Source: Oscillospiraceae bacterium
Lineage (GTDB): Bacteria > Bacillota > Clostridia > Oscillospirales > CAG-272
DNA: 34,979 nt
NCBI GenBank assembly: GCA_015063895.1
Contig: SVTG01000020.1
Coordinates: forward strand, 1-34,979
Direction: 5' to 3'
Shown here: piece by piece, positions 1 to 34,979 of the stretch
Position numbering within the stretch: position 1 is the first letter of the stretch
How the letters are laid out: the number at the start of each line of letters is the position of its first letter
Position numbers and translations under genes: made by a program
Notes under the pieces: model-generated
What the model saw: only the letters and a program-made list of their open reading frames with translations
Database searches by the model: none
Told to the model about the DNA's origin: nothing

Positions 1-160
1 GTTGCGGCATGGAATTGGCACGAAGTGCCGTATGGAATCATCACGAAGTGATGTATGGCATCAATCCGAAGGAAAATGCACGCTGGCGCGTGATGCCATA
101 CGCCTACGGCGATTCCATACTCACCTGCGGTGAGATTACATACCAATCCTTCGGATTGGA
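1..160. repeat. Hairpin array 1 (GTATGGAATC word)
   Basis: Three copies of the word GTATGG[AC]ATC or its variant (8-16, 30-39, 53-62) are followed by three copies of its reverse complement (92-101, 111-120, 134-143, the last GATTACATAC). Between the words sit different perfect mini-hairpins: GGCAC-GAA-GTGCC (17-29), ATCAC-GAA-GTGAT (40-52), TCC-GAA-GGA (65-73), CACGC-TGGC-GCGTG (79-92), GCC-TAC-GGC (102-110), TCACC-TGC-GGTGA (121-133) and CAATCC-TTC-GGATTG (144-158). The whole block is therefore a palindrome with small side hairpins. It may extend left of the window. Reading frames through it are repeat translations, not genes. Function unknown. Confidence 0.85.
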
Positions 161-161
161 T

Positions 162-196
162 AAAAAAAGAACGAAGCATCCGCTTCGTTCTTTTTT
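162..196. terminator. Intrinsic terminator, bidirectional
   Basis: Stem GAACGAAGC (169-177) pairs with GCTTCGTTC (182-190) around the loop ATCC. It is flanked by seven A on the left and six T on the right, so it can work on either strand. It could end the minus-strand lipoprotein transcript (stop at 349) or a gene left of the window. It abuts hairpin array 1. Confidence 0.75.
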
Positions 197-348
197 GCGT
201 TTGATGACCGCTTTAGATGACATCAATTCTTCTATTGGTATTGTACGCCATAACGATCTCGTCCGTAACCTTTTCGGTCACTATGCCGAAAGCATCATGC
301 CAGTGTATGCTTTTGCAAATTCCCGATATGGAACCGAATTGTCCGCGA

Positions 349-1323
349 TCAATGGTTTCTGTACGGTTTGTTTTCCAAAGCCCAATCCACCAATTGCTGA
401 ATCCCGGCCATATCTGCCTCAGAATTGAATATCTCAACGAAATTCGTTCTGTACGATGACGAGGTATTCTTGCTTACGAACGCATCTGCGTCGAACTCTT
501 CTCTAATCGAAGTATCCATACAAAAATCGTATGGGAGTGAGGTTGCACTCTCGCCGGTGATAAGGCAATATACGAGCATTGACTGAAGATAACCCGTCAG
601 CATTGTGCCATGCTTTCCGTCCTTCACAATGAAGGAGTTTACGCTATAGGTTTGGGTGGCATTCGGAACGGTATATTCCCCCTTTACAATGCCGTCCATC
701 AAGCCTCCCCAGTCCGCAATGAGAATGCCCTGATCCTCAAAGTCGGCAAAAAGGTCTTTTTGGTAACAGTACGCGTCACCGTAGGTGCTGTTGTAACCGT
801 ATGCGCATGCGGTTCCCATCAATATAAATTTCACGTTAGGATTTGCTTGCTTGAAAAAGTCCATAACCATGGGCATGGTTTTATCAAAATTGGATTCCGC
901 ACCGGGTGATACTACAACGTAATCGTAGTAGCGATCCTCCAAATAGCTTTTGTGATCGTAGGAGCAGAGTGAACACATATCCGAAAAGATTCTCCCCACG
1001 CCGTGACCCGAGAAGGTCCAATTCGTTACTTCAACCTCTGCTCCCATTTTCTTACATAACTGATAAAAATAGCCCTGATCGTTCTGTCTTTCCGCTTGGG
1101 TCCGCGCAGAGCTTTGCAACACTGTTTTGCCCCAGAATATGTATGAGTTGCCAATAAATATAATTTTTTTCCCGTTTAACATATGCTCCGTTCCTTTCTC
1201 CGGGTTCTGCGTTTCGTCCTTTTGGCTCGGTTCCTTCGGATTGTCCGGCGGTGCGCTTGAGCAAGCAGTAAATACCGTAAAGGTCAAGCAGATCAGCAAG
1301 AATAAGGAAATGATTCTTTTCAT
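349..1323 (-). CDS. SGNH/GDSL-like lipoprotein (DUF4886-type)
   Basis: A 324-residue secreted lipoprotein. Residues 1-20 are a hydrophobic signal ending in the lipobox FTAC, with the lipidated cysteine at 21, followed by a Pro/Glu/Lys-rich linker to about residue 48. The globular part opens with KKIIFIGNSYIFW, the GNS block that carries the nucleophilic serine in SGNH hydrolases. Near the C-terminus, DGKHGTMLTGY has the Asp-x-x-His spacing of the catalytic pair. The family hydrolyses esters, often on carbohydrates; the substrate here is unknown. A shorter cytoplasmic relative lies at 9287-9931. The ATG at 1323 follows a GAGG element. The gene is divergent from a LysR gene and shares an overlapping promoter with it, so LysR control is a reasonable inference. 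Confidence 0.75.
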   Translation of the reverse strand: MKRIISLFLLICLTFTVFTACSSAPPDNPKEPSQKDETQNPEKGTEHMLNGKKIIFIGNSYIFWGKTVLQSSARTQAERQNDQGYFYQLCKKMGAEVEVTNWTFSGHGVGRIFSDMCSLCSYDHKSYLEDRYYDYVVVSPGAESNFDKTMPMVMDFFKQANPNVKFILMGTACAYGYNSTYGDAYCYQKDLFADFEDQGILIADWGGLMDGIVKGEYTVPNATQTYSVNSFIVKDGKHGTMLTGYLQSMLVYCLITGESATSLPYDFCMDTSIREEFDADAFVSKNTSSSYRTNFVEIFNSEADMAGIQQLVDWALENKPYRNH

Positions 1324-1362
1324 ATGACATAGCCTCGCTTTCCATAATTTTATTATTGCATA

Positions 1363-1394
1363 TTGATTATACTACGAAAACATGATATAATCAA
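1363..1394. promoter_or_regulatory. Overlapping divergent promoters in a palindrome
   Basis: The arms TTGATTATA (1363-1371) and TATAATCAA (1386-1394) are exact inverted repeats. On the plus strand TTGATT (1363-1368) is a -35 element and TATAAT (1386-1391) a -10, with a 17-nt spacer, driving the LysR gene. On the minus strand TTGATT (1394-1389) and TATAAT (1371-1366), again 17 nt apart, drive the lipoprotein gene. Each -35 box overlaps the opposite -10 box, so both promoters cannot be occupied at once. The dyad is also a candidate LysR-binding site. Confidence 0.75.
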
Positions 1395-1440
1395 ATACGA
1401 ATTACAGCATGGAGTTATAAGCAGGAGGTTATGGCATACT

Positions 1441-2394
1441 ATGGAAATGATAAAAAAATACGTATATGAAGTATATAAGGAAAGCAGCTTTACGAAAGCG
1501 GCACAAAAGCTTTTCATTTCGCAGCCTGCGCTAAGTTCAGCAATTGCAAAATATGAAAAAAGCATCGGATTCCGCATATTTGACCGTTCCAAAAATCCCT
1601 TGAAGGTGACATCGGAGGGAAGAGTTCTGATAGAATCCATCGAAAGCATCATCAATATAGAGGCCTCGGCCAAGCAACAAATCGCTCTTATGGGCAGACA
1701 GCATAAAAGCGAGATCTCAATTGGCGGTTCTACGTCCGTTGCGTATTATTTGTTGCCCAAGATTTGTGCGTTATTTCATAAAGAGCATCCGTCGGCGCTG
1801 ATAAAGATCGATTTGGGAAACAACAACAGCTACGATAATTTTAAAACAGAACTGCAAAACGGGACGTTGGATCTTGTAATTGACTATATTCCTCTCGGGG
1901 ATTCCATGGGGAGCACCGTAATATGCGAGGAAAATATGGTGGTGATCGTGCCACAGTGCATGATTTCGGACGGATTAAAGCAATATGCGATGACCTACGA
2001 TGAGTTGAATATGGTTCATCGCGCCCGCGCAGTAAAGGACGTTTCACTGTTCGGGGATATTTCCTTTATTGCTTTCTCACATGGAAGCGTTATTATGAGA
2101 TCGAAAATGGAGGATATATTCGGAGAGTATCATACGATTCCGTTAATTGTTTCGAATTATCGTAATATTATCATTCACTACAATTTCGTTAAAGAGGGTA
2201 TCGGAGCGATTATCACAGACATAGGTGCGGCAAAGGCGTTCTTTTCCAATTCGGATAAGGTGTCATATTTTTTGCTTGACAATGAAAAAGCCAAAAGAGA
2301 GATATACCTGACAACCAGTAGCAAAAATCTGCATTCTCCGCTGATAAAAAGATTTATCGAAATTACCAAAGCCGTTTGCGGAAATTTGCAATAA
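1441..2394 (+). CDS. LysR-family transcriptional regulator
   Basis: A DNA-binding regulator of 317 residues, close to the usual LysR length of about 300. Residues 1-60 form the winged helix-turn-helix; the core ESSFTKAAQKLFISQPALSS matches the family recognition-helix region and is followed by IGFRIFDRSK. The remainder is the type-2 periplasmic-binding-like effector domain, with SIGGSTSVAYYLLP opening its first lobe. The ATG at 1441 follows AGGAGG at 1423-1428. Translation from the upstream TTG at 1363 would start inside the promoter and is not credible. The gene is divergent from the lipoprotein at 349-1323, the classic arrangement in which a LysR protein controls its own gene and its neighbour. 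The effector is not predictable. Confidence 0.9.
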   Translation: MEMIKKYVYEVYKESSFTKAAQKLFISQPALSSAIAKYEKSIGFRIFDRSKNPLKVTSEGRVLIESIESIINIEASAKQQIALMGRQHKSEISIGGSTSVAYYLLPKICALFHKEHPSALIKIDLGNNNSYDNFKTELQNGTLDLVIDYIPLGDSMGSTVICEENMVVIVPQCMISDGLKQYAMTYDELNMVHRARAVKDVSLFGDISFIAFSHGSVIMRSKMEDIFGEYHTIPLIVSNYRNIIIHYNFVKEGIGAIITDIGAAKAFFSNSDKVSYFLLDNEKAKREIYLTTSSKNLHSPLIKRFIEITKAVCGNLQ

Positions 2395-2585
2395 AAACGA
2401 AGTGTTCACTTTTGGAACTCTGAAAGCAACAAACCACCCAGTTGGGTTGTGGGCACTAGGGTATTCGCCTGCGGCGAAGATTTCCTCGCCCTGCGTCTGG
2501 TGAGCAAGCTCCCCGACCTTGGGGCGGGAAATGCGAACCTAATTCCGTAACGCTGCGCGTTGCGGAGCGACGTTTCGAAGCGACG
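2395..2585. other. Intergenic stretch with small hairpins
   Basis: No credible gene is seen. There are scattered short dyads, for example TTCGCC-TGC-GGCGAA (2464-2478), and GC-rich imperfect hairpins around 2541-2588. It lies downstream of the minus-strand tRNA-Gln terminator and may be degraded repeat sequence. Confidence 0.4.
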
Positions 2586-2650
2586 AGCACCGCAGCCAAA
2601 CAGAAAGCCCACCCCAAAACGGGGTGGGCTTTCTGTTTGGCTGCGGTGCT
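2586..2650 (-). terminator. Long hairpin fused to the tRNA-Gln 3' end
   Basis: A perfect 30-bp inverted repeat: arm 2586-2615 and arm 2621-2650, with loop AAAAC. The inner part is a normal GC-rich stem (AAAGCCCACCCC against GGGGTGGGCTTT) that could terminate tRNA-Gln transcription on the minus strand. The outer 13 bp consist of the last bases of the tRNA, including its encoded CCA, and an inverted copy of them downstream. Such an extension is not needed for a terminator. Confidence 0.7.
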
Positions 2651-2713
2651 AGGATTCGAACCTAGGGAATGACGGAGTCAGAGTCCGTTGCCTTACCGCT
2701 TGGCGACACCGCA
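2638..2713 (-). tRNA. tRNA-Gln(CTG)
   Basis: Minus-strand cloverleaf. Acceptor TGCGGTG (2713-2707) pairs with CACCGCA (2648-2642), then discriminator G and encoded CCA (2640-2638). The anticodon stem ACGGA/TCCGT encloses the loop CTCTGAC, giving anticodon CTG. The T-loop TTCGAAT is intact. A TTGACA/TATAAT promoter lies upstream at 2770-2742. Confidence 0.93.
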
Positions 2714-2741
2714 ATATCTTATTCTTCGCAGAACAAACGCT

Positions 2742-2770
2742 ATTATAGCAGAACAATTTTTAATTGTCAA
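2742..2770 (-). promoter_or_regulatory. Promoter for tRNA-Gln
   Basis: On the minus strand the -35 TTGACA (2770-2765) and the -10 TATAAT (2747-2742) are separated by 17 nt. Both hexamers are perfect consensus, and the -10 lies about 30 nt before the tRNA 5' end. Confidence 0.85.
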
Positions 2771-2890
2771 GAGGTTTTTGGCAAAAAAAGCAAAAAGTTT
2801 GCACTTACAGTATGCCCCGCAAAAAACGATTTATGCACCGTATGGGTTTTGGCATCATACAATGCCATTAAAACGATATCGGAGTTTGCT

Positions 2891-3097
2891 ATGACGCTTG
2901 AAAATATGCCCACCGACAGCCACGGCATTGTGCTGGCCGCACCCACACACCCCTGCTTGCCCCCGCTCCCCGCGGGCACGCACGTCAAAATCATCAGATC
3001 CTGTAAAGACCTGACCGTGATCGATGCCGAAGGACTTTGCCTTACACTTTCGGCAACGCTTGCCGCCAAGATCATCGTTATAAAGCAAATAACGTGA
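2891..3097 (+). CDS. Doubtful small hypothetical protein
   Basis: A 68-residue frame starting ATGACGCTTGAA, preceded by CGGAG six bases upstream. The product has alternating hydrophobic strands (GIVLAAP, VKIIRS, LTVIDAEG, IIVIKQI) that would suit a small beta-barrel. The same open frame continues upstream to 2771 and beyond into the antisense of tRNA-Gln, so this may be the C-terminal remnant of a longer, lost gene. No family is recognised. Minus-strand frames over the same bases look less protein-like. It may simply be non-coding. Confidence 0.3.
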   Translation: MTLENMPTDSHGIVLAAPTHPCLPPLPAGTHVKIIRSCKDLTVIDAEGLCLTLSATLAAKIIVIKQIT

Positions 3098-3129
3098 CAC
3101 GTTATCGCATAATTTTTCAAAAAAAGTTC

Positions 3130-3158
3130 TTGAAAAGCCCCTCACAATATGCTATAAT
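3130..3158 (+). promoter_or_regulatory. Promoter for tRNA-Arg
   Basis: -35 TTGAAA (3130-3135) and -10 TATAAT (3153-3158) with a 17-nt spacer, 21 nt before the tRNA 5' end. Confidence 0.8.
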
Positions 3159-3179
3159 AAGCCACGGAATATGAAGCAT

Positions 3180-3256
3180 CTACCCGTGGCACAGCTGGAT
3201 AGCGCGCGAGACTCCGACTCTCGAGGTCGCAGGTTCGAATCCTGTCGGGTAGGCCA
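3180..3256 (+). tRNA. tRNA-Arg(CCG)
   Basis: Acceptor CTACCCG (3180-3186) pairs with CGGGTAG (3246-3252), followed by discriminator G and encoded CCA (3254-3256). The anticodon stem CGAGA/TCTCG encloses CTCCGAC, giving anticodon CCG for CGG codons. The T-arm is GCAGG-TTCGAAT-CCTGT. Confidence 0.93.
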
Positions 3257-3260
3257 AAAA

Positions 3261-3292
3261 CGACAAATTTCGACAGAAATTTGTCGTTTTTT
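3261..3292 (+). terminator. tRNA-Arg terminator
   Basis: An 11-bp perfect stem CGACAAATTTC/GAAATTTGTCG (3261-3271, 3276-3286) with loop GACA, followed by six T. It starts five bases after the CCA end. Confidence 0.85.
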
Positions 3293-3295
3293 ATT

Positions 3296-3470
3296 CAAGC
3301 CGCAGGCTTGGTATGGAATCACGCGTTAGCGTGTATGGTATCGCCGTAGGCGTATGGCATCACCAAAGGTGCATTTTTCTGCGGCTTGATTCCATACGAT
3401 TGCTTTGCAATCAATTCCATACCGCAACAAGTTGCGGATTCCATGCACGGCTCCGCCGTGATTGAGTACG
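3296..3470. repeat. Hairpin array 2 (GTATGGAATC word)
   Basis: Uses the same word as array 1. Forward copies lie at 3311-3320, 3334-3342 (TATGGTATC) and 3352-3361; reverse-complement copies lie at 3388-3397, 3413-3422 and 3437-3446. Mini-hairpins between them are CAAGCC-GCA-GGCTTG (3296-3310), CACGC-GTTA-GCGTG (3320-3333), CGCC-GTA-GGCG (3342-3352), CACC-AAA-GGTG (3361-3371), GATTGC-TTT-GCAATC (3398-3412), CGCAAC-AA-GTTGCG (3423-3436) and ACGGC-TCC-GCCGT (3447-3459). The left-end bases CAAGCCGCAG also pair with CTGCGGCTTG at the centre (3379-3388). The array starts right after the tRNA-Arg terminator. No gene overlaps it. Confidence 0.88.
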
Positions 3471-3549
3471 CGCGAGTTCAAATCCATACTGAAAAACGAA
3501 AAATATCTTTTTTATCGCCCCTTCGTAAAAAAGAAAAGCACTTCCCACA

Positions 3550-3575
3550 GCGTACCTGCCATAGAGCAGGTACGC
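3550..3575. repeat. Isolated 10-bp perfect hairpin
   Basis: GCGTACCTGC (3550-3559) and GCAGGTACGC (3566-3575) around a six-base loop. It lies between arrays 2 and 3 without a T-run, so it is not an obvious terminator. The 3471-3549 stretch before it shows nothing else. Confidence 0.6.
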
Positions 3576-3599
3576 AACGAAATTTGCCTTTGCGGGCAA

Positions 3600-3753
3600 G
3601 TGAAATCGCTTCGCGGTGAAATATTTGCTTCGCAAATGTGAAATGTTCGCTATGCGAACATGGGCAAATTTCATTTCACATCGAGCAAAGCGAGATATTT
3701 CACAATGTGCAATAGCACATTATTTCACGTTTTGCGAAAGCAAAACATTTCAC
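3600..3753. repeat. Hairpin array 3 (GTGAAAT word)
   Basis: Same design as arrays 1 and 2 but a different word. GTGAAAT occurs at 3600-3606, 3616-3622 and 3638-3644, then its reverse complement ATTTCAC at 3673-3679, 3697-3703, 3722-3728 and 3747-3753. Hairpins between them: CGC-TTC-GCG, ATTTGC-TTC-GCAAAT, GTTCGC-TAT-GCGAAC, a degenerate one at 3680-3696, AATGTGC-AATA-GCACATT and GTTTTGC-GAAA-GCAAAAC. A further hairpin with one wobble pair spans about 3757-3778. No coding signal. Confidence 0.88.
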
Positions 3754-3791
3754 TACATGCGTTTGTGACCACAAATGCAGTGCTTGTCAAG

Positions 3792-3830
3792 AAAAAAGGA
3801 CGAGGAATTTTAACAATTCTTCGTCCTTTT
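3792..3830. terminator. Bidirectional terminator
   Basis: A 12-bp stem GGACGAGGAATT (3798-3809) against AATTCTTCGTCC (3815-3826) with one wobble pair, flanked by A6 and T4. It probably ends the minus-strand transcript that includes the 3908-4400 remnant. Confidence 0.7.
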
Positions 3831-3907
3831 CCTGTCGGTAGGTAGTATTCAATTTGATACTGCTTTATCGCAGGTCCCCCACGAAGTGCTTTTCTTTTTT
3901 CACGTAT

Positions 3908-4400
3908 TTAGTCCTCAACTGCGGCAATACGCGCATCGTGTGCGGCGATCTCCTCATCACTCTTCATACCAGAGCCGTGAGAGTGTGCCTGAATGGTGGG
4001 CGCCTCTCCATTAGGGCCGAAGAAGGGGGTGATATGATCGTTTTCGTATTTTATGCGATCCGCCTCAAGACGGAAGTCGGGAAGGTCATAGGGCACACCG
4101 CGCTCAAGCAAGCTGCGATGACCAAGAATGGCGACCGATGCCATCGTGGTGGCAAAATAAACGTCAAATTCGGGGTTGCGTCCCTCTCGAATACAGTCAA
4201 AAAACTCACGAATGACCAGGAAGTCACCGCCGCCATGACCTGCGTTTTTGATCAGCTGCTCGTCGGGGTCGTTCCAGGAGGAATTATACGTGCTGTTATC
4301 TTCCCTGCCCTCGGGCGTTTCCCACTTATTATAGCGCAGCAGCACCTTTTCACGCTCGCCGCCAAGTGTGGACTTTGCAAGAGTGACAAATACAAAAAGC
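3908..4400 (-). pseudogene. Gfo/Idh/MocA oxidoreductase, C-terminal remnant
   Basis: The frame resembles only the C-terminal half of Gfo/Idh/MocA-family NAD(P)-dependent sugar oxidoreductases. AGHGGGDFLVIREFFDCIREG and the helix VYFATTMASVAILGHRSLLE are the typical tail of the substrate domain, followed by PYDLPDF and a basic/acidic end. Nothing of the N-terminal Rossmann fold (about 200 residues) is present: upstream there are only about 50 bases before the M20 peptidase stop at 4450. The sole in-frame start is a TTG with no ribosome binding site. It is therefore a 5'-deleted pseudogene. The deletion junction is near 4395. No intact copy is seen in the window. Confidence 0.75.
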
Positions 4401-4449
4401 GCCAAAAAGCAAGGCTTGAGGGCGGGTTCGGATTATTCACGCTTGCCTA

Positions 4450-5583
4450 TCAGATCTTAACCTTCTTTACAATATTTTCAACCGCCCGAATGCCTACCTC
4501 AAGCCCCAAGGGCAAGGAGGCCTTTTCGATCCACTCTTCTCTTGTATGCGAGCCACCGCCGTTATAAACGCCGATGCAAAGTGCGGGGATCCCAAGGGAA
4601 AGCGGTATGTTGCAATCCGTGGAGCTTGAACACGTACTGACCTTGATCCCAACGGTATCCTCTATCACGGTGCGGCATATTTCCGTAAGCTCCTCAATCT
4701 TGGAAAGATCGACCTTACCCATACAGGGGCGCTCACCGATCGGCGTGACCGATATCTTCAGCCCGCTTGCTGCGGCCTCGCTGAAAATACGTTCAAAATG
4801 TGCCTTCATTTGCAAGAAGCATTCCTCGTTATCAGAACGGTATTCGCAGAGCATCTTGGCGCTTTGCGCGATGGTGTTGACCGACGTACCGCCGCTGATC
4901 TCCCCTACGTTATACGTCGTCTTGCTATTGCCGATCTGCGGCACCTCGATCGCATAGATCTCGTTTATGATCCTTGCGAGCTCGGCGATGGCGTTTCTGT
5001 TGCCGAAAGCCCCGTAGGAATGACCGCCCTGTGTAAAGACCTCCACCTCGTATCGGTGAGAGCCGACACAGCGATCTGCGATCTTAGAAAATATACTGTC
5101 AAAGGAAATAAACCGCGCGATACGTCCCTCGTAATCGGCAAACAGCTGCTTGGTGCCCTTTAGGTTTCCAAGTCCCTCCTCACAGGAGTTACACACAAAA
5201 AGCACGCCGTTTGGCGCCTCGATCTTATGCTCGACGAAATATTTAGCCACGTAGAGTAAGACCACAAGGCTTGCGGTATCGTCACCGATGCCGGGAGATC
5301 TGATCAGGGTCCCATCGTCAACGTAAGGCATCGGCTCCCTGTCGGGAAACACGGTATCGGTGTGCGCGACAAATACTGTGATCTTATCACTACCGGTACA
5401 GTTCAAGGGCAATATCACGTTCCATGCATCGTCAATATAAACACCTTCGGCACCGACACGCTCAAGCCATTCTTTGCAGTAGACAGCCCTCTCGTGCTCA
5501 AGGTGAGAGGGCGCGGGAATCGCACAAAGCTCGCGCAGGGTGGTATACATTTGCTCTTTATTTTCCTCTAAAAAGCTTTTCAC
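4450..5583 (-). CDS. M20-family metallopeptidase
   Basis: A zinc exopeptidase of 377 residues, cytoplasmic (no signal peptide). The M20 metal-site blocks are in order: VAHTDTV (His74, Asp76), GIGDD (Asp101 bridging), NSCEEGLGN (Glu135-Glu136) and STDCN near residue 330, with a terminal GGGSHTREEWI that supplies the last histidine. The middle region (GGHSYGAFGNRNAI) is the dimerisation/lid domain. Family members include tripeptidase PepT and carboxypeptidase-like enzymes; the exact substrate is not predictable. I chose the GTG at 5583 because AGAGG lies seven bases upstream; the longer TTG start at 5601 would overlap that site. Its promoter is TTGCAA-17-TATAAT at 5644-5616. The oxidoreductase remnant lies 49 bases downstream. 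Confidence 0.88.
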   Translation of the reverse strand: MKSFLEENKEQMYTTLRELCAIPAPSHLEHERAVYCKEWLERVGAEGVYIDDAWNVILPLNCTGSDKITVFVAHTDTVFPDREPMPYVDDGTLIRSPGIGDDTASLVVLLYVAKYFVEHKIEAPNGVLFVCNSCEEGLGNLKGTKQLFADYEGRIARFISFDSIFSKIADRCVGSHRYEVEVFTQGGHSYGAFGNRNAIAELARIINEIYAIEVPQIGNSKTTYNVGEISGGTSVNTIAQSAKMLCEYRSDNEECFLQMKAHFERIFSEAAASGLKISVTPIGERPCMGKVDLSKIEELTEICRTVIEDTVGIKVSTCSSSTDCNIPLSLGIPALCIGVYNGGGSHTREEWIEKASLPLGLEVGIRAVENIVKKVKI

Positions 5584-5615
5584 AATGAAACCTCTTTTCA
5601 ATATTGTTTAATTTC

Positions 5616-5644
5616 ATTATAATAGAGCGCTGCGAAATTTGCAA
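5616..5644 (-). promoter_or_regulatory. Promoter for the M20 peptidase
   Basis: Minus-strand -35 TTGCAA (5644-5639) and -10 TATAAT (5621-5616), spacer 17 nt, about 33 nt before the GTG start. Confidence 0.65.
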
Positions 5645-5692
5645 TAGAAAATGCCAATCTTTTCCGCAACGGGCTCATTTTTTGCATGCGGT

Positions 5693-5721
5693 GTATATTT
5701 TATCTAAAACAGGCAAAAATA
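5693..5721 (+). promoter_or_regulatory. Sigma-F-like forespore promoter
   Basis: GTATA (5693-5697) fits the -35 of sigma-F promoters (GYWTA) and GGCAAAAATA (5712-5721) fits the -10 (GGnnAnAnTA). The spacer is 14 nt where 15 is usual. It lies 30 bases before the SpoIIQ-like gene, whose Bacillus counterpart is sigma-F dependent. No vegetative hexamers are visible here. Confidence 0.5.
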
Positions 5722-5751
5722 GAAGCAACACCAAGAAAAAGGAGAAAAAGC

Positions 5752-6474
5752 ATGCAGAAAAACAATTTTATGAACAAAATGAAAAACGATAAGAGCGCCC
5801 GTGCCATTGCCATTACCATTGCCGTGATGCTGCTGGTCCTGACCGCTATCATCATTACCACCGTGATCGCCAACAGACCGCCCGAGGACCTGAACGATCC
5901 CCCCATTGATACCCCGGCAGGTGTGGAGGACCCCGACGATGAAACACCTGACGACCCTGATGACGAAAAGCCGGGCGATCAGCCGAGTGAAACGCCAACA
6001 GATGCCCTGCCCAGCCGTTTTTTGCTACCCGTATCAGGGGTTCTGCTGTCGGTACACGACGCTGACCTGCAGGTATTTTCGCCAACCATGCAGGATTATC
6101 GCGTGCATCTTGGCATTGACATCGGCACCACGGAGGGCGCCAGCGTATCGGCTATGGCTGACGGGACCGTCGCGCAGATCTGGGACGACGTTCGCATGGG
6201 CAGATGCGTGGCCATCAAGCACGGCGGCGAGGCCTACACCATTTACAAAAATCTCACACCGGAGCACCCCGAGGGCATTCTTGTCGGTGCCACCGTAAAG
6301 GCGGGGGACGTCATCGGCACCGTGGGTGACAGCGCCATGGTAGAGATCGCCACCGACCCACATCTGCACGTAGAAATGACGGTTGGCGGCATTCAGGTAG
6401 ACCCCACCGAATATTTTGACGAGGACGCGATGGCTACCTTAAAGGAAGATACCAACTACGAGGACGCTTCCTGA
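5752..6474 (+). CDS. SpoIIQ-like M23 peptidase, membrane anchored
   Basis: 240 residues: a short basic N-terminus, one membrane helix (about 18-40), an acidic Pro/Asp linker (about 42-85), then an M23/LytM endopeptidase domain. Zinc ligands are visible: His119 and Asp123 in HLGIDIG, and His204 with His206 in DPHLHVEM. This architecture and size match SpoIIQ, the forespore-side partner of SpoIIIAH in the engulfment channel. Bacillus SpoIIQ has lost a metal ligand, whereas the clostridial type keeps the full set, as here, and can cleave peptidoglycan. The start is set by AAGGAG just before the ATG at 5752. A sigma-F-like promoter upstream supports the sporulation role. A general cell-wall hydrolase is the alternative. 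Confidence 0.72.
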   Translation: MQKNNFMNKMKNDKSARAIAITIAVMLLVLTAIIITTVIANRPPEDLNDPPIDTPAGVEDPDDETPDDPDDEKPGDQPSETPTDALPSRFLLPVSGVLLSVHDADLQVFSPTMQDYRVHLGIDIGTTEGASVSAMADGTVAQIWDDVRMGRCVAIKHGGEAYTIYKNLTPEHPEGILVGATVKAGDVIGTVGDSAMVEIATDPHLHVEMTVGGIQVDPTEYFDEDAMATLKEDTNYEDAS

Positions 6475-6498
6475 AGAGCAAGCGCACCTGCCGCCAAA

Positions 6499-6549
6499 TG
6501 GGCGCGTCCGATAACGACGGTTTACCGTATATTATTACGAACGCGCCCA
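6499..6549. repeat. Outer 9-bp stem before array 4
   Basis: TGGGCGCGT (6499-6507) pairs with ACGCGCCCA (6541-6549). The enclosed loop contains ACGGTTTACCGT, a small hairpin of its own. It lies 25 bases after the SpoIIQ-like stop codon and may act as a weak terminator. Confidence 0.5.
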
Positions 6550-6551
6550 TA

Positions 6552-6715
6552 ATGAATTGCCCTTGCGGGCATGAATTGGTTTACACCATGAATTAAACTT
6601 CGTTCATGAATTGCCCCCGGGTGCATGAGAGCAGGGCAATTCAAATCATGGAGCACGAAGTGCGAGAAATTATGAAGCCATCGGCTTCAATTCATGACGC
6701 AACGCGTCAATTCAT
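6552..6715. repeat. Hairpin array 4 (ATGAATT word)
   Basis: ATGAATT occurs four times (6552, 6571, 6588, 6606), then AATTCAT-type reverse complements follow (degenerate near 6638 and 6667; exact at 6689-6695 and 6709-6715). Hairpins: GCCC-TTGC-GGGC, GGT-TTAC-ACC, AAC-TTC-GTT, a central AATTGCCC/GGGCAATT stem (6609-6616, 6634-6641), GCAC-GAA-GTGC, GAAGCC-ATC-GGCTTC and GACGC-AAC-GCGTC. The stretch from 6475 to 6929 holds no gene: only this array, the hairpin at 6748-6794 and a promoter. Confidence 0.85.
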
Positions 6716-6747
6716 TACCATCGGGAAAGGATCGCCAAAAGCAACGC

Positions 6748-6794
6748 AAAAGCACTTATGACAAACGATCTTATCGTTTGTCATAAGTGCTTTT
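6748..6794. terminator. 22-bp perfect hairpin, bidirectional
   Basis: A22 arm 6748-6769 begins AAAAGCACTTATGAC and arm 6773-6794 is its exact complement, with loop CTT. A-rich and T-rich ends suit a two-way terminator. The left arm with its flank (6736-6763) resembles 20551-20578, so it may also be part of a dispersed repeat. Confidence 0.6.
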
Positions 6795-6869
6795 CTGCTA
6801 TTCAGCTAAACCTGCGTTTGCGGACATCAGCTAAGGCGGTAGGCACTTTTTGTTTTTTTACGAAAACTC

Positions 6870-6898
6870 TTGACAATAAAGCAAAAATGCGTTAAAGT
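6870..6898 (+). promoter_or_regulatory. Promoter for the PHP gene
   Basis: -35 TTGACA (6870-6875), 17-nt spacer, -10 TAAAGT (6893-6898). The reading frame is open back to this TTG, which is a promoter element and not the start codon. Confidence 0.65.
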
Positions 6899-6929
6899 AG
6901 GCTTATATCTTGCAAAGGAGATGATTACT

Positions 6930-8270
6930 ATGCTGCATATGCCAACCGACGCCGCGCTTTTTGATATTTATCCCAAGATCGTACCCACGAACAAGGAGAT
7001 TACCTTCACCCTGCAAGCACTCGACCCCCATTATCTGCAGGACTACGCCTGCACGCTTTCGGTCTACGGCATCAACGGCGGCCCCAAGCGCCCGCTGATG
7101 ACCGATATCCCCTGCGAGCCCTTAAGGGCACCGCAAAGCGGCTTCCGCTTCAGCCTCACGCTTCCCACCGAGCAGGAATATCTTATTTTTATCAACTTCC
7201 CTGACAAGCAGCGCTCCAAAAAATGCGTTTCGGTCTATGCGCTGGAGGATGACCTCTTAGCGCGGCAGCCGCTGGCGGGCGATTTCCACGCGCACACCTT
7301 CTATTCCGACGGCAAGGAGGGGCCTGCCTTCGTGGCAGCGGAATACCGCAAGAACGGCTTTGATTTTGCCACCGTTACCGACCACCGCCGTATGGCCTCC
7401 TCGTATCTTGGCGTGGAGGCGCTGGCGGGGCTTGACACGCCCTTCGTGCTCTATCACGGTGAAGAGGTGCACCCGAACGCCATTCAGCAGCACGTGGTAA
7501 GCTTTGCCGCAGACAAGAGCGCAAACGCCTTTGCTCTGCTTGAAAAGAGCCTTGAAACCTGGCGTGACACGAGCGCAGACCCCGCGTGGGTAGAGGAGAT
7601 CGCCCGCGTGGAGGCGACGCTGACCGACCTGCCCGAGGACGTGGAAAGGACCGAGGTTGCCAGCGCGATGATCGTATCAAAAATCATTCGTGAGGGCGGC
7701 GGCATGGCAATTCTTGCGCACCCCCATTGGCTCTGGCCCGTACATAACGTGGCCGACCCCACCACGCGCTATATGCTCAAGGCAGGCATCTTTGACGCAC
7801 TTGAATTGGTGGGCGGTATGCGCTGGGACGAGCAGCAGACCCAGATCGCCTTTTACGAGCAGCTGTGCGCGGAGGGCATCAACATCCCCGTCGTCGGCTC
7901 AAGCGATATGCACTCCTGCCTCAATCACCCCGCCCCTGCCGATCAGGTGCACTATTTTACCGAGGAGCGCACGGTGCTGTTTGCCAAAAGCAACACACGC
8001 GAGGATATCATAAAAGCCGTCAAGGACGGGTACAGCACCACGATCTATATGCCGGTTGGCAACTATCCGCAGATCTGCGGCGGCTCCTACCGTATGAAGT
8101 GCTACGCCAACTTCCTGATGCGCGAATACTTCCCCCGTCACGAGGCACGCTGCTATGCAGAAGGGTGCCTGATGCACGACTATCTGGCCGGGGTCGTTGG
8201 CGCCAAGGAGCAGCTTGAGAGTTTGGCCGCATACAACAAAGCGCTTGAAAGCAGATACTTTTACCGTTAA
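6930..8270 (+). CDS. PHP-domain metal-dependent hydrolase
   Basis: 446 residues. Residues 1-108 form a beta-rich N-terminal domain of unknown role. The PHP (polymerase and histidinol phosphatase) domain follows with its metal-binding blocks: GDFHAHTFYSDG (His120, His122), TVTDHRRM (Asp151, His152), GEEVHPN (Glu and His near 178-181), ILAHPHW and GSSDMHS. PHP proteins hydrolyse phosphoesters or amides using two or three metal ions; this CehA/McbA-like branch has mostly unknown substrates. AAAGGAG at 6914-6920 selects the ATG at 6930; the ATG at 6921 would lie too close. Monocistronic between its own promoter and a strong terminator. No signal peptide, so cytoplasmic. Confidence 0.82.
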   Translation: MLHMPTDAALFDIYPKIVPTNKEITFTLQALDPHYLQDYACTLSVYGINGGPKRPLMTDIPCEPLRAPQSGFRFSLTLPTEQEYLIFINFPDKQRSKKCVSVYALEDDLLARQPLAGDFHAHTFYSDGKEGPAFVAAEYRKNGFDFATVTDHRRMASSYLGVEALAGLDTPFVLYHGEEVHPNAIQQHVVSFAADKSANAFALLEKSLETWRDTSADPAWVEEIARVEATLTDLPEDVERTEVASAMIVSKIIREGGGMAILAHPHWLWPVHNVADPTTRYMLKAGIFDALELVGGMRWDEQQTQIAFYEQLCAEGINIPVVGSSDMHSCLNHPAPADQVHYFTEERTVLFAKSNTREDIIKAVKDGYSTTIYMPVGNYPQICGGSYRMKCYANFLMREYFPRHEARCYAEGCLMHDYLAGVVGAKEQLESLAAYNKALESRYFYR

Positions 8271-8271
8271 G

Positions 8272-8310
8272 AAAAAGGCCGCGATCGCTTGGCGATCGCG
8301 GCCTTTTTTT
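8272..8310. terminator. Bidirectional terminator
   Basis: A 12-bp perfect stem GGCCGCGATCGC/GCGATCGCGGCC (8277-8288, 8292-8303), loop TTG, flanked by A5 and T7. Shared by the converging PHP gene and the lipoprotein gene. Confidence 0.92.
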
Positions 8311-8317
8311 CAATATT

Positions 8318-9019
8318 CTATCCGCCAAAACGGAAGCCTGCAGTATAGAGCGCGTCGTTATCGTCACCCACGATCACGCCGTGCCACGCAGCGGTACTGC
8401 CTTGATAGATCACCGTACCAAGCCCCGTACAGTTTGCAAACGCACCTGCGGCAATGCGGCGCAGACCGCTATGTAAGCGCAATTCGCCGCTACCGCGCCC
8501 CTGGGGACAGTATAAGAGCGTGCCACCGTCGGCAGAATAGAGCACGCCGTCATATTCGCTGAAATGCGCATTTCCCACGGCCACGCGCAGCACGCGCAAG
8601 CGCGCACAACCCGCAAACGACGCAGTACTCAGCGTCGTTACCGTGGCAGGGATCTCAATTGCCCCCACAATGCTACCTGAAAATGCATACGGTAACACCT
8701 CGATCACCGTATCCCCTGCAGGACTTTGCGGCGGAATCAGAATGCAGGTAGAGGTGCAGCTGCCAACACCGGAAACGGCACACGTGCCGTCACCGTTGCT
8801 GCGAAAGGCAAGCCCCTCACTATACGTGGGTGATAGCGTCACGCTCCCCTCGGTGCTTTCCTCTTGGGTCGGGGGTGGCGTTTCGGACGTATCCGCCCCG
8901 TTTTCATCGGTGTTTTCTTCGTTTTCTTCTACTGCTTGTGCCTCGGCGCCGACAACGGCGCAGCCGCAGATGATCCCGCAAAGCAACAGAAGGCATAACA
9001 GCATTTTCCACGTCTTCAT
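8318..9019 (-). CDS. BspA-type leucine-rich-repeat lipoprotein
   Basis: 233 residues. An N-terminal signal MKTWKMLLCLLLLCG ends in a lipobox-like ICGC (Cys20), followed by a Glu/Thr/Pro-rich linker to about residue 65. The rest carries LRR_5 (BspA-like) repeats with phrases such as VIEVLPYAFSGS, IEIPATVTTLSTASFAGCARL and LRRIAAGAFANCTGL. It ends with the variant GTVIYQGSTAAWHGV that is common as the last unit in clostridial surface proteins. These proteins sit on the outer membrane face and usually bind host or polymer ligands; the ligand is unknown. The ATG at 9019 follows GGAGG by nine bases; the longer frame to 9124 has no ribosome binding site. Promoter at 9079-9051. Confidence 0.8.
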   Translation of the reverse strand: MKTWKMLLCLLLLCGIICGCAVVGAEAQAVEENEENTDENGADTSETPPPTQEESTEGSVTLSPTYSEGLAFRSNGDGTCAVSGVGSCTSTCILIPPQSPAGDTVIEVLPYAFSGSIVGAIEIPATVTTLSTASFAGCARLRVLRVAVGNAHFSEYDGVLYSADGGTLLYCPQGRGSGELRLHSGLRRIAAGAFANCTGLGTVIYQGSTAAWHGVIVGDDNDALYTAGFRFGG

Positions 9020-9050
9020 TTTTCTTTTCCTCCTTTTTGGGTGTAAGGCT

Positions 9051-9079
9051 ATCTTAACACGCAAAGAAGGGACGGTCAA
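9051..9079 (-). promoter_or_regulatory. Promoter for the LRR lipoprotein
   Basis: Minus-strand TTGACC (9079-9074), 17 nt, TAAGAT (9056-9051), about 32 nt before the start codon. Confidence 0.65.
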
Positions 9080-9222
9080 GTATAATCGTTCGCGCAAAAC
9101 GACGGCAAACGGGTAAAAAAACACGCTTTTTCAATGCTTTTTGGAGGGCGCTGTCGCTTCACAGGCATTGCTGGAAGATCCCGCGATAAAAAGAAGCAAA
9201 CACAAAATTCGCCGTCGCTGTC

Positions 9223-9252
9223 TTGACAGATTTTATGTTTTTATGATATGAT
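9223..9252 (+). promoter_or_regulatory. Promoter for the SGNH-dusB-regulator-murI operon
   Basis: -35 TTGACA (9223-9228), 18 nt, -10 TATGAT (9247-9252). An alternative -10 TATACT lies at 9252-9257 but with a 23-nt spacer. Confidence 0.65.
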
Positions 9253-9286
9253 ATACTGTAAAGTATAAAATCTAAAGAGGCAAACC

Positions 9287-9931
9287 ATGAAGATCTTGTT
9301 TATTGGCAACAGCCACACCTATTATAACGATATGGCACATACCGTGCAACGCTTACTGGAGGCCACAGGCGAAAAAACGCACGTGACGATGCTGACGCGC
9401 GGCGGCAAGCCCCTCACCTTTCACGCACAGGACCCCGCCACCCCCTTCAATATCCGCTACGGTGACTACGACGTAGTCATCGCGCAGGACCGTGCCTCCT
9501 CCTTTGATGCGGTCAGCTTTGAAGAAGGTGCCTCAGCCCTAAAGGCACTGACCGATACGACCGATGCGCGCTTTATGCTGTATATGCCTTGGGCATTGCG
9601 TGATAATCGCGAAGCACAGCGCGACATGACAGAGGCGTATCTGACCTTTTGCCGCCGTGAAAGCTGCCGCTTTGCGCCCGCAGGCGAGGTTTTTACAAAG
9701 CTACTGACCACCGAGCCCGTGGATGCGCTTTACCGTGAGGACGGCAATCACGCCACCCCACTTGGCAGCTACGCCGCCGCCGTAACGATCTTTTACACGC
9801 TCACGGGGCGCAAGCGTACCCTGAACCCCACTAAAATGGATGATCCCGGTATTGCCGACGGCTTTGATGCCGAGATGTGCACGCGCATACACGCCATTGC
9901 GTGCCACGTAGCACGCCTGTATAACGGCTGA
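9287..9931 (+). CDS. SGNH-hydrolase-fold protein (DUF4886-type)
   Basis: 214 residues, cytoplasmic. It opens with MKILFIGNSHTYYNDM, the GNS nucleophile block, and closes with REDGNHATPLGSYAAA, which has the Asp-x-x-His catalytic pair; DVVIAQD sits in the middle block. The size is that of a bare SGNH domain. Its relative at 349-1323 adds a lipoprotein anchor. The family includes esterases and acetylxylan-type deacetylases; the substrate is unknown. AAAGAGG precedes the ATG by six bases. The stop TGA overlaps the dusB ATG by one base, so the two are translationally coupled. Why an esterase heads a tRNA-modification operon is unclear. Confidence 0.75.
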   Translation: MKILFIGNSHTYYNDMAHTVQRLLEATGEKTHVTMLTRGGKPLTFHAQDPATPFNIRYGDYDVVIAQDRASSFDAVSFEEGASALKALTDTTDARFMLYMPWALRDNREAQRDMTEAYLTFCRRESCRFAPAGEVFTKLLTTEPVDALYREDGNHATPLGSYAAAVTIFYTLTGRKRTLNPTKMDDPGIADGFDAEMCTRIHAIACHVARLYNG

Positions 9932-10959
9932 TGGCTGAGCTTAAGATCGGCTCTGCTTCCCTACCAAACGGCTTGCTTTTAGCGCCGATGGCAGGTGTCA
10001 CAGACCACGCCTTTCGCGCCACGTGTCATCGCTTTGGTGCGGAATATACCGTAAGCGAGATGGTGTCGGCAAAAGCACTCTGCTACGAGCAGCGCGGTCG
10101 CAAGGGCACCCCTGCGCGCACCGCCGCGCTGGCCGCCGTCAAAAAGGCTGACGGCCCCATGGCCATACAGCTCTTTGGCAGCGAGCCCTCATTTATGGCC
10201 GAGGCAGCAGCGCTATTGGAGAGCGGCAAATTCCGCGGTGCCGATTACGAGGTGCCACCCGTAGCGATCGACATCAACATGGGCTGTCCCGTACCGAAGG
10301 TGGTTTCAAACGGTGAGGGTGCGGCCTTGATGCGTACCCCGACGCTTGCCGCCGAGATCGTGCGCGCCGTCAAAAAAGCCGTTTCTGTGCCCGTGACCGT
10401 TAAGATCCGCGCAGGGTGGGATAACGACCACCGCAACGCCACCGAATTTGCCAAGCAAATGGAGGAGGCCGGCGCCGACCTCATTACCGTACACGGACGC
10501 ACGCGACAGCAGTTCTACGCCCCCTCCAGCGACAATACCGTTATCGCGGCAGTCAAAGCCGCCGTCAAGATCCCCGTGATCGGCAACGGCGATCTGTTCA
10601 CCGCCGAGGACGTGGTGCATATACTGGAACAAACGGGCTGCGACGGCGTGATGATCGCGCGCGGCGCACTTGGCAACCCCTTTTTATTTGCCCAAATCAG
10701 GGCAAAGCTCGCAGGGAACCCCTACGTGCCGCCCACCACACACGAACGTTTGCAGGTCGCCCTTTCCCACGCTGCGGCGATGGTGGAAAACAAAGGCGAA
10801 GCCATTGGCATCGCCGAAGCGCGCAAGCACATGGCCTGGTACTGCAAGGGCCTCAACGGTGCCGCAGCAGCGCGTGACCGCCTGATGCACGCATGCACAC
10901 TTACCGAAATTGAAACAGTCTTTGGCGATTTATTAAAGCAGGAGGTAACGGCGCCTTGA
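9931..10959 (+). CDS. dusB: tRNA-dihydrouridine synthase
   Basis: A flavoprotein that reduces uridine to dihydrouridine in the D-loop of tRNAs with NADPH and FMN. 342 residues, typical for DusB. The TIM-barrel N-terminus LLLAPMAGVTDHAFR binds FMN; DINMGCPVPKVV carries the catalytic cysteine (Cys119); KIRAGWD, VHGRTRQQFY and VIGNGDLF are the later FMN and tRNA blocks; a helical C-terminal domain begins around residue 245. DusB rather than the other Dus types is chosen from the NMGCP context and length. Its ATG overlaps the stop of the esterase gene, and its own stop overlaps the following TTG start, so it sits mid-operon. Confidence 0.9.
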   Translation: MAELKIGSASLPNGLLLAPMAGVTDHAFRATCHRFGAEYTVSEMVSAKALCYEQRGRKGTPARTAALAAVKKADGPMAIQLFGSEPSFMAEAAALLESGKFRGADYEVPPVAIDINMGCPVPKVVSNGEGAALMRTPTLAAEIVRAVKKAVSVPVTVKIRAGWDNDHRNATEFAKQMEEAGADLITVHGRTRQQFYAPSSDNTVIAAVKAAVKIPVIGNGDLFTAEDVVHILEQTGCDGVMIARGALGNPFLFAQIRAKLAGNPYVPPTTHERLQVALSHAAAMVENKGEAIGIAEARKHMAWYCKGLNGAAAARDRLMHACTLTEIETVFGDLLKQEVTAP

Positions 10960-11501
10960 TTGCCATTCTTACCACCGACGAGATCCTGAAGGAGATGCTG
11001 CATTTAGAGGCCACACGGGGCAATTTTAACACCGAAGCGCCCGAAAAGGCAGCCGTGTGGCTGCTTGACCTTGATCATGCGCCGCGCACACTCCCGCCCC
11101 GAGCAGAGGCCTTTGTGATCGGCTTTTCACGCACCCTGTCGGCGCACCCTCGCGCCGACGTGCTGCTGCCCCTGCCATACCCTACCGAGGAGCTGCAAGC
11201 GATCCTTGCCGAGTGCCACGCCAAGGGGCGTGATAAGGCTGAAATACGCCTGCTGCCCGGCGGTGCGCTGGTTGACGGCCAAAAAATCAGCTTAAGCCCC
11301 GCAGAGGAGCGTATCTTCACTCTTTTGCTTGAAAAACGGGGGCAAACGGTATTGGAAAACGAGTTAATTGCCGCGCTTGGTGACACCATAGCGACAACCA
11401 ACGTATTACAGGTACATATCTACCGTTTGCGCCGCAAATTATCCGCCTGCAGCAGCGTGACCCTGCGCGCTGTGCGCGACGTCGGCTACCGCATGCATTA
11501 A
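10956..11501 (+). CDS. Winged-helix regulator with degenerate receiver
   Basis: 181 residues. Residues 95-181 are an OmpR/PhoB-type winged-helix DNA-binding domain: LSPAEERIFTLLLEKRGQTV, then NVLQVHIYRLRRKL as the recognition helix and AVRDVGYRMH as the wing. Residues 1-90 look like a shortened, decayed receiver: WLLDLDHAP sits where the phospho-acceptor strand would be and LLPLPYP where the conserved Lys-Pro would be. Phosphorylation is thus doubtful and no sensor kinase is adjacent. The start is TTG at 10956, ten bases after AGGAGG, overlapping the dusB stop. Targets unknown; autoregulation of the operon is possible. Confidence 0.75.
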   Translation: MIAILTTDEILKEMLHLEATRGNFNTEAPEKAAVWLLDLDHAPRTLPPRAEAFVIGFSRTLSAHPRADVLLPLPYPTEELQAILAECHAKGRDKAEIRLLPGGALVDGQKISLSPAEERIFTLLLEKRGQTVLENELIAALGDTIATTNVLQVHIYRLRRKLSACSSVTLRAVRDVGYRMH

Positions 11502-11514
11502 GAAAGGATTTACT

Positions 11515-12321
11515 ATGCAGCCTCTTACCGTGCGCTCCTGCGCACCAACCGCAGAGGATGTTAAAACCACCGCCGCCCCCGTTGCTGTTTTTGATTCCGG
11601 CATCGGGGGCATTGGCGTTTTGCGAGAAATACGAAAGCTCCTACCGCATGAAAATCTGCTTTATTTCGGTGACACCGCCATGGCTCCTTACGGCGAACGA
11701 CCGCCTGAGGAGATCAGAAGTCTGGTCACACGCCACGCCGCACGCCTCCTCACGTCTGCCAAAGCACTGGTGCTGGCCTGCAACACCGCGACTGCCGTTG
11801 CCGCCGAGGCATTACGGGGAGCCTGGCGCGAGATACCCATTATCGGTATGGAGCCTGCCATCAAGCCCGCCTTACTTGAAAAAAAGCATAAAACGGTATT
11901 GGTTTTAGCCACCGCCGCTACGCTGCGCGAGCAAAAGCTTTCTCGCTTGTTAAAGGCTTACCAAGGGCGCGCCACCTTCTATACGTGCGCCGCCCCTTGC
12001 TTGGTGCGCTTGGTGGAGGAAGGGCATCTTGACGACGAGGTGGCAAGGCGGGAGATTGCCGCCCTTCTTGATCCGATCTTAGCGCGGATAAGCCCCGATG
12101 CCGTGGTGCTTGGTTGCACGCACTTCCCCTTTGTCGCGGGCACTATTTCGCATTTTTTGGGGCCCTCGGTGCCACTGTTTGACGGCGCCGAAGGAACAGC
12201 CAGAGAGCTTTCCCGTCGGCTTGAAGCCGCAGGGATTTGCAACAAGAGCACGAAGCGCGGCAGGCTTGTGCTTACCGCCAGTAGCCCCGCCTCGCTTGCT
12301 GTCATGCAGCAATTACTGTAA
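11515..12321 (+). CDS. murI: Glutamate racemase
   Basis: Converts L-glutamate to D-glutamate for peptidoglycan, without a cofactor. 268 residues, normal for the family. AVFDSGIGG (Asp27, Ser28) is the substrate-binding start; LVLACNTATA carries the first catalytic cysteine (Cys89) and VLGCTHFP the second (Cys201, His203); YFGDTAMAPYG is the conserved loop. A short N-terminal extension of about 20 residues precedes the core. AAGAAAGGA lies just before the ATG. It is the last gene of the operon that starts at 9287, 13 bases after the regulator, and ends at a strong terminator. Confidence 0.95.
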   Translation: MQPLTVRSCAPTAEDVKTTAAPVAVFDSGIGGIGVLREIRKLLPHENLLYFGDTAMAPYGERPPEEIRSLVTRHAARLLTSAKALVLACNTATAVAAEALRGAWREIPIIGMEPAIKPALLEKKHKTVLVLATAATLREQKLSRLLKAYQGRATFYTCAAPCLVRLVEEGHLDDEVARREIAALLDPILARISPDAVVLGCTHFPFVAGTISHFLGPSVPLFDGAEGTARELSRRLEAAGICNKSTKRGRLVLTASSPASLAVMQQLL

Positions 12322-12355
12322 AAAGCCGACACGGCTCTCGCCGTGTCGGCTTTTT
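12321..12355. terminator. Bidirectional terminator
   Basis: A 10-bp perfect stem GCCGACACGG/CCGTGTCGGC (12325-12334, 12341-12350), flanked by A4 and T5, shared by the converging murI and metallo-beta-lactamase genes. Confidence 0.9.
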
Positions 12356-12369
12356 CTTTCATTTACCGT

Positions 12370-13479
12370 TTAATTTTGCCAGGCGGCAGGACAGGTGCGG
12401 TGCTCCCTGAACCATTCCCATTCCTTCAGCACACGGCTGTCGCCGCTGCCGCAGATCACAGAAACACCGGTTTTATCTGTTACGACCGTGATATTGCCGT
12501 TCATAGATTCAAAGGTACCCGCATCGTAATCGATACAGCGTGTAGTAACGTAAACCTTATCGGTATAGGTCGCAATGCGATCGATGAAAGCCTGCGTCGG
12601 GAACTGATTGGCATCGGTATCGGTATATTCCTCACTACCGCAGCAGCAGCAAACGCATACGTGCTGGGGCTTGATCACCTCAAGCAAAGCTGAGGAGCTT
12701 GAGGTCTTAGAGCCGTGGTGACCCGCCTTATAAAGCGTGACCTCAGGTAGGGTGTTGAGGGTAACAAGATGCTCCTCCCCCTCCTCTTCAAGGTCGCCTG
12801 TGAAGAGATAGTGATAATCACCGTAGGTAAAGAGTGTGCACACCGAATAATCGTTCTCGGAGGGAGCCTCGTTATAGTAATAGTAGCTATCAAGGATCTC
12901 CATCTTGGCACCGTTACCCAACTCAAATAAATAGTTATCACCCTGGCGGCATTCGGCGGCAGTATAGTGCGTAGCGCCCTTGTCGATTTCGGCATCACGC
13001 TCCGCGAGGTAACGCCCGTACATATTGGAATCTGTAGCAGTCTGGTTTGTCAGCGCAAAATCAATGATGACCTCACACTCATACAGGTCAAAAATGCTGC
13101 CGTCTGTGGTGGCAAAGCCTGCATAGTGGTCCTGATGTGCATGCGTCACGATCACGTATTCAAGCTTTCCGTCGGTCACGTATTGATTGATATATTCGGC
13201 AATCACAGGCACACTGGACGAGCGCGAGCCCGCGTCGATCAAGATATCCACGTCACCTGCCTTGATATAGGTGCAGTCACCCGTATACTTGTTGCCAAGC
13301 TCCAAAAAATGCACCTGAAACTCACCCGAAACAAGCGAGGGGGGCACTGCATCACTCTGAAAGCTCAGCGCATCGTAGGTAGCAGCACCCAATGCACCGA
13401 GCACCAGACCGCCACAAAGCGCCAGCACGCAAAGAAACGCGGTCAGCGGGGCCGAGAATTTTTTTGTACGTTTAGCCAT
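12370..13479 (-). CDS. Membrane-anchored ComEC-type metallo-beta-lactamase
   Basis: 369 residues: a basic N-terminus, one membrane helix (about 13-34), then a metallo-beta-lactamase fold like the C-terminal nuclease-type domain of ComEC. Metal sites: VTHAHQDH (113-118), TGDL (228-230) and GHHGSKTSSS (254-262). ComEC pore and OB domains are absent, so this is a stand-alone exported hydrolase whose substrate could be extracellular nucleic acid or a phosphoester. A cysteine cluster VCVCCCCG (Cys275, 277-280) replaces the usual strand sequence after HHGS. It overlaps the preceding gene by eight bases and is co-transcribed with it. Confidence 0.82.
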   Translation of the reverse strand: MAKRTKKFSAPLTAFLCVLALCGGLVLGALGAATYDALSFQSDAVPPSLVSGEFQVHFLELGNKYTGDCTYIKAGDVDILIDAGSRSSSVPVIAEYINQYVTDGKLEYVIVTHAHQDHYAGFATTDGSIFDLYECEVIIDFALTNQTATDSNMYGRYLAERDAEIDKGATHYTAAECRQGDNYLFELGNGAKMEILDSYYYYNEAPSENDYSVCTLFTYGDYHYLFTGDLEEEGEEHLVTLNTLPEVTLYKAGHHGSKTSSSSALLEVIKPQHVCVCCCCGSEEYTDTDANQFPTQAFIDRIATYTDKVYVTTRCIDYDAGTFESMNGNITVVTDKTGVSVICGSGDSRVLKEWEWFREHRTCPAAWQN

Positions 13480-13921
13480 TTCTGCCGTCCTCCTCGCTTG
13501 CGCTTACCGTAAACACACGAATGCGCTTGATCACCCCATTGGGGGCCTTCTCGCCAAATTTCAATGCGTCAACAGTATAAGTGATCGTATACACACCCTC
13601 CTGATCGGTAGGTACGATATAGCGACCCTGAGCGTCCTTTTGAAGATCGGTCTCCACCGTGCATGTATCCGACACGTCAAGCCCGAAGCAAAATGCCTCC
13701 AGCCCCTGCTCCTCGTACAGATAAGTGGAGCCCGCAGCACCAACGTCAAGTGCAAAGGCGGTCTCACCCTTTAAAACAAAGCGGTCGTTTTTTGAAAATT
13801 GCAAGCACACAACAGCACCGATCGCAATACCTAAAAAAAGTGCCACGACCAGCGCAAATTTTGTGAGAGGATGCAACTTTTTTATGCCTTTTTTGGCATA
13901 GCGTTCCAGTTTATTTGCCAT
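13472..13921 (-). CDS. Single-pass membrane protein, unknown function
   Basis: 149 residues. Lys-rich N-terminus, a membrane helix at about 21-42 (FALVVALFLGIAIGAVVC), and an external beta-rich domain ending in VYTITYTVDAL, which suggests an immunoglobulin-like fold. No family recognised. The external part has two cysteines (in EAFCFGL and DTCTVET). GGGAGG precedes the ATG by six bases. It is the first gene of a two-gene operon and overlaps the metallo-beta-lactamase start, so the products probably act together at the membrane. Confidence 0.65.
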   Translation of the reverse strand: MANKLERYAKKGIKKLHPLTKFALVVALFLGIAIGAVVCLQFSKNDRFVLKGETAFALDVGAAGSTYLYEEQGLEAFCFGLDVSDTCTVETDLQKDAQGRYIVPTDQEGVYTITYTVDALKFGEKAPNGVIKRIRVFTVSASEEDGRNG

Positions 13922-13950
13922 AACAAGCCTCCCTTTTAAAACTTACTATT

Positions 13951-13980
13951 ATTATACAGGGCAAGAGGGTGCTTTGTCAA
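13951..13980 (-). promoter_or_regulatory. Promoter for the metallo-beta-lactamase operon
   Basis: Minus-strand TTGACA (13980-13975), 18 nt, TATAAT (13956-13951); both hexamers are consensus. Confidence 0.8.
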
Positions 13981-14027
13981 GAACGGCGCTTAAGATTTCA
14001 CAAGCGAAATACCTTTATGACGCAAGA

Positions 14028-14060
14028 AAGGCGGCGAGCAGGGCTCGCCGCCTTGGTTTT
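14028..14060. terminator. Terminator-like hairpin
   Basis: A 12-bp perfect stem AAGGCGGCGAGC/GCTCGCCGCCTT (14028-14039, 14043-14054) followed by GGTTTTTT on the plus strand; on the minus strand it is followed only by TCTT. It lies downstream of the minus-strand beta-helix operon, and two more GC-rich hairpins precede it: CCGCGCGG arms near 14070-14105, and GCGTGTGTGC/GCACACACGC at 14109-14131. Confidence 0.6.
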
Positions 14061-14151
14061 TTGTTGGTGGGTGGCCGCGCGGGGGCTTGCGCCCACCGCG
14101 CGGTGGAGGCGTGTGTGCTTGGCACACACGCTTCACGTGCCACCGTCACTT

Positions 14152-14280
14152 TTAGCCTACGCTGGCGTTACCGCCGAAGCCGGGATCCTCTTCGGTATCC
14201 TCGGTGGGCGAGGTGGTGATGATATCACACGTAGCCACGTAGATCAGCTCGGAGGTGGGAATTTCGTAAATCTTCTTCAT
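14152..14280 (-). CDS. 42-residue small protein after the beta-helix gene
   Basis: A clear short gene of 42 codons plus stop. It begins MKKIYEIP, contains DIITTSPTED, an acidic stretch, GFGG, and ends ASVG. GGAGG lies nine bases before the ATG, and the start is only 19 bases after the stop of the 1,820-residue surface protein, so the two are almost certainly one transcript. Codon use resembles the neighbours. From memory, small proteins with MKK-Y-x-x-P starts, D-V/I-ITTS centres and GFGG tails recur in Clostridia, but I know of no assigned function. It has no signal peptide or membrane helix. A leader-like or precursor peptide is possible; that is inference. Confidence 0.65.
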   Translation of the reverse strand: MKKIYEIPTSELIYVATCDIITTSPTEDTEEDPGFGGNASVG

Positions 14281-14299
14281 TGCTTCATACCTCCTTTAA

Positions 14300-17200
14300 T
14301 TATTCTGCAGGAACGGCCTCAACCTTGCCGTTGGCATATGCATCGATGATAGCCTTTTCGCCTGCGCCAAGAGCTGCGTACGCCTCAGCGTCAGCAACGA
14401 TAGCGTCAGCCATCTGCTCTGCGCTCTTAGCATTGGTCTGTGCATCGTATGCACTGTAAACAGTGTCAACAAGCGTTTCGCCTTCGTAAACCTCAATATA
14501 GGAAACAGCTGCGTAAACGCGGGTGTTGCTCTTGAGGTTCACAAGGATACCGCTGAAGGATACGTCGCCCTCACCGCCGTATACAACCGAGTAAACGGCA
14601 GGGATCTTCACGTAAGCGACACCCGAGGTGATCGCTGCGTCAAGTGCTTCGGGCGTGAAGGTCTTAGCCTTTGCTACGTAGTCAGCAGGAGCTACGAGCG
14701 TACCGAACTTCAGGGTCTTGCCGCCTGCGGTGAGTGCTGCAACAACGTCTGCGGATACGGTGGAGCTGAAGCGGATACCGCTGGTCTCGGCTGCTGCCGT
14801 ATCGGCGTAGAGTGCAACTGCACCCGTAACGGATGCGTTCTCGCCGCTTGCCTTGTTCATCGACCATGCCTTGTACTCAAAGCCGCCGAACATTACGATA
14901 GGTGCGTAAGCATCGATCGTGCCGTGGCTCGAGGTGGGCTTAGCGCCGCTGTAAACCACAGGGTTCACAAGGGTTACGCCGTCAAGCACCGTATTGGCGT
15001 TCTCAAAGACGGTGCCCTCATCGCCGCGGGTGATGATCACGGTGTTCTTGAAGCTGGAAACAGCTGCAACGTCGTTGGCGATCAGCAGGCGGGTGTCGAT
15101 CACACAGTTCTCAAAGGTGATCTGTGACGACGCGCTGTTCGTGAACCAGAAGCCGTAGGTTACGGCAGGTGCGCTGAAGGTGGAGTTCTTAATGGTGTAC
15201 TTGGAGCCACCGGTCGCGTAGATCGGGCCGTAGCTATCACCCTTGGTAACGCCCTTGGTATCCTTGAAGGTTGCGCCATCGATGTTGATGGTACAGATCT
15301 TGTTGCCGCCGAACCAGATAAAGCCGCCGTCAAAGACGCCGCTGTAAACGTTGATGGTAGCGCCAAGCTCAGCAACAGCGGATGCGTTGAACATAAAGAT
15401 CTGGTTGTGAGCGCTTGCCTCAACGGTTGCCGTGCCGTCCTTGGTGAACTCGATAAGGTGTGCACCGGGACGTGCGATCTGGAACATATAGCGCTGGTTT
15501 GTATCTCTGTACTCGTCAGCGTTGCCGATGAAGCTACCGCCCGAGATGTAAGCCTTGAAGCCCTTGGTTTCATGTGCCACGGAGTCTTCGGTGTAGGTAG
15601 CGTCCTGGGTCCATCTTGCGTAGATTCTTACGATACCCGTAGCCGTGAAGGTACCGCCGTTGATATACAGCGTGCCCTCGGTCTCATTGGAGCTGTCAGC
15701 CACGTAGAAGATACCGCCGCCGGAATAGGAGGAGGAGGTGTTGTTCTCGGGGATGAGCTTGGTGAAGGTACCGCCGTTTACGGTGGTGGTAGAAGCGCCA
15801 TTATAGTAGTATACGATGATACCGCCGTTACCAAGGGTGAAGGTACCGTCCGTAATGGTAAGAGTACCGCTGTTTACCTCAAGGAGGTTACCGTAGCTAT
15901 CTCTGGTGAAGCTACCGCCGTTAATGGTAAGGGAGCCGCTCTTGAGATGAAGCACCCGGCTCGTAAGGTTGTTCGCGATAAAGGTACCGTTGTTGATAAC
16001 TACCGTACCGCCGTTGACGGTCACGAAGGTGCCCGTGTAGTTAAGGTCTGCCCAGCTGAGGGTAAGGCTTGCGCCCTCGCCCACGATGAAGGGAACGACA
16101 GAGTCAAGCTGCATCGTAAGGTTTACGTTGGGCTTGATATAGGTGTTGTTGGCGTATGCACGCAGGAAGGCTGCGTTTGCAGCGGCAAGGGCGCTTGCCA
16201 GGTCGGTGACCGTATAATTATCGCCATTGATCAGCTCGGCTGCGTTTGCAGCACCGGTCATGGTGAAGCTGGTGTTAGCCCACATTGCTTCGTCTGCGGG
16301 AAGCACGCCGCCCTCACCGATGGTGACGTTAACGCCCGTAGCGTCAAGAGTCGCACCGTCGGCTGCGAGGAACATCTGTGCACCGTCGCGAAGCGTTACG
16401 TTGGTGCCGTTGCCAAGCACTACGGTGGCGGCGCCGCCAAACTTCACGAGGTAGCCTGCGCCTTCACGCACGAAGCTGGTTGCGGTTGCGGTTGCGGGCT
16501 GGCCGTCGTAGTTGGTGTAGGCCGTGCCTGCGGGATAAACGGTAACGGTTGCGTTGGAGGCGTTCTTGATCCAGATAAGACCTGCAGACTTGCGCTGCTC
16601 GTTCTTGAAGTTACCGCCGTAGATATTGATACTACCAGCCTTGATGCCGGCAGTGGTGTAATTGTAGAAAATACCGCACTCGGTGCCGTTGCTGAACTGG
16701 GCCGCAGCGTAGGTGCGCAGGATAGTGAAGTTACCGCCGTAGACGTTCAACGTAGCGCCACCGTTCATACCGTAGCTGTTGATAGCAAAGCCCGCAGCGT
16801 TTGCCTGGCTGGGGTAGTTGTACCAGTTGCCGCCGTAGACGTTCATCGTGCCATTGTGGAGATAAGTCCAACGGTAGCCGACGACGTTGGTGTTAATAAC
16901 GTCAAGCTGATCACCGTAGGCGGTGAAGACTGAACCGCCGGTGTTGGCGATCAGCGTAGAGTTCAGAACCTTGGTGTACGCTGCAGCGGTATAGATGGGG
17001 TTATAATTTTTCACGTCGATATACTCGGTGGGATAGAGCTCAGACTCGGTCTTGAATGAATCTCTGTTATGATCCTTGGACCAGGAAACGAACACGTTAT
17101 CAAAGGTTGCGGTCTTTGCGCCGTAGATAACGAAGGCGTAGGAGCCGTTGCACTGGTATACGTCCATATCCTTGAAGGAAACGGTGGTATTCTCGAAGCA

Positions 17201-19762
17201 GCTCTTCAGCACGTTGCCTTCCAGTACGTCGGTGGTATTCGCGTCCTCGGTATACTTCGTGGAGGTGCCGACCTGGAAGAAGTAGCCGCCGCCGGCCACG
17301 TAGGTACCGCCCTCAATCGTGAGATTAGCGTCATCACCGGTCACCATGACCAGGGGATTAACAACGCCTGCGCGCTCTGCAGCAAAGCTACAGTCGTTCA
17401 GCGTCAGAGAACCGCCCTCGCCCACGGTAAACAGGGTGGAGGCAAAGGTCCTATCAAGGTCGTTGAGAGTCACGCTCATGCCGTTGCTGACCGTGATCAT
17501 GCCCATCGACGTAATGTTGAAGGTCAGGTTTACGCGGGAGGCGCCGATCATAGTGGCAACGTCCTCGTCGTGTGCGTAGCCGTAGTTGCCGGAAACCTCA
17601 AGCAGCTGCCAGAGGAAGTAATCCATTGCCAGCGACTGATACTCGGTCCAGCCACCGTTGAAGGTACCATCGAAGGAATTACCGGTCACCTGGCTGGTGA
17701 AGGCCTCCGTGAGATTCATGGTCAGGCCGATGATCTCGTAATCGTAATCGGTCCAGGGTGCTTCGTTTGCAAAGATCCAGTTCGTGCCGTCCAGCACAAA
17801 CTTGATGCGCTTGAGACTTTCACCCTCACCGCTGTTGCCGATGGTAAGCGTACCCGTGCCGTTTTTAAACTCGCTGGCAGCAGCAAGTGCGGAGCAGCCG
17901 ACAAGCTTGATGGTGGCGCCACCCTCGATGGTAACGGTGCCGACTGCCGTGAAGGCTGCAAGCGTGGGCGCGTTGGCTGCCACGAGCGTTACGCCCTCGG
18001 TGGTGCTTGCACCGTTGACGGGGTGCGTGTAGGCCTTACCGGGTGCGTGGAAGGTGACGCTGGCCTCGGCAACGCCGATGCTGATGATACCGGAGGTTGC
18101 GGTGCCGGAATAGTTCGTAAAGGTGCCGCCGTAAACGTTCAGCGCTCCCAACTTAGCGTAGGTGATGGCTGCAGCAGTGGCGTGGTTGCCGGGCAAGCCC
18201 ATGGCAAAGTCACCGCCGTAAATATTGATGGGCATAATACCCTGCACGTCGATACCCTTGCAGTTGACCTGGCCGGGGGAGTTGCGGAAGGTACCGCCGT
18301 AGATGTTGAAGGATGCGCCGGCATTGTTCTGGGTGCCGGAGATCGAAAGCCAACGGTAACCGATAAAGGTACCGTTCATCACGTTGACAGTGGTTTGATT
18401 GTCGCCCGTATGGTAGAAGACGCCGTAGGAACGGCCGCTGTAGATGATACCGCCCTCTACGTTGATGGTGCCGCTTGCGCTGGACATGTAGAAGGGATAG
18501 CAGCCGCTTACTTCATCGTTGTCTTTATTGAATTCAATGTAATAGCCGTTATCGATCGTCGTCGTGCCGGCGGGATCAAGCGTGGTGAGGTCGTTCTCGA
18601 TGTAGGAGAACTGGCCGCCCTTCACGGTAAGGGTGAAATCTTTGCCTGCATACCAACCGAAGATGGCACGCCTAGAGTTGGAGTTGTACACTGCGTAGTT
18701 CACGACCTTTGCATCGTGGATCACAAGATTACCCGTAGCAGTGGCACGCGTGTAGAAGGGGATAGAGAACACTCTGATATCCAGATTCCAAATGTTCATG
18801 TTCAGATTGGCAGCCTTCAGATCAAAGCCCTGAACGGTTTGCGCGTTCGCGCTGGTGGTGGTCACCGTCACGTTGTCGGCCACGCCATACTTGTTGGTGC
18901 CGGTCTGGGTACCGATATCAACAGGGCCGGTCATATCACCGCCAAGCACTGCCACGCGGGTGGTGGTGGTAATGGTGGTATCACCGTCGATCTTCAGACC
19001 TCTCATACCGGCGCCGGTGTAGATACCGTCGCCGTTCAGCTTGAGGTTACCGCCGTGGAAGGCAAATGCTACCTTGCTGCAAAGGCGGAAGCTGTCGCTG
19101 CCGGCGCTGATCATGGTACCCTTGTTCTCGCCGCTGCCAAGGTAGATCTCGATATCTACGTCGTTGTCGGTGTTGTTGGGGAACCAGACATAGTGGGCCG
19201 CAACCGAGATGTTGGTCTTGCTACCCGTGATCTGGATAGATACGCCGCCGAGCGCATAGGCCTGTTCGGTGGGGGTGCCCTCCACGTCCACCGTTCTCTT
19301 CAACTCGATGGCGCGGAAGAAGCGTGAAGCTGCCGTAACAACGACGTCGTTGGCAACGAAGGTCACGCCCGTAGCCGTGTTAGCAAACAGATGCTCACTC
19401 GAAGCGTTGATCGTCAGATCGTCAACGGTGAGGTTGGCACCGAAGGCAACGCTGGGGACGTTAAGGTCACCCGTGGCGTTGAACGTAACGGTGTTGCCAT
19501 TACCCTTGATGGTAAGGGCCTTGTCAACCGTTACTGCGTTTTCGGTAGTGTCTTTAAGCAGGTAGATAGTATCACCTGCAGCTGCTTCAGCGATAGCGTC
19601 GGCAAGCGTTGCAGCGTAACCCTTACTGGTTTCGCCGGTCTTGACCTGCCAAGCGTTTTCGCCCTGTTCTGCATCAAGCGCTGCGGAGGATACAAGCATA
19701 GTGGCAAACGCCAAAACGCAGATCATCGCAATAAGAAGCAGAACCTTGACTTGCTTTTTCAT
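14300..19762 (-). CDS. Giant secreted beta-helix surface protein
   Basis: 1,820 residues. Signal peptide MKKQVKVLLLIAMICVLAFA with cleavage near SSA (about 27). Then a pectate-lyase-like right-handed beta-helix: IYLLKDTTENAVTVDKALTI at the start and many turns of the type NVYGGTF, INIYGGDF, LTINGGSF and TITDGTF. At least two long modules are related (18510-18020 and 16995-16515), both containing GYRW, NVYGG/NIYGG turns and an AYT end. The last 180 or so residues are a separate domain (GIRFSSTVSADVV, FGTLVAP, VYAAVSYIEV), a tail I associate with secreted clostridial proteins. No LPXTG motif, membrane helix or SLH domain is seen, so attachment is unclear. The ATG at 19762 follows AAAGGAG. Long plus-strand open frames opposite it are compositional shadows. 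Confidence 0.85.
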   Translation of the reverse strand: MKKQVKVLLLIAMICVLAFATMLVSSAALDAEQGENAWQVKTGETSKGYAATLADAIAEAAAGDTIYLLKDTTENAVTVDKALTIKGNGNTVTFNATGDLNVPSVAFGANLTVDDLTINASSEHLFANTATGVTFVANDVVVTAASRFFRAIELKRTVDVEGTPTEQAYALGGVSIQITGSKTNISVAAHYVWFPNNTDNDVDIEIYLGSGENKGTMISAGSDSFRLCSKVAFAFHGGNLKLNGDGIYTGAGMRGLKIDGDTTITTTTRVAVLGGDMTGPVDIGTQTGTNKYGVADNVTVTTTSANAQTVQGFDLKAANLNMNIWNLDIRVFSIPFYTRATATGNLVIHDAKVVNYAVYNSNSRRAIFGWYAGKDFTLTVKGGQFSYIENDLTTLDPAGTTTIDNGYYIEFNKDNDEVSGCYPFYMSSASGTINVEGGIIYSGRSYGVFYHTGDNQTTVNVMNGTFIGYRWLSISGTQNNAGASFNIYGGTFRNSPGQVNCKGIDVQGIMPINIYGGDFAMGLPGNHATAAAITYAKLGALNVYGGTFTNYSGTATSGIISIGVAEASVTFHAPGKAYTHPVNGASTTEGVTLVAANAPTLAAFTAVGTVTIEGGATIKLVGCSALAAASEFKNGTGTLTIGNSGEGESLKRIKFVLDGTNWIFANEAPWTDYDYEIIGLTMNLTEAFTSQVTGNSFDGTFNGGWTEYQSLAMDYFLWQLLEVSGNYGYAHDEDVATMIGASRVNLTFNITSMGMITVSNGMSVTLNDLDRTFASTLFTVGEGGSLTLNDCSFAAERAGVVNPLVMVTGDDANLTIEGGTYVAGGGYFFQVGTSTKYTEDANTTDVLEGNVLKSCFENTTVSFKDMDVYQCNGSYAFVIYGAKTATFDNVFVSWSKDHNRDSFKTESELYPTEYIDVKNYNPIYTAAAYTKVLNSTLIANTGGSVFTAYGDQLDVINTNVVGYRWTYLHNGTMNVYGGNWYNYPSQANAAGFAINSYGMNGGATLNVYGGNFTILRTYAAAQFSNGTECGIFYNYTTAGIKAGSINIYGGNFKNEQRKSAGLIWIKNASNATVTVYPAGTAYTNYDGQPATATATSFVREGAGYLVKFGGAATVVLGNGTNVTLRDGAQMFLAADGATLDATGVNVTIGEGGVLPADEAMWANTSFTMTGAANAAELINGDNYTVTDLASALAAANAAFLRAYANNTYIKPNVNLTMQLDSVVPFIVGEGASLTLSWADLNYTGTFVTVNGGTVVINNGTFIANNLTSRVLHLKSGSLTINGGSFTRDSYGNLLEVNSGTLTITDGTFTLGNGGIIVYYYNGASTTTVNGGTFTKLIPENNTSSSYSGGGIFYVADSSNETEGTLYINGGTFTATGIVRIYARWTQDATYTEDSVAHETKGFKAYISGGSFIGNADEYRDTNQRYMFQIARPGAHLIEFTKDGTATVEASAHNQIFMFNASAVAELGATINVYSGVFDGGFIWFGGNKICTINIDGATFKDTKGVTKGDSYGPIYATGGSKYTIKNSTFSAPAVTYGFWFTNSASSQITFENCVIDTRLLIANDVAAVSSFKNTVIITRGDEGTVFENANTVLDGVTLVNPVVYSGAKPTSSHGTIDAYAPIVMFGGFEYKAWSMNKASGENASVTGAVALYADTAAAETSGIRFSSTVSADVVAALTAGGKTLKFGTLVAPADYVAKAKTFTPEALDAAITSGVAYVKIPAVYSVVYGGEGDVSFSGILVNLKSNTRVYAAVSYIEVYEGETLVDTVYSAYDAQTNAKSAEQMADAIVADAEAYAALGAGEKAIIDAYANGKVEAVPAE

Positions 19763-19857
19763 AAGTTTTTCTCCTTTTGAAAATTTTTTTTTTGCAAAGC
19801 ATCTTGCGCCTGCAGGCTCGGCGGTGCCCTTGTGCAACAAGACAAATTTACAAGGTC

Positions 19858-19886
19858 ATTATATGATAGGTTTTGGTAAAAGTCAA
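19858..19886 (-). promoter_or_regulatory. Promoter for the beta-helix operon
   Basis: Minus-strand TTGACT (19886-19881), 17 nt, TATAAT (19863-19858), leaving a leader of about 90 nt before the ATG at 19762. Confidence 0.75.
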
Positions 19887-19889
19887 TGG

Positions 19890-20199
19890 TTTCGGCGGAA
19901 TTTTGTGGATTGTGACAACACGCCGCCCCACGCACACGCGATACGCGCGCGCATATCACGCGTATATATTTGAAGAAAGCGTGCCGAGGGCGGGCAGAAA
20001 AGATGGCGCAGAGCCTTGCCACATAAGGCTTTGCGGCGTTTTTCCCTCTCACAGCCGCCCACCGCACCCCGCCGCCACGCGCGGGACATTAGGCGTGAGC
20101 AAAGTTCACAAATTCAACACATTTCAGGCATTTTCAGTTCACAATGTTTTCAATTTCTTAACATTTACACGGAAATTTGCAGGAGTTATTATCCACGTG
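19890..20199. other. Intergenic, no gene seen
   Basis: AT- and GC-biased patches without a frame that has a ribosome binding site or protein-like composition. It forms the left part of a 1.1-kb gene-free, repeat-rich gap (19887-20912). Confidence 0.5.
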
Positions 20200-20341
20200 C
20201 CCTTGTTGGGGAGGCGTTCCGCCTCCCGTTTTTTCATTTAAAATCGGATATTTGCGGGCGGCGCGCACACCCCTGTTGGGGAGGCGTTTCGCCTCCCGTT
20301 TTTTGTTGAAAATCGAATGTTTGCGGGAGACGCACACCCCT
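20200..20341. repeat. Two tandem ~70-bp repeats
   Basis: Copy 1 (from 20200) and copy 2 (from 20270) each run: TGTTGGGGAGGCG, a hairpin GGGAGGCG-TTYC-GCCTCCC, a run of six T, then AAAATCGRATRTTTGCGGG and CGCACACC. A third copy starts at 20341 (TGTAGGGGACG) but switches into the REP-like sequence. Each unit looks like a terminator hairpin on the plus strand. Confidence 0.8.
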
Positions 20342-20464
20342 GTAGGGGACGTTGTCCTCGCTGCGCGAGCACGCCAACGCGCCGCGCGGCGGCGGTTGCG
20401 AGCCCTCGACGTTCCGTTTTTTGGGTGCAAACATTTCACGGGACGTCGAGGCGCCGTCCCCTAC
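20342..20464. repeat. Inverted pair of REP-like elements, diverged
   Basis: The left end, GTAGGGGACG (20342-20351), and CCCTCGACGTTCC (20403-20415) are parts of a degenerate forward copy interrupted by a GC-rich insert. The right copy, 20439-20464, begins CGGGACGTCGAGGCGCC and ends CCCCTAC in reverse orientation, one G shorter than the copies at 22468 and 23055. Confidence 0.7.
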
Positions 20465-20550
20465 GAGTGAGCGTTACATTGTGCGCAGGGCTTTCACACA
20501 CCGTAGATTCTTTGCAACTACTGACTTAATTAAAGACAACAATATTTTGT

Positions 20551-20578
20551 CAAAAGTAACGCAAAGGCACTTTTGACA
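20551..20578. repeat. Dispersed 28-nt sequence, also at 6736
   Basis: Starts CAAAAGTAACGCAAAGGC and ends GACA; the copy at 6736-6763 starts CAAAAGCAACGCAAAAGC and ends GACA. They differ at only three positions. Each is followed by a different sequence, so the shared unit is short. Confidence 0.6.
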
Positions 20579-20624
20579 TTAGCATATCAAAAGAGCTTTT
20601 GCTTACCTTCCGGAAGGTAGAAAA

Positions 20625-20748
20625 AAGCCTCCCCTGTGTAAGGGGAGGTGGCAGCCGAAGGCTGACGGAAGGGTTGTAAAAGTAAGATTTCACACAAGAC
20701 AATCCCTCACCGCCTGCGGCGGAGCTCCCTTTACACAAGGGAGCCTTG
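20625..20748. repeat. MITE-like element with terminal inverted repeats
   Basis: About 124 bp. The left end AAGCCTCCCCTGTGTAA and the right end TTACACAAGGGAGCCTT are inverted repeats with two mismatches in 17. Internal hairpins: CCTCCCC/GGGGAGG, GCAGCC/GGCTG, CCGCC-TGC-GGCGG and GCTCCCTT/AAGGGAGC. The sequence resembles an interspersed element I recall from Oscillospirales genomes. No ORF. Confidence 0.72.
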
Positions 20749-20912
20749 GTTAGTGTTAACTCGTTCGTTTTCAAACAGACGAAAATTTGGTTGTAGTCTT
20801 CAATTAAGGCATAGGAAGCTCGGATTTTATGCAACACACTCACTTTTATATTTATTTTTATATTTATATGAAACGTTTGCAAACTATTTCGCAAACTATT
20901 TTCGTCAAAAAT

Positions 20913-20941
20913 TTGACAAACGCAAAAAAATATGTTATAAT
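20913..20941 (+). promoter_or_regulatory. Promoter for the DUF512-RAYT-der-obg-ppa block
   Basis: Perfect -35 TTGACA (20913-20918), 17 nt, perfect -10 TATAAT (20936-20941), with a leader of about 55 nt. Confidence 0.88.
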
Positions 20942-21004
20942 ATTAAAATTGCAGAGGTATGCCCTTGTGCGGACCTATTAAAACACTTTGAAAAGGAGGA
21001 GGCT

Positions 21005-22327
21005 ATGGTTCGGATCACCGAGATTGAGGTGCACTCACGCGCTGCGCGGGTGGGCATTTTGCCAAACGACGTGCTGGTGGCCATCAACGGCAACGAGATC
21101 TTTGACGTGCTTGACTATCGCTTTTATCTGGCCGAGCAGCAGCTTTCTCTCTCGCTCCTGCGCGACGGCGCCCCCTATGAGGTCACGGTGCGTAAGGCGC
21201 TGTACGACGACATCGGGCTTTTATTTGAAACACCGCTGATGGACAAAAAGCGCACCTGCGCCAACCGTTGTATTTTTTGCTTTATCGATCAGCTGCCAAA
21301 GGGGCTGCGCGCGCCATTGTATTTCAAGGACGACGACGCACGCCTATCCTTTCTGCACGGCAATTACGTAACGCTGACCAACCTGCACGACCGCGATATT
21401 GAGCGCATCATCAAGATGCATATTTCTCCTATTAACGTATCGGTGCATACCACCAACCCACAGCTGCGGTGTGATATGATGAAAAACCGCCGCGCGGGCG
21501 AGGTGCTTGGCTACCTCAAGCGGTTGGCCGACGCAGGCATTCGCCTTTGCGGGCAGATCGTGCTTTGCCGCGGCGTCAACGACGGCGAAGAGCTTTCGCG
21601 CACGATGCGCGATCTTGCCGATCTTGCTCCACAAATGTCAAGCGTTTCGGTGGTGCCTGCGGGCCTCACGCGCTATCGCGAGGGGCTTTATCCCCTCACG
21701 CCCTTTACCGCCGACGAATCTGCCGCGGTGATCGAGCAGGTAAACGCCTTTGGCGACGAATGTGAGCGCAAACACGGCAGCCGCATTTTTTGCGTGGCCG
21801 ATGAATTTTATTTAAAGGCGGGGCTGCCCCTGCCCGAGGAGGCCTATTACGGCGACTACGAGCAAATCGAAAACGGTGTGGGGCTTCTGCGCTCGCTGAT
21901 GACCGAATTTGCCGATGAGCTGGATTATCTGACCGATCACACGGGCGGCAACACCGGGATCTCTCCCCGCCACGTATCACTTGCCACAGGCAAAGCCGCC
22001 GCTCCCACGATGCGTTTGTTGGCCGACCTGCTTGAAAAGCGCCTTGACGGTATTAAAATTTCGGTATGGGAAATAGAAAACAGCTTTTTCGGTCCCGAGA
22101 TCACCGTGGCAGGATTGCTGACAGGCACCGACATGGCGGCGAGCCTTGGGGGTAAGGCGCTGGGCGACGAATTGCTGATCCCGGCGGTGACCTTGCGCGC
22201 CGAGGGCGACCTGTTCCTTGACGGTATGACGCCCAAAGAGCTGTCAGACGCGCTTGGCGTACCCGTAACGCCCGTCAAAAACGAGGGCGCTGCCCTGCTC
22301 GCGGCCCTGATCGGACGGCAGGCGTAA
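21005..22327 (+). CDS. DUF512 radical SAM protein with PDZ domain
   Basis: 440 residues. An N-terminal PDZ-like domain (1-65: SRAARVGILPNDVLVAINGN) precedes the radical SAM cluster-binding motif CANRCIFC (Cys85, Cys89, Cys92), followed by FIDQLPKGLR and a C-terminal DUF512 domain with VADEFYL, TGGNTGISPRHVSLATG and AGLLTGTD. The family is conserved in Clostridia, usually next to der, as here; its reaction is unknown. AAGGAGGAGG precedes the ATG at 21005, and longer upstream frames are not supported. Its stop overlaps the start of the RAYT gene by one base. Confidence 0.9.
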   Translation: MVRITEIEVHSRAARVGILPNDVLVAINGNEIFDVLDYRFYLAEQQLSLSLLRDGAPYEVTVRKALYDDIGLLFETPLMDKKRTCANRCIFCFIDQLPKGLRAPLYFKDDDARLSFLHGNYVTLTNLHDRDIERIIKMHISPINVSVHTTNPQLRCDMMKNRRAGEVLGYLKRLADAGIRLCGQIVLCRGVNDGEELSRTMRDLADLAPQMSSVSVVPAGLTRYREGLYPLTPFTADESAAVIEQVNAFGDECERKHGSRIFCVADEFYLKAGLPLPEEAYYGDYEQIENGVGLLRSLMTEFADELDYLTDHTGGNTGISPRHVSLATGKAAAPTMRLLADLLEKRLDGIKISVWEIENSFFGPEITVAGLLTGTDMAASLGGKALGDELLIPAVTLRAEGDLFLDGMTPKELSDALGVPVTPVKNEGAALLAALIGRQA

Positions 22328-22878
22328 TGAATTACACCGCAGATATGCCCACCAACGAATTGCCAAAAAGAAAGCCCACTCGATCGCACAAAATCGATTA
22401 CAGCCGTGAGGGTGTGTATTTTATCACGATTTGCACCAAGGACAAAAAGCACACCCTTTCTCACATCGTAGGGGACGGCGCCCTCGACGTCCCGCGAGTG
22501 TGCCTCACATCAATCGGTGAAGTCGTCAACGCACACATTCTGCGCACCGCAGAAAAAATGAGGCTTACCATTGACCGTTACGTCATTATGCCCAACCACA
22601 TACATCTGTTGTTGTATATAAATGAAAACGGGACGTCGAGGGCGCCGTCCCCTACAAGCGATAATTTTTATACCAATGCCCTTATTCCACGTTTTGTTTC
22701 CACCTTTAAGCGTTTTGCAAACAAGGAGGCGGGGCAATCGCTGTTCCAACGCTCCTTTCACGACCACGTGGTGCGCGACAGGCACGATTACCGAAAAATT
22801 GCGGCTTATATTGAAAATAATCCCCTGCTTTGGCGTGAGGATTGCTTTTTCGGCGAGGGGGATACTGAAACGCCGTGA
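22327..22878 (+). CDS. REP-associated tyrosine transposase (RAYT)
   Basis: 183 residues, complete. A Y1-transposase (IS200-like) fold: DYSREGVYFITICT near the N-terminus, the HUH motif MPNHIHLLL (His91, His93), and FHDHVVRDRHDYRKIAAYIE with the probable catalytic Tyr155, then NNPLLW typical of RAYTs. RAYTs nick single-stranded DNA at REP palindromes and are usually single-copy, vertically inherited genes. Two perfect inverted copies of the local REP-like sequence lie inside this frame (22468-22494 and 22629-22655), encoding residues 48-57 and 101-110; the second adds a loop just after the HUH block. The ATG overlaps the DUF512 stop (TAATG) and has no ribosome binding site of its own. An alternative start is the ATG at 22345. 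Confidence 0.87.
   Translation: MNYTADMPTNELPKRKPTRSHKIDYSREGVYFITICTKDKKHTLSHIVGDGALDVPRVCLTSIGEVVNAHILRTAEKMRLTIDRYVIMPNHIHLLLYINENGTSRAPSPTSDNFYTNALIPRFVSTFKRFANKEAGQSLFQRSFHDHVVRDRHDYRKIAAYIENNPLLWREDCFFGEGDTETP
22468..22494 (+). repeat. REP-like element inside the RAYT gene, copy 1
   Basis: 27 nt beginning GTAGGGGACGGCGCC and ending CGACGTCCCG. It is the exact reverse complement of copy 2 at 22629-22655, and identical over 26 nt to the free copy at 23055-23080. Read in frame as VGDGALDVPR. Confidence 0.92.
22629..22655 (-). repeat. REP-like element inside the RAYT gene, copy 2
   Basis: Inverted relative to copy 1 with 27 of 27 matches. The mRNA can therefore form a 27-bp stem with a 134-nt loop that contains the codons for the HUH motif. 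Read in frame as GTSRAPSPT. Confidence 0.92.
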
Positions 22879-23213
22879 TCGCCGCGAAGCGGTGCGAACA
22901 GTTTGCGGGCAGCCAAAGTCCGCCCCTACAAGTTAGCGCTACGTTATGCGTGGAATTTTTGAGGGTGCGAACACATCTCGGACAGTCGAGAGCGCCTATC
23001 CCCTACGGGTTTGATGCAAAAAGTGCGCAGCTTTAAAAAAACACGCGTTTCCTTGTAGGGGACGGCGCCCTCGACGTCCCATTATTCCGTGTAAACATAT
23101 CGCAAAAACCAACACAAAGCAAACATTTAACCCCCATACGCCATAAAAAAGAACATTCGTGCGGTGTGGCGTGCGCCCCCGCACAAAGCGATACAGTCAA
23201 GGAGGTAGAAAGC
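22879..23213. repeat. Gene-free gap with three REP-like copies
   Basis: A worn copy near 22900-22935 (AAAGTCCGCCCCTACAAG), a diverged inverted copy at 22979-23006 (ends TATCCCCTAC) and an intact forward copy at 23055-23080. A GC-rich hairpin GTGCGG/CCGCAC lies at about 23160-23185. No gene and no strong promoter are seen before der. Confidence 0.75.
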
Positions 23214-24551
23214 ATGGCAAAACCGATTGTAGCCATCGTTGGGCGCCCGAACGTAGGCAAAAGCACCTTTTTTAACAAGCTGATCGGCGAACGCCGTTCT
23301 ATCGTGGAGGACACCCCGGGTGTCACGCGCGACCGTATTTACGGAGAAACCGAATGGTGCGGACGCAAGCTTACGCTGATTGATACGGGCGGCATTGAGC
23401 CAAAAACCGACGACGTTATTCTTGCCAAAATGAAATTCCAGGCCGAGCTCGCCATTGAAAGCGCCGACGTGATCATCTTACTTTGTGACGTGCGCACGGG
23501 CCTGACGGCCGCCGACCGCGACATTGCCGTTATGCTGAAAAAAAGCGGCAAGCCCGTCATCGCCGCCATCAACAAATGCGACCGCATCGGAGCACTCCCC
23601 TTTGAATTTTACGAGTTTTACGAGCTGGGTCTTGACACCGACCCCGTAGCGGTTTCCTCTATTCACGGTACGGGCACGGGCGACGTGCTCGACGCAGTCC
23701 TCGCGGCGCTCCCCCCCGAGGGTGAAGCCGAGGAGGAGGACGACAGCATCAAGGTGGCCGTGATCGGCAAGCCGAATGCAGGCAAATCCTCTATCATTAA
23801 CCGCTTTGTCGGCAGTGAGCGTATGATCGTTTCAAGTATTGCGGGCACGACGCGCGATGCCGTTGACACACTGGTGGAAAACGAATACGGCAAATTCACC
23901 TTCATTGACACGGCAGGCATTCGCCGTCAGTCAAAGATCAACGACAGCGTTGAAAAATACAGCGTTCTGCGCGCCCATATGGCAGTAGAACGTGCAGACG
24001 TATGCCTGATCATGATCGACGCAAACGAGGGCGTAACCGAGCAGGACGAGCGCATTGCGGGCATCGCGCACGAGGCCGGCAAGGCTTGTATCATCGTTGT
24101 CAACAAATGGGATACCATTGAAAAGGACAATCACACCACGAACAGCTACACCAAGCAGGTCTACGAGGCACTCGGCTATATGCAATATGCCCCGCTGGTG
24201 TTTGTTTCCGCCAAAACAGGGCAGCGTATTCCCAACATTTTCGAGCATATACTTTATGTGTTCAATCAAACCAATCTGCGCGTTTCCACGGGTATGCTCA
24301 ACGACGTATTGAACGACGCCACCAACCGCGTGCAGCCCCCCTCCGACAAGGGCAAGCGCCTGAAGATCTACTATATGACCCAGATCCGCGTGGCACCCCC
24401 GACCTTTGTGATCTTCTGCAACAATGCAGAGCTTTTTCACTTTTCCTACCAACGCTTTATCGAAAACTGCCTGCGTGAGACCTTTGGCTTCCGCGGCACG
24501 CCGATCAAGCTGATCATTCGCCAAAAGGGCGAGGAGGCACCCGATGCGTGA
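23214..24551 (+). CDS. der: Ribosome-assembly GTPase Der (EngA)
   Basis: 445 residues with two tandem GTPase domains and a KH-like C-terminus, the signature of Der, which is needed for maturation of the large ribosomal subunit. Domain 1: GRPNVGKST (about 10-18), DTPGVTRDR, DTGG, NKCD. Domain 2 (from about 178): GKPNAGKSS, AGTTRDAVD, DTAG, NKWD. The C-terminal part (from about 350) has RVQPPSDKGKRLKIYYMTQ and ends FRGTPIKLIIRQK. AAGGAGG precedes the ATG at 23214; the frame is open further upstream but without a second site. Overlaps obg by eight bases. Confidence 0.96.
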   Translation: MAKPIVAIVGRPNVGKSTFFNKLIGERRSIVEDTPGVTRDRIYGETEWCGRKLTLIDTGGIEPKTDDVILAKMKFQAELAIESADVIILLCDVRTGLTAADRDIAVMLKKSGKPVIAAINKCDRIGALPFEFYEFYELGLDTDPVAVSSIHGTGTGDVLDAVLAALPPEGEAEEEDDSIKVAVIGKPNAGKSSIINRFVGSERMIVSSIAGTTRDAVDTLVENEYGKFTFIDTAGIRRQSKINDSVEKYSVLRAHMAVERADVCLIMIDANEGVTEQDERIAGIAHEAGKACIIVVNKWDTIEKDNHTTNSYTKQVYEALGYMQYAPLVFVSAKTGQRIPNIFEHILYVFNQTNLRVSTGMLNDVLNDATNRVQPPSDKGKRLKIYYMTQIRVAPPTFVIFCNNAELFHFSYQRFIENCLRETFGFRGTPIKLIIRQKGEEAPDA

Positions 24552-25833
24552 CGCCGAAAGAATTATTGATAAAACCAAAATTTTTGTAAAAGCGGGTGAT
24601 GGCGGCAACGGTGCCGTCGCATTTCACCGCGAAAAATACGTGTCGCACGGCGGCCCCTCGGGCGGCGACGGCGGACACGGCGGCAATATCGTTTTTAAGG
24701 TTGATAAGGGTGCTACCACCCTGCTTTATTTCCGCGATCACCGCAAATTCATCGCCAAAAACGGCGGCAACGGCACGGGCGAGAAGTTTCACGGCGCCAC
24801 CGCCCCCGACGTGACGATCTTAGTGCCGCAGGGCACACTGATCCGCGATGCCGCCACGGGCAAGATCATTAAGGATATGTCCGACGACGAGCCCTTTGTG
24901 TGCTGTCGGGGCGGACGTGGCGGCTGGGGCAATCAACACTTTGCCACCCCCACAAGACAGGTACCCATGTTTGCCAAAAACGGCACAAAGGGTGAAGAAA
25001 AGGAGCTTGTGCTTGAGCTTAAAATGCTGGCAGACGTGGGTCTGATCGGCATGCCGAGTGTGGGCAAATCCTCCATTTTGTCGCGCATTAGCTCAGCGCG
25101 CCCGAAAATTGCCGCATATCATTTTACAACCCTTTCCCCCAATCTCGGCGTGGTCAAAACGGGGGGTGAGAGCGGCTTTGTGGCAGCCGATATCCCGGGG
25201 CTTATTGAGGGTGCTGCTGACGGCGCAGGCCTCGGGCACGCATTTCTGCGCCACGTTGAGCGCTGCCGATTACTGCTGCACGTGGTGGATATTGCACGCA
25301 CCGAGGGGCGCGATCCCATTGAGGATATCAAGGCGATCAATCAGGAGCTGGCGCGCTACAGCGAGCAGCTGGCATCTCGCCCCCAGATGATCGTTGCCAA
25401 CAAGGCAGACAGCCTTGACGAGGAGCTGACCGATCTGCCTGCATTTGAGGCCTTTGTCAAGGAAAACGGATGGGAGCTGCTTTATGTTTCCGCAGCGACA
25501 GGGCAAAATCTTGACGTGCTGGTCACCACCGTTGCCGCACGCTTGCGCGATTTACCCCCCCTAACGGTATTTGAAAGCGAGATCACCGAGGAGGATATTC
25601 TTGCCGGCGACCCGATGGAGACCACCGTGCGCCGCGAGAACAACACCTTCTTTGTAGAAGGCAAATGGCTTGTTGACCTCATGGGCCGCACCAATTTCAA
25701 CAACTATGAATCACTCTCCTATTTTCAACGCGCCCTGCAGAAAAACGGCGTCATTCAGCTTCTTGAGGAAAAAGGGTGTGTGGACGGACACACCGTCAAC
25801 ATTTACGATTTTGAATTTGAATTTATTAAGTAA
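24544..25833 (+). CDS. obg: Obg-family GTPase (CgtA)
   Basis: 429 residues. The glycine-rich Obg fold (1-160: GDGGNGAVAFHREKYV and GGPSGGDGGHGG) is followed by a G domain with GMPSVGKSS, FTTLSPNLGVV, DIPGLIEGA and NKAD, then a C-terminal OCT domain (from about 350: MGRTNFNNYESLSYFQRAL). Obg couples ribosome assembly to stress and cell-cycle control. The ATG lies inside the 3' end of der (ATGCGTGA overlap) and uses a GAGGAGG site within der, so both are translated together. Confidence 0.95.
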   Translation: MRDAERIIDKTKIFVKAGDGGNGAVAFHREKYVSHGGPSGGDGGHGGNIVFKVDKGATTLLYFRDHRKFIAKNGGNGTGEKFHGATAPDVTILVPQGTLIRDAATGKIIKDMSDDEPFVCCRGGRGGWGNQHFATPTRQVPMFAKNGTKGEEKELVLELKMLADVGLIGMPSVGKSSILSRISSARPKIAAYHFTTLSPNLGVVKTGGESGFVAADIPGLIEGAADGAGLGHAFLRHVERCRLLLHVVDIARTEGRDPIEDIKAINQELARYSEQLASRPQMIVANKADSLDEELTDLPAFEAFVKENGWELLYVSAATGQNLDVLVTTVAARLRDLPPLTVFESEITEEDILAGDPMETTVRRENNTFFVEGKWLVDLMGRTNFNNYESLSYFQRALQKNGVIQLLEEKGCVDGHTVNIYDFEFEFIK

Positions 25834-25845
25834 AGGAGCCGTACT

Positions 25846-26382
25846 ATGAATATTTGGCACGATATGAACCCCGAGGCCATCACACCCACTGACTTCAATG
25901 CCGTTATTGAGATCTCCAAGGACAGTCAATGCAAATACGAGCTTGACAAGCATACGGGCCTTTTGCGTCTTGACCGCGTGCTCTATACGGCAACGCACTA
26001 CCCTGCCAACTACGGCTTCATTCCGCGCACCTACGCCGACGACGGTGACCCTCTTGACGTACTGGTGCTCTGCGCGCGCCCCATTCAGCCCTTAACGTTG
26101 GTGCAGGTATACCCCATCGGTGTCATGCGCATGCTTGACGACGGTCATACCGACGACAAGATCATCGCCATTCCCTTCTCCGACCCGACCTACAACTCGA
26201 TCCGTTCGATCGACGAAATGCCCGCACATATTTTTGACGAAATCATGCATTTCTTCTCAGTTTACAAGCAGCTTGAAAACAAGCAGACGGCAGTAAAAAC
26301 GCTCTTTGACCGCGAGAAGGCGGAACAGATCATCGCCGAGGCCATTGAAAGCTACGAGCAGACCTTCGGCAACCGCGAATGA
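25846..26382 (+). CDS. ppa: Inorganic pyrophosphatase, family I
   Basis: Hydrolyses the pyrophosphate released by biosynthesis, driving those reactions forward. 178 residues, normal for bacterial soluble enzymes. Active-site blocks: KYELDKHTGLLRLDR, YPANYGFIPRTYADDGDPLD (metal-binding aspartates) and DDKIIAIPFSDP. AAGGAG lies before the ATG, 12 bases after obg. Last gene of the block, ending at a strong terminator. Confidence 0.95.
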   Translation: MNIWHDMNPEAITPTDFNAVIEISKDSQCKYELDKHTGLLRLDRVLYTATHYPANYGFIPRTYADDGDPLDVLVLCARPIQPLTLVQVYPIGVMRMLDDGHTDDKIIAIPFSDPTYNSIRSIDEMPAHIFDEIMHFFSVYKQLENKQTAVKTLFDREKAEQIIAEAIESYEQTFGNRE

Positions 26383-26392
26383 TCGTCAATAC

Positions 26393-26421
26393 AAAAAAGC
26401 ACCCCGATGGGGTGCTTTTTT
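26393..26421. terminator. Bidirectional terminator
   Basis: Stem GCACCCC/GGGGTGC (26399-26405, 26409-26415), loop GAT, flanked by A6 and T6. It separates ppa from the converging polysaccharide operon. Confidence 0.93.
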
Positions 26422-26429
26422 GCGTTTTC

Positions 26430-26984
26430 TTACACCGTGTATGTACAAAACGTACTGCCGTCGGCAAGGCGGCACACGGTAAAGGTCGCCGTTTCACTGT
26501 CATAAACCATGTAGCAAGCAGGTGTGCCACCCTTAGGCATGGAAACCGACCCCGGATTCAGGCACGTGATATCACCCTTGACGGTACTGATACCGGCCAC
26601 GTGCGTATGTCCCTCGATCAGAATATCACCCGGTAAAATCTCAGCGGGCACGGCACCGTCAAACAAATGCCCGTGTGTCAGGTACGCGACGTGCTCACCA
26701 AGCGGCAGCACGGCATAATCAGCCATGATCGGAAAAGGCAATACCATCTGATCGACCTCAGCATCACAGTTACCGCGCACCGCAGAAATATGTGCCTTCA
26801 ATTCACTCAGCACCGCGATCACACCGCGGGGGTCGTATCCGCTTGGAATATCGTTGCGCGGCCCGTGATATAAGAGATCTCCGAGCAAAAACAGACGCTC
26901 GGCGCGCTCCTTTACAAAGGCCGCGGCCATCGCCTTGACAGCAGCAAGGTCACCGTGCAGATCGGAAGCAAAAAAGAATTTCAT
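26430..26984 (-). CDS. YfcE/MJ0936-type phosphodiesterase
   Basis: 184 residues, a calcineurin-like metallophosphoesterase. Metal sites: SDLHGD (Asp8, His10), LGDLLYHG, RGNCD, THGH and GHTH. YfcE-type enzymes cleave simple phosphodiesters in vitro; the natural substrate is unknown. GGAGG precedes the ATG. It lies 12 bases after the last glycosyltransferase and ends the eight-gene minus-strand operon, though it may only be a passenger of the polysaccharide locus. Confidence 0.88.
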   Translation of the reverse strand: MKFFFASDLHGDLAAVKAMAAAFVKERAERLFLLGDLLYHGPRNDIPSGYDPRGVIAVLSELKAHISAVRGNCDAEVDQMVLPFPIMADYAVLPLGEHVAYLTHGHLFDGAVPAEILPGDILIEGHTHVAGISTVKGDITCLNPGSVSMPKGGTPACYMVYDSETATFTVCRLADGSTFCTYTV

Positions 26985-26996
26985 AGCAATCCTCCA

Positions 26997-28364
26997 TTAT
27001 TTATCGGGTTTGCGAAGCACAGCTCCGTTTTCAATATCCTTTACGTCAAGGGCGCGTGTATGAGCGATCGGTTGCCAGGTCGCGTGGCGCCAAAAAAGTG
27101 CCGCGAGGGAAATAGGAATATACGTGAGCATAAACACGGGAAAGGTAAAAAGCAGCAATATCGCGCGCCATTTTGGGCAATGGATATGCCGCCATTCGCT
27201 CAAAAGCGCGACGGCACCAAGCAACAAAAATATGCCGTACCCAAACGTGAAAAAATCAAGCAGAAAATGAAGCAAAACCAAAGAAACCGACCCGGTTAAC
27301 ACCCAATTCAGCAAAAAGAGGAACCCTGTGGCACCCAGCTGAAAAAGCGAGATCAAAAAGGCAGGCATTACGTTTACCGCCATGTCGTAACAGGGCCAGC
27401 TGGCGCGCAGAGCCCCTTTGAAAAGAGCCGCACCGTAATAGCGCATCACCCCAAACATACCCTTCGCCCAACGCTTGCGCTGGCGCCAGGAGGCGGCGAA
27501 GGTTTCAGGCTGCTCGTCAAAGAGCTCCGCTTCGTGGCAATAGCCGACGCGCTCGCCCCGCAAAATGCAGTCAGCAGTAAATTCAATATCCTCGGTCAAC
27601 AAAAAGTGCTTCCAGCCACCGTTTTGGATCACGATACGGCTATCGATCAAAAAGCCCGTGCCCGAGATCACGGCGCTGGCACCAAGCAAGGCCCTTGGGT
27701 TTTGCAAATAGCGCGATTCGCGCATAAACCACAGTGCATATCCTGCGCTGATCCAGCTTTTACCGTAATTTTTGGAATTGCGATAGGAGGTCAGCACAGC
27801 ATAGCCCGCGGCGTGTGCCCTATGCATTTGTGCAACAAAGTCGGGGCGCAGCACGTTATCGGCATCAAACACAAAATACCCGTCAAAGGCCTCAAAGCCG
27901 TAATTTTCCTTGATCTTATCAAATAAAAATGCCAGCGCATAGCCCTTGCCAACGTGGGTAGTGCTGTGTCGCACAAAGACGTTAGCCCCATATTGGTATG
28001 CGATTTCAGCAGTGTTATCGGTGCAGTTATCGGCCACCACGAATACAGTGAGCAGCGCCCCGGGATAGCTTTGCGCGGCAATGCTTTTTAACAGCTGCGG
28101 TAACACCGCCGATTCGTTTCGTGCAGCGATCACCACAGCATAGCGCTTGTTCTGCGGTGCGGGTGCATAGCGGCGCGGCGGCACAATCAGCGCCACCAGC
28201 ACGTAAAAAAACTGATACGTATAAAAGAGCATAAATAAAATGCCCAGCCAAGTGGTAATATAAAAGCCTACCTTTTCGGGCATGCTCATCCACTCGGGCG
28301 CCATCCACGAGGGCAGTAATAAACGGTGAAAAAAGTGCTGAACGGTACCGAAAAAACGCCTCAT
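26997..28364 (-). CDS. Membrane glycosyltransferase, family 2
   Basis: 455 residues with a processive-type GT2 layout: one or two N-terminal helices (30-60), the catalytic domain (about 72-310), then about four to five helices. Motifs: VVIAARNES, VVADNCTDNT, FVFDADN (the DxD metal site), LTEDIEF (TED base) and RQRKRWAKG (Q/RxxRW). This pattern is shared with cellulose and hyaluronan synthases and with the NodC-like group, so it may polymerise or transfer a sugar at the membrane. The polymer is unknown. A start at 28364 is preceded by GGGTAGGGG. It sits 19 bases after the YwaF-like gene. Confidence 0.85.
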   Translation of the reverse strand: MRRFFGTVQHFFHRLLLPSWMAPEWMSMPEKVGFYITTWLGILFMLFYTYQFFYVLVALIVPPRRYAPAPQNKRYAVVIAARNESAVLPQLLKSIAAQSYPGALLTVFVVADNCTDNTAEIAYQYGANVFVRHSTTHVGKGYALAFLFDKIKENYGFEAFDGYFVFDADNVLRPDFVAQMHRAHAAGYAVLTSYRNSKNYGKSWISAGYALWFMRESRYLQNPRALLGASAVISGTGFLIDSRIVIQNGGWKHFLLTEDIEFTADCILRGERVGYCHEAELFDEQPETFAASWRQRKRWAKGMFGVMRYYGAALFKGALRASWPCYDMAVNVMPAFLISLFQLGATGFLFLLNWVLTGSVSLVLLHFLLDFFTFGYGIFLLLGAVALLSEWRHIHCPKWRAILLLFTFPVFMLTYIPISLAALFWRHATWQPIAHTRALDVKDIENGAVLRKPDK

Positions 28365-28383
28365 AGGCCCCTACCCTTTCTTG

Positions 28384-29157
28384 TTATCGGCTTTTTGGTT
28401 GCTGAAAGCGTCGTACCAAACGCACACCCAAAAGTATCACAAGGTAGGGTAAAAATGCCTGCGCCAACCACATAACGGGCGTAAACGCTCTGCCGCACAG
28501 GCGATATAAAAGGGAGAGTGGTGTGCCCGGAAAATCCTTTGAAAGAAACGCAAGATTTGCCACGGGAGATTGAAAAGAGTTATAAACGGTATTAAAAACC
28601 AGTGCCACAGCGCACATCAGAAACGGCGGCAAGGCCGAGAGCACAGCATCACCCCCTCGGGGGCGATAGCCGCCGCGCCACCACCAAAGCAGCGCAAGAT
28701 ACACCATCGTGCCGTGCCACAAAAAGCTGTGAAAGGCAATAAAATGGAAGGCGGGATAGCGCAAAAGTGAGGTGGTGGGAAAAAGCAAAAACGTAGCGCC
28801 CCCCACCAGGGCCCCGACACAAAGGAACACCTTACCCACACGTGCACCGCGTACAGCAAAGGGGCCAAGATATAAAATAAGACTGCAATAATAAAGGGGC
28901 AGCAGATCATTCGGATTTTCGGTTTGCAGGCATGCCACGGAAAAGATCATTTTAGCAAGCTCCATTGCATAAAGCAGGACCGTAGCGTAAAGCGTTACAC
29001 GCCTGATGCCGCGCGGCGACAAATGGCGCGAGGCAAGCAAGACCGCAAATATGGTAAAAAGCGTGAAAAAAAGCCACATAGCGTGCCCGAAGCTGAAAAG
29101 CCCTGCCGCGTTTTCCCCCACAGACGGGGCAAAAAATGCCGAAAGGTGCTCACGCAT
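28384..29157 (-). CDS. YwaF/TIGR02206-type integral membrane protein
   Basis: 257 residues with about seven membrane helices. LPLYYCSLILYLGPF and FHFIAFHSFLWHGTMVYLAL are the conserved Tyr/Cys and His blocks of the YwaF (TP0381) family, related to eukaryotic TMEM164. The family's bacterial role is unknown; conserved polar residues in helices suggest an enzyme acting on lipids. I chose the ATG at 29157 with GGGGAG upstream, giving an eight-base overlap with the preceding glycosyltransferase; the longer TTG frame at 29181 is less likely. Position between two glycosyltransferases suggests a role with a lipid-linked sugar; that is inference. Confidence 0.75.
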   Translation of the reverse strand: MREHLSAFFAPSVGENAAGLFSFGHAMWLFFTLFTIFAVLLASRHLSPRGIRRVTLYATVLLYAMELAKMIFSVACLQTENPNDLLPLYYCSLILYLGPFAVRGARVGKVFLCVGALVGGATFLLFPTTSLLRYPAFHFIAFHSFLWHGTMVYLALLWWWRGGYRPRGGDAVLSALPPFLMCAVALVFNTVYNSFQSPVANLAFLSKDFPGTPLSLLYRLCGRAFTPVMWLAQAFLPYLVILLGVRLVRRFQQPKSR

Positions 29158-30100
29158 CGCCGGGCTCCCCCGCCTTTTCAAAATTCAAGCGACATTCCTC
29201 CACCACCAAGGGTCGGCGCATCACCTTTGCACGCAGCGTGAGCATGTACTCACCAAGCAAGCCAAGTGCACCGAGCTCCAGGCCTGACAGCGCAAGCATA
29301 ACGGGCAACAGCCACAGCAGTGCCGCGCGCGGCGGCGAGAACAACCACGCAAGTGAAACAAAAAGCCCCGACGTCAGCAAAAGCACCCCCAGCAGCGTCA
29401 CCAGCCTGATCGGTGCCTTGGTGTAGGTAGTAAAGCTCTGCATGGCGGCATCGTAAAGTGTCAAAAAGCCATTGTGAGATCGCCCCGCGCGGCGGCGCGC
29501 CTGTACGTAAGAAACACTGGTCATCGAAAAGCCAAGCTCCGCCACCACACCGCGCAAAAAGGGGCTGGGATCGTCTAGCTGACGCATGACCTCCACAAAT
29601 CGCTTGTCATAGAGTCCAAAGCCCGTAAAATGAGGGATCTGTGCCACGCTTGACCAACGGCGCATTACTTTATAGTATACAGAGCGCAAAAGCCTCAAAA
29701 GCTTATTTTCACGGCTTGCCGTCTTCACAGCACACACCACTGCAAAGCCGCGCTCCCAAGCGCTGACAAGCTCGGGAATCAGCTCAACGGGATCCTGAAA
29801 ATCGGCACAAAGCGGGATCGTGCAATCCCCTGTTGTTTGACAAATACCGTAATAGGGCGAGTGAAATTGCCCAAAATTACGCGCGTTGAAAATAGCACGC
29901 ACGTTCCCATAGCGCGCACAAAGCGCTCGCAGATGCTTACGCGTGCCATCGGTGGATGCGTTATCGATAAACAAAATGTCAAAATCATACTGCGGCAGCT
30001 TGTCCTGCATAACCGCCATGATACGCTCACAAAGCGGCACCACGTTAGCCTCCTCGTTGTAGGTAGGCACCATGATGCTGATGCATTTGGGAGAGCTCAT
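29150..30100 (-). CDS. Polyprenyl-phosphate glycosyltransferase, GT2
   Basis: 316 residues of the DPM1/GtrB/ArnC type. The catalytic domain (1-230) has ISIMVPTYNEEANV, FIDNASTDGT, a CADFQDP metal site and FTGFGLYDKRFV; two C-terminal helices (about 233-290) anchor it. Enzymes of this class move a sugar from a nucleotide donor to undecaprenyl phosphate. Here the sugar could be the dideoxyhexose made by rfbFGH. GGGGAA precedes the ATG. It lies 15 bases after the flippase gene. Confidence 0.87.
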   Translation of the reverse strand: MSSPKCISIMVPTYNEEANVVPLCERIMAVMQDKLPQYDFDILFIDNASTDGTRKHLRALCARYGNVRAIFNARNFGQFHSPYYGICQTTGDCTIPLCADFQDPVELIPELVSAWERGFAVVCAVKTASRENKLLRLLRSVYYKVMRRWSSVAQIPHFTGFGLYDKRFVEVMRQLDDPSPFLRGVVAELGFSMTSVSYVQARRRAGRSHNGFLTLYDAAMQSFTTYTKAPIRLVTLLGVLLLTSGLFVSLAWLFSPPRAALLWLLPVMLALSGLELGALGLLGEYMLTLRAKVMRRPLVVEECRLNFEKAGEPGDA

Positions 30101-30115
30101 AAATCATTCCCCGTG

Positions 30116-31360
30116 TTAAGCCGTCATAATACCGTCGGGGTCACAGGTGCTTTTTCGCACATGGTAAAATCCAAAATAAAGCGCCATGCACCATCGCAGC
30201 AATGCGGCGATCACCATGGCCACAGCAAAGCCCCAAAGCCCGAAAAGCAGCGTCGCCGGAATGCCAAGGCCAAGAAAAGCCACACCGAAAACGGCGTTGA
30301 TATAGATCTGATAGGTTTTTTGAGCAAAGCGGATCAGTACCACCATGATCATACTCGTGGTGAAATAAAAGACCTGCGCAAGGCTTCCCAGCCACAAAAA
30401 ACGGTGCGTCATGTCAAATTCAGCGGGATAGAGAAGGAAAAGCATCAAATAACCGCCAAGGGCACACACCGCGGTGCCGATCAGCACCAGGGCGGCGCTG
30501 CCCCACGCTATGCTTCGCATGGCGCGTCGCGTAAGCTTACCGTCGTAACGCACAAGATGCCCGATCAGCACCCCGTTGAGAGGCACTGCCACCAGCGACA
30601 TCGTCTTGCCAAGCAGCGTAGCAAGATAATAGACCGTCACCGCCGAAGCACCAAGCAAAAGCTTAAGTAAGATACGGTCAACGTTCAAAATGAGGTTTGC
30701 GGCGCCCTCGGCCAGGAAAAGAGTGGCAATCAAGGAAAAGCTGCGTCGCCACGCAGGCGAGGGAGTGAGCGGGCGTTTGCCCAGCTGCGGACAGGTAACG
30801 TAAGCCATCACCACACCGAGCGCCTCGCCCACCAAAAGCCCCAAGGGCCAGATACCGGTCTGCCAGACCAAAACGGCACCGATGGCGTAGCCGATCGCAA
30901 TCGTCAGATAATACCCGAAATAGCGGCGATAATTCAGCGTGATCTTATACGCCACGTCCGCATAATAGCGAAAAGCCATCGCCACAAAAAGCAGATAATA
31001 GCATACGTAGGTGGGGGTATCCATAGACACGCCCCCAAAATAGCGCACAGCCAACGTAAGGGGCAGCCCAAGAAGTGAGATCAGCAGCAAAAACAGATTG
31101 TAATCTCCCCCGTTTTCCGCACGCACAGCAGCCGGGGCGGTCATACGGGCATAATTAGCCGCGCACCCCACCGACACCGTAAAAATGTTTACGTATGCCA
31201 TCAGGTATTGCAGCTCACCGTAGCCAACGTCGCCAAAGCGGCGGGCATAGAGCGGAAATACCACGATCTGCGCTACGGCATTCATCAGCACGAGCCCTAA
31301 AATGCTCCACGCAGAATCCCCCAGCAGGCGCTGATATTTTTTGAGAAGTGCACTCAGCAT
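30116..31360 (-). CDS. Wzx-type polysaccharide flippase
   Basis: 414 residues, about twelve membrane helices, of the polysaccharide-export (MATE/MOP) superfamily. The start has the typical amphipathic GDSAWSILGLVLMNAVAQIVVF, then PLYARRFGDVGYGELQYL. Wzx proteins flip undecaprenyl-linked oligosaccharide units outward. The ATG overlaps the rfbH stop by seven bases (ATGCTGA). Placing it after the sugar-nucleotide genes and before the glycosyltransferases supports an O-unit- or teichuronic-like export role. No Wzy polymerase is seen in the window. Confidence 0.87.
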   Translation of the reverse strand: MLSALLKKYQRLLGDSAWSILGLVLMNAVAQIVVFPLYARRFGDVGYGELQYLMAYVNIFTVSVGCAANYARMTAPAAVRAENGGDYNLFLLLISLLGLPLTLAVRYFGGVSMDTPTYVCYYLLFVAMAFRYYADVAYKITLNYRRYFGYYLTIAIGYAIGAVLVWQTGIWPLGLLVGEALGVVMAYVTCPQLGKRPLTPSPAWRRSFSLIATLFLAEGAANLILNVDRILLKLLLGASAVTVYYLATLLGKTMSLVAVPLNGVLIGHLVRYDGKLTRRAMRSIAWGSAALVLIGTAVCALGGYLMLFLLYPAEFDMTHRFLWLGSLAQVFYFTTSMIMVVLIRFAQKTYQIYINAVFGVAFLGLGIPATLLFGLWGFAVAMVIAALLRWCMALYFGFYHVRKSTCDPDGIMTA

Positions 31361-32691
31361 TGCAGCGCCCCTATGACCGTCTTTGCGATATGATCGATCA
31401 TTTCGTCGGTCAAGCCGGGATATACGCCAACCAAGAACGTATCGCGCATAATACGGTCGGTCACGGGCAGATCCCCCACGGTGCGGTATCCGCCGCCGCG
31501 ACGACGCATTTCATCAAAGCAGGGATGCTTGATGAGGTTGCCCGCAAACAGCATGCGCGTTTGCACACCGTGTGATTCCAGATAATTCACTACACGGTCG
31601 CGTGAAACCCCCTCACGGCAGGTAAGCAAAAAGCCAAAGGGCGAAGGCGTGCTGTGTGCACACGCCTCAGGCAAGATCAATTTGTCGGACACGGGCTGCA
31701 AGGCGCGGTAAAGTCGCTCAAAATTGGCGCGACGGCGTGCCACAAACGACGGTAGCTTTTCAAGCTGTGCCACCCCCACCGCAGCCTGCATATCGGTGGC
31801 CTTTAAATTATAACCAAAATGCGCATACACATATTTATGATCATACCCTAGGGGCAGCTCGCCGTATTGACGGTCAAAGCGATGCCCACAGACGTTATCC
31901 TTACCGGGTGGGCAGATGCAATCACGGCCCCAGTCGCGCATGGAACAAATAATGCGGTGCAGCATCGTGTCACGCGTGAGCACGGCACCGCCCTCACCCA
32001 TCGTGATATGGTGGGGAGGATAAAAGCTTGACGTGGAAATATCACCGACCGCGCCGGTTTTGTAAACAGTGCCATCAAAGTCGTATTCGGCACCGAGTGC
32101 GTCACAGTTATCCTCGATCAGCCATAAATCGTATGCATTGCAGAAATTACGCACAGCCTTCAGATCAAAGGGATTGCCCATCGTGTGTGCCACCATGACC
32201 GCCTTTGTCTTGACCGACAGCGCCGCCTCCAGCGCGGCTACGTCAATATTATACTGGGGCAACGTCACGTCAACAAAAACGGGAACGGCCCCGTACTGTA
32301 CAATGGGTGACACCGTGGTAGGAAAGCCCGCCGCTACGGTGATCACCTCATCGCCCGGTAGGATACGGCGCTCGCCGAGCAGCGGCGAGGTCAGGGTCAT
32401 AAAAGCCAGCAGATTGGCCGAGCTGCCCGAGTTGACAAGCGTACAGTAGGGCACGCCGATATAAGCGGCAAGCCCCTTTTCAAACTGCTCGGTATACCGC
32501 CCACCCGTGAGCCAGAACTCAAGAGCACTATCAACAAGGTTGACCATTTCCGCGCGGTCGTATACACGTGCCGCATACGGAATCTTACCGCCCTCTTCAT
32601 CGACACCCCTATGGTAGGTGTCACAATACTCACCCACCAGCCTTAAAATTTTTTGACGTGCCTCGGCGGCACCTTTTCCCGAAATATGCAT
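31354..32691 (-). CDS. rfbH: CDP-4-keto-6-deoxyglucose 3-dehydrase (E1)
   Basis: A PMP- and iron-sulfur-dependent enzyme that removes the C3 hydroxyl, giving the 3,6-dideoxyhexose intermediate. 445 residues, usual for RfbH/AscC. It has the aminotransferase fold (VNSGSSANLLA, EDNCDALGAEYD) but with histidine in place of the PLP-binding lysine in SSFYPPHHITMGEGG (His227/228), the diagnostic change. A cysteine cluster RDCICPPGKDNVCGHRF (Cys258, 260, 268) provides [2Fe-2S] ligands. The ATG at 32691 is preceded by AGGAG inside the end of rfbG. The electron-donating E3 reductase is not in this window. Confidence 0.93.
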   Translation of the reverse strand: MHISGKGAAEARQKILRLVGEYCDTYHRGVDEEGGKIPYAARVYDRAEMVNLVDSALEFWLTGGRYTEQFEKGLAAYIGVPYCTLVNSGSSANLLAFMTLTSPLLGERRILPGDEVITVAAGFPTTVSPIVQYGAVPVFVDVTLPQYNIDVAALEAALSVKTKAVMVAHTMGNPFDLKAVRNFCNAYDLWLIEDNCDALGAEYDFDGTVYKTGAVGDISTSSFYPPHHITMGEGGAVLTRDTMLHRIICSMRDWGRDCICPPGKDNVCGHRFDRQYGELPLGYDHKYVYAHFGYNLKATDMQAAVGVAQLEKLPSFVARRRANFERLYRALQPVSDKLILPEACAHSTPSPFGFLLTCREGVSRDRVVNYLESHGVQTRMLFAGNLIKHPCFDEMRRRGGGYRTVGDLPVTDRIMRDTFLVGVYPGLTDEMIDHIAKTVIGALQC

Positions 32692-32695
32692 CGTA

Positions 32696-33769
32696 TCACT
32701 CCTGTTGATTGTATTGACTTTCATTCAAATATTCATAGATCTGCTGATCTATGACAGCGGCAAGATCTACACCCGTCGCCATCGCTCTTGTAAATTCGAC
32801 CACGCGCGAAAGTGCCTGATAAATATGCCACGTGGGACGCCAGCCGAGCAAGGCCTTGAATTTTGCGGAGTCCAGCCTTAACAGCCCTGCCTCGTGCGGC
32901 CCGTTTCCGCCACCCGTATGCCAGGAAAAGCCCTCGCCCCATAGGCCGGCGAACAGATCAGCCACGGCACCCGTGGTGCAGCAATCTCCCTCATCGGGGC
33001 CGATATTATAGCTGTCTGCCAGCGCTCCGTTTTCAGCTTGTGCCTTGGCCAGCAGCAAATACGCACAAAGGGGCTCAAGCACGTGCTGATAAGGGCGCAC
33101 AGAATGCGGATTTCGCACCGTTGCAGGTCTTTTCCCGAGAGCCGCGCGCACAAGATCGGGCACGATGCGATTTGCGGCAAAATCACCGCCACCGATCACG
33201 TTGCCCGCACGGGCAGTGGAAACAGCAACGCCGCTTGCCGCCAAAAACGAGCGCCGATAAGCCAGCGTCACCAATTCTGCACAAGCCTTGCTGGTACTGT
33301 ATGGATCAAAGCCGCCCAGCGGCTCATTTTCGCGATATCCCCACAGCCATTCTTTATTTTCATACACCTTATCGGTAGTAACGATAATCACGGAGCGCAC
33401 CGACGGCGTTTGACGCACAGCCTCCAACAAGTGAACCGTACCCATAACGTTGGTGGCATAGGTCGCGTGCGGCGCAGCATATCCCTCGTGCACCAGAGCC
33501 TGTGCAGCCAAATGAAATACAACGTCAGGAGCAGTCTTATCAAGCACTGCCAAAAGATGCGCTTGATCACGAATATCACCGCACACGTGGTGAATTTGCC
33601 GTCCTGTTCCCGTTAATTCAAACAGCGACGGCGCAGTGGGAGGCTCCAGTGCATAGCCGATCACCTCCGCACCCATTTGCATCAGCAAACGGCAAAGCCA
33701 CGTGCCCTTGAAGCCCGTATGCCCCGTCACCAGCACGCGCTTTCCGCGATAAAACTCGCGCAGCATCAT
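32696..33769 (-). CDS. rfbG: CDP-glucose 4,6-dehydratase
   Basis: Converts CDP-glucose to CDP-4-keto-6-deoxyglucose. 357 residues, short-chain dehydrogenase (extended) fold: NAD-binding GHTGFKG (16-22), TTDKVYENKEW with the catalytic Thr/Asp region, and YSTSK with the catalytic Tyr and Lys. The KVYENKEW and YRENEPLGG phrases are typical of RfbG. I chose the ATG at 33769, which overlaps the rfbF stop as ATGA; earlier in-frame starts lie deep inside rfbF. Four bases separate its stop from the rfbH start. Confidence 0.94.
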   Translation of the reverse strand: MMLREFYRGKRVLVTGHTGFKGTWLCRLLMQMGAEVIGYALEPPTAPSLFELTGTGRQIHHVCGDIRDQAHLLAVLDKTAPDVVFHLAAQALVHEGYAAPHATYATNVMGTVHLLEAVRQTPSVRSVIIVTTDKVYENKEWLWGYRENEPLGGFDPYSTSKACAELVTLAYRRSFLAASGVAVSTARAGNVIGGGDFAANRIVPDLVRAALGKRPATVRNPHSVRPYQHVLEPLCAYLLLAKAQAENGALADSYNIGPDEGDCCTTGAVADLFAGLWGEGFSWHTGGGNGPHEAGLLRLDSAKFKALLGWRPTWHIYQALSRVVEFTRAMATGVDLAAVIDQQIYEYLNESQYNQQE

Positions 33770-34542
33770 GAGCGCCACCTTTGCCAAGGCGCCCTTCCTT
33801 GCTGCCACAAATGCTCAAGGTGCTCCTTGTCCCGCAGCGTATCCATGCATTGCCAAAATCCCTCGTGGCGAAATGCCATCAGCTGCCCCGCTGCGCAAAG
33901 CCGCTCTAAGGGTGCACGCTCAAAAACTGTCGCATCTCCCTCAATATAATCAAGCACCCGCGGATCAAGCACCATGAATCCCCCATTGATGAGCCCTGCG
34001 TCACTCGCGCTCTTCTCGCGAAAGGCACGTACTGCGTCACCGTCAAGCTGCAATACGCCAAAACGTGAGTCAGGCCGTACGGCAAGCAACGTGGCAAGGC
34101 ATCCGTGTGCACGGTGAAAGGCGACCTCCGCGCGCAGATCAACATCGCAAAGTCCATCACCGTAGGTGAGAAAAAAGGGCCCTGCATCAAGGTATTGCCG
34201 CACACGCTTAAGGCGTCCGCCCGTCATCGTATCGCGCCCCGTATCCACCACGGTTACGCGCCACGGATCACTCGCAGTGTTATGCACCGTCATACTGCGA
34301 TTTTCGGAAAAATCAAAACTCACGTCACTGTGATTAAGATAATAATTGGCAAAAAAATCCTTGATAACGTCCTGCTTGTAGCCCGCACAAATAATAAAAT
34401 CGCAGTAGCCGAACGTCGCGTAATATTTCATAATGTGCCACAAAAGCGGCATACCGCCGATTTCCACCATCGGCTTCGGGCGCAGGTGCGATTCCTCGCT
34501 GATGCGCGTGCCAAATCCGCCTGCCAGAATAACAACCTTCAT
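33766..34542 (-). CDS. rfbF: Glucose-1-phosphate cytidylyltransferase
   Basis: Makes CDP-glucose from CTP and glucose-1-phosphate, the first committed step of the CDP-dideoxyhexose pathway. 258 residues, the family's usual length. N-terminal VVILAGGFGTRISEESHLRP with KPMVEIGG is the nucleotide-binding signature; DTGRDTMTGGRLKRV and FLTYGDGLCDVDL carry the metal-binding aspartate; NGGFMVLD and FWQCMDTLRD complete it. AAAGGAG precedes the ATG at 34542. First gene of the eight-gene minus-strand operon; its leader contains a tRNA-like hairpin. Confidence 0.95.
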   Translation of the reverse strand: MKVVILAGGFGTRISEESHLRPKPMVEIGGMPLLWHIMKYYATFGYCDFIICAGYKQDVIKDFFANYYLNHSDVSFDFSENRSMTVHNTASDPWRVTVVDTGRDTMTGGRLKRVRQYLDAGPFFLTYGDGLCDVDLRAEVAFHRAHGCLATLLAVRPDSRFGVLQLDGDAVRAFREKSASDAGLINGGFMVLDPRVLDYIEGDATVFERAPLERLCAAGQLMAFRHEGFWQCMDTLRDKEHLEHLWQQGRAPWQRWRS

Positions 34543-34562
34543 CGGGCAACTCCTTTTTAATA

Positions 34563-34608
34563 TGGGGTAGCCGCACGGGAGTCGAACCCACAAGCCGTGC
34601 GGCTACCC
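34563..34608 (-). other. tRNA-like minihelix in the rfb leader
   Basis: On the minus strand a 14-bp perfect stem GGGTAGCCGCACGG/CCGTGCGGCTACCC (34608-34595, 34578-34565) encloses CTTGTGGGTTCGACTC, which has the T-loop motif GGGTTCGACTCC. The 3' end reads CTACCCCA with a terminal CCA, resembling a tRNA-His end. The D- and anticodon arms are absent and the acceptor count is one base off canonical, so it is not a functional tRNA. It lies about 20 bases before the rfbF start and within the transcript predicted from 34722-34751. Confidence 0.7.
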
Positions 34609-34721
34609 ATATTTTAGCCTGTTTTCACAATTTTATCCAAGCAACGGATATTTTCATGCCAAGCCGCGAGCCATCCCAAAAGTCACCGACACACATGAGA
34701 TTGTTACAAGACATATACAAA

Positions 34722-34751
34722 AGTATATCACATTCTCTCTTATTCTGTCAA
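34722..34751 (-). promoter_or_regulatory. Promoter for the polysaccharide operon
   Basis: Minus-strand -35 TTGACA (34751-34746), 18 nt, -10 TATACT (34727-34722). The leader to the rfbF ATG is about 175 nt, long enough for regulation, and carries the tRNA-like minihelix. Confidence 0.7.
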
Positions 34752-34801
34752 GGCAACTTGCCCTCTCTGATCTTTTTACTCAATCTTTTTTTCAAAAGCA
34801 C

Positions 34802-34830
34802 TTGACAATTACCTATGAGAATGTTATACT
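34802..34830 (+). promoter_or_regulatory. Promoter for tRNA-Pro
   Basis: -35 TTGACA (34802-34807), 17 nt, -10 TATACT (34825-34830), 23 nt before the tRNA 5' end. Confidence 0.85.
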
Positions 34831-34853
34831 ATTTGTTGTCTTAAAATCAAAAT

Positions 34854-34979
<126 letters not shown>

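What the first reader, a model, noticed from the sequence alone, without database searches (positions are those of the whole stretch)
3296..3470. Palindromic arrays of variable mini-hairpins separated by a constant word
Array 2 shows a regular design: a constant 10-nt word (GTATGG-N-ATC) alternates with perfect hairpins of 3-6 bp stems, every one different in sequence. After the midpoint the word appears only as its reverse complement, so the whole 175-bp block is a palindrome whose side branches are the mini-hairpins. The word is conserved but the stems vary while keeping their pairing, which implies selection for, or a copying mechanism that generates, new palindromes. I know no named repeat class with this grammar. 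It could be a branched structured RNA, a cruciform DNA site, or a non-autonomous element.
Basis: partly seen in the sequence, partly recalled or inferred. Interest (0 to 1): 0.78.

Follow-up and report, generated by a model that had tools for sequence, protein, structure and literature searches.

The report
Hairpin-array mobile element at terminators
The odd block is one gene-less copy of a family of DNA elements in gut Clostridia that settle beside or inside transcription terminators, are built from a repeated short word and ever-changing tiny hairpins, and in other copies carry the gene for a protein known from ribosomal RNA inserts whose function is unknown.

Summary
In detail: window 3296-3470 alternates a ~10-nt word with perfect mini-hairpins and switches word strand at the middle. 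It is one of about ten such arrays in the genome; an element 80 bp away (3549-3877) has the same grammar with another word and contains Rfam 'Gut-1 RNA'. Across 59 genomes, Gut-1 copy number tracks PF05635 (23S rRNA intervening-sequence protein; Fisher p=1.7e-6, Spearman 0.82), not reverse transcriptases or Y1 transposases. 58 of 92 testable PF05635 genes have a two-orientation word array upstream (downstream 2 of 89; shuffles 0 of 270), and word follows protein tree (17 changes; shuffled mean 41). 59 of 70 arrays start just after a terminator-like hairpin; 8 of 10 tested Gut-1-type copies of this genome sit inside one, three sites being empty in a sister species. Loop type follows word strand, pointing to DNA. 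Best reading: mobile elements related to rRNA intervening sequences, with gene-bearing and gene-less copies; array 2 is gene-less. The chemistry, the protein's role and array 2's own mobility are inferred.

The parts
3180..3256 (+). tRNA-Arg(CCG) whose 3' terminator-like hairpin is the attachment point of array 2
   Evidence: ARAGORN; Rfam
3256..3291 (+). Terminator-like perfect hairpin with A and T tracts directly before array 2
   Evidence: sequence; row L020, stem 16; 59 of 70 arrays have such a hairpin
3296..3310 (+). Start hairpin CAAGCC-GCA-GGCTTG of array 2
3311..3370 (+). A arm: three words GTATGG-N-ATC, each followed by a different mini-hairpin
3371..3387 (+). Apex; its 3' part CTGCGGCTT is the reverse complement of AAGCCGCAG in the start hairpin; in the family the two change together
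   Evidence: sequence; (46 of 63 arrays match their own start by 7 nt or more; 5 of 63 when start and apex come from different arrays)
3388..3469 (-). B arm: reverse-complement words with three further mini-hairpins
1..161 (-). Array 1, same word family (cut by the contig end)
163..196 (-). Terminator-like hairpin at the A end of array 1
   Evidence: sequence
3527..3544 (+). Left arm of the terminator-like hairpin that holds the Gut-1-type element
   Evidence: I12, 18 nt, 100%
3549..3877 (+). Gut-1-type element with word GTGAAAT/ATTTCAC inside that hairpin's loop; candidate 5-bp duplication CCCAC at 3544-3548 and 3878-3882
   Evidence: (absent in sister species G012)
3575..3649 (+). Match to Rfam RF01706 Gut-1 (66.7 bits, gathering 50)
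3883..3900 (+). Right arm of that hairpin

Best explanation
Array 2 is a gene-less copy of a mobile DNA element family. A full element is: a terminator-like hairpin as landing site; an array of units (short word plus mini-hairpin) in one orientation, an apex, then units in the opposite orientation; then, in gene-bearing copies, a promoter-like sequence and a PF05635 four-helix-bundle gene (about 115 codons in the GTAT sub-family), sometimes followed by a small gene that may be cargo. Shown: repeat copies, terminator attachment, the PF05635 linkage, word-protein co-evolution, loop polarity, and three empty sites for the Gut-1-type sub-family. Inferred: the PF05635 protein recognises the word-plus-hairpin units on DNA (cruciform or single strand) and brings about or guides insertion at terminator hairpins; gene-less copies use the protein in trans; stems may vary because shape plus word, not stem sequence, is recognised. 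Unknown: which enzyme cuts and joins the DNA.
For: Multi-copy: 40 word hits against 5 for the reversed pattern, about ten arrays, 21 Gut-1 matches in the genome. PF05635 gene at the B end of 6 of 35 GTAT arrays listed (one cut by a contig end, one truncated); 58 of 92 PF05635 genes with a two-orientation word array upstream, 2 of 89 downstream, 0 of 270 shuffles. Word versus protein tree: 17 changes, minimum 13, shuffled mean 41.2, 0 of 200 as low. Gut-1 versus PF05635 over 59 genomes: Fisher 1.7e-6, Spearman 0.82. Terminator-like hairpin before 59 of 70 arrays, control 7 of 61; 8 of 10 tested Gut-1-type copies of the own genome lie between such arms. Empty sites in sister G012 at the window, L038 and L042. 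A gene-bearing element between 16-bp terminator arms (L292). Loop polarity flips with word strand. One whole unit present or absent between L024/L261 and its G012 counterpart L258.
Against: No recombinase or nuclease was identified, and none is known for PF05635. In one search, 5 of 14 flanked sites share a 5-mer at the arms, against 21 of 182 mismatched pairs; two of the five (L031, L190) are ambiguous; L038, L039, L041 and L048 share none. No empty site was found for the GTAT family itself. 34 of 92 PF05635 genes do not reach the array threshold (at least three of them, L281, L290 and L292, show an array to the eye), and in the wider phylum 0 of 30 reach it. Five genomes have Gut-1 matches without a PF05635 hit, four the reverse. 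In other genera only 6 of 22 tested Gut-1 loci had flanking arms of 10 bp or more, not all terminator-like.
Confidence: 0.72

Rival explanations
1. A structured non-coding RNA (the published reading of Gut-1): the transcript folds into a multi-branched structure and the stems covary because the RNA structure is selected.
For: RNA fold z=-4.7; Rfam types Gut-1 as sRNA; Gut-1 was proposed as an expressed ncRNA (passages of PMC2864571).
Against: Loop type flips between arms read on one strand: GTAT arrays A arm 27 G..A against 3 T.C of 67 hairpins, B arm 0 against 29 of 56; arrays beside PF05635 genes show the same switch. Arrays lie after terminator-like hairpins or inside them, are multi-copy, and are absent at three sister sites. 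No RNA data were available.
Confidence: 0.1
2. An operator or leader: the array is the autoregulatory binding site of the PF05635 gene that follows it, and solitary arrays are remnants.
For: Array upstream on the gene's strand with a promoter-like sequence between (read by eye); word follows the protein tree.
Against: 29 of the 35 GTAT arrays listed showed no such gene beside them, and Gut-1-type copies are precise insertions at three sites. May be true in addition to mobility.
Confidence: 0.1
3. A REP/REPIN-type repeat moved by a Y1 transposase, or a retro-element moved by a reverse transcriptase.
For: Palindromic intergenic repeats; one Y1 gene lies in the window.
Against: Genomes with 48, 35, 33, 32 and 27 Gut-1 matches have no hit to Y1_Tnp or RVT_1; association p=0.40 and 0.52; no GTAG foot; GTAG repeats of another sequence lie in and around the window's Y1 gene.
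Confidence: 0.04
4. Mutational by-product: replication template switching keeps making and repairing palindromes near terminators.
For: Long perfect hairpins occur in the window, one running into the end of tRNA-Gln (2586-2650); pairing is kept while stems differ.
Against: Does not explain the words, the unit order, the gene linkage, word-protein co-evolution or recurrence of the same hairpins at different loci.
Confidence: 0.04

Closest known systems
23S rRNA intervening sequences (IVS) with S23p/IVP gene
   Same: Same protein family (PF05635, E 3.1e-18); insertion in a hairpin; called selfish, with mobility only hypothesised (abstract and passages of PMC4990558). In the phylum sample the 4 rRNA copies and one RNase P copy also have 6-9-nt direct repeats before the gene.
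   Different: Here the site is a transcription terminator, not rRNA; the element carries two-orientation word/hairpin arrays, gene-less copies are abundant, and some gene-bearing copies are followed by a small gene that may be cargo.
Rfam Gut-1 RNA (RF01706)
   Same: Window 3575-3649 is a member by score; same grammar as array 2.
   Different: Published as a candidate ncRNA, 'human gut only' (PMC2864571 passages); here it is one end of a 329-bp inserted DNA element, and the family matches in 41 of 59 related genomes (E<=0.001; 35 of 59 over the cut-off).
REP/REPIN with RAYT
   Same: Short palindromes, often in inverted pairs, many per genome (PMC3733652 passages).
   Different: No GTAG/CGTC foot, no association with Y1 genes.
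Group IIC introns and integron attC sites
   Same: Target or consist of stem-loops; the small genes behind some copies recall integron cassettes (recalled knowledge; PMC7923331 and PMC8876359 seen in a search listing only).
   Different: No reverse transcriptase needed; no integrase was looked for.
Double-hairpin elements of fungal mitochondria
   Same: Mobile mini-hairpins suggested (one passage of PMC5910586).
   Different: Organelle DNA; no associated protein or word array known to me (recalled).

Membership tests
23S rRNA IVS | Lies within a 23S rRNA gene and is excised by RNase III | tested here: not met
   No rRNA match in the window; flanks are tRNA and protein genes; excision not testable
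23S rRNA IVS | Encodes an S23p/IVP four-helix-bundle protein | tested here: inconclusive
   Array 2 itself has no gene; gene-bearing relatives do
23S rRNA IVS | Inserted in a hairpin loop | tested here: inconclusive
   Met for 8 of 10 tested Gut-1-type copies of the own genome; array 2 lies just after a hairpin, not in its loop
Rfam Gut-1 | Score above the gathering cut-off | tested here: not met
   Array 2 gives no match; only 3575-3649 does
REP/REPIN with RAYT | GTAG or CGTC tetranucleotide at the hairpin foot | tested here: not met
   Sequence; definition from PMC3733652 passages
REP/REPIN with RAYT | Association with a Y1 transposase gene | tested here: not met
Retro-element (group II intron, DGR) | Reverse transcriptase in the genome | tested here: not met
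   RVT_1 in 15 of 59 genomes, none in G000
MITE of a DDE transposon | Terminal inverted repeats with a target-site duplication of fixed length | tested here: inconclusive
   Shared 5-mer at 5 of 14 flanked sites against 21 of 182 mismatched, plus L042 and L292 read by eye; four own-genome sites share none; no DDE family searched
CRISPR | Constant repeat with acquired, non-palindromic spacers, and cas genes | tested here: not met
   Inter-word segments are mostly self-complementary (195 of 234 with stems of 3 bp or more, about 36 expected); cas genes not searched

The most novel reading that the evidence does not exclude
PF05635 (IVP/S23p) is the specificity or mobility protein of a widespread, previously unrecognised class of DNA elements that home to hairpin-forming sites (terminators, rRNA, RNase P RNA); rRNA intervening sequences are merely the copies that landed in rRNA, and the word/mini-hairpin arrays are its end-recognition code.
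Probability: 0.45. Interest if true: 0.92.

Novelty: new variant of a known kind. Interest (0 to 1): 0.82.

Why it matters
PF05635 proteins and rRNA intervening sequences have been known for decades without a known function or a shown way of moving. Families with many copies, matched words, empty sites and gene-less derivatives turn 'are intervening sequences mobile, and what does their protein do' into a direct test. It also recasts an Rfam 'RNA' as part of a DNA element, a warning for covariation-based RNA discovery, and adds a kind of element that lives at terminators, may carry accessory genes and may break assemblies (contigs C8, C9, C17, C25, C27 and C35 of this genome begin or end at arrays).

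Tried and rejected
Rejected: Y1/RAYT and reverse-transcriptase mobility (no association); single-transcript RNA selection (loop polarity); CRISPR. Led nowhere or left open: flanking inverted repeats around most of 95 PF05635 genes (only L292 was read as a clean complete case; other long arms such as L358, 17 bp, and L349, 13 bp, were not followed up). 12 of 14 Gut-1 loci viewed in G031 are direct arrays without a clear reverse arm, which I did not explain. The 5-bp duplication test was not decisive, and the small routine for it returned arm letters instead of a duplication for L042 and L292, where I read GCTAT and ACAAA by eye. Whether array 2 and its counterpart in G012 are one array with all words changed, or a replacement, is undecided: terminator and words differ while tRNA and tail align. 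Of the orthologous places found in G012 (five of ten pieces matched; plus the window), three are clean empty sites, L402 keeps what looks like part of an element, L400 aligns on one side only, L403 (71% identity) was not examined. The array score needs one exact 7-mer and misses degenerate arrays (L281, L290, L292 score 3). No paper found links PF05635 with hairpin arrays: searches (a held open-access library only; one search returned mostly unrelated papers).

Full report
Observation. Window 3296-3470 contains what was described. Three words GTATGG-N-ATC on the + strand are followed by three reverse-complement words, two of them with one base changed, and each gap holds a perfect mini-hairpin. 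The DNA strand folds better than all 200 dinucleotide shuffles (z -5.6; as RNA z -4.7). In 108 stretches of public genome contigs that hold three such words, 234 distinct inter-word segments were found, 102 with stems of at least 5 bp against about 1 expected from shuffled letters. Of the 80 stretches whose titles the listing showed, most are Clostridia, Clostridiales or Oscillospiraceae assemblies, many with ruminant or other animal gut sites in the title; a few (for example Chloroflexales, Obscuribacterales, Desulforadius) are not, and were not examined.

It is a family. In the window's own genome (1.86 Mb, 36 contigs) the word occurs 40 times against 5 for the reversed pattern, in about ten arrays (contig ends C8/C25 and C21/C35 overlap and were taken as one place each). 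Single hits in C9, C11 and C12 have no array around them; single hits in C28 and C31 were not viewed. The arrays share a plan: terminator-like hairpin, start hairpin, two or three word+hairpin units, apex, two or three units in the other orientation; some have more units or only part of the plan. The apex is complementary to the start hairpin of its own array (7 nt or more in 46 of 63 arrays; 5 of 63 when start and apex come from different arrays). In 59 of 70 distinct arrays a perfect hairpin of at least 7 bp, mostly with A and T tracts, ends within 14 nt of the start; control windows further upstream 7 of 61.

A second family next door. Window 3549-3877 is built the same way with the word GTGAAAT/ATTTCAC; 3575-3649 is a match to Rfam Gut-1. 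Copies in the genome use further words (GTGAAGT, GTGATAT, GCGATAT, ATGAAAT), each nearly constant within its element and reverse-complemented in its second arm. Of 59 genomes (the own one and relatives) 41 have Gut-1 matches at E<=0.001, 35 over the family's cut-off.

A gene goes with it. At or near the B end of 6 of the 35 GTAT arrays listed for the genus lies a gene (L024 is cut by a contig end, L258 is truncated, in L230 the gene is 237 nt away) that matches PF05635, 23S_rRNA_IVP (E 3.1e-18) and TIGR02436; the one solved relative found is 2RLD, five chains. PF05635 occurs in 40 of the 59 genomes. Both genes of the own genome, in C31 and C35, have an array before them. Presence with Gut-1: both 36, neither 14, Gut-1 only 5, PF05635 only 4; Fisher p 1.7e-6, Spearman of counts 0.82. 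Reverse transcriptase (15 of 59) and Y1 transposase (29 of 59) show no association (p 0.52 and 0.40), and genomes with 48, 35, 33, 32 and 27 matches have hits to neither. Of 106 PF05635 matches I fetched 95; 92 have more than 200 nt upstream, and 58 of these carry a 7-mer at least five times in both orientations, against 2 of 89 downstream and 0 of 270 shuffles. This test scores words, not hairpins; two of the 58 have low-complexity words, and some arrays visible by eye (L281, L290, L292) miss it. In a tree of 56 of these proteins the 14 hand-merged words change 17 times, minimum 13, shuffled mean 41.2, 0 of 200 as low. So word and protein evolve together, which is what a protein and its recognition sequence would do.

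Insertion. In the sister species G012 (flanking gene part 92% identical) the Gut-1-type element of the window is missing and the place holds a plain terminator-like hairpin. Two further sites give the same picture: L038/L399 and L042/L401. In the own genome 8 of 10 tested Gut-1-type copies (of 21 matches, some of which are two arms of one element) lie between inverted arms with A and T tracts; in other genera 6 of 22 tested loci have arms of 10 bp or more and not all of these are terminator-like. L292 (genome G053) holds a gene-bearing copy, with what looks like a second open frame, between 16-bp terminator arms. A 5-bp duplication fits the window, L035 and L036 and, read by eye, L042 and L292, but not L038, L039, L041 or L048, 5 of 14 flanked sites share a 5-mer (two of them ambiguous) against 21 of 182 mismatched pairs, so I treat it as suggestive. 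For the GTAT family no empty site was found; in G012 the same tRNA-Arg is followed by an array with the word GTATATCATC and different hairpins and terminator. Between L024/L261 and the G012 counterpart L258 one whole unit is present or absent.

DNA or RNA. In GTAT arrays, hairpin loops read on one strand are G-N-A or G-N-N-A in the A arm (27 of 67; T-N-C 3) and T-N-C or T-N-N-C in the B arm (29 of 56; G-N-A 0). Arrays beside PF05635 genes with other words show the mirror pattern: A arm T..C 47, G..A 4, other 32; B arm G..A 40, T..C 3, other 34; nine of 58 arrays were left out because the words do not switch strand exactly once. The loop thus belongs to the word's strand. A single transcript would be expected to prefer one loop type in both arms. 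G-N-A triloops are known as very stable DNA mini-hairpins (recalled). This favours recognition at DNA level, as cruciform or single strand, without proving it; descent of one arm from an inverted copy of the other could also leave such polarity.

Possible cargo. Of the 58, 36 have a next open frame within reach on the same strand. Pfam was run on 30 of these 36: GNAT acetyltransferases (L296, L300, L335, L343), a methyltransferase (L353), nucleotidyltransferase (L293), NUDIX (L392), barstar (L350), peptidase S51 (L340), PHP (L385), ParB (L379, an ordinary chromosomal gene), DUF2691 and DUF2716 (L346, L365), three weak matches below the curated cut-off (L282, L345, L371), and no family for the other 15. 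Because the right end is mapped only for L292, calling any of them cargo is inference.

Wider kin. Of 299 genomes drawn from the phylum 57 have PF05635. Of the 30 loci fetched none reaches the array threshold, but 22 of 30 have 6-9-nt direct repeats just before the gene, 9 of 30 also after it (each against 200 letter shuffles). Four lie in 23S rRNA (L421, L427, L432, L433) and one within RNase P RNA (L430); all five have the repeats upstream. Word repeats may therefore be general to these elements and the mini-hairpin arrays an elaboration in this order.

Literature. Gut-1 is described as a likely ncRNA from the human gut only (PMC2864571, passages). [quoted passage not shown] PF05635 resembles the Avd protein of diversity-generating retroelements (PMC10053308, passages). 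No paper that I saw in ten searches links the protein to hairpin arrays or terminators.

Verdict. The finding is real, and the most economical reading is a family of mobile DNA elements related to rRNA intervening sequences through their protein, living at terminators. I do not file array 2 as an IVS, a REP or Gut-1 because a defining feature of each was tested and not met. What moves the DNA, and whether the PF05635 protein binds the units, is open.

Noticed in passing
L430 (G106:C1:403844-404161): A PF05635 gene sits inside an RNase P RNA gene (the Rfam RNaseP_bact_a match spans it), parallel to the rRNA intervening sequences.
   Followed up: partly
L404-L433 (upstream of PF05635 genes in the wider phylum): Short 6-9-nt direct repeats precede 22 of 30 of these genes, and follow 9 of 30, without the mini-hairpin arrays.
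   Followed up: partly
window 4353-4449: A ~97-bp interspersed repeat with further copies in the own genome and genus, next to a short gene fragment.
   Followed up: no
window 2586-2650: A 30-bp perfect inverted repeat with 5-nt spacer whose one arm runs into the 3' end of tRNA-Gln, as if the tRNA end had been copied into its terminator.
   Followed up: no
window 22327-22878, repeats at 22468-22494, 22629-22655, 23055-23080: A Y1 transposase frame (PF01797) with GTAG-tagged inverted repeats in and around it, a REP-like system of another sequence than the arrays.
   Followed up: partly
L309-L320 (genome G031): Direct arrays of the GTGAAAT type without a clear reverse arm in these 12 of 14 loci viewed, several beside a recurring G/C-rich block.
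   Followed up: no
alignment of 81 PF05635 proteins: Several polar residues are invariant or nearly so (Q, N, E, D, K, K, E, E); a possible active or binding site.
   Followed up: no
window 14300-19840: A 1846-aa open frame in a stretch with many short repeats (D1-D3), perhaps a repetitive protein.
   Followed up: no
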